The notes beneath the pieces were generated by a model. That model worked only from the letters and a program-made list of their open reading frames with translations. It ran no database searches and was not told the origin of the DNA. A program made the position numbers and the translations under genes. This document shows, one piece after another, positions 1-64,000 of a DNA stretch of 64,000 nt. The DNA comes from Alphaproteobacteria bacterium (GTDB lineage Bacteria > Pseudomonadota > Alphaproteobacteria > Sphingomonadales > Kordiimonadaceae). How positions within the stretch are numbered: position 1 is the first letter of the stretch; every line of letters starts with the position of its first letter. The stretch is taken from positions 62,001 through 126,000 of the forward strand of contig JABXIS010000011.1 of assembly GCA_013372975.1 (NCBI GenBank), written 5' to 3'.

Positions 1-2
1 AT

Positions 3-53
3 TACCAGAGCACGCTCAACTTTCTGGATGCCCACATTGGAAGGAAGCGCTGA
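3..53 (+). CDS. possible C-terminal tail of a truncated gene
   Basis: The frame open at the window edge reads YQSTLNFLDAHIGRKR and stops at TGA 51-53. It resembles the amphipathic basic end of a protein, but 17 codons are too few to identify anything. The start lies outside the window. It could equally be non-coding sequence upstream of the next gene. Confidence 0.2.
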   Translation, partial: YQSTLNFLDAHIGRKR

Positions 54-163
54 CAATGCTGCCGCCGTTAACCACTGGTTGGTATTTCGCCCCTACAGTG
101 AAGACAAGGATTGCGGAGATTATAGTGCTGGTATCACCTGTTTGGCGGTATGTTTTGGCCGGA

Positions 164-979
164 ATGAAGCGTGGCGTGGCGGGGGGCATTTGCCTGCTGT
201 CGGGCCTTTGCGTTGGCGCTTTGTTGGGTGGTGCCATGCCAACCCAGGCACAGGCAGACGACAAGCCTGTCACGGTGATCATGCCACTTTGGGGCCCGAC
301 AATAGAAGAAGATGGTACCGGCATGTTTGTTGACCTGTTTCGCTTTGCCATGCAGGGCAGGGAAGCAGATTATCAAATTCGGTTTGTCAGTTACGATGAT
401 GCGCTGCAGCAGCTACTTTATGGCGATGCTGAGTGTGCCTATCCGATCAACAAACCCGCCGTGCTGGTGTCCTACCAGCACACAGACGGGGCGAAACTGC
501 TGGAAACCCGCCCTGTCCTTATCTCAAAGTCATATGTTTTCAGCCGCCCTGGCGAGCATCCCATTAGCTCTATGGAGGGCATAAAGGGCAAGCTTCTGAT
601 CCAGATCAGGGGTGAAAACTATAACCATAATTTCCGGACCTCTCAGGCGCGTTTCTGGAATGTGGATAGCGAACTGGACAAGGTGAAAGTACTGCTGGAA
701 GGCCGCGGAGACGGCATGTTGGGCAGCCTGCCCGATATTTATTTTTCCTTTCGCCAGTTGAATGTGGAAATTCCGCCATACGATCCGGACTTCCCGCTTC
801 TGGAATATAAAAACGCCATGGTGTGCCAGGCGTCACCCCAAACAGATGAACTTGTCACATATTTCACGGACCGGGTGAATCAGACCCTGGCTGACGGGAG
901 CCTTCGGGCCGAGACTGTCAGGCTTGGAGTGCCCGAACTGATTGTTGACGCATTCCTACCCTTGCGCTCCTTGCGTTAA
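164..979 (+). CDS. orphan periplasmic solute-binding protein (SBP_bac_3-like), DGTG subfamily
   Basis: A 271-residue secreted protein. I chose the ATG at 164 because it gives a clean signal peptide (MKRG, then a hydrophobic stretch, cleaved near AQA-DD at about residue 31). The mature part looks like a type 2 periplasmic binding protein, with a WGPTIEEDGTGMF motif near the N-terminus, a central Cys (AECAYP) and a late Cys (MVCQA). The same motif and Cys pair recur in the genes at 53750 and 54726, so the three form a subfamily. No permease or ATPase is adjacent. The ligand is unknown. The Shine-Dalgarno sequence is weak. Confidence 0.75.
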   Translation: MKRGVAGGICLLSGLCVGALLGGAMPTQAQADDKPVTVIMPLWGPTIEEDGTGMFVDLFRFAMQGREADYQIRFVSYDDALQQLLYGDAECAYPINKPAVLVSYQHTDGAKLLETRPVLISKSYVFSRPGEHPISSMEGIKGKLLIQIRGENYNHNFRTSQARFWNVDSELDKVKVLLEGRGDGMLGSLPDIYFSFRQLNVEIPPYDPDFPLLEYKNAMVCQASPQTDELVTYFTDRVNQTLADGSLRAETVRLGVPELIVDAFLPLRSLR

Positions 980-1167
980 GCTTGTTCCAATCCCTGATCT
1001 ATCGTTAGAAAATTGGCTTATTTGAGCCGATTTTGCTTCCAGCACACTGCTATTTGTGGTTTGTAGAGGCGGATGCTTTCCAGCAAGAGAAAGCCAAAGA
1101 AAAATATTGGGGAGTGGCCGCACATAAAAAAATCAGCGGCCCACGAGAAAATATAAAAGGGGTAGAG

Positions 1168-2715
1168 ATGTCTGACGACACTATTGTATCGACCGAAGGG
1201 TCGCAGCAGAGGGAGCTTATGGGCCACCCGATTGGCCTTTCCATCTGTTTTCTAACCGAGATGTGGGAGCGCTTTTCCTATTATGGCATGCGCACTATTC
1301 TCGTTCTGTATCTGGTAAAATATCACCTGTTCAGCGCCGAAAAGGCGAGCATGATCTATGGTGCTTATGCTGGCCTCGTGTATATGATGCCAATTATCGG
1401 CGGCTATATGGCTGACCGCTATCTCGGTAGCCGGAAGGCTGTAACATTTGGTGCACTCCTTCTTGTGGCAGGGCACGGGTTGATGGGCTTCCATGGTCCG
1501 GCAGCATTTATGGATGGCGACACGGTTGTTCGTGATCCATTCTATATGAACCTCTTCTTTTTCTCTCTCGCGTTGATTATCAGTGGCGTTGGCTTCCTGA
1601 AGGCTAACATTTCCACTATCGTTGGTGCGCTCTATGGCCCGAATGATCCTCGCCGTGATGGTGGTTTCTCCATCTTCTATATGGGCATCAACCTGGGTTC
1701 TTTGTTCTCAACGGCGCTTGTCGGCTATGTGGGCGAAACCTACGGATGGAACTACGGGTTTGGTCTGGCTGGGATCGGCATGTTGTTTGGTCTGTTGGTC
1801 TTCCTTTGGGGCCAGAAGCTTCTGGATGGTCGCGCCGAGCCACCCAATCCTGCGGAATTGAAAGAAGTAGCCTTCGCCGGCGTCAACAAGGAAACTATGA
1901 TCTATCTTGGTGGTATCTTGATGGTGATCGTAAGCTGGCTTCTGATGCAGTATCAGAATTTTGTTGGTCAGCTGCTTGGTGTGTCAGGGTTTGTGATGAT
2001 TGCCCTTATCCTGATCTACGCCTTTAAGAACTGTACTAAAGTCGAGCGCGATCGCCTGATGGTTGCCTGTTTTCTGATCGCCATTCAATCAGTATTTTGG
2101 GCGCTTTTTGAGCAGCAGGCAGCCAGCTTGACCTTGCTTGCGGACCAGCAGTTTAACCTGAATGTTCTGGGTATGAATGTTCTGGCATCCCAGGTTCAGC
2201 TTTTGAACGCCTTGTTCATTGTTCTGCTGGCACCTGTTATGGCTTGGCTCTGGGTTGCCCTTGCCAACAAGCATATTGAACCGTCCACACCTGCCAAATT
2301 TGGCATTGCCATGCTGCTTATTGGCCTTGGTTATGTGGTGTTCGCCTGGGGTATGGGTTTGGATGCAAGCACCAACAAGAACTTCCTTTGGTTGGTGTTC
2401 ATCTATCTGTCCCTGACGTTGGCAGAGCTGTGCCTGAGCCCCGTTGGCCTTTCGATGGTAACCAAGCTGAGTGTATCCAAGATTGTTGGTATGCTGATGG
2501 GGACCTGGTTCCTCTTCACGGCGCTTGGCAACTATGTTGCGGGCTGGATCTCAAGCCTGACAGGAAGTGGCGGTCATGGTACGGACTCTGGTACGCTTGA
2601 TATCATCGCCACCATGGATGTTTATACGACCATTGGTTACTTGAGTGTTGGTGTTGGCGTATTTATCCTCGTGCTTACGCCTCTGCTGCGTAAAGGCATG
2701 CACGGCGTTCACTAA
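1168..2715 (+). CDS. POT/PTR family peptide MFS transporter
   Basis: A 515-residue proton-coupled di/tripeptide importer of the inner membrane with about 12-14 hydrophobic segments. The family signature ExxERFSYYG is present (E31, E34, R35), followed by the typical GGYMADRYLGSRK loop. The ATG at 1168 is preceded by a purine-rich AAAAGGGG. An upstream in-frame extension to 1033 has no ribosome-binding site and is hydrophilic, so it was discarded. The gene is monocistronic and ends in a strong hairpin terminator. Peptide uptake fits the S9 peptidase and amidohydrolases nearby. Confidence 0.93.
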   Translation: MSDDTIVSTEGSQQRELMGHPIGLSICFLTEMWERFSYYGMRTILVLYLVKYHLFSAEKASMIYGAYAGLVYMMPIIGGYMADRYLGSRKAVTFGALLLVAGHGLMGFHGPAAFMDGDTVVRDPFYMNLFFFSLALIISGVGFLKANISTIVGALYGPNDPRRDGGFSIFYMGINLGSLFSTALVGYVGETYGWNYGFGLAGIGMLFGLLVFLWGQKLLDGRAEPPNPAELKEVAFAGVNKETMIYLGGILMVIVSWLLMQYQNFVGQLLGVSGFVMIALILIYAFKNCTKVERDRLMVACFLIAIQSVFWALFEQQAASLTLLADQQFNLNVLGMNVLASQVQLLNALFIVLLAPVMAWLWVALANKHIEPSTPAKFGIAMLLIGLGYVVFAWGMGLDASTNKNFLWLVFIYLSLTLAELCLSPVGLSMVTKLSVSKIVGMLMGTWFLFTALGNYVAGWISSLTGSGGHGTDSGTLDIIATMDVYTTIGYLSVGVGVFILVLTPLLRKGMHGVH

Positions 2716-2740
2716 CGCCTGCCATAAAACAAATGAAATT

Positions 2741-2770
2741 GGCCCGGGCATATGTCCGGGCCTTTTCTTT
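2741..2770 (+). terminator. rho-independent terminator of the POT gene
   Basis: GGCCCGG and CCGGGCC arms are separated by 8 nt and followed by a T-rich tract, 26 bases after the transporter stop codon. Confidence 0.85.
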
Positions 2771-2829
2771 TATCGGAAGTGCCGCTACATGTGGGCAACC
2801 AAAGCCGCAGGCCTGAAAAGGACAGATGT

Positions 2830-3576
2830 ATGAAGTATCCCACCCTATTTGTAGGCACCTACCACAAGACAGGTACTGTCTGGATCAAGAAGGTGATGGG
2901 CACGGCTGCAAAAAAGCTGGACATTCCTTTTCATGAAAACCTGCTGCGCGAAACCGGCGCAGGGGACAGTGTCGAGCCCGGCATTCATTTTGATGATCAC
3001 TGCTATTTTTCGGCGGATATTCCGGTTGAAAAAATTATCGGCTTTCGCATGATCCGTGATCCGCGCGATGTGGTTATTTCCGGGGCTCATTATCACCAAA
3101 AGGCGCGCGAACCTTGGCTTCACGTCGAGCAAGAAAGCTTGGGCGGAAAAAGCTATCAGCAGGCGATCAATGCGCTTGATACAATTCAGGATGTGTACCG
3201 GTTTGAAATGGACCATGCAGCAGGTCATACCAACAGAAGCATGGCATCACCCAATGCATTTGCCGCCGCACTTGCAGAGGTTCGGTACGAAACCCTGATG
3301 CAGGACGCAGACTTTTCCGCCTTCCGCGGGCTCATGAAATCGCTTGGCCTGACCTGGCGAGAGCAACGGTCAGCCGTCAAGGCATTCAAAAAGCACTCAT
3401 TGGTGGGGGACGCCAAAAGCACCGGAAGCCACGGCACGTCGAAGGGTGCGCTTCAGCGCTGGCGAACAGCCTTTGACCGGGAAACTGCTGAGAAGTTTGC
3501 AGAGCACTATGGCGAGGCCTTGGTCGTGCTTGGCTATGAAGAAAACCAGGATTGGGTCAAGGATTGCGCCGGGTAA
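2830..3576 (+). CDS. sulfotransferase domain protein
   Basis: A 248-residue cytosolic protein of the P-loop-like sulfotransferase family, which transfers sulfate from PAPS to an acceptor hydroxyl or amine. The 5'-phosphosulfate-binding loop is visible as HKTGTVW (K13 to W18) and the 3'-phosphate-binding element as RDPRDVVIS (R76 and S84). I use the ATG at 2830, where MKYPTLFVGTYHKTGT begins at the usual place; the upstream extension overlaps the terminator of the previous gene. No sulfate activation genes are nearby, so PAPS must come from elsewhere. The acceptor is unknown. Confidence 0.85.
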   Translation: MKYPTLFVGTYHKTGTVWIKKVMGTAAKKLDIPFHENLLRETGAGDSVEPGIHFDDHCYFSADIPVEKIIGFRMIRDPRDVVISGAHYHQKAREPWLHVEQESLGGKSYQQAINALDTIQDVYRFEMDHAAGHTNRSMASPNAFAAALAEVRYETLMQDADFSAFRGLMKSLGLTWREQRSAVKAFKKHSLVGDAKSTGSHGTSKGALQRWRTAFDRETAEKFAEHYGEALVVLGYEENQDWVKDCAG

Positions 3577-3662
3577 GGTGCACTTTGGGTTAACTCTCCT
3601 TTCATAACAGTTTGCTACGGTCAGGGCGGGGTTGAGTGATGCCGCCAGAGAAGGGGTGGATT

Positions 3663-4460
3663 ATGCGCTTGCCCATGCTGACAGCCGTCATTTTCTTTGC
3701 GGTGGTTTGTGCCGGAGTATCCGCCCGCGGCGAAGACACAACGCGTGCGGCGCTCTCCGAATTCACCTTTTTCACTGAAAATTACCCACCCCTCAATTAC
3801 GAAGAAAATGCAGAGCTCAAGGGGCTCTCTGTTGATCTGTTGCTGGAGATGCTGGCGCGCTCCAATGTGCCTGTTTCCCCGACAACCATCGTGGTGGTGC
3901 CGTGGGCGCGTGGCTATCAGGAAACACAGAACAGGCCGGGCACAGTGTTGTTCTCAACAGTGCGCACACCAGCCCGCGAAAAACTGTTCAAATGGGTTGG
4001 ACCCATTGGTCGTTCCAATATCGTGCTGGTGAGCCGCCTGTCTTCCAACATCACGATCCGGGGGGCTGAAGACTTCCCCCGTTTCACCTATGCGGTGGTC
4101 CAGCATGACCGAGGTGAGCAGGCTCTTTTTGAAGCCGGCCTTGGCCGCAGTTCCATGGTGCATACCAATTCTTCAATGTTTGCAGCGCACCTTCTGGCGC
4201 GTGGACGTGTTGATCTCTGGGCATACGAGAAAATTGTCTACCTGTGGGCGCTTGGCAAGCTTGGTTACAATACCGCCGATTTTGAGGTGGTTCATGCCTT
4301 TGAAGATGCGCACTATTATTTTGCCTTCAACCCGCAAACTGACGACGCCATTATTTCCCTGATGCAGGCTGCACTGGAAGGCATTCGTGCTGATGGCACC
4401 CTGGCTGCGATCACAAGGCAGCATTTGCCTGAAATGGCAGATGATTTCCTGCCGGAATAG
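3663..4460 (+). CDS. orphan periplasmic solute-binding protein (SBP_bac_3)
   Basis: A 265-residue protein with a signal peptide (MRLPM, hydrophobic core, cleavage near SARGED). The first domain has the classic amino-acid-binding start FFTENYPPLNYEEN followed by LKGLSVDLLLEML. The ATG at 3663 is preceded by AGAAGGGGTGG. It converges on the next SBP gene, with 11 bp between the stop codons that include a perfect palindrome (AGCCCAATTGGGCT) which could act in both directions. No transport partners are present. Confidence 0.82.
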   Translation: MRLPMLTAVIFFAVVCAGVSARGEDTTRAALSEFTFFTENYPPLNYEENAELKGLSVDLLLEMLARSNVPVSPTTIVVVPWARGYQETQNRPGTVLFSTVRTPAREKLFKWVGPIGRSNIVLVSRLSSNITIRGAEDFPRFTYAVVQHDRGEQALFEAGLGRSSMVHTNSSMFAAHLLARGRVDLWAYEKIVYLWALGKLGYNTADFEVVHAFEDAHYYFAFNPQTDDAIISLMQAALEGIRADGTLAAITRQHLPEMADDFLPE

Positions 4461-4471
4461 CCCAATTGGGC

Positions 4472-5287
4472 TTACTGCATCGGCATGAAGGTGAGCTGCT
4501 CGGGCGGCACATATTTATGCAGGATTTTGGCATAATCCTCAGTACGCTGGAAAGCTGCGATCGACTCGTTAATCGCGTCCACCGTTGCTTCAGAGACAGT
4601 CAGTTTGCTCAGAATGAAGTGGATATAATCGTCGTTCAGGGCTGTGGGATGAATGCCGATCTGGTCCATGGCATCCATGGTCTTCAGGATATGGACACCA
4701 TTGAACAGGTCATTGAAAACAACATCTACCCTGTCTTTCAGAAGCCAGTGAAACAGCACTTCATATTCCGGGGTTTGGAGCACTTTTTTACGGAGGGCCG
4801 GATCAGCCTTGTAAAGTGCAGAAAATTCATCCCCGTACCAGCTGCCCAACAGCACCCCAATGCGGTGTTCACCTGTTACCACGTCGGCCAGCGACATGAT
4901 ATTGTCAGAGCCCAGATCAGGCTTGCGCATGAACATCACCATGGTTTCGCGGCGGTACGGCCTTGAGAACCAGGCATATTGCTCACGTTCTGCCAGCCGT
5001 GAGGCGCCAAGGGACGCATCCACGGTGCCGAACTTAATGGCCAGCAACGTTCGTTTCCAGGTCATCAGCTTGAGGTCAAAATCGCAACCTGCGGCACCGA
5101 AGGTTGCGCGTAATAATTCCACATCCAAACCGGTGGGTTCACCGTCTTCGCCGCGATAGTGATACGGCTTCCAATCAAAGAAGGCGATGGCCAGTTTTTT
5201 TGGGCAGGCAGCGCTTTCGGCTGCAGCAGGCAAGGATAGGAAGATGAGGCTACTCACAACAAGGAAGAGGGCTTTTCGCGTATTCAT
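4472..5287 (-). CDS. orphan periplasmic solute-binding protein (SBP_bac_3)
   Basis: A 271-residue secreted protein. I prefer the ATG at 5287 (MNTRKALFL) because GGGGA lies 7 nt upstream, rather than the ATG two codons earlier. The signal peptide ends near AAAESA. The mature N-terminus CPKKLAIAFFDWKPYHY, with GLDVELLRATFGAAGC, is the amino-acid-binding fold with a probable disulfide; it is closely paralogous to the next gene (CDREITFGVIHWPPY, then GLDIELVKAIFDTAGC). The two are adjacent on the same strand and look like a tandem duplication. Confidence 0.82.
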   Translation of the reverse strand: MNTRKALFLVVSSLIFLSLPAAAESAACPKKLAIAFFDWKPYHYRGEDGEPTGLDVELLRATFGAAGCDFDLKLMTWKRTLLAIKFGTVDASLGASRLAEREQYAWFSRPYRRETMVMFMRKPDLGSDNIMSLADVVTGEHRIGVLLGSWYGDEFSALYKADPALRKKVLQTPEYEVLFHWLLKDRVDVVFNDLFNGVHILKTMDAMDQIGIHPTALNDDYIHFILSKLTVSEATVDAINESIAAFQRTEDYAKILHKYVPPEQLTFMPMQ

Positions 5288-5341
5288 GATCATTCCCCGT
5301 GTAAGGAAACACTATAGCATAAAATGGCCCCCGATTGGTGA

Positions 5342-6235
5342 TTAATTGCGTGCTGCTGCAGCCTCCTGCAAGGGCAAGGCGCCCGTCAGGTAACGGTGCA
5401 ACAGGGCGTTGTAGGCCGGTGATGCCCGAAATTTCGTGATTGCCAGGTTCAGCTGGCCAACATCCTCTACGGACACGGTTTTTCGGCTGAAGAAAAAGTA
5501 GATCTCATTTTCGTGGACAAAGAAGGGAAGAAGCGCGATTTCGGATTCTTTCATAAGTTGTCTGGCCACATAATGCCCGCCTGCCACATCATTGATGGCA
5601 ATGTCCACAAGCCCGGCCTCAAGCGCCTTAAACAGGGTTTCAAAATCTTTGAAGTTGGTTAGCCGCGACCGAAAGGCCATATTCTCTTTCATTGCGGCTT
5701 CAAAAGCTTGGCCATACCAACCACCCAGCACCACGCCTACTTTCAGGTCAGACGCAACAAGTGCTGAAAAGCTGGCAGGCTTCGGGCCCTTTCGTCCTCG
5801 GAGGGTGAAGGCACCGATGGCTTCAGTGCGAACCGGCACGGAATAATGGCCATATCTGGCGCGGTCTTCGGTATGGGAGATCAGCGGTGACCCGTCAAGG
5901 CGGCCGTCTTCAATGTCTCGCAACGTGCGTTTGAAGGGTACCTTCATAAAACGGTAGCGGCACCCTGCGGTGTCGAATATCGCCTTCACAAGTTCGATGT
6001 CCAGCCCGCTTGGCAGGCCTTCGGTTTGCCAGTTAATATAGGGAGGCCAATGGATCACACCAAAAGTGATTTCCCTGTCGCAGCGATTTTCCTGAGCATG
6101 TGAGGGAAGGGCCAAAAAGGCGGCAATCAAAAGTGGCGCAAGTAACAGCCAGGCATTCCGCACGCCTGACCATATTGACCAGGACGCAGCAGCGCCATGA
6201 TTGGGGCGAATATGTTTTTCAGCATATTTCAACAC
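5342..6235 (-). CDS. orphan periplasmic solute-binding protein (SBP_bac_3)
   Basis: Up to 297 residues, a paralogue of the gene downstream of it. The start is uncertain: the GTG at 6235 has no Shine-Dalgarno sequence, whereas an internal GTG at 6163 gives a textbook signal peptide (RNAWLLLAPLLIAAFLALPSHA). The mature part begins with a conserved Cys and a binding-protein strand (FGVIHWPPYINW), followed by GLDIELVKAIFDTAGC. About 55 bp separate it from its neighbour, so the two probably share a transcript. No permease is present. Confidence 0.8.
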   Translation of the reverse strand: MLKYAEKHIRPNHGAAASWSIWSGVRNAWLLLAPLLIAAFLALPSHAQENRCDREITFGVIHWPPYINWQTEGLPSGLDIELVKAIFDTAGCRYRFMKVPFKRTLRDIEDGRLDGSPLISHTEDRARYGHYSVPVRTEAIGAFTLRGRKGPKPASFSALVASDLKVGVVLGGWYGQAFEAAMKENMAFRSRLTNFKDFETLFKALEAGLVDIAINDVAGGHYVARQLMKESEIALLPFFVHENEIYFFFSRKTVSVEDVGQLNLAITKFRASPAYNALLHRYLTGALPLQEAAAARN

Positions 6236-6278
6236 AGGAGAAGTGTGCGAAAAATTGATTAAGGAGTGGTTAGGGCGA

Positions 6279-7016
6279 TTATCCTCTCAGGGCTTGTTCA
6301 GCGACCTGCCCCCATTTTTTTTCGGTTTTCCGATAGTGACGGGTGCCTCTGTTCATCCGGGCAACCACTTCCTGAAATACCTGGGAGGATTCTTCCAGTC
6401 TGTTTGCTTCCTGTAAGAGTAAGCCCAAGCGAACGCGGGCTTCTTCGCCGGTGGAATATCCCACCAGCGCCAGATAAGAGTCGATTGCAGCATCAATCTG
6501 GCCAGATTCCGCTAATCCCCGGGAATAGAGCAGGTGGCCTTCCTGGCTGTGGAAATCCTTGTTTTTTTCCTGCAACAGATCCAGCAGTTGAACGGTCTGT
6601 GTCGGCTGGCCAAGTTCCAGCTTTATGCGGGCAAGGCGCATTAGAATATGAGGATCATGCCTGTGGGCTCCCATCAGCGCAGATTGCACATGCGGTTCCG
6701 CCTCTTCCCACTTTTCAAGTGTCATCAGGGCATCGGCAAGCCTAAGCCTGTTTTCCGTGCTTTCCACCATGTCAAAGGCCTGATGCGCCTCACGCAGCTC
6801 ACGTTGAGGGTCCAGAATTTTGACAGCTCCCTTCTTTAGGTTGCCTGCTGTTCTGCTATTGCCCGCGTCCGGCAGGACCTGCGTGATTATGTAGACTGCT
6901 GAACCAATGCCGGGTGCAATAATGATTATGAAAAGCCAATATTTGTCTCGGCCAGTGGAGACCACATGGTATGCACAATATAACTGCACAAGCAGGCTTA
7001 AAATAAAAAGTGGCAT
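6279..7016 (-). CDS. membrane-anchored TPR protein
   Basis: A 245-residue protein. Residues 1-48 hold two hydrophobic segments separated by a GRDKYW turn, as in PLD-nuclease-N-terminus-like anchors. From about residue 85 the sequence is alpha-helical with tetratricopeptide-like repeats (AEPHVQSALMG, LMRLARIKLELGQ, LYSRGLAESGQIDAAIDSYLAL, ARVRLGLLLQEANRLEES). TPRs mediate protein contacts, so this is likely a scaffold at the inner membrane facing the cytoplasm. The partner is unknown. It lies 43 bp beyond the start of the SBP gene but is a separate minus-strand unit. Confidence 0.8.
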   Translation of the reverse strand: MPLFILSLLVQLYCAYHVVSTGRDKYWLFIIIIAPGIGSAVYIITQVLPDAGNSRTAGNLKKGAVKILDPQRELREAHQAFDMVESTENRLRLADALMTLEKWEEAEPHVQSALMGAHRHDPHILMRLARIKLELGQPTQTVQLLDLLQEKNKDFHSQEGHLLYSRGLAESGQIDAAIDSYLALVGYSTGEEARVRLGLLLQEANRLEESSQVFQEVVARMNRGTRHYRKTEKKWGQVAEQALRG

Positions 7017-7100
7017 GAAATCCCCCGATCTGCATTTGATCAGAAAGTAAATCGGGGGAGGAGTGGTGACAAGCTCTAAGTGTAAATCAGCCCCAAACTG

Positions 7101-7796
7101 CTATGGAAGTAGCAGAATACGGTCGTATTTATAGACAAATATCTTGCCGCGATCGTTAATATCAATGCGCCAAAACAGCGTTTGATCCGCCGATGTGCGC
7201 CACTCCTTAAAGGTGAAGTCCATCGGGTGATCCCCGCTGTTGTCCTGCACAGTCAGATGCATGCCTACTGGCATTTTTGTGCGCACGTGATAGAAATATT
7301 TCAGCCTTGCCCCGGCATGGGTGGTGCCTTCCACCACAAAAACCTTTTCGCCAGCGAAGGTATCTTCATGCACATCCGGGTTGATAGCCTTGAATTCAAG
7401 TTCAGGTGTCAGAAGGCGCCTGTGAAACTGGTGCCCGCGTACAAACATGGCCATTGCGGGGGACAGATCTTTTCTTTCGGTCTTATCGCTTTCAAACCAG
7501 ATCGTGCCGTCGGTTTCACCATACGTGACGGTACCTTCGGGTGTGATCATCGTGAAAGTGGCATCACCCAGTTCGTCGCTGTTGAAGCGCCCGCTGACTA
7601 GGGCTTTGTAGGCGCGGTCATCTACTGTGACCTGTGCAGTCGCTTCCACAAGGCCGACCCCTTTTTCCGGATTGCCCAAGGCTTCGCGCGCCGCGTCAAA
7701 AAGCTGCTGTGGTGTGGGTTGGTCCATCGGCTGCGCATGTATCGCCAGAGGCAACATCGCCAGAAGGAAACCAAAAATGACAAGCCGCCTGAACAT
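7101..7796 (-). CDS. secreted LolA-like / DUF2092-type periplasmic protein
   Basis: A 231-residue protein with a signal peptide (MFRRLVIFGFLLAMLPLAIHA-QP). The body is rich in beta-strands of the type seen in LolA/LolB-like lipoprotein carriers and DUF2092 proteins (TFTMITPEGTVTYGETDGTIWFE, later LKYFYHVRTKMPVGMHLTVQD). I used the ATG at 7796; a longer frame to 7937 overlaps the divergent promoter region. It is transcribed divergently from the amidohydrolase operon. The exact function is not known; a hydrophobic-ligand carrier is a fold-based inference. Confidence 0.7.
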   Translation of the reverse strand: MFRRLVIFGFLLAMLPLAIHAQPMDQPTPQQLFDAAREALGNPEKGVGLVEATAQVTVDDRAYKALVSGRFNSDELGDATFTMITPEGTVTYGETDGTIWFESDKTERKDLSPAMAMFVRGHQFHRRLLTPELEFKAINPDVHEDTFAGEKVFVVEGTTHAGARLKYFYHVRTKMPVGMHLTVQDNSGDHPMDFTFKEWRTSADQTLFWRIDINDRGKIFVYKYDRILLLP

Positions 7797-8008
7797 ACCA
7801 AAATCCCCGAGTGGGTTAGAATCAGTGCCTATTATAGGCGGGAAAACCAAAATGGCTGCAAAAAGCCGAAACGGTTTATCGCTTGAAAGGCACGTTTCAT
7901 CGCAGCTTGGAAGAGGCCCCCCTGTTTTTGGTGACACCCAATCACCTGCTTGCTAGGCTCCGCCGACACAAGCCGCCCGGGGACAAGGTGGCAATAGGGA
8001 GAAACGCA

Positions 8009-9442
8009 ATGAAGACAGCACCTGTGCGGCCTGCGTGGCTGCGTTCTGGCCTTGCTGTTACCGCTGTGGGGCTGATGCTGGCAGCCTGCCAGCCAAGCGG
8101 TGAACAAGACGAATTCGTGGAAATTAATAAAGATCCGTTTCCTTCAAGCTATACGCCGCTTGCAAGTAAACCGACCCTGATCACCAATGTAACCATTCTT
8201 GACGGGAAGGGCGGTCGTGTGGATGGCGGCTCCATCCTGATGGAAGGTGGCAAGATCAAGGCTGTTGGTGCAGACGTGGCAGCACCTGAAGGCGCTGATG
8301 TGATCGATGGTGCAGGCCGCTGGGTAACCCCTGGTATTATCGATACCCACAGCCATTTGGGCGTTTATCCGAGCCCCGGCGTGGGCTCGCACTCTGATGG
8401 TAACGAGGTGGGTGATCCTGTAACCGCTGATGCGTGGGTGGAACACTCCAACTGGCCGCAGGATCCGGGTTATGTGCGCGCAGCAGCAGGCGGCATAACG
8501 GCACTTCAACTGCTGCCGGGATCGGCAAACCTTGTGGGTGGTCGCTCGGTCACGCTTAAAAACGTTCCGGGCCGTGTGGCACAGGATATGAAGTTTCCGG
8601 GTGCACCATACGGCATGAAAATGGCCTGCGGCGAAAACCCGAAACGTGTTTATGGCGCTGGTAAAAACAGCCCCGAGTTTCGCCCTCACACCCGCATGGG
8701 CAATGTGGCTGGCTACCGTCAGGCTTGGGCCGAGGCACAGGATTACCAGCGCGCCTGGGATAAATATAAGCGTGATTACAAAGCCGGCCTCGATGTGGTG
8801 CCGCCCCAGCGTGACCTGAATCTGGAAACACTGGCTGGTGTACTGAACGGTGAGATCCTAGTTCATATGCACTGCTACCGTGCGGACGACATGGGCACCA
8901 TGCTGGATGTGATGAAAGAGTTTGATTATAAAATCTCATCTTTCCATCATGCAGTTGAAAGCTACAAAATTGCAGACAAACTGGCAGATGCAGGCGTTTG
9001 CTCCAGCATGTGGGCCGATTGGTATGGCTTCAAGATGGAAGCCTATGACGGCATTCGCGAAAATATCCCGTTTGTGCACAAGGCCGGGGCTTGCGCGATC
9101 GTTCATTCCGATGACGACAAGGGCATCCAGCGGCTCAATCAGGAAGCTGCGAAGGCACTTGCCGATGGCCGCAAGGTAGGTGTTGATATTTCCAAGGCCG
9201 ATGCATGGCAGTGGCTGTCTCTCAATCCAGCGAAAGCGCTTGGTGTTGATAAAATGACAGGCACTTTGGAAGTGGGCAAGGATGCAGATGTTGTGCTGTG
9301 GTCAGGTGATCCGTTCAGCGTATACACCAAGGCGGATAAAACATTTGTCGACGGCGCAGTGGTCTTTGACCGCCTTGATCCAAGCAGCCAGCCGGTGATG
9401 GATTTCGAGCTTGGACAGCCAGGTGAAGGAGATGTGAAATGA
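8009..9442 (+). CDS. lipoprotein amidohydrolase (imidazolonepropionase-like)
   Basis: A 477-residue metal-dependent hydrolase of the amidohydrolase superfamily, exported as a lipoprotein: the signal peptide ends in the lipobox LAAC. The metal-binding motif HSH is present in WVTPGIIDTHSHLG, further ligands are visible in LVHMHCYRADD and SSFHHAVES, and the late Asp lies in IVHSDDDKG. The ATG at 8009 follows AGGGAGAAACG. The stop overlaps the start of the next gene (ATGA), so the two are translationally coupled. A peptide or imide substrate is likely, but the specificity cannot be read from sequence. Confidence 0.88.
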   Translation: MKTAPVRPAWLRSGLAVTAVGLMLAACQPSGEQDEFVEINKDPFPSSYTPLASKPTLITNVTILDGKGGRVDGGSILMEGGKIKAVGADVAAPEGADVIDGAGRWVTPGIIDTHSHLGVYPSPGVGSHSDGNEVGDPVTADAWVEHSNWPQDPGYVRAAAGGITALQLLPGSANLVGGRSVTLKNVPGRVAQDMKFPGAPYGMKMACGENPKRVYGAGKNSPEFRPHTRMGNVAGYRQAWAEAQDYQRAWDKYKRDYKAGLDVVPPQRDLNLETLAGVLNGEILVHMHCYRADDMGTMLDVMKEFDYKISSFHHAVESYKIADKLADAGVCSSMWADWYGFKMEAYDGIRENIPFVHKAGACAIVHSDDDKGIQRLNQEAAKALADGRKVGVDISKADAWQWLSLNPAKALGVDKMTGTLEVGKDADVVLWSGDPFSVYTKADKTFVDGAVVFDRLDPSSQPVMDFELGQPGEGDVK

Positions 9443-10704
9443 GCATCATGAAATCGCTTATGGGGGCATCCCTTATGGCCCTGATGGCCGGCACAGCCAG
9501 CGCCGAAGATATTGCGATCACGGGCGGCACCGCCTTCACTGATGGCGGCAAGGGCAAGGTGGAGAACGCAACAGTGTTGATCCACGACGGCAAAATCCAG
9601 TCTGTAACAGCAGGGGGTGATGTGCCTCAGGGCTACCGCACGGTTGATGCTGCGGGCAAATGGGTAACTGTGGGCTTTATGGCCGCAGGCACCGAGCTTG
9701 GCCTCAGGGAAGTCAGCCTTTCTGGCAACATCACAGACCATAATGCGTCGAAGGCCAGCAACACCATCGGCATGGACGCCTATTATGCCTTCAATCCCGC
9801 AAGCCCGGTTATCCCGAACACACGCATTGAAGGTGTGACACGGGCAACGGCTGGCTTAACTGCATCCAAGGATATGTGGGAAGGCCAAGGCCTTGTTATT
9901 GCTCTGGCAGGTGATGACATGATTGTTCGCCGCCACGCCTATGTAGCGCTTGATATGGATGAAGGGTCTGCAAACAGCAATTTTGGCAGTCGTGCGGCCT
10001 TGTGGGACGCGATCATCACGAAGCTTGAGCATGCGCGCCCGGACGAGGATAATGACGGCGACAAGGACGACAAGAAAGCCAAGAAGCCAAAGTATGACAG
10101 TGGCAAGGAAGCGCTGGATCGTGTGATGAAAGGCGAAGTGCCTCTCATGATTACGGTTGAGCGCAGGCAGGATATTCTGCACACCATCGCGCTCAAGAAG
10201 CGATTTGGTATCAATGTCGTGATCCATGGCGGTGCCGAAGCCTGGATGGTGGCCGACGAGCTGGCATCAGCGGGCATTCCTGTGGTGTTGGATCCAATCC
10301 GCAATTTGCCGGAGGATTTTGACACTTTGGCAAACACAGGTGCTGCCGCTGCGCGCTTGCATGCAGCAGGCGTGAAAGTTGCCTTCCTGCCACCGGATAC
10401 ACACAACAGCCGACTTGTGGTGCAAAGCGCGGGCAACGCGGTTGCCATGGGCATGCCGTGGGATGCGGCGGTGGATGCTATCAGCAAAAATCCTGCCGAG
10501 ATCTTTGGAGTGGCTGGTAGTTACGGCACGCTTGAGGCTGGCAAAGACGCCGACGTTGTGGTGTGGGATGGTGATCCGCTTGAACTTATGACAAGCCCTG
10601 ATGCCGTGTTTATCCGCGGCGAGGAAGTACCGCTTGTATCCCGCCAAACCAAACTGCGAGACCGGTACAAGGACATCAGCCGGGCGCCAGCTTTCAAGAA
10701 ATAG
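9439..10704 (+). CDS. secreted amidohydrolase paralogue lacking the HxH metal site
   Basis: A 421-residue protein with a signal peptide (ending TASA-ED) and the same overall architecture as the upstream gene, including the C-terminal LEAGKDADVVVWDGDPLEL strand. Where active members have TPGxIDxHxH it has TVGFMAAGTELG, so the first metal ligands are gone. An insert rich in Asp and Lys (DEDNDGDKDDKKAKK) lies at about residues 194-208. It is probably a non-catalytic or altered partner of the upstream enzyme. The overlapping ATGA start supports equimolar synthesis. A terminator follows. Confidence 0.85.
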   Translation: MSIMKSLMGASLMALMAGTASAEDIAITGGTAFTDGGKGKVENATVLIHDGKIQSVTAGGDVPQGYRTVDAAGKWVTVGFMAAGTELGLREVSLSGNITDHNASKASNTIGMDAYYAFNPASPVIPNTRIEGVTRATAGLTASKDMWEGQGLVIALAGDDMIVRRHAYVALDMDEGSANSNFGSRAALWDAIITKLEHARPDEDNDGDKDDKKAKKPKYDSGKEALDRVMKGEVPLMITVERRQDILHTIALKKRFGINVVIHGGAEAWMVADELASAGIPVVLDPIRNLPEDFDTLANTGAAAARLHAAGVKVAFLPPDTHNSRLVVQSAGNAVAMGMPWDAAVDAISKNPAEIFGVAGSYGTLEAGKDADVVVWDGDPLELMTSPDAVFIRGEEVPLVSRQTKLRDRYKDISRAPAFKK

Positions 10705-10724
10705 GCGTTAGCGCGAGAGACGAG

Positions 10725-10750
10725 AAAGCCGGGTTTTTGCCCGGCTTTTC
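10725..10750 (+). terminator. terminator of the amidohydrolase operon
   Basis: AAAGCCGGG and CCCGGCTTT arms surround a 6-nt loop and run directly into TTTTCT, 21 bp after the stop codon. Confidence 0.85.
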
Positions 10751-10773
10751 TATAAGAAAAACAGGAGACGATT

Positions 10774-11823
10774 ATGCGAGGACTATTGAAAGCTGTGCTT
10801 CTGGTGGCTGTAGTGGCGGTACCCGCGCGCGCAGGCAAGATGGCCGATGATTTTGTTCGGGGCGCAGGTAAAGAGGGAAACGCCTCTTTCTACATGTTGA
10901 CGCAAGATGATGCGGTGGCCGACAACGCTGGTGACAAACTTTTCCAGAATACGCCTGTGCGGATTGCCAGTGTCACCAAGACCTTCGTGGCGGCCACGGC
11001 GCTCCGGCTTGTGGAGGAAGGCAAACTTGATCTTTCGAAATCCATCAACAGCTACATCGCTCCCCGATATGACGCCATGTTGCGTAGCGATGGTTATGAC
11101 ACGGTGGCTATCACGGTAAAACATCTGCTGTCACATACAGGTGGCCTTGTGGACCACACCCATTCGCCGAAATTCTTTGAAATCCTGTCAGCTGATCCCA
11201 CCCATCATTGGACACGGGATGAACAAGTGCAGGGGGCAGTTGACTGGCTTGATCCCGTTGGAAAGCCGGGCGAGAAATTCAGTTATTCAGATACGGGTTA
11301 TGTGCTGTTGGGGCATATCATTGAAAAACGCTCAGGGCTCGCGCTGGCGGCGGCCGTGCGCCAATATCTGGGGCTGGAAAATCTTGGCCTCGAAAACACC
11401 TATTGGGAGTTGGTGGAAGAAAACCCGGACGCCGAAGCACGCCGCGCCCACCAGTATTTTCAAGGTCAGGACACCCATGGCTGGAGCGCCACGTTGGACC
11501 ATTATGGTGGCGGCGGGCTGGTTTCTACCACCCAGGATATGGCCAGGTTTTTCGCTGCCCTGTTCTCGGGTAAGGTCTTCAAAAATGCGGAAACGCTCGA
11601 TTTGATGTTGTCCGCAGACGGCCTGCCAGCTGACAGTCCCTATAGGCTGGGCGTGTTCGAACGGCATGAAGGTGGCGAGACATTTTACGAGCATTCAGGT
11701 TTCTGGGGCACGCTTGTACTTTATGTACCGTCTCAGAAGCGGGCAATCGCTGGCGCGGTCTTGCGCCAGAAAGACTATAAAGCCATGCGCGAAGTGATGA
11801 TTGAGGCGATAGCGCGCCAGTAA
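10774..11823 (+). CDS. class C beta-lactamase-like serine hydrolase
   Basis: A 349-residue periplasmic serine hydrolase (Pfam Beta-lactamase family, which includes esterases, D-aminopeptidases and penicillin-binding-like enzymes). A signal peptide ends at PARA-GK. The catalytic SxxK is SVTK, the second motif appears as YSDTGY in place of YxN, and HSGFWG is the third motif. The start is preceded by an excellent CAGGAGACG. A terminator separates it from the amidohydrolases, but the shared direction suggests a common peptide or amide theme. True beta-lactamase activity is not implied. Confidence 0.85.
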   Translation: MRGLLKAVLLVAVVAVPARAGKMADDFVRGAGKEGNASFYMLTQDDAVADNAGDKLFQNTPVRIASVTKTFVAATALRLVEEGKLDLSKSINSYIAPRYDAMLRSDGYDTVAITVKHLLSHTGGLVDHTHSPKFFEILSADPTHHWTRDEQVQGAVDWLDPVGKPGEKFSYSDTGYVLLGHIIEKRSGLALAAAVRQYLGLENLGLENTYWELVEENPDAEARRAHQYFQGQDTHGWSATLDHYGGGGLVSTTQDMARFFAALFSGKVFKNAETLDLMLSADGLPADSPYRLGVFERHEGGETFYEHSGFWGTLVLYVPSQKRAIAGAVLRQKDYKAMREVMIEAIARQ

Positions 11824-11860
11824 ATTCGCCGCGCTAAACTAAAGCCCACGTGGTGCGCTG

Positions 11861-11893
11861 CCGTTAATTTGTTATTGTATAACAAATTAACGG
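11861..11893. promoter_or_regulatory. perfect 15-bp inverted repeat before the dioxygenase
   Basis: The arms CCGTTAATTTGTTAT (11861-11875) and ATAACAAATTAACGG (11879-11893) are exactly complementary with a 3-nt spacer. The right arm abuts the GGGGGAACG ribosome-binding site of the gene starting at 11904. It could be an operator for a dimeric regulator or an mRNA hairpin in the 5' leader. Confidence 0.6.
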
Positions 11894-11903
11894 GGGAACG
11901 ACT

Positions 11904-12542
11904 ATGCATAAACCAATGCTTTCCAGAAGAGGTTTGCTGGCGCAATTAGGCTGCGCCCTGCCAATCGTAGGGTTGACTGCCAATGCTTGGGCGCAAGGCG
12001 GGCCAACAGTGACACCGCGGCAAACCGAAGGGCCTTTTTACCCACGCCAGAAACCTGCCGATATTGATAATGACCTGACAGCGTTTGGCACCAGTAGCAG
12101 GCCGGCTGTGGGTGATCAGTTAACAGTTCAAGGCAGGGTTCTGGACCGCTCCGGTAACCCTATCCCCGGTGCGCGGGTGGAGTTTTGGCATTGCGATACA
12201 CATGGCACCTACCATCATGTTGGTAGTGACGGCCAAATCGATCAATATTTTCAGGGATATGGCGAGATGTTGACAGATGTAGAGGGGCATTATGATTTTC
12301 GCACTATCAAGCCTGGAATCTATCCGGGGCGTGCCTGCCACATACACTTCAAAGTCTTTGCGCCGGGGCACCGCCCGCTGACGTCGCAGATGTATTTCGA
12401 CACTGAAATGGAAGCCAATTTAAGGGATGGCATTTACCGTCGCCTGAGCGAAGCCGAGCGTAAGGCAGTCACCTTGTCGACAAGCTCAAGAAGTGGGAGG
12501 CAATCGTCCATTGAAGGTCAGCTTGACGTCGTCGTGGCCTGA
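11904..12542 (+). CDS. intradiol ring-cleavage dioxygenase family protein, exported
   Basis: A 212-residue protein of the protocatechuate 3,4-dioxygenase/catechol dioxygenase beta-sandwich family, which uses non-haem Fe(III) to open catechol rings. The N-terminus LSRRGLLAQLGCALPIVG is Tat-like (twin Arg), suggesting export in folded form. Iron ligands are visible: Tyr in HGTYHH, Tyr in IYPGR, and the two His of CHIHFKV. TEGPFYP is a typical early motif. No other aromatic degradation gene is adjacent, so the substrate is unclear. It is preceded by a striking inverted repeat. Confidence 0.87.
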   Translation: MHKPMLSRRGLLAQLGCALPIVGLTANAWAQGGPTVTPRQTEGPFYPRQKPADIDNDLTAFGTSSRPAVGDQLTVQGRVLDRSGNPIPGARVEFWHCDTHGTYHHVGSDGQIDQYFQGYGEMLTDVEGHYDFRTIKPGIYPGRACHIHFKVFAPGHRPLTSQMYFDTEMEANLRDGIYRRLSEAERKAVTLSTSSRSGRQSSIEGQLDVVVA

Positions 12543-12618
12543 CCTGAAACGCAGAAATATATGTTGGCTGATTTCATTTTTTTAGGCCAGTAACAGGCCT
12601 TATACCTTCAGGAGGTCA

Positions 12619-13122
12619 TCAGTGGGGGCGCCCCAACATTTGGTTCAGTCGCATTTTGCGTGGGTGGGGTGTGCCTGTCTCCGCATAATATTTGCAGTCC
12701 TCTAGCACGCGTTTAAGCAAACGCCCGGAAACAAGTTTGAACATAAAGCCAAAAAGGGGTGTCACTTCCACTTCCGGCGAAATCACAAGCTTGCTTTTTG
12801 TCGCGCTCACTTCTTCCACACACCAGCGATTTAGGGCGTTTTTGAACTGTTTGGGCACTTTGGTTGCCTTGTAGGTCAGGCATCTGATGCTGGCATTGTT
12901 TTCCACCAGATATTCTTCTACATCCTGATGGCCAAACAGGCCGCCTGGTTTCGGGGTGCAACGTCGGCAGGTCACTTTGTCGCCGCCTGGCCCCGCAATT
13001 GATCTGGAGGCGGCAAGGTCGCTGCACCAGTGGCCTATGTCACCAAAATCATCGCTGATGATTGCCCAGACCCTGTCTGCCGGTGCGCCGATGGTGATGG
13101 ATGCTTGTGTCCTGAATTGCAT
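12619..13122 (-). CDS. SRPBCC-family protein (START-like)
   Basis: A 167-residue cytosolic protein with the SRPBCC opening (RTQASITIGAPADRVWAIISDDFGDIGHW) and the terminal helix SGRLLKRVLEDCKYYAE that closes the hydrophobic cavity. Such proteins bind or convert lipids, polyketides or aromatics. The ATG at 13122 is preceded by AAAGGGAGC; an 11-codon upstream extension lacks one. It carries a CxxC-like pair in VTCRRCTP. Function is otherwise unknown. Confidence 0.75.
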   Translation of the reverse strand: MQFRTQASITIGAPADRVWAIISDDFGDIGHWCSDLAASRSIAGPGGDKVTCRRCTPKPGGLFGHQDVEEYLVENNASIRCLTYKATKVPKQFKNALNRWCVEEVSATKSKLVISPEVEVTPLFGFMFKLVSGRLLKRVLEDCKYYAETGTPHPRKMRLNQMLGRPH

Positions 13123-13190
13123 GATCTGCTCCCTTTGTCTGCCGGGTCTCCCCAACAGACAAAACGAGCTATTCGTGCAAAAGGTTCGCT

Positions 13191-15218
13191 TTATTTGTAT
13201 TTTTCAAACCATGCGAGGATGTTTTCCACCTTGGCGATCAGGCGAGAAGGCCTGCCTGCGATACCGTGGGGGCTGCCCGGCACACGTACCATAAGGGTGT
13301 CCACACGTCTTAGCTTCAGGGCCTGATAGAATTGCTCCGTCTCGGATATCGGCGTACGGCGGTCGGCCTCACCTGTGATCAGGAGGGTTGGTGTTTTCAC
13401 GTTCCCTACCAGCGACAGCGGCGAGCGTTTCCAATAGTGTTCCACATTATCCCACGGCATGCCGGGGAACTGGTTTGGCACCTGATAAAGATAGCTATCT
13501 GCCGTCAGCACCTTCGATATCCAGTTGATCACGGGTTTTGCAACTGCGGCGGCGCGGAACCTGTCCGTGAGGCCAATGGCATAGGCGCTGGCGATGCCGC
13601 CCGCAGAACCACCTGTAATATAAAGCTGGTCAGCATCAATGAACCCAAGGCCGATCATGGCATCCACGCCTGAATTATGATCAGCGAAATCATATTCGCT
13701 GGCGTATTTGTTCTGGAGAAGCAGCGCGAAACGCTCTCCATAGCCAGTGCTGCCGCGGTGATTATCATAAAACACCACATAGCCTTCGGCGGCATAGCGC
13801 TGCATTTCTGCAGAAAAGTTCGGACCGTAGGCTGCGTGCGGGCCACCGTGAATTTCCAGAATGAGAGGATATTTCTTTGTTGGATCAAACCCTGGCGGTG
13901 TCAGATACCAGCCTTGGATTTCCTCGCCGTCGATCGAGGATTTGTAGGAAAGCTCATGCAAGTCGGCCATTGTTTTATGGCCCAGTACTTCCTCATTCAG
14001 GTTGGTTAGCTTACGGGTTTTATTGTGCCGAATGGCAAACAGGTCTGCCGGGCGTTGGGCATTGCCTTGCGTGAAGGCCACCGTGCCGCCTTTAAAGTCA
14101 AAGCTACCGCTTGTATAGGGGCGGCCAAGCGTGGTGCCGCTAAGGCCTGTGATCACGTCCCGCATGTTGCCGTCCAGATCGACATGGCGCACATCGTTGG
14201 TGCCCCTGTTCTCATACTGGAAATAAAGGCCGCGGCTACGGTTGTCCCACACCATATGGTCCACCGATCGGTCGAGCGGCTTGGTCAGGCTTTCGGCCTG
14301 ATCGTCGCCAAAGCGCATCACCATCAGCTCCTGATTGCGGTATGCCAAGGGCTGATTGTCGCTGGCCAGGTATGCAAGGCGTTTGCCGTCTGGGGACAGG
14401 GTCGGGTTTTCCTCGCGGCCTGGCGTGTCGGTGATCTGCCGTATTGCCCCTGCTAGCGAAACCGCGAAAATATCGCTTTCGCGTGCCTGATATTCCCAGT
14501 CGTCGTTACGGTTGGCGCTAAAAAATATTTCACTGCCATTGGCCGAAAAGGCGAGCGGTCCACGGTGGTTAAAGTCATCAGACGTTAGCTGCCGCGCGCT
14601 GCCGCCATCAGCTGGGATGATAAACACATGGCGGAAGGCAGGATCAATAATGCCCTGGCCATCGCGCTGGTACCGGGCTTTGGAAACATAGGTTACTTTT
14701 TCGGCCCATTTGGCACCGGCGGGCTTTTTGGGTGATTTCACTTTCAGGGGTTTGTGATCCGCCGGCACTTTCATGGTGAAAGCAAGGCTGGTGCCGTCTG
14801 GCGCCCAGACAATATCCCTTGGGCTTTTTTCCAGATTGCTGACAAGGGCCGTGCGACCACTTTCCAGCCAATGTACATAAAGCTGGGTGCTGCCTTCTTC
14901 GTTTGAAAGGAAGGCAATTCGGTCCCCCTCTGGTGACCAAACGGGCGTGCTGTAGCTTTTGCGGCCAGACATCAAAGGCACATGTGCGCCGCTGTCCAGA
15001 TCCACCATCCACAGGTTGGTTCGGGTGCGGTCAGTCATGATGTCGTTGCTGCGCCGTTCGTAGATAACGGATCGGCCGTCGGGGGATACAGCAGGGTTGC
15101 CGGCATATTCCAGATCAAACACATCTTCTGACTGAAAGGTGTTCGTGGGGGTGTCCTCAGCCAATACCGGGTGACTGGCAAGCAGGGCTGCAGCAGCAAT
15201 AGCAAGCTGATGTTTCAT
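13191..15218 (-). CDS. periplasmic S9-family prolyl-oligopeptidase-like peptidase
   Basis: A 675-residue exported serine peptidase. The signal peptide ends at PVLA-ED. Residues about 40-400 form WD40-like/TolB-like propeller blades (AVSPDGRSVIYE, VWSPEGDRIAFL, TLSPDGKRLAYL), and residues 420-675 an alpha/beta-hydrolase. The catalytic triad is readable as S538 (GGSAGG), D619 (GEADRR) and H651 (GSPHG). It probably trims short peptides, consistent with the POT transporter and TonB receptor in this window. Confidence 0.92.
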   Translation of the reverse strand: MKHQLAIAAAALLASHPVLAEDTPTNTFQSEDVFDLEYAGNPAVSPDGRSVIYERRSNDIMTDRTRTNLWMVDLDSGAHVPLMSGRKSYSTPVWSPEGDRIAFLSNEEGSTQLYVHWLESGRTALVSNLEKSPRDIVWAPDGTSLAFTMKVPADHKPLKVKSPKKPAGAKWAEKVTYVSKARYQRDGQGIIDPAFRHVFIIPADGGSARQLTSDDFNHRGPLAFSANGSEIFFSANRNDDWEYQARESDIFAVSLAGAIRQITDTPGREENPTLSPDGKRLAYLASDNQPLAYRNQELMVMRFGDDQAESLTKPLDRSVDHMVWDNRSRGLYFQYENRGTNDVRHVDLDGNMRDVITGLSGTTLGRPYTSGSFDFKGGTVAFTQGNAQRPADLFAIRHNKTRKLTNLNEEVLGHKTMADLHELSYKSSIDGEEIQGWYLTPPGFDPTKKYPLILEIHGGPHAAYGPNFSAEMQRYAAEGYVVFYDNHRGSTGYGERFALLLQNKYASEYDFADHNSGVDAMIGLGFIDADQLYITGGSAGGIASAYAIGLTDRFRAAAVAKPVINWISKVLTADSYLYQVPNQFPGMPWDNVEHYWKRSPLSLVGNVKTPTLLITGEADRRTPISETEQFYQALKLRRVDTLMVRVPGSPHGIAGRPSRLIAKVENILAWFEKYK

Positions 15219-15239
15219 TGGTATCCTCCCGTCGACAGC

Positions 15240-15836
15240 TCAGGCTGCCATCTGTTTTTGTTTTTTCCGACCCTTTTGGTAGGCCGCAATTCTCAGCCCG
15301 AGCGCCACGAAACACAGGATCGGGATCCAGCTCACGGGCGACAGTTTTAATATTTCGGGCGCCTTGGAAGCAAATATCGCCCAGATAAAATAGCTGCCAA
15401 CCTTGTGTAGCAATTTCCATCGTTTTGCGCCGAGACGCCGCACTGACGCGTTGTTTGACGTCAGGGTCATGGCAATCAGAAGTGCATAAGCAAGCGCGCC
15501 TGCCGCAAAAACCAACGGCGGGCGGGTTTCATCTGTGAGGGCCAGGTTCGAAAGCACAAACACGCCATGCGCACCGTGGACAAGCGCAAAGCACAGGCCG
15601 ATGTATCGTCTGTTACGCATCAGGAAGCGTGGCCCATTACCGGGCGCAAGGCGGGCAAGGCTCGATGCCGTGAAGGCAAAGAAAAAGAAGATGAAGGCGA
15701 AATCCACGGATGGTGTCATGAGGTAGGGCAGGGCTGCGACGTAACTGCCTGCCGTCATGATCTGGCTGATGGTGTAGCCCACAAGGATCAGTGTCACGGG
15801 AACGAAAATTCGTTTGCCCTCAATCATCTTCAGCAT
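15240..15836 (-). CDS. ferric-reductase-like transmembrane protein
   Basis: A 198-residue inner-membrane protein with about six hydrophobic segments. Candidate haem-ligand histidines occur in FALVHGAHGVF and KLLHKVGSYF, the pattern of the ferric reductase-like domain. I placed the start at 15836 (MLKMIEGKR) because GGGAG lies upstream; the frame continues to 16208 but that part overlaps the divergent acetyltransferase gene and reads like a shadow. No soluble flavin domain is fused, so an electron partner would be separate. Confidence 0.72.
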   Translation of the reverse strand: MLKMIEGKRIFVPVTLILVGYTISQIMTAGSYVAALPYLMTPSVDFAFIFFFFAFTASSLARLAPGNGPRFLMRNRRYIGLCFALVHGAHGVFVLSNLALTDETRPPLVFAAGALAYALLIAMTLTSNNASVRRLGAKRWKLLHKVGSYFIWAIFASKAPEILKLSPVSWIPILCFVALGLRIAAYQKGRKKQKQMAA

Positions 15837-15923
15837 GTGTAGCTCCCTGTTGCATTCCCTTTGCGATGTTGGGATAGTTCCACAAAATTTCCAAAATACC
15901 AATGGCAGACAGCAGGGCCCACG

Positions 15924-16892
15924 ATGGCAAATCCAGACAAACTTGAAATCAAACCAATTCCGGACAGCGACATCAGCGCGTTTCACGATCTGTTGAATGA
16001 TGAAGGCCTTGCCCGCAACGCAGGCACGGTTCCCCATCCCGTTGACCTGGACTGGACGCGCGAGCGCCTGCATACCCGCCGCGAGGAAGAAGCAAAAGGG
16101 ACCATGAAAGATCGTGGCTTCTATGAAGAGGGCACGCTGGTGGGCTCTGGCGGGTATTTTTATCGCGGGGATGATTTGGAGATTGGCTATTCCATTCACC
16201 GTGACCACCGCGGCCGCGGCCTTGCCACGCGTGTTGCTCGCCTGATCATTGATATGGCGCGGGCGGACCGGCTTTCGGGCCCTCTAGTGGCTAATTATTT
16301 CACAGATAACCCGGCATCAGGCCGGGTACTTGAAAAGGTTGGCTTCAGGAAAAACGGGATGGGATCAGGTACGTCCATGGCGCGCGAGGGTGATATTGAA
16401 AGCCAGCGCATGGAACTTCATGGCGATATCTTTCTTGCGGACCCGATAGAGGCTGATTACCCCTTTTTGTTTGATTATCAGAATGACACGCAGGCCCAGT
16501 ATCAGGCAGGCGGAGGAACGCCGTTTGAAAGCCTTGAGGATTATACCGACCATTTGCAAACCGCACTTGCAAATGGGGCGGGCATCCAGAGCATCCTGCA
16601 TGAAGGCACTGTTACCGGATATCTGGCGACTTTTGACCGGCTTGGGCACAGGGAAATCAGCTACTGGATCGGCAGGCCATATTGGAACCGTGGAATTGCC
16701 ACGCAGGCACTTGCCTTGTGGCTTCTGGACAATGATCTGCCTGATGAAGGGCTTTATGCCAGGGTCATGAAGGATCATCCAGCGTCGGCGCGCGTGCTAG
16801 AGAAATGCGGCTTCGTTCGGGTGGGTGAAGATCGCTTTCATTCTGACGTTCGGGGTGGTGATGTGGATGAATATCTCTACCGCATAGATTAA
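15924..16892 (+). CDS. tandem GNAT acetyltransferase
   Basis: A 322-residue protein made of two GNAT folds in one chain. Acetyl-CoA-binding loops appear as HRDHRGRGLATRV (about residue 92) and as a second, RimJ-like RPYWNRGIATQAL (about residue 252). Each half also has the ASGRVLEKVGF or ASARVLEKCGF signature of RimJ/RimL-type N-acetyltransferases. The ATG at 15924 starts the first domain cleanly. It is divergent from the ferric-reductase-like gene. The substrate is unknown. Confidence 0.85.
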   Translation: MANPDKLEIKPIPDSDISAFHDLLNDEGLARNAGTVPHPVDLDWTRERLHTRREEEAKGTMKDRGFYEEGTLVGSGGYFYRGDDLEIGYSIHRDHRGRGLATRVARLIIDMARADRLSGPLVANYFTDNPASGRVLEKVGFRKNGMGSGTSMAREGDIESQRMELHGDIFLADPIEADYPFLFDYQNDTQAQYQAGGGTPFESLEDYTDHLQTALANGAGIQSILHEGTVTGYLATFDRLGHREISYWIGRPYWNRGIATQALALWLLDNDLPDEGLYARVMKDHPASARVLEKCGFVRVGEDRFHSDVRGGDVDEYLYRID

Positions 16893-16927
16893 TCGACCTG
16901 ATCGATTGCTATTAGAAAATCAATCAA

Positions 16928-16957
16928 TTGGATTGAACCCTTCGTGCTGCCTATATT
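16928..16957 (+). promoter_or_regulatory. candidate sigma-70 promoter of the small RNA at 16964
   Basis: TTGGAT (16928-16933), an 18-bp spacer and TATATT (16952-16957) match four and five of six consensus positions. It sits after the acetyltransferase stop and before the double-hairpin element. Confidence 0.45.
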
Positions 16958-16963
16958 CAGGAT

Positions 16964-17076
16964 GTAACGGCTTTCCCCGAAGCGCAAAGTTCCTCGCAAC
17001 TTCGGCCAAGCCCCCAAATCGTTGGCCGAAGTCGTTGCCCTGTCGTCCCTGATCCCCTCAGGGACGACTTTTTTTT
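16964..17076 (+). ncRNA. candidate small RNA with two C-loop hairpins
   Basis: An orphan promoter-to-terminator unit of about 113 nt without a convincing reading frame. The first hairpin has perfect 11-bp arms, ACTTCGGCCAA (16999-17009) and TTGGCCGAAGT (17022-17032), with the loop GCCCCCAAATCG. The second is the terminator at 17042-17076 with the loop TCCCC. Exposed C-runs are typical of sRNAs that pair with Shine-Dalgarno regions, known from alphaproteobacterial anti-SD sRNAs. Family membership cannot be asserted from sequence reading alone. Confidence 0.5.
17042..17076 (+). terminator. strong rho-independent terminator
   Basis: Perfect 11-bp arms GTCGTCCCTGA (17042-17052) and TCAGGGACGAC (17058-17068) with a 5-nt TCCCC loop are followed by eight T. 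Confidence 0.92.
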
Positions 17077-17154
17077 GTCTTCACTGTGAGGGGGCAGGCA
17101 TCTGGCATTGTCCAAGGAACCAGCACTAAGCAAAAGTCATAGAGGGGGAGTTGT

Positions 17155-17583
17155 ATGTCGGATGTCCTTGTTACAGAGGAGCTTCAGGGTCGCATGAGTG
17201 CGATGCTCGACATGCTGAATGAGGGGCGGATACTGGACACTTTGGTTGAATTCTACGCTCCTGATGCCTGTGTCTATGAAAATGATAATCTGTTTGCAGA
17301 ATCCCGCGCAGAGGCTTACGCCCGGCAACAACCCTTTGTGGAGGGTTGCTCAGGCGTTTATGGCGCTGTGCGCGCCATATATCGCGATCTGGGGCGTGGT
17401 ATCGTGGTTTTGGAAAATAAAACGCGGTACGACCATCCAGACTATGGTCCCGGCGAAATTGATGGTGTGCATGTGCTCTATTGGTATGAAGGGCTGATCA
17501 CACGCGAGGAATATTTCTCGGGTGCACGCGCCGCCGAAACCGCCAATTTTTGGTCGTCACTGAAGCGCTCCGCTACATCCTGA
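17155..17583 (+). CDS. SnoaL/NTF2-like protein
   Basis: A 142-residue cytosolic protein with the cone-shaped SnoaL/NTF2 pattern: an N-terminal helix, FYAPDACVYEN (the typical post-helix strand), and later strands ending in IDGVHVLYWYEGLITREEYFSG. The start follows GAGGGGGAG. The family includes cyclases, isomerases and non-enzymatic binding proteins, so no reaction can be assigned. It converges on oxyR with 10 bp between the stops. Confidence 0.75.
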   Translation: MSDVLVTEELQGRMSAMLDMLNEGRILDTLVEFYAPDACVYENDNLFAESRAEAYARQQPFVEGCSGVYGAVRAIYRDLGRGIVVLENKTRYDHPDYGPGEIDGVHVLYWYEGLITREEYFSGARAAETANFWSSLKRSATS

Positions 17584-17593
17584 CGCGAAGGCC

Positions 17594-18496
17594 TCAGGCC
17601 TCAATCTTCATCGTATCCCTGATCACATTTCCGAGCGCCTCGAAAGTTTTGGCGCGTGGGTTTGTCTTGCGCCAGATCAGGCCAATGGTGCGTGTGGGGA
17701 TGATGTCATCAAACGGGATCACGTCAACACCGGTGCCTTCGGTAAGGCCCGCATCAACAGCCATGCCGGGCAACAGCGTGATGCCGTGGCCCGCCGCAAC
17801 CATCTGCAAGATGGTGTTGAGGCTGGTGCCGGCCAGTTCGCGCCGTGCCCCGCGCCCCAGAAGTTGGCAGGCTTCAAGTGCGTGATCTCGCAGGCAGTGG
17901 CCTTCCTCCAGTAGCATCAGGCGGCGTTCATCCAGGTCTGCGGAATGAATTGTATCGCCCGGCGCACCACCCGGCGGGAAGGCGACAAGGAAGGGATCAT
18001 GAAACAGCGGCATTTCCACAGCATCCCCGCAGGCGAAGGGCAGGGCATAAAGCACAAGGTCCAACTCGCCTGTGCGGATCATCTCGCACAGTTCGGCGGA
18101 TTTATCTTCCCTCAGGTGAAGTTCCAGTTCAGGCAGCTTTTTGCTTATTGCAGGCATGATGCGCGGCAGCAGGAAGGGTGCAATTGTGGGGATGATCCCC
18201 ATGCGCACAATACCCTTCAGCGGATCCTTTGCAGCGGCCGCCATGTCCGTGAGGTCGTCTACATCATTGAGGATAGTCTGCGCCCTGCGCACAATCTCCT
18301 CCCCCAGGGCCGTGAACATCACGGTCCTTTTGGTGCGTTCCACTAACTGTGTGCCCAAAAGATTTTCCAGTTCCTGCAAACCTGCCGACAAGGTGGACTG
18401 TGTCACATGGCAGGCTTCGGCCGCCTTGCCAAAATGGTTGGTGCGGTGGAGGGCCACCAGGTACCGAAGCTGTTTCAGGGTTGGAGGAAAGCTCAT
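17594..18496 (-). CDS. oxyR: OxyR-type LysR regulator, peroxide sensor
   Basis: A 300-residue LysR-type transcription factor. The winged HTH is at residues 1-65 (QLRYLVALHRTNHFGKAAEACHVTQ). In the effector domain, LLEEGHCLRDHALEAC carries both redox cysteines, C201 and C210, with the same 9-residue spacing as C199 and C208 of E. coli OxyR. Oxidation to the disulfide would activate antioxidant genes, none of which lies beside it here. A strong leftward terminator upstream (18763-18793) insulates it from the pilus locus. Confidence 0.88.
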   Translation of the reverse strand: MSFPPTLKQLRYLVALHRTNHFGKAAEACHVTQSTLSAGLQELENLLGTQLVERTKRTVMFTALGEEIVRRAQTILNDVDDLTDMAAAAKDPLKGIVRMGIIPTIAPFLLPRIMPAISKKLPELELHLREDKSAELCEMIRTGELDLVLYALPFACGDAVEMPLFHDPFLVAFPPGGAPGDTIHSADLDERRLMLLEEGHCLRDHALEACQLLGRGARRELAGTSLNTILQMVAAGHGITLLPGMAVDAGLTEGTGVDVIPFDDIIPTRTIGLIWRKTNPRAKTFEALGNVIRDTMKIEA

Positions 18497-18762
18497 AGAG
18501 ACATCCGATTAGTTATGGCGTTAAATATTGATACTTCAACAATAGGGTTTGGCCGTCCAAATGCAAAGCACGAATGTGTTACGGCCATATTCCAGGGCAT
18601 TGCCATGTTGGTTTTTGGGTGCGGGGATGGCGTGAAAACCGGCGTGCGGGTTCAGTTGCCCGATTTTGGTCACAATTGGGGCCTTAACTCGCGCCCGATT
18701 GGGTTTTCAGTTGTTTCGTTTTTTTGAAGGAAGCGCCTTTGCGGCGGAAGTTGGCGCGTGGC

Positions 18763-18793
18763 CAAAAAAAAATGGCCGGGTAAAAACCCGGCC
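18763..18793 (-). terminator. leftward rho-independent terminator
   Basis: Arms GGCCGGGT (18774-18781) and ACCCGGCC (18786-18793), read on the minus strand, are followed by a ten-T run (the A-run at 18763-18772). It ends either the Tad operon 270 nt downstream of tadC or a small transcript starting near 18884. Confidence 0.85.
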
Positions 18794-18884
18794 CGAGTCA
18801 CGACAGCGAGGATAGTACGGCTGCAGTCACGCAACCGTAATAGGAGTGGGCGCAGTCGAGTCGCGCCCTCTCGCACCTCCTAAG
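18794..18884 (-). ncRNA. weak candidate structured RNA upstream of the terminator
   Basis: On the minus strand, AGGAG and CTCCT pair around a GGGCGC/GCGCCC hairpin, followed by GGTTGC/GCAGCC and then the terminator. A TTGACC lies at 18910-18905, but the matching -10 is poor. This could be an sRNA or just the 3' untranslated region of the tad operon. An ORF through it (18670-18876) has no protein-like character. The rest of 18497-19062 shows nothing I can name. Confidence 0.3.
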
Positions 18885-19062
18885 AAACCAAATATCAGCG
18901 TGCGGGTCAATGCCTGTCTGCTTCAAATCGTTCAAATCTCTGGAATACAGTCATTTTTTTGCTGTGCGGTGCAGCAAAGCGACACAGAATTTCATGTCTC
19001 GATTCATCAAAAGTTCATCGAATACTTCGCGGTTTGCGCATCCTGGGGGTGATTCGCGGTTT

Positions 19063-20043
19063 TTACTTGTTGATGAAGTCGTCCATCACTTTACAGGCTG
19101 CAGGGCCAAGAAGCACAACAAACAGCGTTGGCAGGATGAAAACGATCAGAGGCACCGTAAGGGTGGCGGGCAGGCGCGCCGCTTTTTCTTCCGCTTGCAT
19201 CAGCCGTTCGTTTCGGAATTCAGCCGACAGGACACGCAGGCTGGTGGCCAGCGGCGTTCCATAGCGTTCGCTTTGCACCAGTGTGGTTACCACCCCTCTC
19301 AATGCGGGCAGGTCCACCCGTTCTGACAAGTTCAATAGTGCCTGTCGCCGTTCTGGCAGGAAGCCAAGTTCGATAGCGGTAAGCGAAAATTCGTCTGATA
19401 GTTCAGGGGACGCGCGGCCCAGCTCCTTGGCAACGCGGTTGAGGGCGCTATCAAGTGTCAGCCCGGCTTCTGCGCACACAACCAGCAGATCAAGCGCGTC
19501 GGGCAAAGATTTGCGGATCGCGTCTGTACGTTTTGCCTTGGTGTTTGAGACAAAGATATCAGGCATCTTGAAGCCCAGCAGAACGGCGCCTATGGAATAG
19601 ATGGGATACATGCCCGCATGTGTTGGCATAAAGCCGAGGCCGTAAAAAAGCACGACAGCCACAAGCCCCATCACCAGCGGCATGGACAACCGGGCAACCT
19701 GAAAAACCACAATCGCATCGTTGGACCGGTATCCGGCTTGCGCCAGCTGGACGGATACTTTCCGGGTCTGCTCTTTCTGAAGAAGCTGGAGTTTGTCGGC
19801 CAGTGCCCGCATGGCGCCAACACCATCCACCTTCTTAACTGGTGAGCGGCGCTTCGATGTGGTCATCAGGCCCGCCTTGAGGGCGTCGCGCCTGTCCTGA
19901 AGGGATTTTACGCGGCCCTTCATTGGGTCTCGCACCAAGGCGGTCTGGTAGATGGCAACCATAACCAATAAGGCCACAATGCCCGCTACAGCAGACAGAA
20001 GGTCTACAACAGCAATGCCCAGAAGTTCCTCAATCGCCTGCAT
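19063..20043 (-). CDS. tadC: Tad pilus inner-membrane platform protein TadC
   Basis: A 326-residue membrane protein with the type II secretion F domain in the second half (LPDALDLLVVCAEAGLTLDSALNRVAKELG) and hydrophobic segments near residues 12-30, 100-150 and at the C-terminus. With TadB it forms the inner-membrane platform on which the TadA/CpaF ATPase acts to extrude Flp pilin. It is the last gene of the minus-strand cluster, 3 bp after tadB. Confidence 0.92.
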   Translation of the reverse strand: MQAIEELLGIAVVDLLSAVAGIVALLVMVAIYQTALVRDPMKGRVKSLQDRRDALKAGLMTTSKRRSPVKKVDGVGAMRALADKLQLLQKEQTRKVSVQLAQAGYRSNDAIVVFQVARLSMPLVMGLVAVVLFYGLGFMPTHAGMYPIYSIGAVLLGFKMPDIFVSNTKAKRTDAIRKSLPDALDLLVVCAEAGLTLDSALNRVAKELGRASPELSDEFSLTAIELGFLPERRQALLNLSERVDLPALRGVVTTLVQSERYGTPLATSLRVLSAEFRNERLMQAEEKAARLPATLTVPLIVFILPTLFVVLLGPAACKVMDDFINK

Positions 20044-20046
20044 GCC

Positions 20047-21024
20047 CTAAACCTCGAACTTGATCATTTTAGCCATGATTAAGATGCCCACAGACATCCA
20101 TAAAAGGGCGCCAATGCCGGTGACAATGGCCGTTGGGTGGGTAAACAGCACGATGCCGTAATCATAGTTCATGGTCATGATCAGGCCGAGCATGATGAAA
20201 GGCAGCAGCCCCACAATCCAGGCGCTGGCCTTGGCTTCGGAAGACAGTGCTTTTACCTTCAGCTTCATCGCCTGCCGGCTTCTAAGGATAGTGGCAAGAT
20301 TGCCCAGTGTTTCACCCAGATTGCCGCCTGTCTCCCGTTGTACGACAAGGGAGATCACAAAGAATTTGAAATCCGGTGTGTCCAGCCGGTCTGCCGTTTC
20401 CCATAGCGCTTCCTCAAGTTGTTTTCCGAGGCGCATGGCGTCTGTGATCTTCTGAAATTCAACGCCGGTTGGGGCGGAAAGCTCCTTGCCCACATTGGAA
20501 ATACATTCGTTCACTGGCAGGCCGGATTTGAGCCCGCGCACCATTAGGTCCATTGCTTCGGGGAACTGTTTGGTGAATTTTTCCTTGCGGGAATTGATAC
20601 GGCTTGAAATCCACATATGTGGAAGGCCGAACCCCATGATAACTGCCAATGCCATTGCCAGTGCGAAAGAAAAGCCCAGCGCCAGCCAAACGACGAGCGC
20701 ACCAATGGCGATGCCAAGGCAAATGGTTGCATAGCGGGAGAGGTCTGTCTCCAGCCCGGCCTGTCCAAGCCGCTTCTGGATCTGGTCCCTGCGCGGCAGA
20801 AGTTCCGCAAGGCCGGATTGTTTCTGATTCAGCCTGATCGACCGGGCCTGTTCGCCCTTCAGTTTGGTTTTTTCGTTGAAGCGGGCTTTGAATTGATCAA
20901 GCCGGGCGCGCGTTTCCTTGCGCCCTTTGCTGAAGGTGCCAGCAATAAACACAATCGCCACCATCAGAATGATGGCAACAAGGCCGACGCCCAAAAGCAC
21001 AATGTCCAGATTTGCATTATTCAT
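20047..21024 (-). CDS. tadB: Tad pilus inner-membrane platform protein TadB
   Basis: A 325-residue paralogue of TadC with the same T2SSF domain (FPEAMDLMVRGLKSGLPVNECISNVGKEL), an N-terminal membrane helix and a C-terminal pair of helices. A basic linker follows the first helix (KGRKETRARLDQFKARFNEK). It starts 3 bp after the cpaF stop and ends 3 bp before tadC, so translation is tightly coupled across the block. Confidence 0.92.
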   Translation of the reverse strand: MNNANLDIVLLGVGLVAIILMVAIVFIAGTFSKGRKETRARLDQFKARFNEKTKLKGEQARSIRLNQKQSGLAELLPRRDQIQKRLGQAGLETDLSRYATICLGIAIGALVVWLALGFSFALAMALAVIMGFGLPHMWISSRINSRKEKFTKQFPEAMDLMVRGLKSGLPVNECISNVGKELSAPTGVEFQKITDAMRLGKQLEEALWETADRLDTPDFKFFVISLVVQRETGGNLGETLGNLATILRSRQAMKLKVKALSSEAKASAWIVGLLPFIMLGLIMTMNYDYGIVLFTHPTAIVTGIGALLWMSVGILIMAKMIKFEV

Positions 21025-21027
21025 GGC

Positions 21028-22719
21028 TTATCCGTTCATGGCCTCCATCAATGCCCGGTCAAGGCCGAAGTATTCGGCTTTTGTCAGGAAGTGCGGGCGC
21101 ACACCAGTGGAATGGAAGTGGCCAACAAGGCGGCCGCTTTCGTCTTCACCAGTAAATTCAAACTTGAACAGGTCCTGTGTGGTGATCACGTCGCCTTCCA
21201 TGCCAACCACCTCGGTGACATGGGTGGTGCGGCGGCCACCATCACGCATCCGCTGTACCTGCACGATCATATCCAGAGAGCCCGCGATCTGTTCGCGAAT
21301 GGCTTTTGCGGGCAAATGCAAGCCAGCCATATTCACCATGTTTTCTAGTCGGGTCAGGGCCTCGCGTGGGCGGTTGGCGTGGATGGTGCCCATGGATCCA
21401 TCGTGCCCGGTGTTCATGGCCTGCAGCATATCGATGGCCTCGCCACCCCTGATTTCGCCAAGGATGATACGGTCAGGCCGCATCCTGAGGGCGTTTTTCA
21501 CCAGGTCCCGCATGGTCACCTCGCCCTGACCTTCCAGGTTTGGTGGCCGGGTTTCAAGGCGAACCACGTGAGGCTGCTGGAGCTGAAGCTCGGCCGCATC
21601 CTCGATGGTGACAACCCGTTCACCCTTGTCGATCATGCGGCTGAGAGCGTTCAACATAGTGGTTTTACCCGAACCCGTGCCACCAGAGATCAGGATGTTG
21701 AGGCGGCAAGCGCCTGCGATTTTGAGGAGTTTGGCCAAAGGTGCTGTGATCGATCCGAAATCAAGCATCTTGTCGAGCGTGATCTTGTCCTTGGTGAATT
21801 TCCGGATCGAGATAGACGCCCCGTCAATCGCCAAAGGCGGTGCGATCACATTCACACGGCTGCCGTCTGCAAGGCGGGCATCACAAATAGGCGATGTTTC
21901 ATCCACCCGGCGGCCCACTGCGGTAACGATCCTCTGTGCGATATTCATCAGGTGCTGGTTATCGCGGAAATGCACATCGGTTAGTGTCAGTTTGCCGCGC
22001 TGCTCCACATAAACCTGCTTGGGGCCATTGACCATGATGTCTGAAATGGTGTCATCGGCCAGAAGGGGCTCAAGGGGACCAAGTCCCAGCATGTCATCAA
22101 GGAGAAGGGTTACAAGATCCCGTTGTTCCGTGAGGTTCAGGTTGATTTTTTCCTGAACCAACAGCTCGCCGACAACCTCACCAACCTGATCCGCAAGCTC
22201 GTGGCGCGGCAATTCGGCGGCTGCAGCCGGGTCGATGTGCTCCATCAACATGGCCTGAATGCGGGTTTTGGCTTCGAACAGGGTTTGTCGGTTGGCATCT
22301 TGCTTGGGGGCCGCGTCCTGAACCACATCACCGATCGGGCCGATGTTGCTTTCCGCCTCATTGAGGAGGTAGGTCACCAGGTCTTTCTGTTCCTGTTCGG
22401 AAAGATCAGCCTCTTCGCTACGCATCAGGCGTTCAACGAGCCCACCAAGCTTTTTGGAGACTTCTGCCTTCGATGACATGCGTAGCTCATCCGCAGTGAA
22501 ATGGTCCTTGAGCATGGATTCTGCGATTGATGCCAAAAGATCAACAGCGCTTACCACCGCCATATTTTGCGGGGCAGGGGGCGCGTCAGCGCCCAATTGG
22601 TCAAGGTCTGGTTCCGGCTGTGGCGGAATGGCAGAGGATGCGGGCGCACTTCCGCTCCTGCCAAACGTGCCGCCACGTTTCAGTCCCTGCCGTTTTTTTC
22701 CAAATGCCTGCGCCTTCAT
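21028..22719 (-). CDS. cpaF: Tad pilus secretion ATPase CpaF/TadA with duplicated N-terminal domain
   Basis: A 563-residue hexameric ATPase that powers pilin assembly. Walker A GGTGSGKTT is at 346-354, followed by the Walker B region and GEIRGGEAIDMLQAMNTGHDG. It is longer than the usual roughly 450-500 residues. Two similar segments precede the ATPase: about residues 86-131 (LSEQEQKDLVTYLLNEAESNIGPIGD) and 176-220 (LTEQRDLVTLLLDDMLGLGPLEPL), so the small N-terminal domain that normally occurs once appears twice. The first 50 residues are basic and then Pro/Ala-rich. Confidence 0.95.
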   Translation of the reverse strand: MKAQAFGKKRQGLKRGGTFGRSGSAPASSAIPPQPEPDLDQLGADAPPAPQNMAVVSAVDLLASIAESMLKDHFTADELRMSSKAEVSKKLGGLVERLMRSEEADLSEQEQKDLVTYLLNEAESNIGPIGDVVQDAAPKQDANRQTLFEAKTRIQAMLMEHIDPAAAAELPRHELADQVGEVVGELLVQEKINLNLTEQRDLVTLLLDDMLGLGPLEPLLADDTISDIMVNGPKQVYVEQRGKLTLTDVHFRDNQHLMNIAQRIVTAVGRRVDETSPICDARLADGSRVNVIAPPLAIDGASISIRKFTKDKITLDKMLDFGSITAPLAKLLKIAGACRLNILISGGTGSGKTTMLNALSRMIDKGERVVTIEDAAELQLQQPHVVRLETRPPNLEGQGEVTMRDLVKNALRMRPDRIILGEIRGGEAIDMLQAMNTGHDGSMGTIHANRPREALTRLENMVNMAGLHLPAKAIREQIAGSLDMIVQVQRMRDGGRRTTHVTEVVGMEGDVITTQDLFKFEFTGEDESGRLVGHFHSTGVRPHFLTKAEYFGLDRALMEAMNG

Positions 22720-22766
22720 ACCGTTTCTTTTGTCCTGACTAATGAACGGAAGTCTCTATTTGACCG

Positions 22767-23987
22767 CTATTTCTTTAATAATTTGTCTAACCAGGATTTC
22801 TGTTTGTCTGCATCTGCATCATCGGCGTGGATGGCGTGCAAAAGTTCCTTATAGGCGCTTGCCAGTTTGCCAGTAGGCTGATCTTCCGCCACAACGGTTC
22901 CCTTCTGGGCTGCAGCCATGGCGGATTTGGGGTCGAAAGGAATTTTCACATCAACCGCATGTTCGATTGAATTTTCGAAGTCCTTTTCTTCAACCTCGTT
23001 TGGCACCATGCCCACTTTGTCTGCAACAACATAAACGTCAGCCCGCGGGGCCTGTTGCTTGATATGGGCCAGCATGCGGATGCAGTCGCGCGCCGCGGCG
23101 AGCGAGAAGTCTGTTACCAGCACGATATCTGTTGCTGCCAGCAAGACATCTGCATGGTCGCCTAGCATTTGGCGCGGCACGTCAACCACCACATTGGTGT
23201 AGTTTTCGCCGAGGGCTGTCACAAGCTGTTCGAGGGCGCCGTCCACTGGTTCGCGCAAGGCACCAACAGGCGCTTCCGCCGCAAGAATGGACAGGCGTTC
23301 GTGGGGTTTGACGACAGCACGCTCAAGGAACAGGCCATCCACCCGGTTTGGATTGTCCAGCGCATCCGAAAGACCGCGGCCGGGTTCCAGGTCAAACTGC
23401 ATTGCAGACGTGCCAAAATACAGATCCAGATCGAGGATCGCGGTTGGCTCTTTCTTGTGCTCCGCCAACAGCCACGCAAGGTTGGTTGCGATCGCACTGG
23501 TGCCAAGCCCACCGCGCACACCTACACATACAATCTGTTTGGTGCCCAGGTCTTCGTGTTGCTCTGGTCCGTCTTCCGCTGCCACCAGGGCGTCCTGCGC
23601 AGAAAGGATAGCTTGTTGCAACAGTTCGCCTGTTAGCGGTTTTACAAGATAGTCAAAAACGCCAGCATGGATCAGGTCCCTGTACAGGGTTACATCGTTC
23701 ACGTCTCCGATTGCCAGCACAAGGGTGCCTTCTTCGGCCACATCAGCCAGCGCCTGCATGTCGGCGCGGGGGTCTGTGCTGCCTGAAAGGTCCACGATCA
23801 GAAATTCCGGGCACGGCATTGCACCAAGGGCTCGAACCGCCGAAGCAATACCGCCAGAGAAAACCATCTCGCTGTTCCAGCCCAGGCCCTCTACAATCGG
23901 TATTATTGTCTGTTGTGTGGTGTCGTCTGCGACATAGGCGGCGAAGGCTTCACGGCCCGTTGCGTCCAGTTTGGCTGTCATATTCAT
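22767..23987 (-). CDS. cpaE: CpaE/TadZ pilus localisation ATPase
   Basis: A 406-residue cytosolic protein: an N-terminal receiver-like domain without obvious phosphoacceptor logic, then a ParA/MinD-like ATPase (VGVRGGLGTSAIATNLAWLL, a TadZ-type deviant Walker A, then AILDLDLYFG). It positions the Tad machine at the pole in Caulobacter. I use the ATG at 23987 (MNMTAKL), 8 nt after AGGAGG, instead of the GTG that overlaps that site. Confidence 0.92.
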   Translation of the reverse strand: MNMTAKLDATGREAFAAYVADDTTQQTIIPIVEGLGWNSEMVFSGGIASAVRALGAMPCPEFLIVDLSGSTDPRADMQALADVAEEGTLVLAIGDVNDVTLYRDLIHAGVFDYLVKPLTGELLQQAILSAQDALVAAEDGPEQHEDLGTKQIVCVGVRGGLGTSAIATNLAWLLAEHKKEPTAILDLDLYFGTSAMQFDLEPGRGLSDALDNPNRVDGLFLERAVVKPHERLSILAAEAPVGALREPVDGALEQLVTALGENYTNVVVDVPRQMLGDHADVLLAATDIVLVTDFSLAAARDCIRMLAHIKQQAPRADVYVVADKVGMVPNEVEEKDFENSIEHAVDVKIPFDPKSAMAAAQKGTVVAEDQPTGKLASAYKELLHAIHADDADADKQKSWLDKLLKK

Positions 23988-23999
23988 CTGCCCCACCTC

Positions 24000-24707
24000 C
24001 TACTGCTGACCACCGCCCGTATTGGGTACGGGGGCTGTCATGGTCATGCCTTCGAGGGAAAGCGTCATGTTGCCGGGGGCAGGGGCGGACGAAGGCGCGG
24101 GTGTATATATTGCGCCAACCGCCGCAGCAGTGGAATTGCCGTTGCCCTGGCCGGCGATAAGGTCACGCGGGTTCGCAACCATAAGGCCCAAATTTGTCGT
24201 ATCGGCGCAGCCAAAATGGGCGCTTGGATTGTTGCGGCGGTTGTTGCCGTTTTCGGCAGGCCAGGTGCCGCAGTTGGGTGTTGTGACCACATAACGTTCC
24301 AGATAAAGCATCACGCTGCCCTCAGTGGGCGTGGCCCCCATGGCAGCGTTGCCACCAAAAGCCAGCCCGCGGGCACGAATAAAATCCTGCAGGGCCGCGA
24401 GGCGGGCCGGGGCCACATTGCCTGCGTCCAGCATCAATACATCGCCATAGCCCGCATTCACGCTGGCAAGGAAAGCGCCTATCTGTGCCAGTGTGGCGCC
24501 GGACGGGGTTGCCGTGCCGTCGTCCTCTGCCCTGATTTCAAAGGGCAGGCGAACCATCTGCACGCTATTCCTGAGCGTTGTCTCTGGCCGCGTGGCGGAT
24601 GATGTATCTGTGTGCTGGCACGCAGCCAGGCTCATGAAGCCCATACCGATAAGCGCTGTCTTCAGAAGCGCGGGTGCCATTTTTTTTGCCTGATATGTCA
24701 TGGTCAA
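24000..24707 (-). CDS. cpaD: CpaD pilus assembly lipoprotein
   Basis: A 235-residue outer-membrane lipoprotein candidate: the signal peptide ends in the lipobox LAAC (Cys at about residue 29). The CpaD-family features NCGTWPAENGNN and HFGCADTTNLGLMVANPRDLI are present, including the two Cys that could form a disulfide. In Caulobacter CpaD helps the secretin. It lies between the secretin and cpaE genes. Confidence 0.9.
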   Translation of the reverse strand: MTMTYQAKKMAPALLKTALIGMGFMSLAACQHTDTSSATRPETTLRNSVQMVRLPFEIRAEDDGTATPSGATLAQIGAFLASVNAGYGDVLMLDAGNVAPARLAALQDFIRARGLAFGGNAAMGATPTEGSVMLYLERYVVTTPNCGTWPAENGNNRRNNPSAHFGCADTTNLGLMVANPRDLIAGQGNGNSTAAAVGAIYTPAPSSAPAPGNMTLSLEGMTMTAPVPNTGGGQQ

Positions 24708-24727
24708 ATTCCTTTGCGCTTCTGGTC

Positions 24728-26179
24728 TTAATCGAGGGTGAAACCGGCGCGCTTCTTCATGGAAGCATCAGTTTTCTGGTCTTGCCCTGCTGGTGCAGCT
24801 GGCCCACCTGGAACCCAGAGACGCTGGTTGAGGAAACGGTCCATATCATCTGGTGTCACGTAGCCATCCGTAGGCAGCACCAGCTGACGATCAGAAACCG
24901 GGCGGACCACATACGGCGTGACCACGATCAGAAGTTCGGTTTCTTCGCGGCGGAATGATTCAGACCGGAACAGCGCACCAAGGATCGGAATATCACCAAG
25001 GCCGGGGAACTTGCTGGCGTCCTGCACCACGTTATTCTGCAAAAGGCCTGCAATTGCGAAGGATTGTCCGCTGCCAAGTTCAACTGTGGTTTCCGCGCGG
25101 CGGGTACTGATGGACGGGATCGAGATGCCCTCTACCCGGATTGCACCGGCGCTTGAAAGATCACTTACTTCCGGACGCACATGCATGGATATGCGGCCTG
25201 TGTTCATCACGGTTGGGGTGAAATCCAGTTTCACGCCGAACTCGCGATACTCGATACCGATGCCGTCACGGCTCGGAACCGGGATCGGGAATTCACCACC
25301 AGCCAGGAAATTCGCTGTCTGGCCTGTAAGTGCTGTCAGATTTGGTTCTGCGAGCACTGTCAGGAATCCTTCCTGATCGAGGGCGTCGATTGCCCAGTTC
25401 AGGTCGAGATTGTTGCTGATGATGTCACCAAACAGGGCTTTTGTGCCCTGCTCGGGGAATTCGAATACCTTCAGAGCCGCGCCATCGATAACCGGATCAG
25501 GGATGATGTTGGCCACATCGCGGCCTGTGATCATGCCAAGGCCGAAGTTGGAGCCAAAGAAGCCACCTTCCCAGTTGAAACCGAGCTGTTTCAGAAGGCT
25601 GCGGGACACTTCCGCGATACGCACGCGCAGGTTCACCTGGGTGGGCTGCATCACGTTGATATTATTCATCACCTGATCGGTGTTGAGGATGCTGCGTGCA
25701 AGCCGTTCAGCAAGAGCCGCTTCATCCGGCCCGCCGACATTGCCTTCAAGGACAACAAGCTGGCCAAGGGTGTTTGCTGACACCACAGCGCCCGGCAACA
25801 TGCGGTCAAGTGCACCGCGAAGGGCACCCAGGTTCCGCGTAACACCGATGTTGGCGCTATAGATGGTTTCATCGTTTTTATCGAGCGCATAGAAGCTGGT
25901 CTCGCCCTGCGCCTTGCCAAAGATATATACCACTCGAGCGGATTTCACCTGCACATCGGCAATGGCCGGGTTGGCGATGAAAATCTCTTCTGCCGGGCGG
26001 TCAAGGCGCACCAATGTGCCTTTGTTCACTTCAATGGAAAGCCGGGTTTCGCCAGCGCTGACGATGCGGGCTCCTTCGCTTTCCCGCAGGGTGGAATTCT
26101 GTGCTGCCAACGGGCCAGAAGCCAGAGCGCAAAGGCCTGTCATTGCGGCCAGAACCAGGGGTTTGAAGCGCATGATCAT
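24728..26179 (-). CDS. cpaC: CpaC/RcpA outer-membrane secretin
   Basis: A 483-residue secretin forming the outer-membrane pore of the Tad pilus. A signal peptide ends at PLAAQN. The pilus-type N-terminal domain includes GTLVRLDRPAEEIFIANPAIADVQVKS, and the secretin core VRVRIAEVSRS to RRAETTVELGSGQSFAIAGLL is intact. Its start overlaps the cpaB stop by 4 bp (ATGA-type coupling), consistent with co-assembly. Confidence 0.94.
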   Translation of the reverse strand: MIMRFKPLVLAAMTGLCALASGPLAAQNSTLRESEGARIVSAGETRLSIEVNKGTLVRLDRPAEEIFIANPAIADVQVKSARVVYIFGKAQGETSFYALDKNDETIYSANIGVTRNLGALRGALDRMLPGAVVSANTLGQLVVLEGNVGGPDEAALAERLARSILNTDQVMNNINVMQPTQVNLRVRIAEVSRSLLKQLGFNWEGGFFGSNFGLGMITGRDVANIIPDPVIDGAALKVFEFPEQGTKALFGDIISNNLDLNWAIDALDQEGFLTVLAEPNLTALTGQTANFLAGGEFPIPVPSRDGIGIEYREFGVKLDFTPTVMNTGRISMHVRPEVSDLSSAGAIRVEGISIPSISTRRAETTVELGSGQSFAIAGLLQNNVVQDASKFPGLGDIPILGALFRSESFRREETELLIVVTPYVVRPVSDRQLVLPTDGYVTPDDMDRFLNQRLWVPGGPAAPAGQDQKTDASMKKRAGFTLD

Positions 26180-27075
26180 TTGCCTGGCTCCTTCTTTTTG
26201 CCGTCGAGGCTGACAACGGAGGCGTCAGAGCCCCGTTTCACAACAATAGTGCCGCCCTTTTCTTCTTCATCCAGTGTCTGGCGGAAACTGCTGACTTCCG
26301 ACCCAAGTGTATGGGTGGTTGTCACGCTGACTGGTGGACTGGTGGGGTCGGAACCAAGGCCGTCGTTACCCGCAGCCAAGCTGCGCAGGCTAAGGGAAAG
26401 GGTGCCCAGCTTTTCAAGCATTGCCACTTTCTCGGCCATCTTTGGCGTAACCTCAAGGGTTGCAGTCTTGGCGATCTGTGCAGACGCCTTGGCCTGGTCA
26501 CCCGCCGGTTTGCTGGTTTGGTCCATGCCCAGAACACGAACATTCTGGAACACGGTTTCCGAAACAATATAGGGAACGCGGGTGCCCGGTACCTCAATGG
26601 ACTGGGTGAGGATCACATCGACCCGGTCACCCGGGAAGATAAAGCCTGCTACACCGGATGTGGGAGACAGTTTCACTGCCACCGCCCGCATGCCTGCGCT
26701 GAGAATTGCTGCCATAAAGCCTTTGTCCCCGTGCGCGACCATTGCAGCCCGTGTCACAGGTTCGCCCGCCCGGATCGGGGTGCGCACAACCATGCCCTTC
26801 AGGTCTGTAATCTTGTCTTTCGGGGTGCTGTAGTAAGTGTCGGATACGCCTTCTTTTGGCCAAGTGCGGAATTCAACCTGCTCGGCCTGAAAGAATGTGC
26901 CAGCGGGCAAATTTGATTTGGCCACAAGAATTTTCGCTGTGGGCACTTCCTTGGTGACAACCTCCGCCCGTTGGCTGCGCTGTTCCAGCCCAGACAAATA
27001 GCTGCGCGTGAGCATCACGACAAGAAGTACACCAACGCCCGCAAGGGCAAGTAGAATTAGGCTTCTGGGGTTCAT
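26176..27075 (-). CDS. cpaB: CpaB/RcpC pilus assembly protein with SAF domain
   Basis: A 299-residue periplasmic protein anchored by one N-terminal helix (LILLALAGVGVLLVVMLT). A SAF domain follows (AKILVAKSNLPAGTFFQAEQVEFRTWP, then GMVVRTPIRAGEPVTRAAMV) and the RcpC-like region GVAGFIFPGDRVDVILTQ. The protein accompanies the secretin. The start is preceded by GGAGGGGAC. Confidence 0.92.
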   Translation of the reverse strand: MNPRSLILLALAGVGVLLVVMLTRSYLSGLEQRSQRAEVVTKEVPTAKILVAKSNLPAGTFFQAEQVEFRTWPKEGVSDTYYSTPKDKITDLKGMVVRTPIRAGEPVTRAAMVAHGDKGFMAAILSAGMRAVAVKLSPTSGVAGFIFPGDRVDVILTQSIEVPGTRVPYIVSETVFQNVRVLGMDQTSKPAGDQAKASAQIAKTATLEVTPKMAEKVAMLEKLGTLSLSLRSLAAGNDGLGSDPTSPPVSVTTTHTLGSEVSSFRQTLDEEEKGGTIVVKRGSDASVVSLDGKKKEPGK

Positions 27076-27150
27076 TGTCCCCTCCTGGCTTTACAATTTC
27101 AGCTTGGTTTCCGGACAAAAGCGAACGCCCGAAAACCCTGAAAAATCGCG

Positions 27151-27654
27151 TTAATTTGAAAGCACAGATATCTGAGTGAAGCATACCCACAAGCCGCCGC
27201 CAGCGATGGCTACCCCGTAGGGCACCTTATTCGCATTTGGGCCGGCATTCAGGCCAGTATTGCTTCTTACCCGGTTCCACAGAAGAAGAGCCAGTGCCAC
27301 AAGGCCACCAAGAGCAGTGACGTAAAGCACCAAGGACAAACCAAGTTTCGGGCCGGCAAAAAGGGCCACCGCGGCAAGGAGTTTTACGTCCCCACCTCCC
27401 ATCAATCCTGCAGCGAAAAGCGCAAGGCCCACTGCAAAGACTGAAATGCCAACCACCAGCGGCCAGATGGCCACCGCCAAGATATCTTGCCCGCTCACGA
27501 TGCCCGTCATGGCATTTGCGGTGAAGAGGGCAAGAATGATGATGCTCAGCCTGTTGGAAATGCGCCTGGTGCGCACATCCTCAATTGCGGCGAGGATCAG
27601 CACAAGAGCAACGGCCAATAAGATGCCTGATTGTATGGCGGTTGTTGCTTGCAT
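27151..27654 (-). CDS. cpaA: CpaA/TadV type IV prepilin peptidase (A24A)
   Basis: A 167-residue polytopic membrane aspartyl protease that cleaves the Flp prepilin leader. Catalytic aspartates are in AAIEDVRTRRISN and in the GGGDVKLLAAVALF motif (FGxGD type). It follows flp across an internal terminator. Confidence 0.92.
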   Translation of the reverse strand: MQATTAIQSGILLAVALVLILAAIEDVRTRRISNRLSIIILALFTANAMTGIVSGQDILAVAIWPLVVGISVFAVGLALFAAGLMGGGDVKLLAAVALFAGPKLGLSLVLYVTALGGLVALALLLWNRVRSNTGLNAGPNANKVPYGVAIAGGGLWVCFTQISVLSN

Positions 27655-27709
27655 GGTTTGCCTGAAATCTGCTTTCTGTAGGGTCCGTTTCAGATCCTGA
27701 CTTCAATAT

Positions 27710-27745
27710 AAAAGCCGCCGGTAGACGTGTCCCCCAGCGGCTTTT
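27710..27745 (-). terminator. attenuating terminator between flp and cpaA
   Basis: On the minus strand AAAAGCCGC and GCGGCTTTT arms lie around an 18-nt loop just after flp and 56 bp before cpaA. It would give more pilin mRNA than mRNA for the assembly genes. Confidence 0.7.
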
Positions 27746-27795
27746 GGTCTTCGTTGCTCAACATGACTAGGGACTAGTCAGCTGCTGGCCTATTT

Positions 27796-28002
27796 TTATG
27801 CCGGATCGGCTGCTGCTTCTTCAGCTGCTGGTGCATTCTCATCCAGCGTATCTGCAACATCGCCAAAGATACCGCTCAGTGAACCGCTCAGTTGGTTCAG
27901 TGCTGCGATCAGTGCGATTGCAACAAGTGCGGCGATCAGGCCGTATTCGATGGCAGTTGCGCCATCTTCGTTAGTGCGTACTTTTTTCAAAAACTTCATC
28001 AT
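27796..28002 (-). CDS. flp: Flp major pilin subunit
   Basis: A 68-residue prepilin (start at the first of two ATGs, after CTGGAGAAAACC). The leader MMKFLKKVRTNEDG is followed by the processing site G-ATAIEYGLIA, the conserved Glu-Tyr pair, and a hydrophobic helix. The tail is unusually Ala/Glu-rich (ENAPAAEEAAADPA). CpaA would cleave it and CpaF/TadB/TadC polymerise it. Confidence 0.95.
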   Translation of the reverse strand: MMKFLKKVRTNEDGATAIEYGLIAALVAIALIAALNQLSGSLSGIFGDVADTLDENAPAAEEAAADPA

Positions 28003-28416
28003 TGGTTTTCTCCAGCTGCCAAGATTGGATGACCCATTTATAGCTGGTAACAAATAAATAAAAAGTTAACGCAAAGTCTAAAATCCGTTTTATTACAAAG
28101 ACTTATTGTAAAAACTTAGTATAAATTAGATAAAATTTTATCATGCTTAACAAGCTGTTGATTATGTTCATGAATCTGGGCATTGATAGGGTTCAGCCAG
28201 CGGCTTATATGTAGCGTTTTGGGGGCGAATTACGGGGTAAATGCGTGAATCCTGCTGCCGGATGGTTGGAAAAATAGCGCCGTAATTTCTTTAATTTTCT
28301 GGATCAGGGCTGGTTTGATCCCCAAAAAAGGGCGATTCGACCCAGGGTTTTAGAGAATCGGTATAGGGGTGATATGGCTGATGAGGCTGGAACGCCCATG
28401 AATGCAGGGCTTTTGC
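28003..28416. other. intergenic region upstream of flp
   Basis: About 410 bp without a gene. The half next to flp (28030-28170) is strongly AT-rich, as expected of a promoter region for a highly expressed pilin. I could not pick a confident -35/-10 pair or CtrA site. Confidence 0.5.
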
Positions 28417-28986
28417 CTAGCCCGCGTCTTCCTGGATTTCCTGTAGTGAACCGATTCTCGGACGGAAGAAAGAGGTCTTCCTGATTGTGTAGCCCTCGAA
28501 AACCGAAAATATCAGTGGTTCATAGCTATAATATATCTCGGTAGCGAGAATCGTCTCGTCATCCCGGAGCGAAAGACCGGCGGGCAAATCGATGGCTTCG
28601 CCTTCACCGCCAAATTCACTGACTTTCACGAGGGACCCGCCGCCGGAACGTTGCCAAAATATGCTGGATGGCACGTCTTCAGCCTGGCTGATAGCAGTGA
28701 CAATCGCCACCGAGTCTTCGCCTGTTGGGAAGGGCGCCATGATTTGCGGCACAGCCTGAAAGATATCTGTGATTACCTCTTCCGAGATTTCTTCGTCGCG
28801 GGTGATAAGGTCGGATACGGAAACCACCGTATGCTGTAGTTTCAGGTGCAGCAGCAGAAAATTTCCCACCTCGACGATGCCCATCAGCATGACCATATAA
28901 AGCGGAATGGACAGGGCGATCTCAGTCAGGATCGCGCCTTCCGTGTTGCGCTCCAGTCTGCGCAGAAATTTCCTAAAACGGTTCAT
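28417..28986 (-). CDS. TadE-like minor pilin
   Basis: A 189-residue pseudopilin with a basic N-terminus, then the TadE pattern EGAILTEIALSIPLYMVMLMGIVEVGNF (one membrane helix with conserved Glu). The periplasmic part is unremarkable. Its start overlaps the previous gene's stop by 14 bp, indicating coupled translation. TadE/TadF-type minor pilins are needed for Flp pilus initiation. Confidence 0.85.
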   Translation of the reverse strand: MNRFRKFLRRLERNTEGAILTEIALSIPLYMVMLMGIVEVGNFLLLHLKLQHTVVSVSDLITRDEEISEEVITDIFQAVPQIMAPFPTGEDSVAIVTAISQAEDVPSSIFWQRSGGGSLVKVSEFGGEGEAIDLPAGLSLRDDETILATEIYYSYEPLIFSVFEGYTIRKTSFFRPRIGSLQEIQEDAG

Positions 28987-29527
28987 TGCGCACTGCCACA
29001 GTTGACGTAATGTTTATGGTCTTGCCCATCCAGTCCCCGAAGCCAGTGAGGCTTGGTGCAGGGTAACTGATCCTGTAAAAGACAATGTCTCCGGCATCTC
29101 CGAGGCCTGCGACCGCCATATCGCTGTCCCACTGACCGTTGCCGTTCACATCTGAATAATCTTCGCCGGGGTCATAGGTGCCGCTGCCATTGTCGTCGGA
29201 ATAAGGTTCTTCTTCACCAATATCGCCAAAGGTTTCATAAACAAGGGTTTCCACGGAAACCTCATCCATCTTCACCCAGCCGTATGTCTGTTCTTCAATC
29301 ACTTCCAGAAGTTGCGTTTCGCGCGAACTGCCCTCGTCAAAGCTTCCTGTTACCCCGAAACGTGACGCATGCAGCACAGCATTTTCCATGGTGGCGGTGA
29401 CGAAATAGAAATTGGCGATCTCCAGCACGCCTATGATGGTTGCCAACAGGATCGGAAGGCCAAGGGCGGCCTCTATGAGTGCCGACCCATCTTCCCGTTT
29501 GCCAAATTTCACAAATGCCTTGATCAC
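28973..29527 (-). CDS. TadE-like minor pilin with calcium-loop-like repeats
   Basis: A 184-residue pseudopilin with the helix DGSALIEAALGLPILLATIIGVLEIANF. Residues 111-136 carry two DxNGxGxxD loops (DDNGSGTYDPGED and DVNGNGQWDSD), resembling EF-hand/dockerin-type calcium-binding loops, which are not part of the core TadE domain. This suggests Ca2+-dependent folding or adhesion; that is inference. The gene sits 9 bp after the vWA-domain TadG gene. Confidence 0.85.
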   Translation of the reverse strand: MIKAFVKFGKREDGSALIEAALGLPILLATIIGVLEIANFYFVTATMENAVLHASRFGVTGSFDEGSSRETQLLEVIEEQTYGWVKMDEVSVETLVYETFGDIGEEEPYSDDNGSGTYDPGEDYSDVNGNGQWDSDMAVAGLGDAGDIVFYRISYPAPSLTGFGDWMGKTINITSTVAVRNEPF

Positions 29528-29536
29528 TAGCCGCTC

Positions 29537-31045
29537 CTATTTCGAAAGCCGAAGGTTCGAAAGCTGGCGCCCGATGGTTTCAAATGCTTCCGTCAGTGAA
29601 GCTGCCGTCGGTGCATGGAAATAGAAGGATGGATTGGTGGCGCAGGCCGAATAGGCGTCTTGTGTGTCTTCATCCGGTGTGCTGCCAAAGGTAATGGTAT
29701 AAATGATGATGTCGTCGCTTTTGATGTTAGTGCAGATTTCATCAAACCTGTCGTCCATATCATCCCGGCCATCATATTTATTGTCGTGCCCGAGATCATC
29801 GAGACGACCAAACGAGGTGTAATCGGAATAGCCAAGCTCGGCATAGTCGTTGTCGATGAATTCGTTTTTACCGTCTGTGAGCATCACGATTACCTTGTCC
29901 ATGAAGGGTTCATCATGATCCAGCGGCAGATCCGCAGGGCTGCCGTTCCACAGGCCGCGCCACTGAGGCGACAAAACCCGCCAGCCCCACACAAGGCCAT
30001 AGTTGCCTGCCGTGCCACCAAAGCTCCAGGGGGCCATTTCGTCAATAGCATCCAGAACGGTGGTTTTTTCCGCCACCAATGGAGTCACTTGTGGCCCACA
30101 GCCCTTATTGGGGCCAAGCGCCGAGCTCCGGTTGTTCTCTTCATTGATATTTGTGGTGGCTGTGTCGTCATCATACCAGTTGTTATCTTCATCAACGGTA
30201 TCTGTATCTTCGTACCAGCCGCTCCAGCGACTCCATTTCCAGACTGTTGCTTCGAACGGGTCTGTATCTTCCCAATAATAGGGTTCGAACGGAGCGACGG
30301 TGGGGGGCGTGTCTGTCAAGTCAAAGCCGCCTGCGCGCGCCTCCAGGCACCCCTTCCAGGCTGTGCCTGTATAATCATTATCCACCCGGTCCTTACCGGC
30401 ATCAGAAAGCCAGTTATAGTGCGCGTTACCCACATTCACCTGGGTGATGTAGGGCACAACGCCCACCCACAGGTTAGTGTTGGTTTCCTCGTCGCCATAC
30501 ACCACTTCTATGAGGTCGGTGGCGGCTTCCTGCATGGTTTCCATTTTGTCAGACGAGCGCATGGACCCTGTGTTGTCCATTACCAGGACCAGTTCCATGC
30601 CGCGTGTCTCGCGCGTGATTTCAGTGCTTGCGCTTACCGTGATCTCGCCAAAGCCAAACAGGGACATAAAAGTTGTGTCCACCGTTGCTGATGCTGTCAG
30701 CGTAATCAGTTCGTTGTCATCGCTGATCGTGATGGTCATGTCTGTGCTGTTGGCGGTGGCGCCGGTGCCAGCGATATTGGCGGCGAAAAATTCGGCGGCG
30801 TCAGCCTCCATGGTATCAACATCCATGGCATGCCCCGCAGCAAGGCCCGCGGAATCGAGGGATTTTTGCAGCACATCTTTTACATAGAAGGCGCGCGCAC
30901 CATCCACGGTAAGCCCGGCGGCACCCGTCAGCATCAACACGCTGCCTGCCACCATCGGCAGGAGGCTGCCTTCTTCGGATCGCGCAAAAAGGTCAAGCCA
31001 CGCGCGTGACCTTTTAAATATATCTGATTTGCGAAACTGTAGCAT
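29537..31045 (-). CDS. tadG: TadG-like pilus protein with von Willebrand factor A domain
   Basis: A 502-residue protein with a cytoplasmic N-terminus, one membrane helix (LLPMVAGSVLMLTGAAGLTVD; Tad N-terminal domain) and a vWA domain from about residue 150 with the MIDAS motif DNTGS (D157 to S161). Several acidic stretches interrupt the vWA fold (about residues 260-330). The start at 31045 replaces a longer frame to 31234 that has no protein-like N-terminus. It is the first gene of the minus-strand Tad cluster. Confidence 0.87.
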   Translation of the reverse strand: MLQFRKSDIFKRSRAWLDLFARSEEGSLLPMVAGSVLMLTGAAGLTVDGARAFYVKDVLQKSLDSAGLAAGHAMDVDTMEADAAEFFAANIAGTGATANSTDMTITISDDNELITLTASATVDTTFMSLFGFGEITVSASTEITRETRGMELVLVMDNTGSMRSSDKMETMQEAATDLIEVVYGDEETNTNLWVGVVPYITQVNVGNAHYNWLSDAGKDRVDNDYTGTAWKGCLEARAGGFDLTDTPPTVAPFEPYYWEDTDPFEATVWKWSRWSGWYEDTDTVDEDNNWYDDDTATTNINEENNRSSALGPNKGCGPQVTPLVAEKTTVLDAIDEMAPWSFGGTAGNYGLVWGWRVLSPQWRGLWNGSPADLPLDHDEPFMDKVIVMLTDGKNEFIDNDYAELGYSDYTSFGRLDDLGHDNKYDGRDDMDDRFDEICTNIKSDDIIIYTITFGSTPDEDTQDAYSACATNPSFYFHAPTAASLTEAFETIGRQLSNLRLSK

Positions 31046-31335
31046 TTGCCTGAACCACTGTTTTTGCCTGTTTGACAAAAATGCTGGGCCGCGGGGCCAG
31101 GCGTGTAAATAAATGCACCAAATTTTAGCAAAATGCCGCTTATTGGGTTGCGTTTCCGCATATTGCACAACCGCCGGTAATCTGTTGCAAAACAAGGCTT
31201 TCTTGAGGATGTTGGCAGCGCCGCAAGAAGCCAATTTTGTTAAAATGCCATCCTCTTATGCACCTTATGTAAACGAATGTTTCGCTATTGTTTCTGTTCA
31301 GGCATTCGATTGGGGCGATGCACAGGCGAGTCGAA

Positions 31336-32640
31336 ATGATCGACCCTTTAAACATAAAAACGCTGGTTCGGCGTGCGCTGGGTGACGAAAGTGCCGGCAT
31401 GCTGACCATGAGTGCGGTGATGCTTCCCGCCATCCTTGGTTTTGCCGGGTTGGGGATGGACGTTACCGGCTGGTATATGGAAAAGCGCGATCTGCAGAAT
31501 ATCACGGATATGGCTGCAATTGACGCTGTTCATTCAGGCAATAATTTTTCCGATGATGATTTGGAAGGCCAGATACAGGGCTTTCTTGATGACCGCGGCT
31601 TTGATGGCGACAGTGACACGCTCACCATCAACAGCCCGCCTGCAAGCGGTGACTATGCAGGGCGTAATGGCTTCTTTGAAATTATCGTTGAACGCGACGT
31701 GACGCTGAATTTCCTCAGCGCTTTCTATGCTGTGACGGGTGATTCTCTTGATGTGCAGGTCAGTTCCCGCGCGGTGGCTGGCACGCTGGTGGTAGGTACC
31801 CAGTGTGTTGTGGCACTTGATGACACAGAAGACAGGGCGCTGAATTTCACCGGTAATACCGAAGTGGGCACCGACTGCGGCGTTTCGTCCAACAGCGTTA
31901 GTAACGAAGCCATCTATATTGGCGGCAGCGCACAGCTTGATACGGTTTCCATTCAGGCAGTGGGTGATATTGAAGTGTCTGGCGGTGGGGTGCTTAATAG
32001 CGATACACCAGCACAGTCCCTGTCATCCCCCGCGTCCGATCCCTATGACACGTTACCGATTCCCACAGATATGGGTTGTGATGTAACGGGCAAAACCACC
32101 TTGAATGACGGGGACACACTGCAAGCAGGTTTGCGGTATTGCGGTGATATTGTTTTCAAGGGTGAAGGCATCATTGTAGAGCCCGGCACCATTGTGATCG
32201 AAGGCGGGGATATCATCTCCAACGCTGGTTCTGAATTTTCGGGTGACGGGGTCACTTTCATTCTCACGGGTGATACGGCTGATCAGGTGGGCGGCATTTC
32301 AATGAATGGTAGCTCAACTGCGACGCTTTCGGCGCCCACCACGGACGGTGACCCATACGAAGGTATTCTGGTGTATCAGGATCCTATTGCAACCTACCGG
32401 GATTCCGGTGGCGAGGCGCGCTTCAATGGCGGTGTGGACCTGCTCCTTGACGGTGTGATCTATATGCCAAGCGCCGATATCACTTTCACAGGTGGCGCCA
32501 GTGCCAACCCATCCTGCCTTCAGATATGGGGCGCAACGGTTACCTTCTCGGGCGATAGCGTGATCGGCAATGATGATACCATCTGCTCTTCCATGAATTT
32601 GGAAGTGAGCCCGCAAATTCGCATTCTCTTGGTGGAATAG
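31336..32640 (+). CDS. second TadG-like protein with beta-rich C-terminal part
   Basis: A 434-residue protein with a Tad N-terminal helix (AGMLTMSAVMLPAILGFAGLGMDVTGWYMEKRDLQNITDMAAIDA). The remainder is rich in short Gly/Asp/Ser-containing strands (DGDTLQAGLRYCGDIVFKGEGIIVEPGT and similar), suggesting a beta-helix-like adhesive stalk. The start at 31336 or the ATG six codons upstream are both possible. Divergent from the tadG with vWA; 290 bp between them must hold both promoters. Confidence 0.8.
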   Translation: MIDPLNIKTLVRRALGDESAGMLTMSAVMLPAILGFAGLGMDVTGWYMEKRDLQNITDMAAIDAVHSGNNFSDDDLEGQIQGFLDDRGFDGDSDTLTINSPPASGDYAGRNGFFEIIVERDVTLNFLSAFYAVTGDSLDVQVSSRAVAGTLVVGTQCVVALDDTEDRALNFTGNTEVGTDCGVSSNSVSNEAIYIGGSAQLDTVSIQAVGDIEVSGGGVLNSDTPAQSLSSPASDPYDTLPIPTDMGCDVTGKTTLNDGDTLQAGLRYCGDIVFKGEGIIVEPGTIVIEGGDIISNAGSEFSGDGVTFILTGDTADQVGGISMNGSSTATLSAPTTDGDPYEGILVYQDPIATYRDSGGEARFNGGVDLLLDGVIYMPSADITFTGGASANPSCLQIWGATVTFSGDSVIGNDDTICSSMNLEVSPQIRILLVE

Positions 32641-32648
32641 GTGTGATC

Positions 32649-33122
32649 ATGGGGTTTATGAAAAAAGTCAGGCACAATGAAGAAGGCTCGATCGTGATCG
32701 AGACGGCGGCGATGATGTCGGTTCTTGCCCTCATTGCCGTTGGCGTGCTGGATTTTGGCCTCGCCTATGCCCGCAACCTGCAACTGGCGAACGCTGCCAG
32801 GGCTGGCATGCAATATGCTCTCGTGCGCAAGCCTGTTGGCGAAGATTATTCTGCCATTGAGGCGGCTGTAACCGCATCTGCGCCGGATGCAGACGCAGAT
32901 TCAGCGAGGCAGGTGGAAACCGTGCTTTACTGTGAATGCCCGGACGGCACCGCAAGCGATTGCACCACGGAAGACGGCATTGATATCACCTGTGATGACG
33001 GCACGCTCAGGAAAGCCTATCTGGATATCACCATCAGCGAGACCTACAATTTGCTGATCTCTTATCCCGGCCTTGAAGACGGCCTTTCCTTGTCAGAATC
33101 CGTAACCGTGAGGTTGAACTGA
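32649..33122 (+). CDS. TadE-like minor pilin
   Basis: A 157-residue pseudopilin: MGFMKKVRHNEEGSIVIETAAMMSVLALIAVGVLDFGLAYARN is the TadE helix. Cysteines occur in LYCECPDG and DCTTEDGIDITCDDG, likely disulfides. It follows the TadG-like gene by 8 bp and precedes a further TadE gene by 1 bp. Confidence 0.82.
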   Translation: MGFMKKVRHNEEGSIVIETAAMMSVLALIAVGVLDFGLAYARNLQLANAARAGMQYALVRKPVGEDYSAIEAAVTASAPDADADSARQVETVLYCECPDGTASDCTTEDGIDITCDDGTLRKAYLDITISETYNLLISYPGLEDGLSLSESVTVRLN

Positions 33123-33123
33123 T

Positions 33124-33588
33124 ATGATCAGGCGGCTTGGGCATAAAATCAGGTTGGCACAGCGCGCCTTCAGGCACGATGAAGAAGGTGTGGCAGCGGT
33201 TGAGTTTGCGCTTACGCTGCCCATCTATCTGGGGGCGCTGATTTTCCTGATCGAAATGGCGCGGATCGCCTACACGCAAGGCGTGATCCTGCATGCCGCC
33301 GAAGAGGCGACGCGCTATGCGCTGGTGCACTATGACGCCACCTCGGATGAAGTGCAGGCAAAAGCACAGGAGAATCTTCTGGGGCTGGATCCGGATCATC
33401 TGACCGCGATTATTGTGACAGCCCCTGTTGATCCAACCGACCAGACCAAGCTTGTAACAGTGGAAGTGCAATATGAATATGTGCCCATCTTGCCGCTGAA
33501 TGAGATTATGTCACTGGGCGATACCGAGGGCTTTTCTCTTGTTGGCGAGTCCAAGGGTTTTATCACGGAAGAAATTCCAGCAAGCTAA
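33124..33588 (+). CDS. TadE-like minor pilin
   Basis: A 154-residue pseudopilin with EEGVAAVEFALTLPIYLGALIFLIEMARIAY, the canonical TadE transmembrane signature. It starts one base after the previous stop, so the three plus-strand genes form one operon and constitute a second minor-pilin set opposite the main locus. tadD is not found in this window. Confidence 0.85.
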   Translation: MIRRLGHKIRLAQRAFRHDEEGVAAVEFALTLPIYLGALIFLIEMARIAYTQGVILHAAEEATRYALVHYDATSDEVQAKAQENLLGLDPDHLTAIIVTAPVDPTDQTKLVTVEVQYEYVPILPLNEIMSLGDTEGFSLVGESKGFITEEIPAS

Positions 33589-33734
33589 ACACGTTTTACA
33601 ATCTCACCTTGTTTAAAGCTTTCCTCTGACGCTATTGCGCCCGGAATTCAGCCGGATTTCAGCAAAAATACCTGAATTACTGCTTGTCTCGCGCTGCTAT
33701 TAATGGCAACGATTGAAAAAAAAGGGCAGGAAAG

Positions 33735-34823
33735 ATGCAGGCACCAGACGAAACGCCAATACAGGCGGCAGGCGAGGAACAGGCTGCGACAAACGACAGC
33801 AGCTACCCTAGCAAGATGATTATTGCGGACGCGAAAGCGCATCGGCGCGAGTTGCCTGAAGATGCCGTCTTCAGCTATTTTGTGGCTGATGATGAACGTC
33901 GGCTTCGGTTTGCGCGGTTCCCGGCCAGCCGGGTGATTGAACCCAAAGGCACAATCATATTCCTGCCAGGGCGTACCGAATTTATCGAAAAATTCCTTGA
34001 GGACGTGCATATTTTCAACAGCATTGGTTTCGCCTGTGCTGCGATGGATTTGCGCGGGCAGGGCATGTCGTGGCGTCCACATCCCAACCGGGACAAGCAT
34101 TATGTGCGTTCGTTTGATCCGCATATCAGTGACGTGAAGGCGTTCTTTGACCAAAAGCTCATTGGCAAGATGCCAAAACCCTTCATCCTGATGGGGCATT
34201 CGGCGGGCAGCCATGTGATCCTGCGTTTCCTGAAGGAAAATCCCGGATATGCCGATGCTGCTATCACTGTGGCGCCGATGGTGAAGATTTTCACGGGCGG
34301 GTTACCAGACATTGTGGCCAAGGGCTTGCCGTGGCTGATGCGCTATATGGGCATGGGCGCGGCCTATATTCCAGGTCATACGGCTTTCAAGGAAGGGCGC
34401 TGGGGTTGGCGCAAGAAACTGACCCACGATGAAGAGCGTTTCGAGGATGAAGATTTTTTCATTACCAACCGGGATAAACGCCTTGCAGTGGGTGGCGCCA
34501 CTTACAAATGGCTTTGGGAGGCCCTCAAATCCTGCGACAAGCTGAATTCTGAGGGGTATCCGGAATCTATCGAAACACCTGTATTGATGCTACAGGCAGG
34601 CGAAGACAAGATCGTGGATAATGACGCCCAGCGCGCGTTTGTCGATCGCATGCCTCATGGCAGGCTTGTGGTGGTTGAAGGCGCGATGCATGAAATCCTG
34701 AAAGAGCGGGATGAAATGCGCGCCCAGGTTTGGAAGGCGATCGGCGAATTTATTGATCTTGAGAACGGTCCGGTTTTTGATGTGCTTCAAACCAACACAC
34801 CAACTCTTGTTCAAGATAAATAA
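33735..34823 (+). CDS. alpha/beta hydrolase, lysophospholipase-like
   Basis: A 362-residue cytosolic hydrolase of the serine aminopeptidase S33/monoacylglycerol lipase type. Nucleophile S156 lies in GHSAGS; the oxyanion region is IIFLPGRTEF, and DLRGQGMSWRP is the typical loop after strand 4. The acid lies in LQAGEDKIVDN and the His in EGAMHEILKE near the C-terminus. It is convergent with hisN, 3 bp apart. The substrate is unknown. Confidence 0.87.
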   Translation: MQAPDETPIQAAGEEQAATNDSSYPSKMIIADAKAHRRELPEDAVFSYFVADDERRLRFARFPASRVIEPKGTIIFLPGRTEFIEKFLEDVHIFNSIGFACAAMDLRGQGMSWRPHPNRDKHYVRSFDPHISDVKAFFDQKLIGKMPKPFILMGHSAGSHVILRFLKENPGYADAAITVAPMVKIFTGGLPDIVAKGLPWLMRYMGMGAAYIPGHTAFKEGRWGWRKKLTHDEERFEDEDFFITNRDKRLAVGGATYKWLWEALKSCDKLNSEGYPESIETPVLMLQAGEDKIVDNDAQRAFVDRMPHGRLVVVEGAMHEILKERDEMRAQVWKAIGEFIDLENGPVFDVLQTNTPTLVQDK

Positions 34824-34826
34824 CCG

Positions 34827-35633
34827 TTAGCCTTTCAGGATTGCCAACGTGTCTTCAAGGCGGGCCGGGTCTCCCAGCGCAAGCAGGCGTCCGCAATCGC
34901 CTGGTGCATCACCCTCCCAGTTTGTGGCACTGCCGCCAGCGCCGCGTACAACAGGGATCAGTGCCATCATGTCGTAGGGTTTGAGCCCACTTTCGATCAC
35001 AAGGTCCATATGCCCCGAAGCCATTACGGCATAGGCGTAACAATCCAGCCCATATCGTACCAGTTGGCTTTCGTTCAGCAGGGTGTTGAAAGCGGGGCGT
35101 TCGTGCCCCTTGAACAGATCAGGATCAGTGGTTGAGATTGTAGCAGTGCCCAGCGATGCACAGGAGCGGGTTTTTATAGGCTCGCCATTCAGAGTCGCGC
35201 CGCCCGGCCAGCCAAGATAGCGTTCACGCAGATAGGGTTGGTCAATCACGCCAATGATTGGCTCGCCATTATACCGAAGGGCAATCAATGTTCCCCAGGT
35301 GGGCAGGCCCGAGATAAAGGCGCGGGTGCCATCTACTGGATCGAGGACCCACTCAAATGGGCCACTTGCTGCCTTGATGCCAAACTCCTCACCAAAAATG
35401 CCATGGTCTGGATATTCGGTTTCAATCAGCGCACGGATGGCTTCCTCTGCGCCCTGATCGGCCTTGGTGACAGGATCAAAGCCTGTTCCTTCTTCCTTGT
35501 TGTCCACCCCGATGGGGGATCTGAAGTATTTCAGGGTGACTTCGGCCGCAGCATCAGCCAGACGGCAGGCAAAGGCGCAAAGCGCCTCAATTTCCGCTTT
35601 AGAGACCGGCGATTGTGTGTCTGCAGATGCCAT
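34827..35633 (-). CDS. hisN: histidinol-phosphatase of the inositol monophosphatase family
   Basis: A 268-residue Mg2+-dependent phosphatase. The metal-binding motifs GEEFG, DPVDGTRAF and the late KPYDMMAL are present, and overall similarity in motif wording favours HisN (histidine biosynthesis, alphaproteobacterial type) over IMPase, though they are hard to tell apart by eye. The ATG at 35633 follows CAGGGGAAACAGG. It is divergent from the FAD oxidoreductase. Confidence 0.8.
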   Translation of the reverse strand: MASADTQSPVSKAEIEALCAFACRLADAAAEVTLKYFRSPIGVDNKEEGTGFDPVTKADQGAEEAIRALIETEYPDHGIFGEEFGIKAASGPFEWVLDPVDGTRAFISGLPTWGTLIALRYNGEPIIGVIDQPYLRERYLGWPGGATLNGEPIKTRSCASLGTATISTTDPDLFKGHERPAFNTLLNESQLVRYGLDCYAYAVMASGHMDLVIESGLKPYDMMALIPVVRGAGGSATNWEGDAPGDCGRLLALGDPARLEDTLAILKG

Positions 35634-35739
35634 CCTGTTTCCCCTGAAGTAATCGTGAAAATAATTTCGCGATTGGAACCTTGCCAACGCCGCCACTTTA
35701 GACCACAAATTGCCCGGTTGTAGCAACGGAAGTATCGTT

Positions 35740-36867
35740 ATGGACGCAGATTTTTTGATCGTGGGAGCAGGGATCGCGGGCGCAGGCTTGGCGTATCAGT
35801 TGGCGCCCCATGGCCGCGTCGCGCTTCTGGATATGGAAGAACAGGCCGGATATCACACTACAGGGCGGTCTGCGGCCTTTTATGCGGAAACCTATGGTGG
35901 CCCAAAACTGCAGCCGCTGACGTCTGCGTCAAAAGCGTTCCTATTGAATCCACCCGACGGGTTTTCTGATGCCCCGATCCTGACGAAGCTTGGTGCCATC
36001 CATGTATTCCGCGAAGATCAACGCGAGCGTGCTGAAGCGATCTGCCACGAGATGCAGGCCTCGTTGCCTGGTGTGAATCTCCTTTCCGCTGAAGATGTGC
36101 ACCTACGTGCGCCCTATCTGAGGCAGGATCATTTTGCAGGTGGGGTGGATGATCCCGATTGTGGCGATCTTGATGTGGCAGCACTGCATCAGGGATATAT
36201 GCGTGCAGCCAAGAAAATGGGGGCGGAAGTGATGCTGGCCTCCGGGCTTGAGGCAGCGGTCTTTGATGGCAGCCGGTGGCATGTGAAATGCCGCACCGGA
36301 CAGGTAAAAGCCCGTATATTGATCAATTGCGCAGGCGCCTGGGCAGATGACATAGCCAAGCGCTCGGGTGTGGATGCTTTGGGCCTGAAACCTCTTAGGC
36401 GCACGATTATTACGGTGCCGAAACCAGTGGATGTGCCGTTTGACCGGCGCGGCCCGGTGGTGATCGATATTGATGAAGGCTTTTATTTCAAGCCAGAAGG
36501 TGAGGGGTATCTGATCTCGCCAGCTGACGAAACAGAAAGTGCCCCCTGTGATGCTCAGCCCGAGCTTGAGGATGTTGCTATGGCGGCCTTGCGATTTGAG
36601 GAAGTGACAGGCCATGCAGTTGAACGGCTGGACGCCAAATGGGCGGGCCTCCGTACCTTTGCACATGACAAGGCACCAGTGATTGGCTTTGATGCGAAGA
36701 TGCCTTCATTCTTCTGGAATGTGGGGCAGGGCGGCTACGGCATTCAGACGTCACCTGCCTGGTCGCAGCTTGCGGCGTCTCTTGTGTTGGGGCAAGGCGT
36801 GCCCGAGGCGCTCAAACCCTTTGGTGTTGATGCCTCGGTCTATTCCCCCGCACGCCTCGCCTTATAG
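35740..36867 (+). CDS. FAD-dependent oxidoreductase, D-arginine-dehydrogenase-like
   Basis: A 375-residue DAO-family flavoenzyme. The dinucleotide-binding motif VGAGIAGAGLAYQL lies at the N-terminus, and GRSAAFYAETYGG and the C-terminal WNVGQGGYGIQTSPAW match DadA/DauA-type amino acid dehydrogenases. It probably oxidises a D-amino acid or related amine to the keto acid. The start at 35740 follows ACGGAAG. Confidence 0.85.
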   Translation: MDADFLIVGAGIAGAGLAYQLAPHGRVALLDMEEQAGYHTTGRSAAFYAETYGGPKLQPLTSASKAFLLNPPDGFSDAPILTKLGAIHVFREDQRERAEAICHEMQASLPGVNLLSAEDVHLRAPYLRQDHFAGGVDDPDCGDLDVAALHQGYMRAAKKMGAEVMLASGLEAAVFDGSRWHVKCRTGQVKARILINCAGAWADDIAKRSGVDALGLKPLRRTIITVPKPVDVPFDRRGPVVIDIDEGFYFKPEGEGYLISPADETESAPCDAQPELEDVAMAALRFEEVTGHAVERLDAKWAGLRTFAHDKAPVIGFDAKMPSFFWNVGQGGYGIQTSPAWSQLAASLVLGQGVPEALKPFGVDASVYSPARLAL

Positions 36868-36907
36868 AGCTCCCGCTCTTTTGTTTCAGTGATGATGCCC
36901 GCGGTTC

Positions 36908-37168
36908 TCAGTGGTGATGTCTGCGGCGCTGGCGCCGGTGGCGGGTTTCGCCAAAGCCGTATACCAAAACAAGCGAGCCAGCGATGCCGGCGATAATATC
37001 GCCGATCCAGCCAGTGGGCCCAAGGCCAAGGATGCCGAACAGCAGGCCACCTACGAAGCCGCCCAATATGCCAAGGGCGATGTTCCCGAGCGCGCCGTAG
37101 CCCTCGCCGCGGATGATATGCCCTGTCAGGTAGCCGACGATGGCCCCGGTGATGATGGTTCCAATCAT
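36908..37168 (-). CDS. GlsB/YeaQ/YmgE-family small membrane protein
   Basis: An 86-residue integral membrane protein with three glycine-rich helices (MIGTIITGAIVGYLTGHIIRG, LGILGGFVGGLLFGILG, IGDIIAGIAGSLVLVYGF), the signature of the transglycosylase-associated/GlsB family linked to stress responses. The His/Arg-rich tail (RHRRQRRRHHH) is an extra. A small partner gene precedes it. Confidence 0.9.
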   Translation of the reverse strand: MIGTIITGAIVGYLTGHIIRGEGYGALGNIALGILGGFVGGLLFGILGLGPTGWIGDIIAGIAGSLVLVYGFGETRHRRQRRRHHH

Positions 37169-37182
37169 GATCTGCCCCCTGC

Positions 37183-37404
37183 CTAGTAGCGGTATCGACG
37201 GCCGTGGCTATAGCCACGATCATAGTCGAATTCGCGCCGAAGCTCGTCATTGCGATATTGGCTCAGGCTGTAGATCGCCCAAATGGCGGCTACGGGCCAA
37301 CCAATTACGGTCATCCACAGAAGGGCATTCATAATGCCCTGAAAAGGGCGGTTGATGGTGAAAAACACCAATGGTGGGAAAAGTATCGCCAATAACAGGC
37401 GCAT
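37183..37404 (-). CDS. YqaE/Pmp3-family small membrane protein
   Basis: A 73-residue protein with two hydrophobic helices (LLLAILFPPLVFFTI and ALLWMTVIGWPVAAIWAIYSLS), the Pmp3/YqaE pattern, followed by a charged Arg/Tyr-rich tail. It is 14 bp upstream of the GlsB-type gene on the same strand; both families are stress-associated. Confidence 0.8.
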   Translation of the reverse strand: MRLLLAILFPPLVFFTINRPFQGIMNALLWMTVIGWPVAAIWAIYSLSQYRNDELRREFDYDRGYSHGRRYRY

Positions 37405-37674
37405 CCGATCCTCCTATATCCTCGCGTTGTCGATCTTGTTTTTATGATCTTATATTCAAGATGTGGGGAGGCGTTTGGCGGATTTCAAGATTTTCTGGAA
37501 AGCTGACAATTTACCCTCGCTTTTTCACCTTTTGTTAAAGGGTGGCGGTGACAAATGGCGTTGGTGGAGGGGCGGATTTTATTACGCTTGCCGGGCGCAC
37601 TATGCTAAGAGCGCTGTAGGGGCATGAGATAATCGTCGCACCCGTGTTTTTTATTTGCATGGTTGGTTGCCGAA

Positions 37675-39039
37675 ATGATCAATTTTCTTCGTAATTTCAA
37701 AGTGAATATTCGTATCTGGACTCTGACAATTCTTGCCCTTTTGGGCATGTTGTTCATTGTGTTCGAATTTAACACCCTGGTAGGTGAATTGCAGGCGGGC
37801 AGAGTTTCCGCATCGGAATTTGAAAGCCACGAAAGCCTCGTGTTCATCATTACCGGTATATTGATTGCGGTGATCTTTGCGCTTTCATGGGCGATCACGG
37901 CCAGCATCATGGGCCCGCTTCGCCGCCTGCAGGCTGAACTGACGGCTCTGTCTGAAGGCAAATACGACCAGCCAGTTACGGACCGCGATCATGGAGACGG
38001 CATCGCAGCCATGGCGCGCGCGGCAGAATTCCTGCGGGAAAACGCCCTTGAGACAGAGCGCCTGCGTGCTGAAGCCGACGAAGCCAAGGAAAAACAGGCC
38101 GCGCTTGAGCGCGAAGAGGAAGACCGTCGCCATGCCGAGGAAACCCAGCGGCTGCAAGACGAACAGGAAAACCAGCGGCGCGAGAAAGCAGAGCGGGATG
38201 CCCTGCGCGCAGACCTTGCCACCAGCTTCGAGACCGAGGTTTCCAGTGTGATCCAGTCCCTGTCCGGGGCCGTGGCTGAATTGCAGATGGCGGCTGACAC
38301 TATGACAGACGCGATCGAACAGACAAACCTCGAGGTTTCCTCCGCTGCCAGCGCAACCGATGCCACCGGGCAGGATATGGTGGCTGTGGCAGATGCCACA
38401 GATGGCCTCACCGGTGCGATTGGCGAAATCCGCACCCAGGTGGAACAGGCTAACGCCATCACCACAAACGCCATGACTGTGGCGCGTGATGCTGCGGAGC
38501 GTGTTGGTTCGCTGTCTTCGGCATCTGAACGCATCGCCGAAGTGATCCACCTGATCAATGATATCGCAGAACAAACCAACCTGCTTGCCCTCAATGCCAC
38601 TATCGAGGCCGCGCGTGCTGGTGAAGCAGGCAAAGGCTTTGCTGTTGTGGCATCCGAGGTGAAGAGCCTTGCGAACCAGACAGCCAAAGCAACCCAGGAA
38701 ATTGAAGAGCAAGTGCACGCGATGCAGTCAGCCACTCGTGAAACGGTGGATGGTGTGAATGAAATTCACAAAACCATCAATCAAGTGAGCGAGATTTCCG
38801 GCATGATCGCCGCGGCAGTTGTGGAGCAGGAAGCCTCCACCGGAGAGATCGGTCGCAGCGTTCAGAACGCCAGTCAGGGCACAGCAAACCTTGGGCAGAA
38901 TGTGGCTCGCGTGCAGGAAATGGCCAGCCAGAGCGCTGGCGCCGCCAAGGTGGTGAACGATAGCACAGGCGGCCTCACCGATCAGGCCAGCATATTGGAA
39001 GAATCGGTTTATCGGTTCCTGGCGCGCCTGCGCAGCTAG
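37675..39039 (+). CDS. methyl-accepting chemotaxis protein with minimal periplasmic domain
   Basis: A 454-residue chemoreceptor. Two hydrophobic helices (about residues 15-32 and 58-82) enclose only about 25 periplasmic residues, so there is no periplasmic ligand-binding domain. A HAMP-like segment ([18 protein letters not shown]), a long Glu/Arg-rich coiled coil (about 120-185) and the signalling hairpin tip ([32 protein letters not shown]) follow. It may sense membrane or cytoplasmic state. There is no CheB/CheR pentapeptide at the C-terminus. I use the ATG at 37675 rather than the upstream TTG. Confidence 0.92.
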
Positions 39040-39061
39040 GCCAAAACCAGCCGGAAGGTTT

Positions 39062-39091
39062 AAAGCCCCTGCAGTCGCGGGGGCTTTTTTG
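39062..39091 (+). terminator. terminator of the chemoreceptor gene
   Basis: AAAGCCCC and GGGGGCTTT arms are followed by T6, about 25 bp after the stop. Confidence 0.88.
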
Positions 39092-39182
39092 TTGGCCTAT
39101 GGTGGCAAAAGAAAACCCCGGATTGAAAAATGGGAGATTTCTGATAAGTCATTGTTAATTATAAATAATTATACTGATTTCC

Positions 39183-39959
39183 ATGTCAGTAGCAGGTCGC
39201 CGGATGCGCGGGGGGATGCTGGCCGGGGCCTTGCTGGGTTCGGCCCTGCCTTTTGGCACAGTGGGTGCCAACCAGTTCGATGAATTTGCCGAGGCCTGCA
39301 CATGGGCCACCAGCCGCACCCACCTGAGCATTGTGGGCGGCATGCTGGATCGGCTGGTGAACAGCCCTGAAAGCGGTACCTATGTAAGGCTTTTGCAAGC
39401 ACTGGCAGAACGCACACCCTTCCGGTTTGATATGGAAGTACATTCCGACAAACGCGCCCAGCGGCACTTCACCGATGCCCATTATGACGCTTATCTGATC
39501 TGGTCAAACTTTGATCCGCCGCTGTCGTCCCTGAAGCTGCAGATTTCGGCGCGTGCGGTTTATGCCTTCGTGCGGGAAGGGGCGCCGGTTCCTGCCAATA
39601 TCACTGACCTGGAAGGCAAGTCTGTTGGCCTGCCATTCGTCTATTCTTTCCCCAAAAGCCTGACGGAAAACCCCCGGATCAAGACAATGCGGCTGGCGGA
39701 AGATGCGGCCAGCAATCTGGCGGCTTTGTCGCGCGGGCGGGTGGATGTGGTTCTGGTGTCAGGCGGGGATGCGGAAGCGTTCCTGCGCACGCACCCCACT
39801 GATGGCCTTGCCTACGCCCCGGAAAGCCCAATATTGGTGAAGGAAACCTATATCATTTTTCAGGAAAACAGCGGGCTGGATTGCACCGTGCAGATGCTTG
39901 CAGCGGAACTTGAAAAAATGCGGACCGATGGCTCGTTCGCCCGCATTATCAGTGATTAG
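39183..39959 (+). CDS. orphan periplasmic solute-binding-like protein
   Basis: A 258-residue protein with a Ser/Gly-rich signal peptide (RRMRGGMLAGALLGSALPFGTVGA-NQ). The middle of the chain has the two-domain binding-protein features (ITDLEGKSVGLPFVYSFPKSLTENP, and LAALSRGRVDVVLVSGGDAEAFL), but the N-terminal domain is divergent from the other SBPs here. No transport partner is present. It overlaps the following minus-strand gene by 4 bp at the stops. Confidence 0.7.
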   Translation: MSVAGRRMRGGMLAGALLGSALPFGTVGANQFDEFAEACTWATSRTHLSIVGGMLDRLVNSPESGTYVRLLQALAERTPFRFDMEVHSDKRAQRHFTDAHYDAYLIWSNFDPPLSSLKLQISARAVYAFVREGAPVPANITDLEGKSVGLPFVYSFPKSLTENPRIKTMRLAEDAASNLAALSRGRVDVVLVSGGDAEAFLRTHPTDGLAYAPESPILVKETYIIFQENSGLDCTVQMLAAELEKMRTDGSFARIISD

Positions 39960-40390
39960 GATTTGAAGGCTTCGATACGTTCAAGATACCATTTGGGGAA
40001 GCCATAGCTGGTGGCGGCCTTCAATACCTTGTCCACATACTCGTTATCGGCAAAACCGGGCTTCATATCGCTTGAGATATACACCAAGGCAGGCACCATC
40101 TTGCCGCCGCGGGTGAACACCATCATGGCTTCAGGGCGATAGGTGGCGCTGGCGAAGTTTTTGATATGGGTGTTATAGAGGATATCCAGCTCCGCGTGGG
40201 TCATGTTCGCCAAAATGCCGTACACAACGCCATCGCCGCCTTCTACCAGGTTGGCATGTGGCTGTATCACCAGCTCATACCCATGCACACAGGCGGGCGC
40301 GAACGGCCGTTTCTTGAGCCCGGCTTCCTCCAGCACCTTCAGGCTGATGAAGGACCCATAGAAAAACACCTGTACTTTACGGTCAGCCAT
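39956..40390 (-). CDS. gamma-glutamylcyclotransferase-fold protein
   Basis: A 144-residue protein. VQVFFYGSFISLKVLEEAG is the N-terminal YGS-type substrate loop of the GGCT-like family, with EGGDGVVYGIL in the core and the usual catalytic Glu position not clearly resolved by eye. The family produces pyroglutamate from gamma-glutamyl amino acids or degrades related amides. The ATG at 40390 follows GAGAGGAATGT; upstream residues to 40471 look non-coding. Confidence 0.75.
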   Translation of the reverse strand: MADRKVQVFFYGSFISLKVLEEAGLKKRPFAPACVHGYELVIQPHANLVEGGDGVVYGILANMTHAELDILYNTHIKNFASATYRPEAMMVFTRGGKMVPALVYISSDMKPGFADNEYVDKVLKAATSYGFPKWYLERIEAFKS

Positions 40391-40479
40391 ACATTCCTCT
40401 CCCAGCAACCCCATTAGTTCCTTCAAGCATGGGGAAACTGCTGGCGTCAAACGATAATATTGATCACTCAACCTATCCG

Positions 40480-40776
40480 CTACAATTTCACCGGATTGGC
40501 TTCATAGCGCTTCACATTGATGGATAAAACCTGCATCCCGGAAAGCGCGCGCCGGAACGTTGCCGTGTTTTCGGATTTCAGATGATGGGCCAAGGCTTCC
40601 CTTGCTTCCCATTCTTCATAAAACCGGAAATTGCCCGGCAGGTCGATATCTTCAGATATCTCGTAGGTGATATTGCCAAATTCTTTGCGGGCCCCTTTGA
40701 CGAAACTGTCAAAGACGTCCATCGCTTCGCGGCGATACTCAGGTGATATTTCAATCAGGCCAGTTACTATCAGCAA
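40480..40776 (-). CDS. antibiotic-biosynthesis-monooxygenase-domain (YgiN-like) protein, TTG start
   Basis: A 98-residue dimeric ferredoxin-like-fold protein (MLIVTGLIEISPEYRREAMDVF, then ISEDIDLPGNFRFYEEWEAREALAHHLKS), typical of quinol monooxygenase-like ABM proteins. GGGAGG lies 5 nt before the TTG at 40776, so a TTG start is better than the GTG that overlaps that site. It lies 90 bp upstream of the GGCT-like gene on the same strand. Confidence 0.75.
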   Translation of the reverse strand: MLIVTGLIEISPEYRREAMDVFDSFVKGARKEFGNITYEISEDIDLPGNFRFYEEWEAREALAHHLKSENTATFRRALSGMQVLSINVKRYEANPVKL

Positions 40777-40944
40777 ATGGGCCTCCCACACAACACCCCC
40801 AAAGCCAGTATAGGGCCCAACACCTTTCCCAGTTGTTAATGGTGGGTTTTACCCGGTGCCAATAGCCGGTGGAATGCCGCTTGATCTGCTGAATGATACC
40901 TGTGCATGTTGCGGTGTTTCATGTTTTAAAACATTGGGGGATGA

Positions 40945-41448
40945 ATGCGGCAAATATACCAGTTCAAATTATGGCATCTGCTTTTAAATATTGCGCTGCA
41001 ACCGTTCCTATTGATTGGGGGTATGATCATGGTTTCGGTTGGTGTTCAATCCACTGAAACTGTTTCAAGCCAATTGATAATGCTGGTTCTTGGTGGTGCT
41101 GCATTTATCACGGCAATCGATGAGACCTTCAAAAACATAATCCCTTATTTCCCTCGTGGTATTGCGCTGGAGATGCATGATGATTTTCTGATCATTTCCT
41201 CTGGCAATGGTCCCCGGCACATTCCGCGGTCGGCGGTCAGGGGCTGCAAGGAACCGAAGTCAGTGCGAATTGTGGGGAGGCGTGGTGGGCGTGTGGAAGT
41301 CAGCGTAAACGACGAATATAAAATACGGCACTGGACAGGCTTCAAGGTTAATCCTTCCTTTCATGGTATGTCAGTGGAAGGCGAGGATGCTGTTACTATG
41401 GTGCGTGCTATCAGGGATTGGCGCCGTTCAGGTCGAAAGGCAAAATAG
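40945..41448 (+). CDS. membrane protein of unknown function
   Basis: A 167-residue protein with two N-terminal hydrophobic helices (about residues 10-33 and 42-58) followed by a basic cytoplasmic domain with beta-strand-like segments (ALEMHDDFLIISSGNGPRHIPR, VRIVGRRGGRVEVSVNDEYKIRHW). This resembles PH-like membrane-anchored domains. No family can be named with confidence. The start follows TTGGGGGATGA. Confidence 0.6.
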   Translation: MRQIYQFKLWHLLLNIALQPFLLIGGMIMVSVGVQSTETVSSQLIMLVLGGAAFITAIDETFKNIIPYFPRGIALEMHDDFLIISSGNGPRHIPRSAVRGCKEPKSVRIVGRRGGRVEVSVNDEYKIRHWTGFKVNPSFHGMSVEGEDAVTMVRAIRDWRRSGRKAK

Positions 41449-41507
41449 GTACCGCGCAGCATGAGCGGGTCATGCTGCGTACAGAGGCTTGATCGGTATT
41501 TTGGCTG

Positions 41508-41642
41508 TTAGCCGCGCTTTTTCTTGAAGCGGGCAAAGAAACCTTCGCCAGGCTGGTAGGATTGCATAGCTTCCCAATCGGCCAGTTGGCGCGCATATTG
41601 TGCTTTGGTCATGCCATAGGTTGGTACAGGCTTCTGCTGCAT
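41508..41642 (-). CDS. small basic protein (44 aa), hypothetical
   Basis: A short reading frame below usual ORF thresholds: ATG at 41642 with GAAGGAAACGA upstream, reading MQQKPVPTYGMTKAQYARQL and continuing to a Lys/Arg-rich end. Composition and ribosome-binding site favour a real gene. The Trp/Tyr/Gln content with a basic C-terminus could suit a nucleic-acid or membrane-surface role. No family recognised. Confidence 0.5.
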   Translation of the reverse strand: MQQKPVPTYGMTKAQYARQLADWEAMQSYQPGEGFFARFKKKRG

Positions 41643-41820
41643 TGTCGTTTCCTTCGCTTGTCGCACCCGGCCATTTTTTTGTCAGGCTCGGATCATCTTG
41701 TTGTCGTGTATCGTTTTTATGCGCGCCTCTTTGTGCGTCGCTTATCACCTTATCTGGTGATCAATTCGATTATTACAAGATACAAATGAATAAGGCCTTA
41801 AAAAGGCGATGAAACGAGCA

Positions 41821-41851
41821 TAAAAAAAGGCGACCCGTTGGGGCCGCCTTT
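41821..41851 (-). terminator. terminator of typA
   Basis: On the minus strand GGCGGCCC and GGGTCGCC arms (one mismatch, 4-nt loop) are followed by T7. Confidence 0.8.
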
Positions 41852-41873
41852 CTGAATTTCTTGAGTAGGAAAC

Positions 41874-43706
41874 TTATTCCGCTGCTTTGGCGGCTTTCTT
41901 GCGCTCGTGCGGCAGCAGGAAGCGTTTGCGCAAGCGAATACTTTCTGGGGTCACTTCCACAAGCTCGTCATCATTGATGTAAGCCAGTGCTTCCTCAAGC
42001 GGCAGCTTCTTCGGCGTGGTCAGCTTCACGGCTTCGTCCTTGCCGGCTGCGCGGATGTTTGTCAGCTGTTTGGCTTTCTGCACATTCACATCCAGATCGT
42101 TGTCGCGGCTGTGCTCGCCAATGATCATGCCTTCATAACATTCGTCACCGCCATCAATCATGATAACGCCGCGGTCCTGCAGGTTGAAAAGCGCGTAGGT
42201 AACGGCCTTACCGCCCGCGTTTGCCACCAAAACTCCGCGCTGGCGGCCCTGGATTGGGCCCTTGTAGGCGTCGTAGCGGTCGTAAGCACGGGCCATGATG
42301 CCGGTGCCGCGCGTGTCTGTCAGGAATTCGCCGTGGTAGCCAATCAGGCCACGTGCAGGCGCATCAAACGTCAGGCGTACCTTGCCGCCACCTGATGGCA
42401 CCATGCCAGTAAGCTCAGCCTTGCGGAGGGACATTTTCTCCACAACTGTGCCCTGGTAGGCCTCGTCCACATCCACCTGCACCGTTTCATAAGGCTCAAG
42501 CTTCTTGCAGTTTTCATCCATCTTCATCAAAACGCGCGGGCGGCTGATGGCCAACTCGAAGCCTTCGCGGCGCATGGTTTCAATGAGAACGCCAAGCTGA
42601 AGCTCGCCGCGGCCTGCCACTTCGAAGGCATCCTTGCTTTCAGTTTCGGTGATCTTGATGGCCACGTTGCCTTCTGCTTCCTTCAGCAAACGATCGCGGA
42701 TCACACGGCTGGTTACAAGCTTGCCTTCGCGGCCTGCCAGCGGGCTGTCGTTCACGGAGAAGGTCATGGCAAGGGTTGGTGGATCAACCGGGATAGAGTG
42801 CAGCGCTTCCTTCACTTCAGGTGTGGCGATTGTGTCTGCCACTGTTGCGGTTTGAAGGCCTGCGATCGCGACAATGTCGCCCGCTTCGGCTTCTTCAACC
42901 GGCACACGCTCCAGCCCACGGAAGGACAGAAGCTTGGAGATACGACCAACCTCGATCACCTTGCCGTCGCGGCCGAGGGCGTGGATTGGGTCAGAAACTT
43001 TCACGCGGCCGGTTTCGATGCGGCCCGTCAGAATACGGCCAAGGAAGTTGTCGCGGTCCAGCATGGATACAAGCATGGAGAAAGGCTTTTCTGCGTTGCC
43101 TTCGGTTACCACACGTGGTGCGGGCACATGCTCCAGAATTTTCTCAAACAGCGGGTGCAGGTTTTCGCGCGGGCCATCCAGTGTATCGTCACACCAGCCG
43201 TCACGGCCAGAAGCATACAGGATTGGGAAATCAAGCTGCTCTTCGCTGGCATCCAGGTTCACGAACAGGTCAAACACTGCATCTGTCGCGGCGTCCGGGT
43301 TGCCGTCTGGTTTGTCTACCTTGTTCACAACAACGATCGGCTTCAGGCCCAGGGCCAGCGCTTTCATGGTTACAAACTTGGTTTGTGGCATCGGGCCTTC
43401 GGCGGCGTCCACAAGCAGCACCACACCGTCAACCATGGAAAGGATACGCTCAACCTCGCCACCAAAGTCGGCGTGGCCTGGTGTGTCCACGATATTCACG
43501 CGGGTGTCGCCCCACATCACGCTGGTGCATTTCGCCAGAATGGTGATGCCGCGCTCGCGCTCCAGGTCACCGCTGTCCATCGCGCGTTCTTCCACACGCT
43601 GGTTTTCCCGAACGGTGCCGGACTGTTTGAACAGATTGTCCACCAGTGTGGTTTTGCCGTGGTCAACGTGCGCGATGATCGCGATGTTGCGAATGTTTTT
43701 GGTCAT
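41874..43706 (-). CDS. typA: translational GTPase TypA/BipA
   Basis: A 610-residue ribosome-binding GTPase of the EF-G family, involved in stress and cold ribosome assembly. G1 is AHVDHGKTT (residues 12-20), G3 DTPGHADFGGE, G4 NKVDKPDG. The TypA-specific C-terminal domain ends in an Arg/Lys-rich tail (LRKRFLLPHERKKAAKAAE). It is monocistronic with its own terminator. Confidence 0.97.
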   Translation of the reverse strand: MTKNIRNIAIIAHVDHGKTTLVDNLFKQSGTVRENQRVEERAMDSGDLERERGITILAKCTSVMWGDTRVNIVDTPGHADFGGEVERILSMVDGVVLLVDAAEGPMPQTKFVTMKALALGLKPIVVVNKVDKPDGNPDAATDAVFDLFVNLDASEEQLDFPILYASGRDGWCDDTLDGPRENLHPLFEKILEHVPAPRVVTEGNAEKPFSMLVSMLDRDNFLGRILTGRIETGRVKVSDPIHALGRDGKVIEVGRISKLLSFRGLERVPVEEAEAGDIVAIAGLQTATVADTIATPEVKEALHSIPVDPPTLAMTFSVNDSPLAGREGKLVTSRVIRDRLLKEAEGNVAIKITETESKDAFEVAGRGELQLGVLIETMRREGFELAISRPRVLMKMDENCKKLEPYETVQVDVDEAYQGTVVEKMSLRKAELTGMVPSGGGKVRLTFDAPARGLIGYHGEFLTDTRGTGIMARAYDRYDAYKGPIQGRQRGVLVANAGGKAVTYALFNLQDRGVIMIDGGDECYEGMIIGEHSRDNDLDVNVQKAKQLTNIRAAGKDEAVKLTTPKKLPLEEALAYINDDELVEVTPESIRLRKRFLLPHERKKAAKAAE

Positions 43707-43834
43707 TGTCTTGTCCTGAAGGCCTTCATGCGGCCCAACTTAAAAAAGGCCCCCGCAAAAATCGGAAGCCCCCAAATAAAAGATTTGCGCGGCTTATACG
43801 CGCGTTCTGGCCAATCGGCAAGCAGAAAGGGCAT

Positions 43835-44578
43835 TTAGGGACGGGCAGCTATAAGGCAGCGAGACAGAGGCGTGCCGGGGGCAAGCAATTCTCGCCTCGC
43901 CTTTGATAGCGCAAGATAGCGCGGGGCTATGCCAACCTTTGGTTCCAGCACGCGGATGTGGCTCAGGACATCAGGCCGGCCAAGGTGGTGCTCCAACACT
44001 GAATAGGTGTCAGCGATATAGTCGACTTTGCCGGACAAAAGTTCTTCCACCAGCGCCGTGGCATTTGCCCTGACATATAAATCAACTTTGCCGCCCCGAA
44101 TAAAGGTATCGAACTTGGGTTCCAGAAGGATGTTTTGTTGCACCGCCAGCCGCTGGCCTTCAAGCTGCTGAAGGCTGCCAAATCCTGTGATGCCACTGTC
44201 CGCGCGCACCATCAGGCTCGGGCCTGCATCGAACAGGGTTGCCGGGTGGAAATCCAGCTCTGTGGCGCGCTCTTCGGAGAAGGTGGTGGGGATAATACCA
44301 TCTACAGTGCCGCTAACGGCCATCATATAGGCACGCGCCCATGACGGCGAAATGACAAAGGAAACTTCCATGCCACACTGTGCTGCAATCTTGCGCACAG
44401 CCTCTGGCCCAATGCCGTCAATATTATCAGTGTTGGGGTCAACCGAAACAAAGGGGGGTACGGCGATAGTCGCAATCCGCAATGAATCGCTTTGGCCCGC
44501 AGCCGCATTGTGGCATTGGCCAAATACACCCGCTAAGGTCAAACTCGCAGCCATGACTATATGGCGAAGTTTTGTCAA
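43835..44578 (-). CDS. orphan periplasmic solute-binding protein (SBP_bac_3), TTG start
   Basis: A 247-residue secreted protein. GGGGAGGG lies just upstream of TTG 44578, giving the signal peptide MTKLRHIVMAASLTLAGVFG and onwards. The mature part has the binding-protein start RIATIAVPPFVSVD, then the pattern AYMMAVSGTVDGIIPTTFSEERATEL and a central FGSLQQLEGQRLAVQQN. It is a close paralogue of the next gene (45406). A single late Cys (SRCLIAARP) recurs in both. Confidence 0.82.
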   Translation of the reverse strand: MTKLRHIVMAASLTLAGVFGQCHNAAAGQSDSLRIATIAVPPFVSVDPNTDNIDGIGPEAVRKIAAQCGMEVSFVISPSWARAYMMAVSGTVDGIIPTTFSEERATELDFHPATLFDAGPSLMVRADSGITGFGSLQQLEGQRLAVQQNILLEPKFDTFIRGGKVDLYVRANATALVEELLSGKVDYIADTYSVLEHHLGRPDVLSHIRVLEPKVGIAPRYLALSKARRELLAPGTPLSRCLIAARP

Positions 44579-44680
44579 AAAACCCTCCCCGGTCCTGGCG
44601 GCCTGTATGCCTGTAACGGGACTTTCTGTCAAACCCACAAGATACGGCAGCAGGGTAATCTTTCGGTTAACACTGATGCG

Positions 44681-45406
44681 TTAATTCCCTAAAAGGCACT
44701 CTGAAAGCCCTGTGCCTTCGGCAAAGGCAGGAGACCGTTTTTTGGACAGGGCAAGGAACTGCCCGCTATGGCCAAGGGGTGGTTGCAGCACGCGGATGCG
44801 CTGCGGGATATTGGATTCTGTCATGTGATATATGATCATGGCCGGGCTGTCGGCGATGAAATCCACACGTCCGCTTAGCAGTTCATCAACAAGGGACTTG
44901 CTGTCGCTGCGTTCAACAAGGGTTGCCTTGTCGCTGCGGACATAGGTATCGAACTTGTCTTCCAGAAGTGCATTGGTGCGGACGCCCACGCGTTTTCCTG
45001 CCAACATTTCAAGGGAAGAGAAAGTGGTGACGCTGCTGTCCTTCCGGACAATGAGCGTAGGGCTCATGTCCACCAACGGCTTTGACGGGAAATCGAAAAA
45101 TTCCAGCCTGTCTTCTGCGTAGTTGGTTGGGATCACGCCGTCAACGATGCCGATCTGTGCCATCATATAGGCACGGTTCCAGCTGGGGGTGATGATAATT
45201 TCGGTTCCCACACCGCATTTTTCGGCCAGCCGGCGCAAGGCCTCCACGGCCGTACCACTGATCGCTTCAGACTTCTCGTCACGCAAAACAAGAGGGGGCA
45301 CGACAATCGAGGATATCCGGATTGTCGGTGTATCGGTGGCGCCGCTGTGGGTGCCAATTAGCGCTGCTGTCAAGCATCCCAGCAGGATACTTGTTAGTTT
45401 ACGCAC
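44681..45406 (-). CDS. orphan periplasmic solute-binding protein (SBP_bac_3), GTG start
   Basis: A 241-residue paralogue of the gene downstream of it: RISSIVVPPLVLRD, AYMMAQIGIVDGVIPTNYAEDRLEF, FSSLEMLAGKRVGVRTN, SECLLGN. AAGGAGAGCCCG precedes GTG 45406, which begins a good signal peptide (RKLTSILLGCLTAALIGTHSGA). The pair probably arose by tandem duplication and has diverged in the presumed ligand pocket. No transport genes are near. Confidence 0.82.
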   Translation of the reverse strand: MRKLTSILLGCLTAALIGTHSGATDTPTIRISSIVVPPLVLRDEKSEAISGTAVEALRRLAEKCGVGTEIIITPSWNRAYMMAQIGIVDGVIPTNYAEDRLEFFDFPSKPLVDMSPTLIVRKDSSVTTFSSLEMLAGKRVGVRTNALLEDKFDTYVRSDKATLVERSDSKSLVDELLSGRVDFIADSPAMIIYHMTESNIPQRIRVLQPPLGHSGQFLALSKKRSPAFAEGTGLSECLLGN

Positions 45407-45598
45407 CGGGCTCTCCTTGTTGGCGTAAACCCCCAAATTGCGCGTGCAGTGCCGATTTTACGGGAAGCGCCTCTATGAAAGGTTAACAACTGGTCGTCGT
45501 CTCACAAGCACAGATAGCCGCAAAAGGGGCCCCTTCGGCCCGAAACCTTGCCAAGGTGCGCGGGCGTGGCTGAAAAGCGATCCAGGAAGGTTTCAAGT

Positions 45599-45745
45599 AT
45601 GTCTATCGATCGGAGTATCGACCTTTGTTACAAGATGCTGATGGTGCTGTGGATAGTGGGTGCTGTAGCTTTGGGCTATTCTGTCTTGCAGGAAGATGCA
45701 CAGCCGGGATGTGATCTTGCAATGAGCCATTTTCACAAAGGATAG
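45599..45745 (+). CDS. small single-helix membrane protein (48 aa), hypothetical
   Basis: Reads MSIDRSIDLCYK, then a hydrophobic helix LMVLWIVGAVALGYSV, then a short soluble tail. AGGAAGG lies 8 nt upstream of the ATG. Size, ribosome-binding site and helix fit a small membrane protein, but there is no known family. Much of the surrounding 45.75-46.15 kb shows nothing I can name. Confidence 0.4.
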   Translation: MSIDRSIDLCYKMLMVLWIVGAVALGYSVLQEDAQPGCDLAMSHFHKG

Positions 45746-46163
45746 GCAGTAATCTCTTATGGGTTGTATTTTGCGTTATGTTGATGCAGGAGCGAGCCAG
45801 GTGACTTTCTCAAATAAATAGCTTGATGCTGGCTTTGATCTGGGGCGGCGGCCAGTCTCCCACGCTCGCATGTCGGGTTGTGGATATCTTTGCAGTTGGC
45901 GGGCCGGGATTGTGGAAAACAGCTCACTAAACCCTGAATGAATCTTTCCTGTTAAATATCCTCTTGCCTTGGATCGGGAATTTGCCTGATTTTTGCCCAA
46001 TAGTGAGTCGCGCTAGGAAAACAGCGGGTTTCGGAAAGTTGGCCAACTTTTGGCCCAATTTTCGTTCGATGAATTGTGGAAAAAACGGAAAAAAAATATC
46101 CATAAAATACAATGGCTTATATGCCATTAAGGGATTCTCAAGGTTTCGTGACCTACCCTGTAC

Positions 46164-46192
46164 TTGGAATTTGAGTACGAAGCATTTATCTT
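46164..46192 (+). promoter_or_regulatory. candidate promoter of the small RNA at 46200
   Basis: TTGGAA (46164-46169), a 17-bp spacer and TATCTT (46187-46192) match four of six positions each. It lies immediately upstream of a compact hairpin unit ending in a terminator. Confidence 0.4.
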
Positions 46193-46199
46193 AATGCTT

Positions 46200-46277
46200 A
46201 GCGGGTAGCCCCCGCGAATGCCCTCCGTGGGCGTTTCCTCCCTGAGCCTGGGCCACGCAATAGCGTGGCCTTTTTTT
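46200..46277 (+). ncRNA. candidate small RNA, three hairpins with exposed CCTCC
   Basis: About 78 nt. Hairpins: GCGGG/CCCGC (loop TAGCC), AATGCCC/GGGCGTT (loop TCCGT, one G-U), then single-stranded TTCCTCCC and the terminator GGCCACGC/GCGTGGCC with a 4-nt loop and T7. No reading frame fits. The exposed CCTCC is complementary to Shine-Dalgarno sequences, a hallmark of several alphaproteobacterial sRNAs. It lies in an 800-bp stretch without an annotated gene. Confidence 0.5.
46251..46277 (+). terminator. rho-independent terminator
   Basis: Perfect 8-bp arms GGCCACGC and GCGTGGCC around AATA, then seven T. Confidence 0.88.
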
Positions 46278-46503
46278 GTCTGCCAAAAAAAAATGGGTTT
46301 ATGTGGCATTTTTGCTGCTGTGGATAAATAGCCACATCAATCGCCTGATTGAGGACCTGATTGCCTACATCTGCGAGGGGGCTGCGATACAGCCGGACCA
46401 ACATGGGGTGATAGCATTTCCTCCTGGCACGGTTTTGCGCCCAAGATGAACAGTATTCACTTTTGAGTAGAGTATTGCATAAGCAATAAAAGGTGTCGGT
46501 GGC

Positions 46504-46530
46504 AAAAAGAAAGGGCGCCGAAGCGCCCTT
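46504..46530 (-). terminator. terminator of the TonB receptor gene
   Basis: On the minus strand GGGCGC and GCGCCC with a TTCG tetraloop, followed by TTTCTTTTT, 24 bp after the stop. Confidence 0.9.
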
Positions 46531-46552
46531 CCGGAATTGGTTGTTTCAGCCC

Positions 46553-49246
46553 CTAGAAGCTGAAGCGTGCCCGCACATAGTACAGGCCGCCATTGAAGCC
46601 CATTGGCGATGTAACCGGATAGGTCGCGCCGGCAATGCCCGCGAACGGGTTATCGTCAGGATAGTTATTGAAGATGTTGTTGGCGCCAACAACAAGCTCA
46701 AGGTTTTCCATAACGTTGTAGCCGAATTCGATATCCATGGTTACTTCAGAACCACCTTCGATTTCCAGGCCAGCACTATCGAGGTGTGCTTCACAGTAGC
46801 TACCATAGTAGTTACCGCGTGCCAGGAAACGCCACTTGTCAGTGGTGTGCGTAAGCGTACCGCTGAAGCGTGTTTTTGGCAGGTTCTGCTCGATCTGCAT
46901 TACGCGGGTGCCGTCCATCGTAAGGATGGATGGGTCAACCGAGTAGAGGCACTTGTCGGTGCTGGAGATAATGCTGTCACGGTCTTGGCCCGAGATCGCA
47001 GTTACCTTGGTCTTGGTATAGTTACCAGCCAGCGCGAAGTTTGTGCTGCCTTCTTCGAAGATGTCCAGCGGGATCGTTGCAACAACGTCGATACCCTGAG
47101 TGCGGGTGTCAAAGTCGTTCACGAAGAAGCGGAACGCCTGAAGGTCAGCCGCGAAGGCCACACCACTGTCCACCAGAGCCTGACGCTCTGCCTGTGTCAG
47201 TGTGATGGTAGCAGACTGGGTGATCCGGTCCTTCACCTTGATGTTGAAATAGTCAACAGTCAGGCTTGCTGCACCGATATCGGCTGCGAAACCAAGCGTA
47301 AAGGCGTCAGATTTCTCTGGGCCCAGAGGCTCGGCACCTTTGGAAGCTGCAACAGGGTTGGTTGGTGGGATGGTACCACGCTGGGCAAGCTGCAGAACAC
47401 CATTCACAGTTTCAAACACTGTGGATACGTTCACAACCTGCTGCTGGCCAACTGTAGGTGCCCGGAAGCCTGAGCTCAAGGAACCACGAAGGCGGAACGC
47501 ATCACCAAGCTTGTAAAGGGTGGTTACCTTGAAGTTGGTTGTGGAACCAAAGTCGGAGAAGTCTTCGAAGCGAAGAGCTGCGCCGAGGATCCAGTCTTCG
47601 GTGATATCGGTTTCAAGGTCGATATAACCTGCGATGTTGGAACGGTCCCAAGTGCCAGCAACCTGTGGGCTGAAGCCCGAGAAGCCGTTGGAGCCAATAC
47701 CGAAGCCCTGCGTGAAGCTGATCACTTCACCTTGGTCGTTAGTGCGCTCAAACGCTTCCGCCAGGATGCCAACTTCGAAGGATTCTGGCTGGCCAGTAGA
47801 TGCTTCGAACTGCTCTTCACGCCATTCGAAACCAAACGCAACGTTCAGTGGCGAATAGAAGCCCATTTCAACCGGGTAGGAGAAGTCAGCGTTGATGTTT
47901 TTCTCAAGCTGAACATAAGAACCCAGATCAAACTCGGTTGGCGTAAGTGGCCCCAAGCTTGGGTTGATCGTGTTTTTGATGAAGAAGTCAGCCTGGTTTC
48001 GGCCGGCATGCATGCTCACATCATAGGTCAGGCCGTTGTCCAGCTCGCCACGGTAGCCCATAGCAAAGGCCAAATCGTTCAGCTTGCCGCCAAACTGTGG
48101 TGTAAAGCCACCAGGGAACATCTCGTTGAAGATGAAACAGTTTGGATCAGCCGCAATTGCCGCCAATGCCGCTGCTTCACCAGCAGAGCCAATCACCAGT
48201 GGATCGGCAATCGTGCCTGTCGTTGCTTCACCCTCATTGAAGTTGAAGCCGCCTGGGCAGGTGATGCCATCATCTGGCGTCAGGTCACCAACAAGGCGGG
48301 TCACGCCGCTGTCATTGGAGTTTACGCCACCACGAGTGTCCGGGTTACGGAAGAAGAAGCCGCCTTCAACTTCACGCTCTGCATAGTTGCCGAACATATA
48401 GGCTTCGCCGGAACCGGTTTCGATGCCTGCGTTCATGAAGACTTTCCAGTCGTTCTTCACTTCAGGCTGGCCCCAGATCTGTGCATAAGGCTGACGCACG
48501 TCAGTGTTGCCGCCCGCGATCAGGCCAAGGGCGTCATCGCGCTGCGTGGACCGGCTGGTTGGGTCTTGCTGACGCCATTCACCAGAGAAGTTCACAAAGC
48601 CCTGGCTGCCAAGCGGCAGGCCCATGTTGGCAGAAAGCTGAAGCTGGTCGCCGTCACCTTCGTAGGTAGAGCCCCACTTGGCTTCAACGGCGCCGCCTTC
48701 GGCATCGTCGCGCAGTACGAAGTTCATCACGCCTGCGATAGCGTCAGAACCATATTGTGCGGCCGCACCATCGCGCAGTACTTCAACGCGCTTCAGGGCA
48801 ATCGCAGGGATAACGGAAATATCCGGTCCTTGCGCGCCGTCAGACAGGCCGCCGCCGAGGAAGGCAATCACAGCCGCGCGGTGGCGACGTTTGCCGTTCA
48901 GAAGAACCAGTGTTTGGTCAGGGGCAAGGCCGCGAAGGTTCGCCGGGCGAACAAGCGTGGCCGCATCCGAGATTGGCTGGGCATTAACATTATAGGATGG
49001 TACGACTGTGCGCAGCAGGTTGGACATGTCGCCGTCACCCTGGTTGGCGAAATCATCGCCACTGATGACATCAACAGGCGCTGGCGTGTCTGCCGCGGAA
49101 CGTGCTGCCCGGCGTGAACCGGTTACAACAACTTCCTCAATAGCCATGCCACCGCTGTCTGCGCTGGTGTTTTCCTGTGCGCTAACGGCTGATGGCATAG
49201 CCGCCAGCACCGCTACACAGGATGTACCTAGTAGAAATTTCTTCAT
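46553..49246 (-). CDS. TonB-dependent outer-membrane receptor
   Basis: An 897-residue receptor. A signal peptide (MKKFLLGTSCVAVLAAMPSAVSAQE) precedes the plug domain (about residues 45-165, EEVVVTGSR, then RGLAPDQTLVLLNGKRRHRA and VEVLRDGAAAQYGSDAIAGVMN), and a long beta-barrel ends in the terminal YYVRARFSF. It imports a siderophore, peptide, carbohydrate or similar ligand with TonB/ExbBD energy. No neighbouring regulator or siderophore genes indicate the substrate. The start at 49246 follows the intergenic region; upstream residues to 49327 read as non-coding. Confidence 0.95.
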   Translation of the reverse strand: MKKFLLGTSCVAVLAAMPSAVSAQENTSADSGGMAIEEVVVTGSRRAARSAADTPAPVDVISGDDFANQGDGDMSNLLRTVVPSYNVNAQPISDAATLVRPANLRGLAPDQTLVLLNGKRRHRAAVIAFLGGGLSDGAQGPDISVIPAIALKRVEVLRDGAAAQYGSDAIAGVMNFVLRDDAEGGAVEAKWGSTYEGDGDQLQLSANMGLPLGSQGFVNFSGEWRQQDPTSRSTQRDDALGLIAGGNTDVRQPYAQIWGQPEVKNDWKVFMNAGIETGSGEAYMFGNYAEREVEGGFFFRNPDTRGGVNSNDSGVTRLVGDLTPDDGITCPGGFNFNEGEATTGTIADPLVIGSAGEAAALAAIAADPNCFIFNEMFPGGFTPQFGGKLNDLAFAMGYRGELDNGLTYDVSMHAGRNQADFFIKNTINPSLGPLTPTEFDLGSYVQLEKNINADFSYPVEMGFYSPLNVAFGFEWREEQFEASTGQPESFEVGILAEAFERTNDQGEVISFTQGFGIGSNGFSGFSPQVAGTWDRSNIAGYIDLETDITEDWILGAALRFEDFSDFGSTTNFKVTTLYKLGDAFRLRGSLSSGFRAPTVGQQQVVNVSTVFETVNGVLQLAQRGTIPPTNPVAASKGAEPLGPEKSDAFTLGFAADIGAASLTVDYFNIKVKDRITQSATITLTQAERQALVDSGVAFAADLQAFRFFVNDFDTRTQGIDVVATIPLDIFEEGSTNFALAGNYTKTKVTAISGQDRDSIISSTDKCLYSVDPSILTMDGTRVMQIEQNLPKTRFSGTLTHTTDKWRFLARGNYYGSYCEAHLDSAGLEIEGGSEVTMDIEFGYNVMENLELVVGANNIFNNYPDDNPFAGIAGATYPVTSPMGFNGGLYYVRARFSF

Positions 49247-49562
49247 GGTGTCCACAGAACCCCTCCGTGTTTTTTGACGTGGTTTCAGTTCTTCGCTGCC
49301 AACCTCCCAGAAGCACAGCGAATGCACTCGATACCTACATGACGAATTGTAAGCAGGGTTTGAGAATAAAAAACGCGGAAAAAGGGCACTTTTGCATTTT
49401 CGGTGTCACGAAAGTTTAAAAGTGTCGTTTTTGAAACACATGTGAACTCCTTGCTTTCAAATGAGAAATATTATTGCAAAAGCAACTCCTGACAGCAATT
49501 TTCGGAAACCTGCAACCTGTGGAAACAGTGCCGTGAGTGCGGTTTTGCAGGTGGGTTTCGGG

Positions 49563-50507
49563 CTATTCCGCAGCCTTAGGTAGATCATCCTGATAGCGTG
49601 CAGACAACAGCGCCGGCAGCCGTTTCATCAGCTGTGTGCAAACATGCTGGAACCGGTCCTGGATATCACCAAAGGTTTCAAGGGGCTCGAGGGTTTCCTC
49701 GTCCATATAGATGGAGCGGCAGATTTCCACCTGGAGGGCGTGGAAGCCCTGGTTCGGCTTGCCGTAATGCTGTGTTGTATAACCGCCCGAATAGGGCACA
49801 TTGCGCCGAACGCGAAATCCTGAGCGGATAAGCAGTTCTTCCATGATGGAAGTCAGGTCGCGCGCGCCGGCGCTGCCCCAATTGTCACCCAATACGATAT
49901 CGGGTCCTGTGTGGCTGCGCCTGCGTGGTTTGACGTCCGACGGCATGGAATGGCAGTCGATCAGAACCGCGCAACCGAATTGTTTGCGTTTGGCTGCCAG
50001 TGTGTCCATCAGTTTTTGATGATAGGGGTAATAGACAGCATCCAGGCGTGCGAAAGCTTCGCGCGCAGCAAGAGGGGCATTATATATGGGCATGCCCTCA
50101 GCCACGATGCGCGGAATGAGGCCCAGTCCGGCCCTTACCCGATGTGTTTCTGAAACCGTATTTTCCTCAAGTGGCGGCGTGAACATGGACGGATCAAGTT
50201 CGTCCGCGGCCCTGTTGAGGTCCAGATAGGCGCGGGCATGTGTTGCGATCAAAAGATCACCGCCCACAGCAGTCAGTCCTTCGAACAATTTGTCCACGTA
50301 TGCATCTTCGGAAATTCTGAGATCCAGGTCAGACAAATCAGACAAGGCGCGCATGCGATCAGGATAAATGCGCCCGCTGTGCGGTACGGCAAACAGAAAG
50401 GGCGATGGTGATTGTGCCCTCTTGAATATAAAGGGTGCAGGGGTGCGCTGCAGCCCCTCAGAGAGGGCAGCGGGTGCGTTATCTTCCCTGCCAGTATCGC
50501 CTGTCAT
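49563..50507 (-). CDS. N-formylglutamate amidohydrolase family protein
   Basis: A 314-residue Zn-type hydrolase (HutG2-like family): FAVPHSGRIYP opens the domain, LIDCHSMPSD supplies a His, and GFHALQVEICRSIYMDEETLEPL closes it. It may convert N-formylglutamate to glutamate, but no hut genes are adjacent. The region 49247-49562 upstream of the TonB gene is AT-rich and gene-free; I see no clear element there. Confidence 0.88.
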   Translation of the reverse strand: MTGDTGREDNAPAALSEGLQRTPAPFIFKRAQSPSPFLFAVPHSGRIYPDRMRALSDLSDLDLRISEDAYVDKLFEGLTAVGGDLLIATHARAYLDLNRAADELDPSMFTPPLEENTVSETHRVRAGLGLIPRIVAEGMPIYNAPLAAREAFARLDAVYYPYHQKLMDTLAAKRKQFGCAVLIDCHSMPSDVKPRRRSHTGPDIVLGDNWGSAGARDLTSIMEELLIRSGFRVRRNVPYSGGYTTQHYGKPNQGFHALQVEICRSIYMDEETLEPLETFGDIQDRFQHVCTQLMKRLPALLSARYQDDLPKAAE

Positions 50508-50647
50508 GGGGAAATCCTACCGTGATTTTTTCCTGAAGTCATCGCCTTGTTTTGTGATTTTGGTTGAGCGCCTTTTATGCTGCTGCGTGCCGCAAAATTG
50601 GCTTGCGTGGTGTAACGGGCCAGTGTAAACACGCATCCGTCCCGCCG

Positions 50648-50665
50648 CTTCAGGGTGCCCTGAAG
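50648..50665. repeat. 8-bp inverted repeat before tRNA-Val
   Basis: CTTCAGGG and CCCTGAAG with a TG spacer lie 30 bp upstream of the tRNA. Purpose unknown; no T-run follows, so it is not a terminator. Confidence 0.35.
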
Positions 50666-50694
50666 GTTGGTGGTGTCTCTGAATAAATTGGTAC

Positions 50695-50770
50695 GGTCGG
50701 TTAGCTCAGTTGGTAGAGCGCATCGTTGACATCGATGAGGTCGTTGGTTCGAACCCAATACCGACCACCA
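50695..50770 (+). tRNA. tRNA-Val (anticodon GAC)
   Basis: A complete 76-nt cloverleaf: acceptor GGTCGGT pairs with ACCGACC; D-arm GCTC/GAGC; anticodon stem CATCG/CGATG around loop TTGACAT (anticodon GAC); T-arm GTTGG/CCAAT with TTCGAAC; encoded CCA after the discriminator A. A terminator follows 130 bp downstream. Confidence 0.97.
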
Positions 50771-50896
50771 TTTATTTTCCGCAGAAAACCGGTTTCTTTA
50801 CCAGATGACCTGAGCCGCCTTTTGGCCCTTCAGAGCTGTAGGTCGCTTGTCCTGTGGCCTGCCATCCTGCCTGCCCTTCTGGTTTCTCTTTTGTCT

Positions 50897-50930
50897 GATC
50901 TCCTCTTTCTGCAAGAGGGGTCATTTTTTT
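50897..50930 (+). terminator. terminator downstream of tRNA-Val
   Basis: GATCTCCTCTT and AAGAGGGGTC arms (one bulge) with a 5-nt loop are followed by A and T7. The remaining 50931-51316 has a CGAGGC/GCCTCG hairpin near 51014 and a short imperfect repeat (TTTCGAGT) near 51110, but no gene. Confidence 0.7.
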
Positions 50931-51316
50931 CTTGTTTTGAAATTAGAATCATGATTCTAATATTGGAAATATCTTATTTAGCACATGGGTTTGTGGAATT
51001 TTCTGCGGTCATGTGATGGTGCCTCGAGGCTGCGCCTCGGGGGCGGGTTGGCCCTGCTTGGTCAGTGGGGCTGTCGCTGTGGCAGGCAAAGTGCCGAGTA
51101 GCGTTTCGAGTAGTGTTTCGAGTGATGTGCTGAGTTGGTCCTGAGTGGGTGTGCGGAGTATTTTCTTACGGACAGCAGTTGGGGAGGCCGATTGCGCGGT
51201 TGCGTGATGTGGTTAGAAAGCATTGGGAGCTTGCAGGCACGAACATGGGCCTCCCTTGCTGCATTATTTGATTTGAAATTCAGTCAGGGCTTCGGCCCTG
51301 AGGGTGCGAGGGGTGC

Positions 51317-52012
51317 ATGACAACACAAACAATTGCGGGTGATGCCGGCCGGGCCATGCCGGGCGGTATGACAGCTGGTTTTGGGCCGTGGATCTATGAT
51401 CGATGGGTGACGAGGCCAGCACAAAACCGAAGTGAACGAACCTTCTTCAAAATCCTGGATGCGGCAGAAGCGCTTTTGGCAGCAAGGTCGTGGCATGAAG
51501 TGTCGGTGCAGGAAATTGTACGCGGGGCGGGGGCTTCTGTCGGGTCCTTTTATAACCGCTTTGCGGACAAAGAGGCGGTGTTGCATTGCCTGGACAAGCG
51601 GTTGGGCCAGGAATGCCGTCAAACTATTGACAGCCTGATCGAGGAATTTGAAAGGGCGCCTGTGCTGGTAGAAGTGGCGCCGGGCATCGTGATCAGCCTT
51701 TTCATCCGGCTGTGCCATGACCGGCGCGGCGTTATCCGGGCGCTGGACCTGGCGGCAAAGATGGCTGGGGATGATCGGTTCTCTGGCCTTGTGCCGGGTT
51801 TTGATGCGGCGGTTCTTTCCTTAAGCCGTTTTCTGGCAAAACATCATGAGGATTTTCGCGGGCAGGCAGCAGACCATATCGCCCGCGCCTTCCGGGAAAG
51901 TTTCTGGCTGGCGCGAGAAACAATCCTCTATGGGCGTGAAACCTTGCCTGAAAAGCAATTGCACGCGTCTCTCATGCGGCATTTTGGTGCGAGCATGTCA
52001 TTGGCGGAGTGA
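51317..52012 (+). CDS. TetR/AcrR-family transcriptional regulator
   Basis: A 231-residue regulator. The HTH is at about residues 38-85 (FFKILDAAEALLAARSWHEVSVQEIVRGAGASVGSFYNRFADKEAVL), the standard TetR N-terminal pattern. The ligand domain is divergent, so the inducer is unknown. The start follows GCGAGGGGTGC. The following SBP gene is 90 bp away in the same direction and may be a target or not. Confidence 0.88.
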   Translation: MTTQTIAGDAGRAMPGGMTAGFGPWIYDRWVTRPAQNRSERTFFKILDAAEALLAARSWHEVSVQEIVRGAGASVGSFYNRFADKEAVLHCLDKRLGQECRQTIDSLIEEFERAPVLVEVAPGIVISLFIRLCHDRRGVIRALDLAAKMAGDDRFSGLVPGFDAAVLSLSRFLAKHHEDFRGQAADHIARAFRESFWLARETILYGRETLPEKQLHASLMRHFGASMSLAE

Positions 52013-52104
52013 TAGGCTAAAAACCACCTTGGCGTGTTGCGGTGGGTAGTTGTGCTGGTAATTTCTTTCAGCCTTTATTTACCTGCCCGCACCATAATGG
52101 GCCC

Positions 52105-52890
52105 ATGTCATGGGTGAAAATGATGTTTGGTCAGTTTCCGGGCCGTGCACGCCGGTGGGTGTGCGCGGCTTTTGGTATTTTCATTTTCGCCCTGCAGCCA
52201 TCGGCGGCGGTTGCGCTGGATGATGAGGCTGGCCAGGAAAATGGCTGCCTCAGGGTTGCCAATTATAATGACGAGCCCGTCCTGCAGAATATGGGTGAGG
52301 CGCTTCAGGCAATATATCGTGAGGCAGGCCTGTGCCTGACCTTGCTGCCTATGCCCACGAGCCGGGCCCACGGGCTTGCGCTGAAGGGCCTGATCGATGG
52401 CCAGATCGGTCGTACGCAGGCCTGGATAGAGGAACATGACAACGAGGCTTTCGCCGTAAAGCCAGCACTGATTGAAACAGTAGCTGTCCTGTTTTCCAAA
52501 AATCAGCTTGAGGCAGGGGCTGTTCAGGATGTTGCTGATTTGGTCAGGGGGCGGGAAATAGCCACGCGTAAAGCAACCAAATGGTCAGCCGCCTGGCTGG
52601 AAAAGCATGGGGGCAAGCCGGTGTATGTACCACAGTGGGAAATGTTGCCCGCGATTTTTGCTGCAAACCGGCTGGAACTTGGCATGTATCTGGTGCCAGT
52701 GAGAGACCTTGATGCAGTGCTTAAAAACAAAGGTTATTATTCAGTGATCCTTGAGGATGTCAGCGTATATCATGTGTTGGCCAGAAAACATGCAGCCCTG
52801 GCAAACCGCCTTAGCAGAGCGCTGGACGATCTTGGCGGCAGCGCCTTTGTTGAACCATATTTAAGTGCACGACCAAAAAGTGAGCCATAG
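52105..52890 (+). CDS. orphan periplasmic solute-binding protein
   Basis: A 261-residue secreted protein (a signal-anchor-like stretch WVCAAFGIFIFALQPSAAVA). The mature part starts with a Cys (NGCLRVANYNDEPVL) and continues in the binding-protein pattern (AIYREAGLCLTLLPMPTSRAHGLALKGLIDGQIGRTQAW). A small loop lacks the usual central strands of the other SBPs, so its lobe 2 is degenerate. It runs 4 bp into the PAS_5 gene, forming an operon. No transport partner is present. Confidence 0.7.
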   Translation: MSWVKMMFGQFPGRARRWVCAAFGIFIFALQPSAAVALDDEAGQENGCLRVANYNDEPVLQNMGEALQAIYREAGLCLTLLPMPTSRAHGLALKGLIDGQIGRTQAWIEEHDNEAFAVKPALIETVAVLFSKNQLEAGAVQDVADLVRGREIATRKATKWSAAWLEKHGGKPVYVPQWEMLPAIFAANRLELGMYLVPVRDLDAVLKNKGYYSVILEDVSVYHVLARKHAALANRLSRALDDLGGSAFVEPYLSARPKSEP

Positions 52891-52894
52891 TTTT

Positions 52895-53437
52895 ATGTCG
52901 TCATTTGGAAATGAGCGGGATTTATCCCTAAAGGGCATGGCGGGGCCGGACCAGTTTACGGTTGTGCCCTGGACACCAGACCTGCCGCTGCGTGAAGATA
53001 TGGCATGGGTGATGGATCATATGGAAGCCAAGCGGGCAGGTCGTCAGTTTTGCAGCCGCAAGGATGTTTCGCCCGGCCAACTGGGCAAATACCTGCCTCG
53101 CATTACCATCCTTGAAGCGGTTTATGACGATGCAGGTGTTGTGATTGATGCCCGCTACAGGCTGATGGGTACAGAAATCAGCATGCTTTACGGCGAAGCC
53201 ACCGGGCAGCTGATCAGCAGTTATCACGGCCCGCACGTATTGCAGCGTGTTTGCCGCATTACCAATCATTGTATTGAGGCAGGCGGGCCGGCTCTAGGCC
53301 TTTCAAAAGCCCTGTCAGATGGGCGCCAATCAGTGGATGTGAGCGTACTTTATATTCCGTTGTCACCCGATGACAAGAATGTGGATCAATTTCTGATCTA
53401 TTCGGCGGTTGAGCGAAAATCACTCGCGCGATTTTAG
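52895..53437 (+). CDS. PAS_5-family protein
   Basis: A 180-residue cytosolic protein of the alphaproteobacterial PAS_5 type (single PAS-like domain, here LGKYLPRITILEAVYDDAGVVIDARYRLMGTEIS to the C-terminal ALSDGRQSVDVSVLYIPLSPDDKNVDQFLIYSAVERK). No output domain is attached. It starts 4 bp after the SBP gene's stop, so the pair is coupled. Two more PAS_5 genes (61313, 62772) occur in the window, one again beside an SBP. Ligand unknown. Confidence 0.72.
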   Translation: MSSFGNERDLSLKGMAGPDQFTVVPWTPDLPLREDMAWVMDHMEAKRAGRQFCSRKDVSPGQLGKYLPRITILEAVYDDAGVVIDARYRLMGTEISMLYGEATGQLISSYHGPHVLQRVCRITNHCIEAGGPALGLSKALSDGRQSVDVSVLYIPLSPDDKNVDQFLIYSAVERKSLARF

Positions 53438-53749
53438 GCCCGTCCAGTTTTTTCAAATCTGCCCAAAGCCTGATTCTCTGCGGTTGCGGGTGATTATGGT
53501 TAATATTGAGGAGAACCAATCGCAACTGCTCTTGGCACATGCATTTTAAAACCGGCGAGTGTATTCCCTTGGTGCAAAAAACGCTAAATCATCAAATTGT
53601 AATCAAATTGTCACTTTTTCCGTTGCTTTTACATAGGCCACCTGAATAGCCTTTCACCGGAGAGAGGGGCGGTATGGTTTGATGCTTTTAGGGGTAAGGG
53701 CATCATACGGGGGTAACCATAGCCACCATATAATAATGAACATCAGGCT

Positions 53750-54667
53750 ATGGGTGTAGGTGTGTTGCGTAAGTTTTGTGTGTTGGGGTCGGGGATTCTG
53801 TGCCTTTTGACATCACCGGTTTTGATGTCGGGGGTGTCTGCGCTGGACCGTGCAATTCCCGTTGAACAAGTCTCTGAAATCGACTCTTCTGAAAAAACAG
53901 CCATTCTTGGCACGGTGTGGGGGCATACGCTCGCGCAGGACGGTACCGGTTTCTATAATGAGCTGATGGCAGCGATGCTGGCGCACGATGGCGCCGATAC
54001 GGAATATAAGTTGCAGCCCTATCGCCGCGCTACCACTGCCTTCAAGAACGATCAGAACACCTGCCTTTTTCCATCAGCCAGAAGCGTGCTTTCCGCTGCG
54101 GGTGGATATGATGAAGCATATGTTGAATCGGATCCGCTGTTCCTTGCTCAGGAATATCTGTTTGCACGTAACGGCCACACACCACCCAGCAGCCTCGAAG
54201 ATCTGAAGGGCAAAACAGTTGCTGTTCCGCACGGTTCGATCCTGTTCAAGCTGCTGGCGGGTGCAGGGGCCGAGTTGATATCCGTTCACAATGAAACCGA
54301 TAAAGCGCAAATGCTGCTTTCCGGCCGTGTTGACCTTATGTCAGGCATGCTGCCTAACGAGCATATCATCGCTTCAGAACTGGGTACCAGCATGCCGTCT
54401 TATGATCGCACCTTTCCGCTGCTGGATGCGGGTGTGTCCGTGGTGTGTCACGACAATGCCGCAGGCCGCGATCTGATCAAGCGATTGAATGTGGTAATTG
54501 CCCATCTGCAAGCCGATAAATCCTTCCGTGAAACGCTTGCATCAGCGGGTGTTGTGGAAAGTCATGCGCTGTCTGCCGCAGACTTGAACAGCCTTGCACC
54601 TGCTGCCGGCCAGAAGCTCAGATTCGTTCATCCGGGGCGGCGTTTGCCATTTAGTAATATTCGCTGA
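53750..54667 (+). CDS. orphan periplasmic solute-binding protein, DGTG subfamily
   Basis: A 305-residue secreted protein with a long signal peptide ending near GVSALD. The motif TVWGHTLAQDGTGFYNEL, then NTCLFPSA and VVCHDN, ties it to the gene at 54726 and the one at 164. A late region matches the SBP second lobe (SLEDLKGKTVAVPHGSILFKLLAGAG). The tail after residue 270 is Ala-rich and unlike the others. It probably forms an operon with the next gene. Confidence 0.8.
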   Translation: MGVGVLRKFCVLGSGILCLLTSPVLMSGVSALDRAIPVEQVSEIDSSEKTAILGTVWGHTLAQDGTGFYNELMAAMLAHDGADTEYKLQPYRRATTAFKNDQNTCLFPSARSVLSAAGGYDEAYVESDPLFLAQEYLFARNGHTPPSSLEDLKGKTVAVPHGSILFKLLAGAGAELISVHNETDKAQMLLSGRVDLMSGMLPNEHIIASELGTSMPSYDRTFPLLDAGVSVVCHDNAAGRDLIKRLNVVIAHLQADKSFRETLASAGVVESHALSAADLNSLAPAAGQKLRFVHPGRRLPFSNIR

Positions 54668-54725
54668 TGTAGGGTGTCCCCTCAAGTGATGCTATTTGGC
54701 TTTGGAAAGGCGGCGTTTTTGCCTC

Positions 54726-55517
54726 ATGCGTGTATGGGTTTTATTTGTTCTGATTTTTCTGGTGGGGCCCATTTCCACTCCCCTGCGGGCGCAAGAGGGT
54801 GCGGCTGAAGTCGAACCCGGTGAAGGCCCAATCTTCGGTACCGGCTGGGGCATGACCCTGGCCCTTGATGGCACCGGTTTCTACAATGATGTGATCCGGC
54901 TGGCCCTTGAGGACGTAACGCCGGAAAAACTCTATCAGCCACTTCCCTACAAGCGGGCAAAAGTCGAATTTGCCAAAGATACAGCATCTTGCCTGTATCC
55001 TAGCAATATCGAACACTTGGCGCGTGGTGGTGAAATCAACCTGGATAATGATTTTATTCAGACAGTGCCCGTCATTTGGGTAGAAAGCCATCTGTTCAGC
55101 CGTCCGGGAACACCACCGCTTACGTCGCTCAGCGCGCTTGAGGGCAAGAAAGTTGCCTATCCGAACGGGTCAGCGCTCCCGACCGTGCTTGGTGAATTTG
55201 GCGCGCAGTTTATGCCCACAACAGACGAAAACACCAAGGCGCGCATGTTGATTGCGGGGCGGGTGCACTATATGTCCGGCTCTTTGCCTGACAATATTTT
55301 TGTGTTCAAGGCATTGGGACACCCGTTGCCGCCCTATAATCCGGACCTGGCGCTTATTCGCACAGGTGTTTCGGTTGTTTGCCATGATACGCCCGCCAAC
55401 CGCACTTTTGTGCAGGCTTTTGACGCGCGGATGGCCACATTGATGCGGGATGGCGGCATGGAAGCTCTGTACGCCGTGGAAGGGGTGGATCTGAGATTTC
55501 TGCCTGGCTACGAGTGA
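54726..55517 (+). CDS. orphan periplasmic solute-binding protein, DGTG subfamily
   Basis: A 263-residue paralogue of the upstream gene: GTGWGMTLALDGTGFYNDVIRLAL, ASCLYPSN, VVCHDTP, and the second lobe SALEGKKVAYPNGSALPTVLGEFGAQF. The conserved Cys pair could form a disulfide. I use the ATG at 54726, whose signal peptide (MRVWVLFVLIFLVGPISTPLRA) is clear. A terminator follows. Confidence 0.82.
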   Translation: MRVWVLFVLIFLVGPISTPLRAQEGAAEVEPGEGPIFGTGWGMTLALDGTGFYNDVIRLALEDVTPEKLYQPLPYKRAKVEFAKDTASCLYPSNIEHLARGGEINLDNDFIQTVPVIWVESHLFSRPGTPPLTSLSALEGKKVAYPNGSALPTVLGEFGAQFMPTTDENTKARMLIAGRVHYMSGSLPDNIFVFKALGHPLPPYNPDLALIRTGVSVVCHDTPANRTFVQAFDARMATLMRDGGMEALYAVEGVDLRFLPGYE

Positions 55518-55530
55518 GGCAGGAAAAGGT

Positions 55531-55557
55531 AGGGCAATACGATTTGCCCTTGTTTTG
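55531..55557 (+). terminator. terminator of the SBP pair
   Basis: AGGGCAA and TTGCCCT 7-bp arms are followed by TGTTTTG. Confidence 0.65.
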
Positions 55558-55688
55558 CCGCAACTGGCATATAATCTTTCTTTAGTGGGTTGTTGGGGCC
55601 CGAAATGGTTATGAGTGTCTGCCCCTCCGCCGGGTGCCTGCATTGGCATATTGTCAGATATGTCAGGCCCAAATTTGGAGAATGTGAC

Positions 55689-56066
55689 ATGACATCAATT
55701 AAAAAACTGCTTTCCGTTTCTGTTCTTGGCCTTGCCGCTGTTTCGCTAGCGGTACCTTCTGTTTCGGCTTTCGATCATCATGGCGATGACAAAAAGCATG
55801 AAAAGATGAAAGACAAGAAAAAGCACAAAGAAAAAATGGATGAAATGGAAGATCTCGGCCCGGAAGCGGCAGAGATGAAAAAGCGGCACCATGAAGAATG
55901 GGATGCCATGATGAAGCGTTTCAAGGAAGAAACAAAAGCAGCCAAAGGGGATGGCGCCGCCATGAAAGAGCTGAAGGCCAGCCACAAGGCAGAAAAAAAG
56001 GCGATGAAAGAGCGCCACAAGGCAGAATGGAAGGCCCTGAAGGAAGCCAGTGGCAGCGACGACTAG
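55689..56066 (+). CDS. small charged periplasmic protein, coiled-coil-like
   Basis: A 125-residue secreted protein (signal peptide MTSIKKLLSVSVLGLAAVSLAVPSVSA). The mature part is dense in Lys, Glu, Asp and His (KKHEKMKDKKKHKEKMDEMEDLG, later KELKASHKAEKKAMKERHKAEWKALKE), strongly helical, with His clusters that could bind metals. The start follows GGAGAATGTG. No family recognised; a periplasmic spacer or metal-handling role is possible. Confidence 0.65.
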   Translation: MTSIKKLLSVSVLGLAAVSLAVPSVSAFDHHGDDKKHEKMKDKKKHKEKMDEMEDLGPEAAEMKKRHHEEWDAMMKRFKEETKAAKGDGAAMKELKASHKAEKKAMKERHKAEWKALKEASGSDD

Positions 56067-56095
56067 GGCAATTTGGCCTCGTGAAGACATTGAAG

Positions 56096-56124
56096 CGCCC
56101 TGATGATCTCATCGGGGCGTTTTC
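56096..56124 (+). terminator. terminator of the charged periplasmic protein gene
   Basis: CGCCCTGAT and ATCGGGGCG arms (one G-U) with a 6-nt loop are followed by TTTTCT. Confidence 0.7.
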
Positions 56125-56349
56125 TATTGGTCGCAGGATGAGTGCATTTGGTCGCAAGCATCATGACCGGCCCAGCTAAACCTTCTATGTAGAAATCACT
56201 AGCACCCGAGAAATGACAGCGGATGGTTGGTGACAAGACAGGCGGCTCCCTTGCCAAGATTGGAACGCCCATTTGAAACATCGGCCCGAGACATGACATT
56301 GCGAGACCAAGCCCCGGAAACTACGGGCACAAAATGAATTCCTCCTCTT

Positions 56350-56375
56350 ATCATGGCGCCATCTGGCGCCATGAT
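56350..56375. repeat. 12-bp perfect inverted repeat
   Basis: ATCATGGCGCCA and TGGCGCCATGAT are separated by TC. It lies in the 1.1-kb gene-poor stretch 56067-57196. It could be a recognition site or a cruciform/hairpin element; no flanking T-run is present. Confidence 0.5.
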
Positions 56376-56602
56376 GCGTTTCAGGCATCCTGCATTTGTT
56401 GTCGGTGTTTATCCCATAAATGTGGGCCGCGGCCAAATGGGCCGCAGCCCCGTGTGGCGAGCGATCGATGGGGTAATAGGCAGCCCGCCTCACCAGACCA
56501 TTATACGCTCTTTTGGGCATTTCTGCATGTCACATCGCGAAATGTTCACCACATAGTGAAACAGCAATCATCGCAAGGTTTTGACAGGTCCCGGGAAGGA
56601 GG

Positions 56603-56914
56603 TGGCCGGAACGCGGTGCTTGGATGGGTTTCCGCGTCCCGGCCAACGGTCAGTGCCCGAAGCTTGGTTCGAAGGGCTGGTCGTCTGGGTCGCCTCCAAG
56701 GGGTGGGAGGAGTTTAAGCGACCCGTCGTTGAACAGTACCCTCGGGCGCGGCTAAGGGGGAAAGCCGCGGCTGACCGGCAAGTGTCTGACCCTATAACGA
56801 ACGGGCTTCGGCTTTTGGGAATGGAAAACGAACTTTTCTTGATGTGTGGAAGGAAAAAGTTCGGGCACCTCCCACGCCCGATAAGGGGGGGAGGGGCAGG
56901 CGGGAAGGTGCCCG
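56603..56914. ncRNA. array of five hairpins, C-rich loops on minus, GGA-rich on plus
   Basis: From left to right: 56603-56645 (arms TGGCCGG-ACGCGG); a closing helix CGGTCAG/CTGACCG (56647-56653 with 56771-56777) containing 56687-56724 (GGGTCGC/GCGACCC) and 56747-56769 (CGCGGCT/AGCCGCG, 9-nt loop); 56829-56863 (CGAACTTTT/AAAAGTTCG); 56862-56914 (CGGGCACCT/AGGTGCCCG). Stems are nearly contiguous. ORFs across it (plus 56581-57210, minus 56752-56991) are unlike proteins. Transcription direction is unproven; the promoter at 57115 points leftward into it. Confidence 0.5.
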
Positions 56915-57086
56915 TTCTTCGAAACCCGACGATGCCGGCTATGGCGCGCGGCGTGGATCGGGGTACACACGGACAAACCAGAACATGCCATCCCTGCGGA
57001 TCACCGCGCCATATTGCGTGGGGGGCGCTTCTGGCGGGGATTTCGGGCTTCTGCCCGCATGCCCGGTGGTGCCGGGTGATGACAAT

Positions 57087-57115
57087 AAATTACGATAAAC
57101 GTAATTATTGGTCAA
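57087..57115 (-). promoter_or_regulatory. leftward promoter P1 with S24-repressor operator
   Basis: On the minus strand TTGACC (57115-57110), a 17-bp spacer and TAATTT (57092-57087). The palindrome TTACG-N5-CGTAA (57090-57104) occupies the spacer and overlaps the -10. Same architecture as P2 and P3 near the repressor gene. Confidence 0.65.
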
Positions 57116-57196
57116 TATGCTATTTACAAAAATCGAAATTTTTTGAGAGTGCCTTGTTTTCGGAATTTCGGTATATTGGGGTTGATGGAGGGATGT

Positions 57197-57907
57197 GTGA
57201 AATCACTTAGGGTGGTCTTTCTGGTCGTGTTGCTTCAGCTGTGCCTTCCTGGAGGCACGTTTGCTGCTGCCACACAGGGTAATGAGCCGGGATCACCACC
57301 GCCTCTGAGGGTCTATACACCGGTACCAGGTACCACGTCTGGGCCTGCGGGCTTCAACAAGGCGATATCCCAACTGCAGCAGTTGTTTCCCACGCTTCCG
57401 ATGGATGTAAGGCTGGAGCTGGTGCCGGTTCGGCGGGCAATTCAGCAATTTGAAACACTACCTGAAGTCTGTATCTATGATCTGCGTGGCCGGTTGTCGA
57501 ACCACGCCGGGCCGGAAGTATTATCGCGGCAACTATCTGTTAGTCGTTTCTGGCTTTATGTGTTGGCTGAAGTGCATGCCAGTCCATCCTCGCAGCAGCG
57601 TCGGATTGGCACCATTATCGGTGCCGAACTGTTTTTTGATCTTGGTCAGCTAGAGGCTGCCGAATGGGTTTTTGCCTCCAGCTATCAGGGGCTGATATCC
57701 ATGTTGCTGTCTGGGCGTGTGGATGCTGTAACGCTGGGGCCTGGCAATAGCCTGGATTATGACACGCTGCCGGAAAACATCGTTCGCGCCACGGAAGAAC
57801 CCTTTTTATCTCTGAGTGGTATGATCCGCTGTAAGGAAAGCGCCCGGACAAAGGCCTTCATTAGCGCCCTTGATGCGGCCTGGGAAAACACTATTGAAAA
57901 CAACTGA
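57197..57907 (+). CDS. orphan periplasmic solute-binding protein, GTG start
   Basis: A 236-residue secreted protein. GGAGGG lies 5 nt before GTG 57197 and gives the signal peptide MKSLRVVFLVVLLQLCLPGG and onwards. The mature part starts VYTPVPGTTSGPAGFNKAI, continues CIYDLRGR (Cys) and ends GMIRCKES. It is divergent from typical SBP_bac_3 members. The gene sits between the P1 module and the repressor gene (convergent with the latter), so it may belong to the same circuit. Confidence 0.7.
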   Translation: MKSLRVVFLVVLLQLCLPGGTFAAATQGNEPGSPPPLRVYTPVPGTTSGPAGFNKAISQLQQLFPTLPMDVRLELVPVRRAIQQFETLPEVCIYDLRGRLSNHAGPEVLSRQLSVSRFWLYVLAEVHASPSSQQRRIGTIIGAELFFDLGQLEAAEWVFASSYQGLISMLLSGRVDAVTLGPGNSLDYDTLPENIVRATEEPFLSLSGMIRCKESARTKAFISALDAAWENTIENN

Positions 57908-57913
57908 TTGAGC

Positions 57914-58615
57914 TTATTGTGCGGGGCGCGTGCCATGCCTGCGATGAACCCACAGCACAACGGCAACCACGTCATCAAGGCGCATTGCGGTGCCCATCTC
58001 GGCACCCGGCAGAAATTCTGACAAGAGACTGAAGCGCCAGCTTTCAAATTCGGGATGGGGGTTTTCAGGCAGGGGAACCAGCCAATCCTCGCCGTTTGCG
58101 GTTTTGGTATATTGCCTTAGCGTACGTTTGCCGCCTTCCTGCTCCACCACAAGGATTGATCCGGGCACAACGGGCGCATAATGCTGTTTTGGATCAGCAG
58201 CAATAATGAGGCTGCCTTCCGCAATTTCCCGTGCCATCGATGTATCGCCCATGATGTAGCAAAAAAGCCCTTCAGGCGATAGCGCGTCTGGCGGCAGGGG
58301 AACGGATGAAAACCCAAGGTCATCAGGGGCTGCCCCTTCGCGGCCATCTCCGAAAAGGGAACCAAGAACCGGCAGGTGTGTGCTTGTGCCTTCGCTTGCC
58401 TGAGTGTGTTTTCCCAACTTCAGGCTTTTCAAGAGGGACGGGGTATTCATGCCCAGCATATCTGCAAGTGGAATGATTTCGTCCGACTGAACAGCCCGCT
58501 GGCCTTTGAGAATATCTGTCACCCGTGGCGCCGGCACATTCAGCGCCTGGGCTACGTCCTTAAGCTTGAGCCCTCTGTCTTTCAGGGCCGCTCGTATCCA
58601 TTCCTGTGTTGGCAT
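57914..58615 (-). CDS. XRE/S24 repressor (CI/LexA-like), probable master regulator of the local circuit
   Basis: A 233-residue protein: an N-terminal XRE helix-turn-helix (LKDVAQALNVPAPRVTDILKGQRAVQSDE, about residues 17-55) and a C-terminal S24 peptidase-like domain (CYIMGDTSMAREIAEGSLIIA, with the usual Ser). The catalytic Lys position near RTLRQY appears replaced by Arg and no Ala-Gly cleavage hinge is obvious, so autocleavage is doubtful. The -10 of its promoter lies 11 bp before the ATG (MPTQEW), implying a nearly leaderless transcript like lambda cI from PRM. Three operators of identical type lie nearby. Confidence 0.85.
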   Translation of the reverse strand: MPTQEWIRAALKDRGLKLKDVAQALNVPAPRVTDILKGQRAVQSDEIIPLADMLGMNTPSLLKSLKLGKHTQASEGTSTHLPVLGSLFGDGREGAAPDDLGFSSVPLPPDALSPEGLFCYIMGDTSMAREIAEGSLIIAADPKQHYAPVVPGSILVVEQEGGKRTLRQYTKTANGEDWLVPLPENPHPEFESWRFSLLSEFLPGAEMGTAMRLDDVVAVVLWVHRRHGTRPAQ

Positions 58616-58625
58616 GACAAACAAT

Positions 58626-58653
58626 ATATTACGAAATTTGTAAAAAATGTCAC
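58626..58653 (-). promoter_or_regulatory. promoter P3 of the repressor gene with operator
   Basis: GTGACA (58653-58648), a 16-bp spacer and TAATAT (58631-58626) read leftward. TTACG-AAATT-TGTAA (58629-58643), a one-mismatch copy of the operator, overlaps the -10. Autoregulation is inferred. Confidence 0.6.
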
Positions 58654-58672
58654 GTATTTTTTTGGCAGGTGC

Positions 58673-58701
58673 TTGAAAAATAATTACGAATAACGTAAAT
58701 T
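58673..58701 (+). promoter_or_regulatory. rightward promoter P2 with operator
   Basis: TTGAAA (58673-58678), a 17-bp spacer and TAAATT (58696-58701). TTACG-AATAA-CGTAA (58684-58698) is the perfect operator. Its spacer begins AATAATTACG exactly as in P1. It would drive the leader peptide and the DUF1376/DUF6362 genes. Confidence 0.68.
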
Positions 58702-58727
58702 ATTGAAGCAAGAAAGAAGGAGCAGGA

Positions 58728-58814
58728 ATGCAATACATGACGTATCTGATTGGATTATACCCGCACGGAACCAGGGGCGTGCGGGTGTCATCACCCGGCC
58801 ATGGAGGCGCCTGA
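58728..58814 (+). CDS. leader peptide coupled to the DUF1376 gene (28 aa)
   Basis: AAGGAGCAGGA precedes ATG 58728; the frame reads MQYMTYLIGLYPHGTRG and ends at TGA 58812-58814, overlapping the ATG of the next gene (TGATG). The strong ribosome-binding site and stop/start overlap argue for a translated leader that feeds ribosomes to the downstream gene. Not homologous to anything I recognise. Confidence 0.55.
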   Translation: MQYMTYLIGLYPHGTRGVRVSSPGHGGA

Positions 58815-59851
58815 TGGCCGAGTTTCCGGCGTTGCCGGTTTTCACTGACGCCTATCTTGCCGATACTCGCCATCTGACAACAGAAGAACATGGTGCCTAC
58901 CTGCTTTTACTGATGTGTGCCTGGCGCACGCGGGGTTGTGCGCTTCGGGATGAGGATCGATTCCTGGCGCGTACGGCTGGTGTCAGTGCCTATAAATGGC
59001 GCAAGTTGCGGCCTGTTTTGGCTGATTTCTTTCAGATTGAAGAGGGGTACTGGCGGCAGAAGAAGCTGTCAGAAGTGTACCGCAACGTGGGGGAACGTGT
59101 GGCGCGCAATCGCGCAAATGGCGCCAAAGGCGGCCGCGCCCGCGCCGAGCGGGACAGGCAGATAAGGGTTGCGGGCGCACAGGTGGGTCAAGCAACCGCT
59201 AAGGCAAATGCCATGGCAACCAAACCCAAAGACCAGACTCCAGAACCAGAAGCTGCGGCTTCCACCCCTGAAGGCAACATCGCAAGTGAAGACGGGGCAG
59301 AGGCTGCCGTTCCTGCTGTGCTGGCGGCAGCAGGTTTGCGAGAAGGTGGGTCTGACATCAGTTCGGTCGCTGAATGGCTGGAAGCGGGGGCCTGTATAAG
59401 GCGGGATGTAATGCCGGTGATCTTGCGCTTGCGTAAACGCCAGCAAGACAAGACCGGCTGTGTGCCCCATTCGTTGGCCTATTATACAGGTGCGGTTCTG
59501 GAAGCACGAGATAAAAGGCTGGGCGCGTTGGCCAAGGGCCGTGAGCATGCAATGCAGCACCCACCACCGCCCGAAAAACGACCGTTTGACCCCACCGAGG
59601 CGTCGGATTGGGTGCTTTTCCTGGGGGATGCAGGCAACCGGTTCCGGGGAGATTATCTTTCGGCAAACTGGCGGATCGGTGCTGACCACCCTGTGTTCCA
59701 CCCGGCGTCGCTTGGGCCTGACCCACGGGTGCGGTTCAACGCGCTGATCCCTCTGAATATCAGGGAACAATATGGCCCGGCGTGGCGGTGGCTGAAGAAA
59801 CGGCCAACGGCTGCGCATGTGCCCAAAACAAGAAAACGAAGTGAAGGATGA
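58814..59851 (+). CDS. DUF1376-type (YdaU-like) phage replication-associated protein
   Basis: A 345-residue protein. Residues about 1-95 (FTDAYLADTRHLTTEEHGAYLLLLMCAWRTRGCALRDEDRFLARTAGVSA) match the DUF1376/YdaU domain known from phage and prophage replication or regulatory modules. A Lys/Ala/Pro-rich linker (about 130-200) and a helical C-terminal domain follow. GGAGG lies upstream of the ATG at 58814. It belongs to the P2 operon; no helicase loader or primase is adjacent. Confidence 0.78.
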   Translation: MAEFPALPVFTDAYLADTRHLTTEEHGAYLLLLMCAWRTRGCALRDEDRFLARTAGVSAYKWRKLRPVLADFFQIEEGYWRQKKLSEVYRNVGERVARNRANGAKGGRARAERDRQIRVAGAQVGQATAKANAMATKPKDQTPEPEAAASTPEGNIASEDGAEAAVPAVLAAAGLREGGSDISSVAEWLEAGACIRRDVMPVILRLRKRQQDKTGCVPHSLAYYTGAVLEARDKRLGALAKGREHAMQHPPPPEKRPFDPTEASDWVLFLGDAGNRFRGDYLSANWRIGADHPVFHPASLGPDPRVRFNALIPLNIREQYGPAWRWLKKRPTAAHVPKTRKRSEG

Positions 59852-59857
59852 TGACCT

Positions 59858-60412
59858 ATGAAATATCGAATTGGTACCAGAAAGCAGCTTCAGGAGCGGG
59901 GGCTGAAGGACGCAGCGCTTTCCCTGCTTGATGAAGCACGGTGCCGCGCAGCGGGCGGTGGAAAGGCAGGGTGCCTGGAGCGCACTGATGTGTTGCCACT
60001 TTTGGAAGACAGGTTGGTCAGTGCTGCCTGGACCTTGCGACGTCTGCCGGACAGGGAGGCCAGGTTTCTGAAGGCACGCGGTTCCTGGTGGCCAGAAATG
60101 CAGGCCGAAGCTGGCGCTTATGCAAACGAGGGCATGACCAGTTTCACCGCACGCCATCGTGTGCGGATCACAGCGCAAGAGATCGATGTGATGCAGCCAT
60201 CACTGGACATGCTCCTACTGTTGCCCGACAGGGAAGACAGACAGCTATTGTTTTGGGCTGCCTGGCACCAGAATGGCGAACGGCTGGCCCGAATTCCGTG
60301 GGCCAAGGTGCGCCGAAGCCTGGGAGGTAATCTTTCACGCTGGACATTGAAGCGGCGCTATGAGGCAGGTCTTGAATGGTTGGCCGGGTTGGTGTTGTTG
60401 CAGGGTTCGTGA
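59858..60412 (+). CDS. DUF6362-like protein
   Basis: A 184-residue basic protein starting MKYRIGTRKQLQERG, with the WWPEMQAEAG motif near residue 80 and a helix-turn-helix-like end (RSLGGNLSRWTLKRRYEAGLEWLAGL). It resembles the DUF6362-type proteins that accompany phage-like regulators in Alphaproteobacteria. It is co-transcribed with the DUF1376 gene (6 bp apart). Family assignment rests on motif recognition only. Confidence 0.6.
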   Translation: MKYRIGTRKQLQERGLKDAALSLLDEARCRAAGGGKAGCLERTDVLPLLEDRLVSAAWTLRRLPDREARFLKARGSWWPEMQAEAGAYANEGMTSFTARHRVRITAQEIDVMQPSLDMLLLLPDREDRQLLFWAAWHQNGERLARIPWAKVRRSLGGNLSRWTLKRRYEAGLEWLAGLVLLQGS

Positions 60413-60510
60413 TACAATTTGATACCAATCTGCCGTGGCGGGACAGCCTAGGGCTGTGTATAGTGTCCCTGCCGCAGACATTTGGGGGACTGTCGGCGCT
60501 GGGGACATTT

Positions 60511-61257
60511 ATGCGATTCATTTTTTTAATGTTTTTATTCTGCATGGCGAGCGGGCTGCCTGTTTTTGCGCAAGCTGAGACCCGTGGCGCACACTTGCCG
60601 GATTTGAAAGAACTCAAATTGCAGCGCAGCACCTATCCCGCAACCCTGACAGGTGATTGCGCATATGTTGACGATCAATATTCCATGGACTGCAGTTTCT
60701 TTGTCAGCCGTGTGGCGGCCAAAAGAAGTGATGGCCGGGTGAATGACATGCTTCTACGCATGTATAAAGACCGCAGCGCCGCGGAATGGAAAGAACACCC
60801 CATCTGTACAGCACCTGAAGTCCGGGATATGGAGCGGCATATCCGTGTGATGAAAGTGCAGAAGAAGATCTCAAAAACCGAAGAAGACATGATCCGGCGC
60901 GAGTTTGGCCCTGCTGTCGCATTTTGTGCCGATCCAACGCTACCGAAATACAAGGCTTACCTGCAAGGATTGGCAGAAGCTGTCAGCTGCAGTATCAGCA
61001 CGAGTGTTGAGCGGGTGAAGATGCGTTTTGATAAGGAAAATCAGTCCTGGACCGGCGTGTTTACACCGAAAAGCGATCGCAAACCGATCACCGAATACAC
61101 AGTGAAGCTGGATTCTGTAACCGGGCAGGTGGGCCAACGCCTGATATTCATGGTGACCCAAACTCTGCGTCCGCGTGGTGGTGGGCGGCCTCAACAGTTG
61201 ATTTACCGCGCTAAACGGGCCGACCAGAAACATTTCTGCGGCTATGTGGAATGGTAG
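60511..61257 (+). CDS. secreted protein of unknown function, Cys-containing
   Basis: A 248-residue protein with a signal peptide (MRFIFLMFLFCMASGLPVFAQA). Cys residues occur in GDCAYVDDQYSMDCSF, PICTAPE, FCADP, SCSIS and HFCGYVEW; with six or so they could form disulfides. Not similar to the SBPs. The ATG at 60511 follows GGGGACATTT; longer frames upstream run through the DUF6362-like gene. It may be the last gene of the local unit or independent. Confidence 0.6.
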   Translation: MRFIFLMFLFCMASGLPVFAQAETRGAHLPDLKELKLQRSTYPATLTGDCAYVDDQYSMDCSFFVSRVAAKRSDGRVNDMLLRMYKDRSAAEWKEHPICTAPEVRDMERHIRVMKVQKKISKTEEDMIRREFGPAVAFCADPTLPKYKAYLQGLAEAVSCSISTSVERVKMRFDKENQSWTGVFTPKSDRKPITEYTVKLDSVTGQVGQRLIFMVTQTLRPRGGGRPQQLIYRAKRADQKHFCGYVEW

Positions 61258-61312
61258 GCGATACGCGCTTTAAAACGGCGCTGTCTTCCTTCAAATTCAC
61301 CAGTTATTAACG

Positions 61313-61885
61313 ATGTTATCCAACAGTGAGTTGATGAGTAGTTTGCCGGATACAGATTTCGGACAGTTTGAAACCTTGTTCGCATATTGGTGCCGTTTGC
61401 GTGATGACGCAGGTGGTGTGCCGCCGCGTCTGTCGCTCGACCCTGTCGCGATCAAGGAATTGCTTCCCAATATTTTTCTGATTGAAAGGCGGGCGCATGA
61501 CGATCTGTATGTCAGGTTGTCGGGCACAGCAATTGACGCGCTGTCCCCTGCTCCTATGACAGGGGCCAATTATCTGGATCTGTGTATGCCGGATACGCGT
61601 GATTTCGTGGCCGAAAGCGCCAAGCTTGTGTGCATGCATCCCTGCGGAAACAGATACAAGCGGGCGGTTACTTTCGAAGCTGGTGGCTGTCATGAAATTA
61701 CGACTGCGGCCCTGCCCATGACAGACCGCCACGGCGCGCCAACTTATATCCTCGGGATCATGTCAGCCCGCACCGACTATCTGACGATAGCGGGTAAGCC
61801 ACGTGGCTATGTGTCTGTGAAAATGCTGGAAACCGATTTTTTCGATGTCGGCTTTGGCGTGCCTGAGACAGTACCGTCTATCTAG
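61313..61885 (+). CDS. PAS_5-family protein
   Basis: A 190-residue PAS_5-type protein (FAYWCRLRDDAGGVPPRLSLDPVAIKELLPNIFLIERRAHDDLYVRLSGTAIDALSP, then NRYKRAVTFEAGG and ALPMTDRHGAPTYILGIMSAR). Shares the family ending (VSVKMLETDFFDVGFGVPE) with the gene at 62772 (HIEYLDLGFGVP). No output domain. It is 55 bp from the secreted Cys protein gene. Confidence 0.72.
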   Translation: MLSNSELMSSLPDTDFGQFETLFAYWCRLRDDAGGVPPRLSLDPVAIKELLPNIFLIERRAHDDLYVRLSGTAIDALSPAPMTGANYLDLCMPDTRDFVAESAKLVCMHPCGNRYKRAVTFEAGGCHEITTAALPMTDRHGAPTYILGIMSARTDYLTIAGKPRGYVSVKMLETDFFDVGFGVPETVPSI

Positions 61886-61910
61886 CGATCAGATGTCCGG
61901 AAGAGCGGCT

Positions 61911-62027
61911 TCAAGCCGCGCCCATGCTCCAGATAAATGTGGCCCCCAACAGCATAAAGAATGCTACTACGCTCATCAGGACAATCAGGCCATGTCCCGG
62001 CCGCGCATTCGTGCAGGTTTGCTTCAT
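61911..62027 (-). CDS. small single-helix membrane protein (38 aa), hypothetical
   Basis: ATG 62027 is preceded by AAAAGGGAG with suitable spacing; the frame reads MKQTCTNARPGHGL followed by a hydrophobic helix (IVLMSVVAFFMLLGATFIW). The length and helix fit a small inner-membrane protein. Convergent with the PAS_5 gene, ending 25 bp past its stop. Confidence 0.5.
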   Translation of the reverse strand: MKQTCTNARPGHGLIVLMSVVAFFMLLGATFIWSMGAA

Positions 62028-62272
62028 GAAGTGTCTCCCTTTTCCCCGCCGGAACCATAGACAAAAAAGAAACTCATGAAAAGTAATCTTCTTCAAAAGT
62101 GGGTGTGGCGATGATTTTCCCGTGCAATTTCAGCTTGTTGTCAATCACGCCTTAAATGGGGTTGAAGAATTTCGGAGGGCAAAAGAGTAAAAACAGCGAA
62201 TTTTAACAAAAAAATGCTTGCGCGACCCCCAACAGATATTGCAGGATCACTTTAGCCATAGTGACCGAATGC

Positions 62273-62314
62273 AGCCGGCCCTCAGGATCCTGAACCTGGG
62301 GCCGGCTTTTTCTT
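62273..62314 (+). terminator. rho-independent terminator with long stem
   Basis: AGCCGGCCC (62273-62281) and GGGCCGGCT (62299-62307) close a loop that contains the palindrome CAGGATCCTG; T-rich DNA follows. No obvious gene or promoter precedes it on plus, so it may end an unrecognised short transcript. Confidence 0.6.
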
Positions 62315-62394
62315 TGCCAGATGTTTAGAAGGCCAGACGTCTACAAGGCCAGATGTTTAGAAGGCCAGACGATTAAAAGGGCAGATGTCTCCGG
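62315..62394 (+). repeat. five 16-bp tandem repeats
   Basis: Units of the form GGCCAGAYGTTTAGAA at 62315, 62331, 62347, 62363 and 62379; first and third differ at one base, the last is most degenerate. The period of 16 excludes a coding function. Length could vary between strains. Confidence 0.8.
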
Positions 62395-62771
62395 GGTCGC
62401 CTCCCCTTTCAAGCTCGGTTTCACTTTCAGGGCCCGTTTCCAATAACTTGCCTGATCCTTTGGCGGGGCCAGATATCCCGGGTGTCAGCCCCGGGCTTTG
62501 GCGGCAACTGTGATGTTGCTTGCTCGTGCTTCCCCGCTTGCTGATTTCTTGCGCGAGGCGGGGCTGTCTGGTGCCTTCTTCTTCACCTCCTTTCGGGTAT
62601 ATCATTCCGGCAGACGGCCCGGTGCAGGTGGCAGGAAACAAATGGCCATCAGCGGGTGGCAAATCAGTGCCACTTGCGCTATGATGAAGCCATGGGGGTT
62701 GAGGCCGGTTCCGGCTTCGAATGTGGTGCCTTGGACCCGGTGAATGCGAAAGCGAAAACCGAAAGATATTT

Positions 62772-63440
62772 ATGGCAGGTCCAGCGCCCAAATCAGCGCC
62801 CAAATCAGGCATAACCCAAAGGACTGACCTTCAAGCCCTTTCCTTCCTGCGGGGCGGCGCGCGTGAAACCACGCGTGACCGGCACATCGACAGTTTCATT
62901 GCCCTGTGGCGCGAATTGGCGGCAGACGCCGGCGGCGTGCCTGACAAGGCGGACTTCTCCATCCGCAAGCTGAAGCCCTATCTTACCAGCTATTTCCTCG
63001 CCGAATGGGTGGACGACGATCTTGTCAACCGGCTGATCGGATCCCAGTATGACGACAAATTTGCAAAGGGCCTCACAGGCACCAGCTTTTTTGCCAAATT
63101 TTCCGGATTTCAGCGTGATTTCTTTCATACCTTCTGGCGCCAGCTGGTTGACCATCCCTGTGGTGTCTTGATGGCCCGCACGGTGGTCGAGCCCACGGGC
63201 CGGGCGATCCGCCTTGAAGGGGTGGACCTGCCGCTTGCAGACAGACATGGCGATGTGCGCTTCATTTGCGGTGTGGGCGACGTGCGCACGCTTCATGGCG
63301 CGTTGGTTGATCCAAGCGAGGAACGGCAGGTGTTTATCGACCATATCGAATATCTTGACCTGGGCTTCGGTGTGCCAACATCCCGCCCGGACCCTGAAGC
63401 CTTCAATGCCGCCAATAGCGCTGCCCCGCCTATATGTTAA
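62772..63440 (+). CDS. PAS_5-family protein
   Basis: A 222-residue PAS_5-type protein with an N-terminal extension (about residues 1-35). The core reads FIALWRELAADAGGVPDKADFSIRKLKPYLTSYFLAEWVDDDLVNRLIGSQY, then GRAIRLEGVDLPLADRHGDVRFICGVGD and the family ending EYLDLGFGVP. The ATG at 62772 is preceded by GAAAG. It lies just upstream of another orphan SBP gene. Confidence 0.72.
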   Translation: MAGPAPKSAPKSGITQRTDLQALSFLRGGARETTRDRHIDSFIALWRELAADAGGVPDKADFSIRKLKPYLTSYFLAEWVDDDLVNRLIGSQYDDKFAKGLTGTSFFAKFSGFQRDFFHTFWRQLVDHPCGVLMARTVVEPTGRAIRLEGVDLPLADRHGDVRFICGVGDVRTLHGALVDPSEERQVFIDHIEYLDLGFGVPTSRPDPEAFNAANSAAPPIC

Positions 63441-63504
63441 GACGGATTTAAGGCTTGCCCGCTAGGCTGGTGCCACACCAGTTTGTTGTCAGAGACGCCG
63501 AGCC

Positions 63505-64000
63505 TTGCCCAGATACGCCCATTTGTTTTCTGTGATTAGCCTTTTGCTCATGTTGCTGGGGCTGCCTTTGTTTGCCGCCAGCGCCAACGCCAATACTGAA
63601 GACAAGGCCCGCCCCACCATCACCTGGTATGGCGGCAACTATCCGCCCACCTTTATCGCCACGGGGCCAAAGGCAGGGCAAGGGTATGGCGATAAGGCGC
63701 TGGCCTTTCTGTTTTCCCAGATGCCGGACTATCGCAACATGCCGGTGACAACCAGCTTCAACCGGGGCCTTGCTGGCATGCGCGAGCGCGACGGCGCCTG
63801 CATGTTTGGTGTGATCAAAACACCCGAGCGGGAAAAATATTATGCCTTCACCGGCCCTGTTTCGGCGACCCTGCCGAACCGTGTGATCATGTTGAAATCC
63901 CGCGCCCGCGAGATTGCCCCGTTTCTGGACCCGCGCGGCGAGGTGGAATTGGAGCTTCTTGTCCGCACATCCGGCATGCGTTTTGGCGTAATTACAGACC
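63505..64000 (+). CDS. orphan periplasmic solute-binding protein, C-terminus beyond window
   Basis: An open frame to the window end. Likely start TTG 63505 (signal peptide PRYAHLFSVISLLLMLLGLPLFAASANA), although GTG 63532 or ATG 63550 are possible. The mature part (ITWYGGNYPPTFIATGPKAGQGYGDKALAFLF, then SFNRGLAGMRERDGACMFGVIKTPEREKYYAF) is an SBP_bac_3-like fold with a Cys. Truncated at 64000 after about 165 codons. Confidence 0.7.
   Translation, partial: MPRYAHLFSVISLLLMLLGLPLFAASANANTEDKARPTITWYGGNYPPTFIATGPKAGQGYGDKALAFLFSQMPDYRNMPVTTSFNRGLAGMRERDGACMFGVIKTPEREKYYAFTGPVSATLPNRVIMLKSRAREIAPFLDPRGEVELELLVRTSGMRFGVITD

Follow-up and report, generated by a model that had tools for sequence, protein, structure and literature searches.

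A probable repressor–operator switch of a gene-transfer-agent-like element in a Kordiimonadaceae genome in which terminase (TerL) and capsid genes were not found

The 64,000-nucleotide stretch of DNA analyzed here (the window; C40:62001-126000 of genome G000, an assembly of 3.63 Mb in 96 contigs) probably preserves the repressor–operator switch of a gene transfer agent (GTA)-like element of the Kordiimonadaceae, left in place after the particle genes were deleted. This reading draws on the distribution of the parts of the switch among 29 family genomes: an XRE/S24 repressor gene occurs in 25 and the terminase gene TerL in 26, operators accompany 22 of the 25 S24 loci, and the same operator recurs at the small-terminase promoter (PterS) of 14 relatives. 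Counting against it, only 15 of 289 genomes of the class match a profile of the DUF6362-like protein that the switch encodes. Our best reading of these sequences is that a RogA-like S24 repressor of a GTA has outlived its particle in G000.

Promoters and genes of the predicted switch

The original prediction placed the inverted repeat TTACG-N5-CGTAA over three promoters, with one mismatch in the third; this was confirmed at 57087-58701, with spacers of 16–17 bp. Allowing at most one mismatch, the window contains three sites (57090-57104, exact; 58629-58643, one mismatch; 58684-58698, exact), each spanning the spacer and the -10 element of a sigma-70-like promoter:

57087..57115, minus strand: P1 promoter-like sequence (TTGACC-N17-TAATTT; -35 TTGACC at 57110-57115, -10 TAATTT at 57087-57092, operator 57090-57104)
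58626..58653, minus strand: P3 promoter-like sequence of the S24 gene (GTGACA-N16-TAATAT; -35 GTGACA at 58648-58653, -10 TAATAT at 58626-58631, one-mismatch operator 58629-58643)
58673..58701, plus strand: P2 promoter-like sequence of the DUF1376 operon (TTGAAA-N17-TAAATT; -35 TTGAAA at 58673-58678, -10 TAAATT at 58696-58701, operator 58684-58698)

P1 reads leftward, away from the XRE/S24 gene, while P3 reads into that gene and P2 into the divergent DUF1376 operon. Transcription from P3 would begin approximately 4 nt ahead of the S24 ATG, so that the S24 mRNA would be nearly leaderless. An ATTG follows the -10 element in all three window promoters and is no conserved feature among relatives. 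Of 20 loci, 18 have a leftward P1 -35 with a score of 5 or 6 of 6. When the -10 offset is held fixed, a -35 score of 5 of 6 is attained at 2 of 22 loci for P2 and at 6 of 22 for P3; the tidy arrangement of P2 and P3 seen in the window is less widespread among relatives. A rightward P1 driving the gene at 57143 was considered and set aside: it is possible in this genome (-35 ATGACA), but a rightward -35 scores at least 5 of 6 in only 3 of 20 loci.

The gene between P1 and P3 encodes the putative repressor:

57914..58615, minus strand: XRE/S24 repressor gene (HTH_3 and Peptidase_S24 in Pfam; phrog_4, transcriptional repressor; start at the ATG at 58615, inferred from ortholog alignment)

The S24 protein combines an N-terminal HTH with a C-terminal S24 domain, the arrangement of RogA-type repressors. 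We take the cleavage columns to be those indicated by LexA, with outside S24 proteins as anchors. Among 24 aligned orthologs (the G005 row was dropped), the position of the cleavage lysine is occupied by another residue in all 24 and the serine is replaced in 4, which makes self-cleavage of the CI/LexA type unlikely; the repressor is apparently non-cleaving, and the parallel with CI/LexA-type families that had been drawn at first probably does not extend to this property. A scan of the single S24 protein against the genome-contig collection returned no match.

P2 is predicted to drive the following genes, of which the PAS_5 gene is probably the last of the operon:

58814..59851, plus strand: DUF1376 gene, first of the P2 operon (PF07120; phage primosomal-protein PHROGs; ATG at 58814)
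59858..60412, plus strand: DUF6362-like gene, 6 bp after the DUF1376 gene (phrog_6836)
60376..61257, plus strand: gene of unknown family overlapping the DUF6362-like gene (no Pfam hit; also in G010 and G017)
61313..61885, plus strand: PAS_5 gene (PF07310)

A DUF1376 gene occupies the equivalent place at 18 of the 25 S24 loci, and a DUF6362-like gene is found at 23; G017 additionally has one on another contig. In G016 and G026, the PAS_5 gene overlaps the DUF6362-like gene or starts 3 bp beyond its end. Many relatives carry repeated PAS_5-type genes in the interval from the DUF6362-like gene to the head–tail cluster (26 members in cluster c0; window 61313-63440).

The window copy of the DUF6362-like protein has no Pfam hit; it aligns with 21 relatives, and the label comes from these, one of which matches at E 0.0039, below the cut-off. 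At E 0.01 the Pfam family is matched in 15 of the 29 genomes, over the cut-off in 3 and in none of these cases in G000. A profile of the DUF6362-like protein matched 15 of 289 class genomes, G000 included. Among 15 loci from the other 14 genomes, all of distant Alphaproteobacteria and examined with flanks of about 1.5 kb, a divergent S24 gene lies alongside in 8 (L083 and L088 recognized by eye, the other six by profile) and TerL in 3. Searching genome contigs with the alignment identified 23 loci, 17 labelled Kordiimonas, Pseudokordiimonas, Kordiimonadaceae, or Kordiimonadales and 6 from bins labelled only Alphaproteobacteria or Sphingomonadales.

An AlphaFold model of the DUF6362-like protein (mean pLDDT 78) gave no fold match at E 0.001; two AlpA proteins and one Q21 antitermination complex among the 50 matches listed, at E 3.2 to 9.3, offer a hint only, and a sequence-profile search of the PDB returned nothing relevant. 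DUF6456, the family of GafZ, exceeded the cut-off in none of the 29 genomes (four weak matches at E 0.01, none in G000; Caulobacter was positive), so that a role for the DUF6362-like protein as activator or antiterminator of the structural genes is a guess.

Head–tail cluster and terminase promoter in relatives

In most relatives, the switch module adjoins terminase, portal, and capsid genes. The original prediction had described a circuit apart from any capsid gene; TerL and capsid are indeed missing in G000, but as a description of the kind this is not supported, given both the adjoining genes and the operator at the terminase promoter of relatives. Proteins of the cluster were annotated in G009 and G004, and include an Sf6-like small terminase (below the cut-off), Terminase_6, an HK97-type portal, an S78 protease, and an HK97 capsid, followed by a connector, tail completion, tail tube, Phage_TAC_11 (described as GTA-gp10), and Phage-tail_3. 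This RcGTA-type head–tail order with the GTA-gp10 family is found in both of these relatives and not in G000. GTA_TIM was detected in none of the 29 genomes by a search in which Caulobacter was positive; the cluster is therefore termed GTA-like and is not filed as RcGTA. We infer that it is GTA-like rather than infectious.

At PterS, the operator is followed by CTTGCACC in all 14 relatives compared (five of the operators carry one mismatch), and a second element, TGCACCATA, is present in 13, G010 being the exception. The operator here is located just upstream of the -35. The PterS of relatives contains two TTGCACC/TGCACC repeats about 20 bp apart, the second of which is lost in G000 and G010; these repeats are possibly an activator site.

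The association between switch and cluster has exceptions. Allowing one mismatch, no operator was found upstream of S24 in G027 and G008, which contain both S24 and the cluster, or in G003, which has S24 with neither cluster nor operator; G007 and G028 contain TerL with no detected S24 gene.

Probable loss of the particle genes and retention of the regulators

TerL was not found in G000, G020, or G003 in the search of the 29 family genomes. Capsid was likewise not found in G000 in a search positive for 7 of 11 genomes; G020, G010, and G003 were also negative. What G000 does retain is an orphan PterS at C40:133711-133760 (L011:15712-15761), outside the window by 7.7 kb and 13 kb away from the S24 gene; it preserves the operator and CTTGCACCCTAA, and cluster genes do not follow. 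As in G010, the second promoter element is missing; the sequence reads TTGCAC-N17-TATAGT in G000 and TTGCAC-N17-CATAGT in G010.

To the right of the orphan promoter lie four genes (clusters d22, d31, d30, and d25; the first three recognized by eye as Kdo-synthesis genes) common to the right flank of nine relatives: G012, G023, G009, G013, G015, G026, G024, and the remnant-bearing G010 and G020. Response-regulator genes beside the scar are common to six of these nine (all but G026, G024, and G020). The four right-flank genes were not found in the G003 stretch, and the G001 stretch ends short of them. Contig C40 (302 kb) is continuous across the scar, which makes an assembly gap unlikely. Partial losses with the switch kept are seen in G010, which contains small and large terminase and part of the portal (307 aa), and in G020, which contains the small terminase. 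Also to the right of the orphan promoter, two giant glycine-aspartate-rich repeat genes, RTX-like by eye, are found at L015:995-8768 beside the cluster flank genes.

Despite this loss, the three regulatory proteins of G000 look intact by alignment: no column that is invariant in the other genomes is broken in S24 (0 of 40), the DUF6362-like protein (0 of 34), or DUF1376 (0 of 58). These proteins break no column in most genomes (18 of 24 S24, 17 of 22 DUF6362-like, and 6 of 18 DUF1376 proteins), so the column test is a weak one; in G010, S24 and the DUF6362-like protein each deviate at two such columns. The branch leading to G000 is 0.508, compared with 0.498 for its sister G017 (S24 only) and 0.883 for G010. 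If the regulators are intact, the switch is either still in control of some target or yet to decay, and these comparisons do not separate recent loss from continued use.

The leftward transcript of P1 would contain a candidate structured RNA:

56585..56835, minus strand: candidate structured RNA in the leftward P1 transcript (fold z -3.10; 73% identical in G017)

On the leftward strand none of 200 shuffles equaled the fold score, compared with 41 of 200 on the opposite strand (z -0.81). The 73% identity between G000 and its sister applies to 283–509 nt from the operator start, and the region was found in no other of the 29 genomes. No Rfam family exceeded the gathering score left of P1, with ten matches below it; elsewhere in the window, a suhB/mmgR small RNA was identified at 46213-46286 on the plus strand (Rfam RF00519, 52.2 bits). 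A loop of the predicted structure holds CTCCTCCCACCCC, resembling by eye an anti-Shine-Dalgarno motif. An AA-N0-2-CCCC element, recognized post hoc, occurs in 16 of 20 P1 leaders (1.9 expected), about 45–95 nt to the left of the operator. In 13 of 25 loci, a profile identifies a small protein family leftward of the P1 place (nine are the profile's own seeds, and one, in G027, is without operators); this profile search did not find the gene in G000 or G017.

It is conceivable, though we regard it as doubtful, that the switch was rewired to a host programme in which S24 gates the P1 transcript and the PAS_5 operon, the particle being irrelevant to its retention. The unbroken columns of S24, the DUF6362-like protein, and DUF1376, a G000 branch no longer than that of G017, the exact operators of P1 and P2, and the structured region and C-rich leader element downstream of P1 would all fit such a programme. 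However, most other genomes break no column either, and the sister G017, whose branch is estimated from S24 alone, retains capsid and pieces of TerL.

Relationship to prophages

A second alternative is that the module belongs to a prophage lineage, decaying or still mobile, as its immunity and early region, with a CI-like S24 protein, a DUF1376 replication initiator, and the head–tail genes of an ordinary phage. PHROG matches to phage repressors and primosomal proteins are consistent with such an origin, as are the similarity of DUF1376 to sequences in 15 phage records, the absence of GTA_TIM, and the losses in G000, G010, and G020. TerL itself, at 56–75% identity within the family, is up to 54–56% identical to phage terminases, which leaves room for a prophage reading. 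We nonetheless consider it rather improbable. Of the 26 TerL-bearing genomes, 24 give a single match, and the right flank is the same in the nine relatives with the cluster or a remnant of it. A tblastn search of 50,697 phage records with the S24 protein found nothing at 1e-5, and the TerS, tail tube, and Phage_TAC_11 (GTA-gp10) genes follow an RcGTA-like order. The GTA-like switch remains the preferred reading.

Distribution of the operator

The window count is not significant by itself: three sites compare with 0.90 expected, and 7 of 100 shuffles reach three. Searching the whole genome and its relatives, as the original prediction had proposed, showed the motif not to be abundant. Four exact sites were identified in G000, two at this locus, one at the orphan terminase promoter (C40:133711), and one within an ABC-type permease gene (recognized by eye), which is probably due to chance. 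Allowing one mismatch, the motif is rarer in G000 than its reversed control (50 vs. 170 per strand), and exact sites with an AT-rich core, summed over the 29 genomes, do not exceed their reversed control in total (56 vs. 59 forward matches). The operator signal is therefore a matter of where the sites lie.

That placement is conserved. With at most one mismatch, an operator occurs in the 160 bp upstream of S24 at 22 of the 25 orthologous loci, at least two sites occur at 21, and the total of 45 sites compares with 0.12 expected from mononucleotide shuffles. These loci are kin, so that 22 of 25 does not count independent trials; the 23 other aligned S24 proteins are 43–64% identical to that of the window. 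On the P1 side of S24, one or more sites are present at 20 of 25 loci (a raw count). Absence from orthologous loci, which would have spoken against the original prediction, is thus not observed. That the three sites are a chance likeness of AT-rich promoters, as the unexceptional window and genome-wide counts might suggest, is extremely improbable and was rejected on the conserved place of the operator at 22 of 25 S24 loci and 14 PterS promoters.

Exact sites with the AT-rich core number 59 in 18 of the 29 genomes, of which 43 lie within 15 kb of an S24 or TerL gene. The other 16 are off-locus (three G014 sites counted among them); the seven of these that were inspected showed no coherent regulon. 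The adjacent S24 protein would be the natural binder of the operators, as originally suggested, and the way in which sites track the S24 gene through the family supports this. It is named as a repressor because it is linked to the operators, and repression at P1–P3 is predicted because the operators overlap the promoters. The same pattern, including the 43 of 59 exact sites near S24 or TerL, is consistent with the original picture of an autoregulated, domesticated circuit of phage derivation.

Discussion

Detailed knowledge of GTA control comes from a small number of model bacteria. In the mechanism proposed here, a dimeric XRE/S24 repressor would bind TTACG-N5-CGTAA and so block its own promoter P3, the P2 operon (DUF1376, DUF6362-like, PAS_5), and the leftward P1; in relatives, it would also occupy a site immediately upstream of the PterS -35. 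Once repression is relieved, P2 would yield the DUF6362-like protein, which may activate PterS or allow polymerase to read through the head–tail genes, a role modelled on that of GafYZ in Caulobacter. The analysis thus predicts an operator, an operon, and a target promoter for a family with no GafZ family match over the cut-off. The series from intact cluster through terminase–portal remnant (G010) and small-terminase remnant (G020) to orphan promoter (G000) also bears on why regulators outlast the particle. A more speculative extension, which we put forward tentatively and think unlikely, is that this GTA master switch, its particle deleted, now runs a host programme with an operator and an activator pair distinct from RogA/GafYZ; if true, the P1 transcript (with its C-rich leader and structured RNA) and a PAS-sensor P2 operon would be under the repressor. 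No paper linking Kordiimonas, Kordiimonadales, or DUF1376 to gene transfer agents was found in the largely non-subscription literature searched, and no word beginning with "Kordi" was found in PMC13236601, PMC9836097, and PMC10883770.

The cluster of Rhodobacter capsulatus, RcGTA, runs in the order small terminase, large terminase, portal, protease, HK97 capsid, connector, tail tube, GTA-gp10 family, and large tail protein, and the order in the relatives is the same. Unlike RcGTA, GTA_TIM was detected in none of the 29 genomes, and the cluster is deleted in G000. The locus also resembles a CI/Cro-type switch in its divergent repressor and early operon, its operators over promoters, and its apparent autoregulation, but differs in the lack of lysine at the cleavage position and of any phage-record match to S24 at 1e-5.

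The closest likeness is to RogA/GafYZ. RogA is described as a LexA-like repressor of gafYZ without the key cleavage residues, with two inverted repeats, GGAA-N4-TTCC, in its target promoter region (PMC9632790); GafZ is described as having a sigma-like HTH and an antitermination role (PMC11150451), and homologs of GafA as annotated DUF6456 (PMC9638019). Compared by description rather than by protein sequence, RogA (CCNA_00080) and the window S24 protein are both XRE/S24 LexA-like repressors apparently without cleavage residues, upstream of an activator operon (a putative one here) for an alphaproteobacterial head–tail cluster. The original prediction had raised a novel circuit as one option; with this precedent, it is not a wholly novel kind. 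The two systems nevertheless differ in several respects. P2 carries TTACG-N5-CGTAA in place of the GGAA-N4-TTCC reported for RogA. Operator sites here occur at the repressor's own promoter and at terminase promoters, whereas the ChIP peaks reported for RogA are at gafYZ and CCNA_02002 only (PMC9632790). Finally, the switch genes are linked to the cluster, unlike those of RogA/GafYZ, and DUF1376 and DUF6362-like genes replace GafY and a DUF6456-type GafZ.
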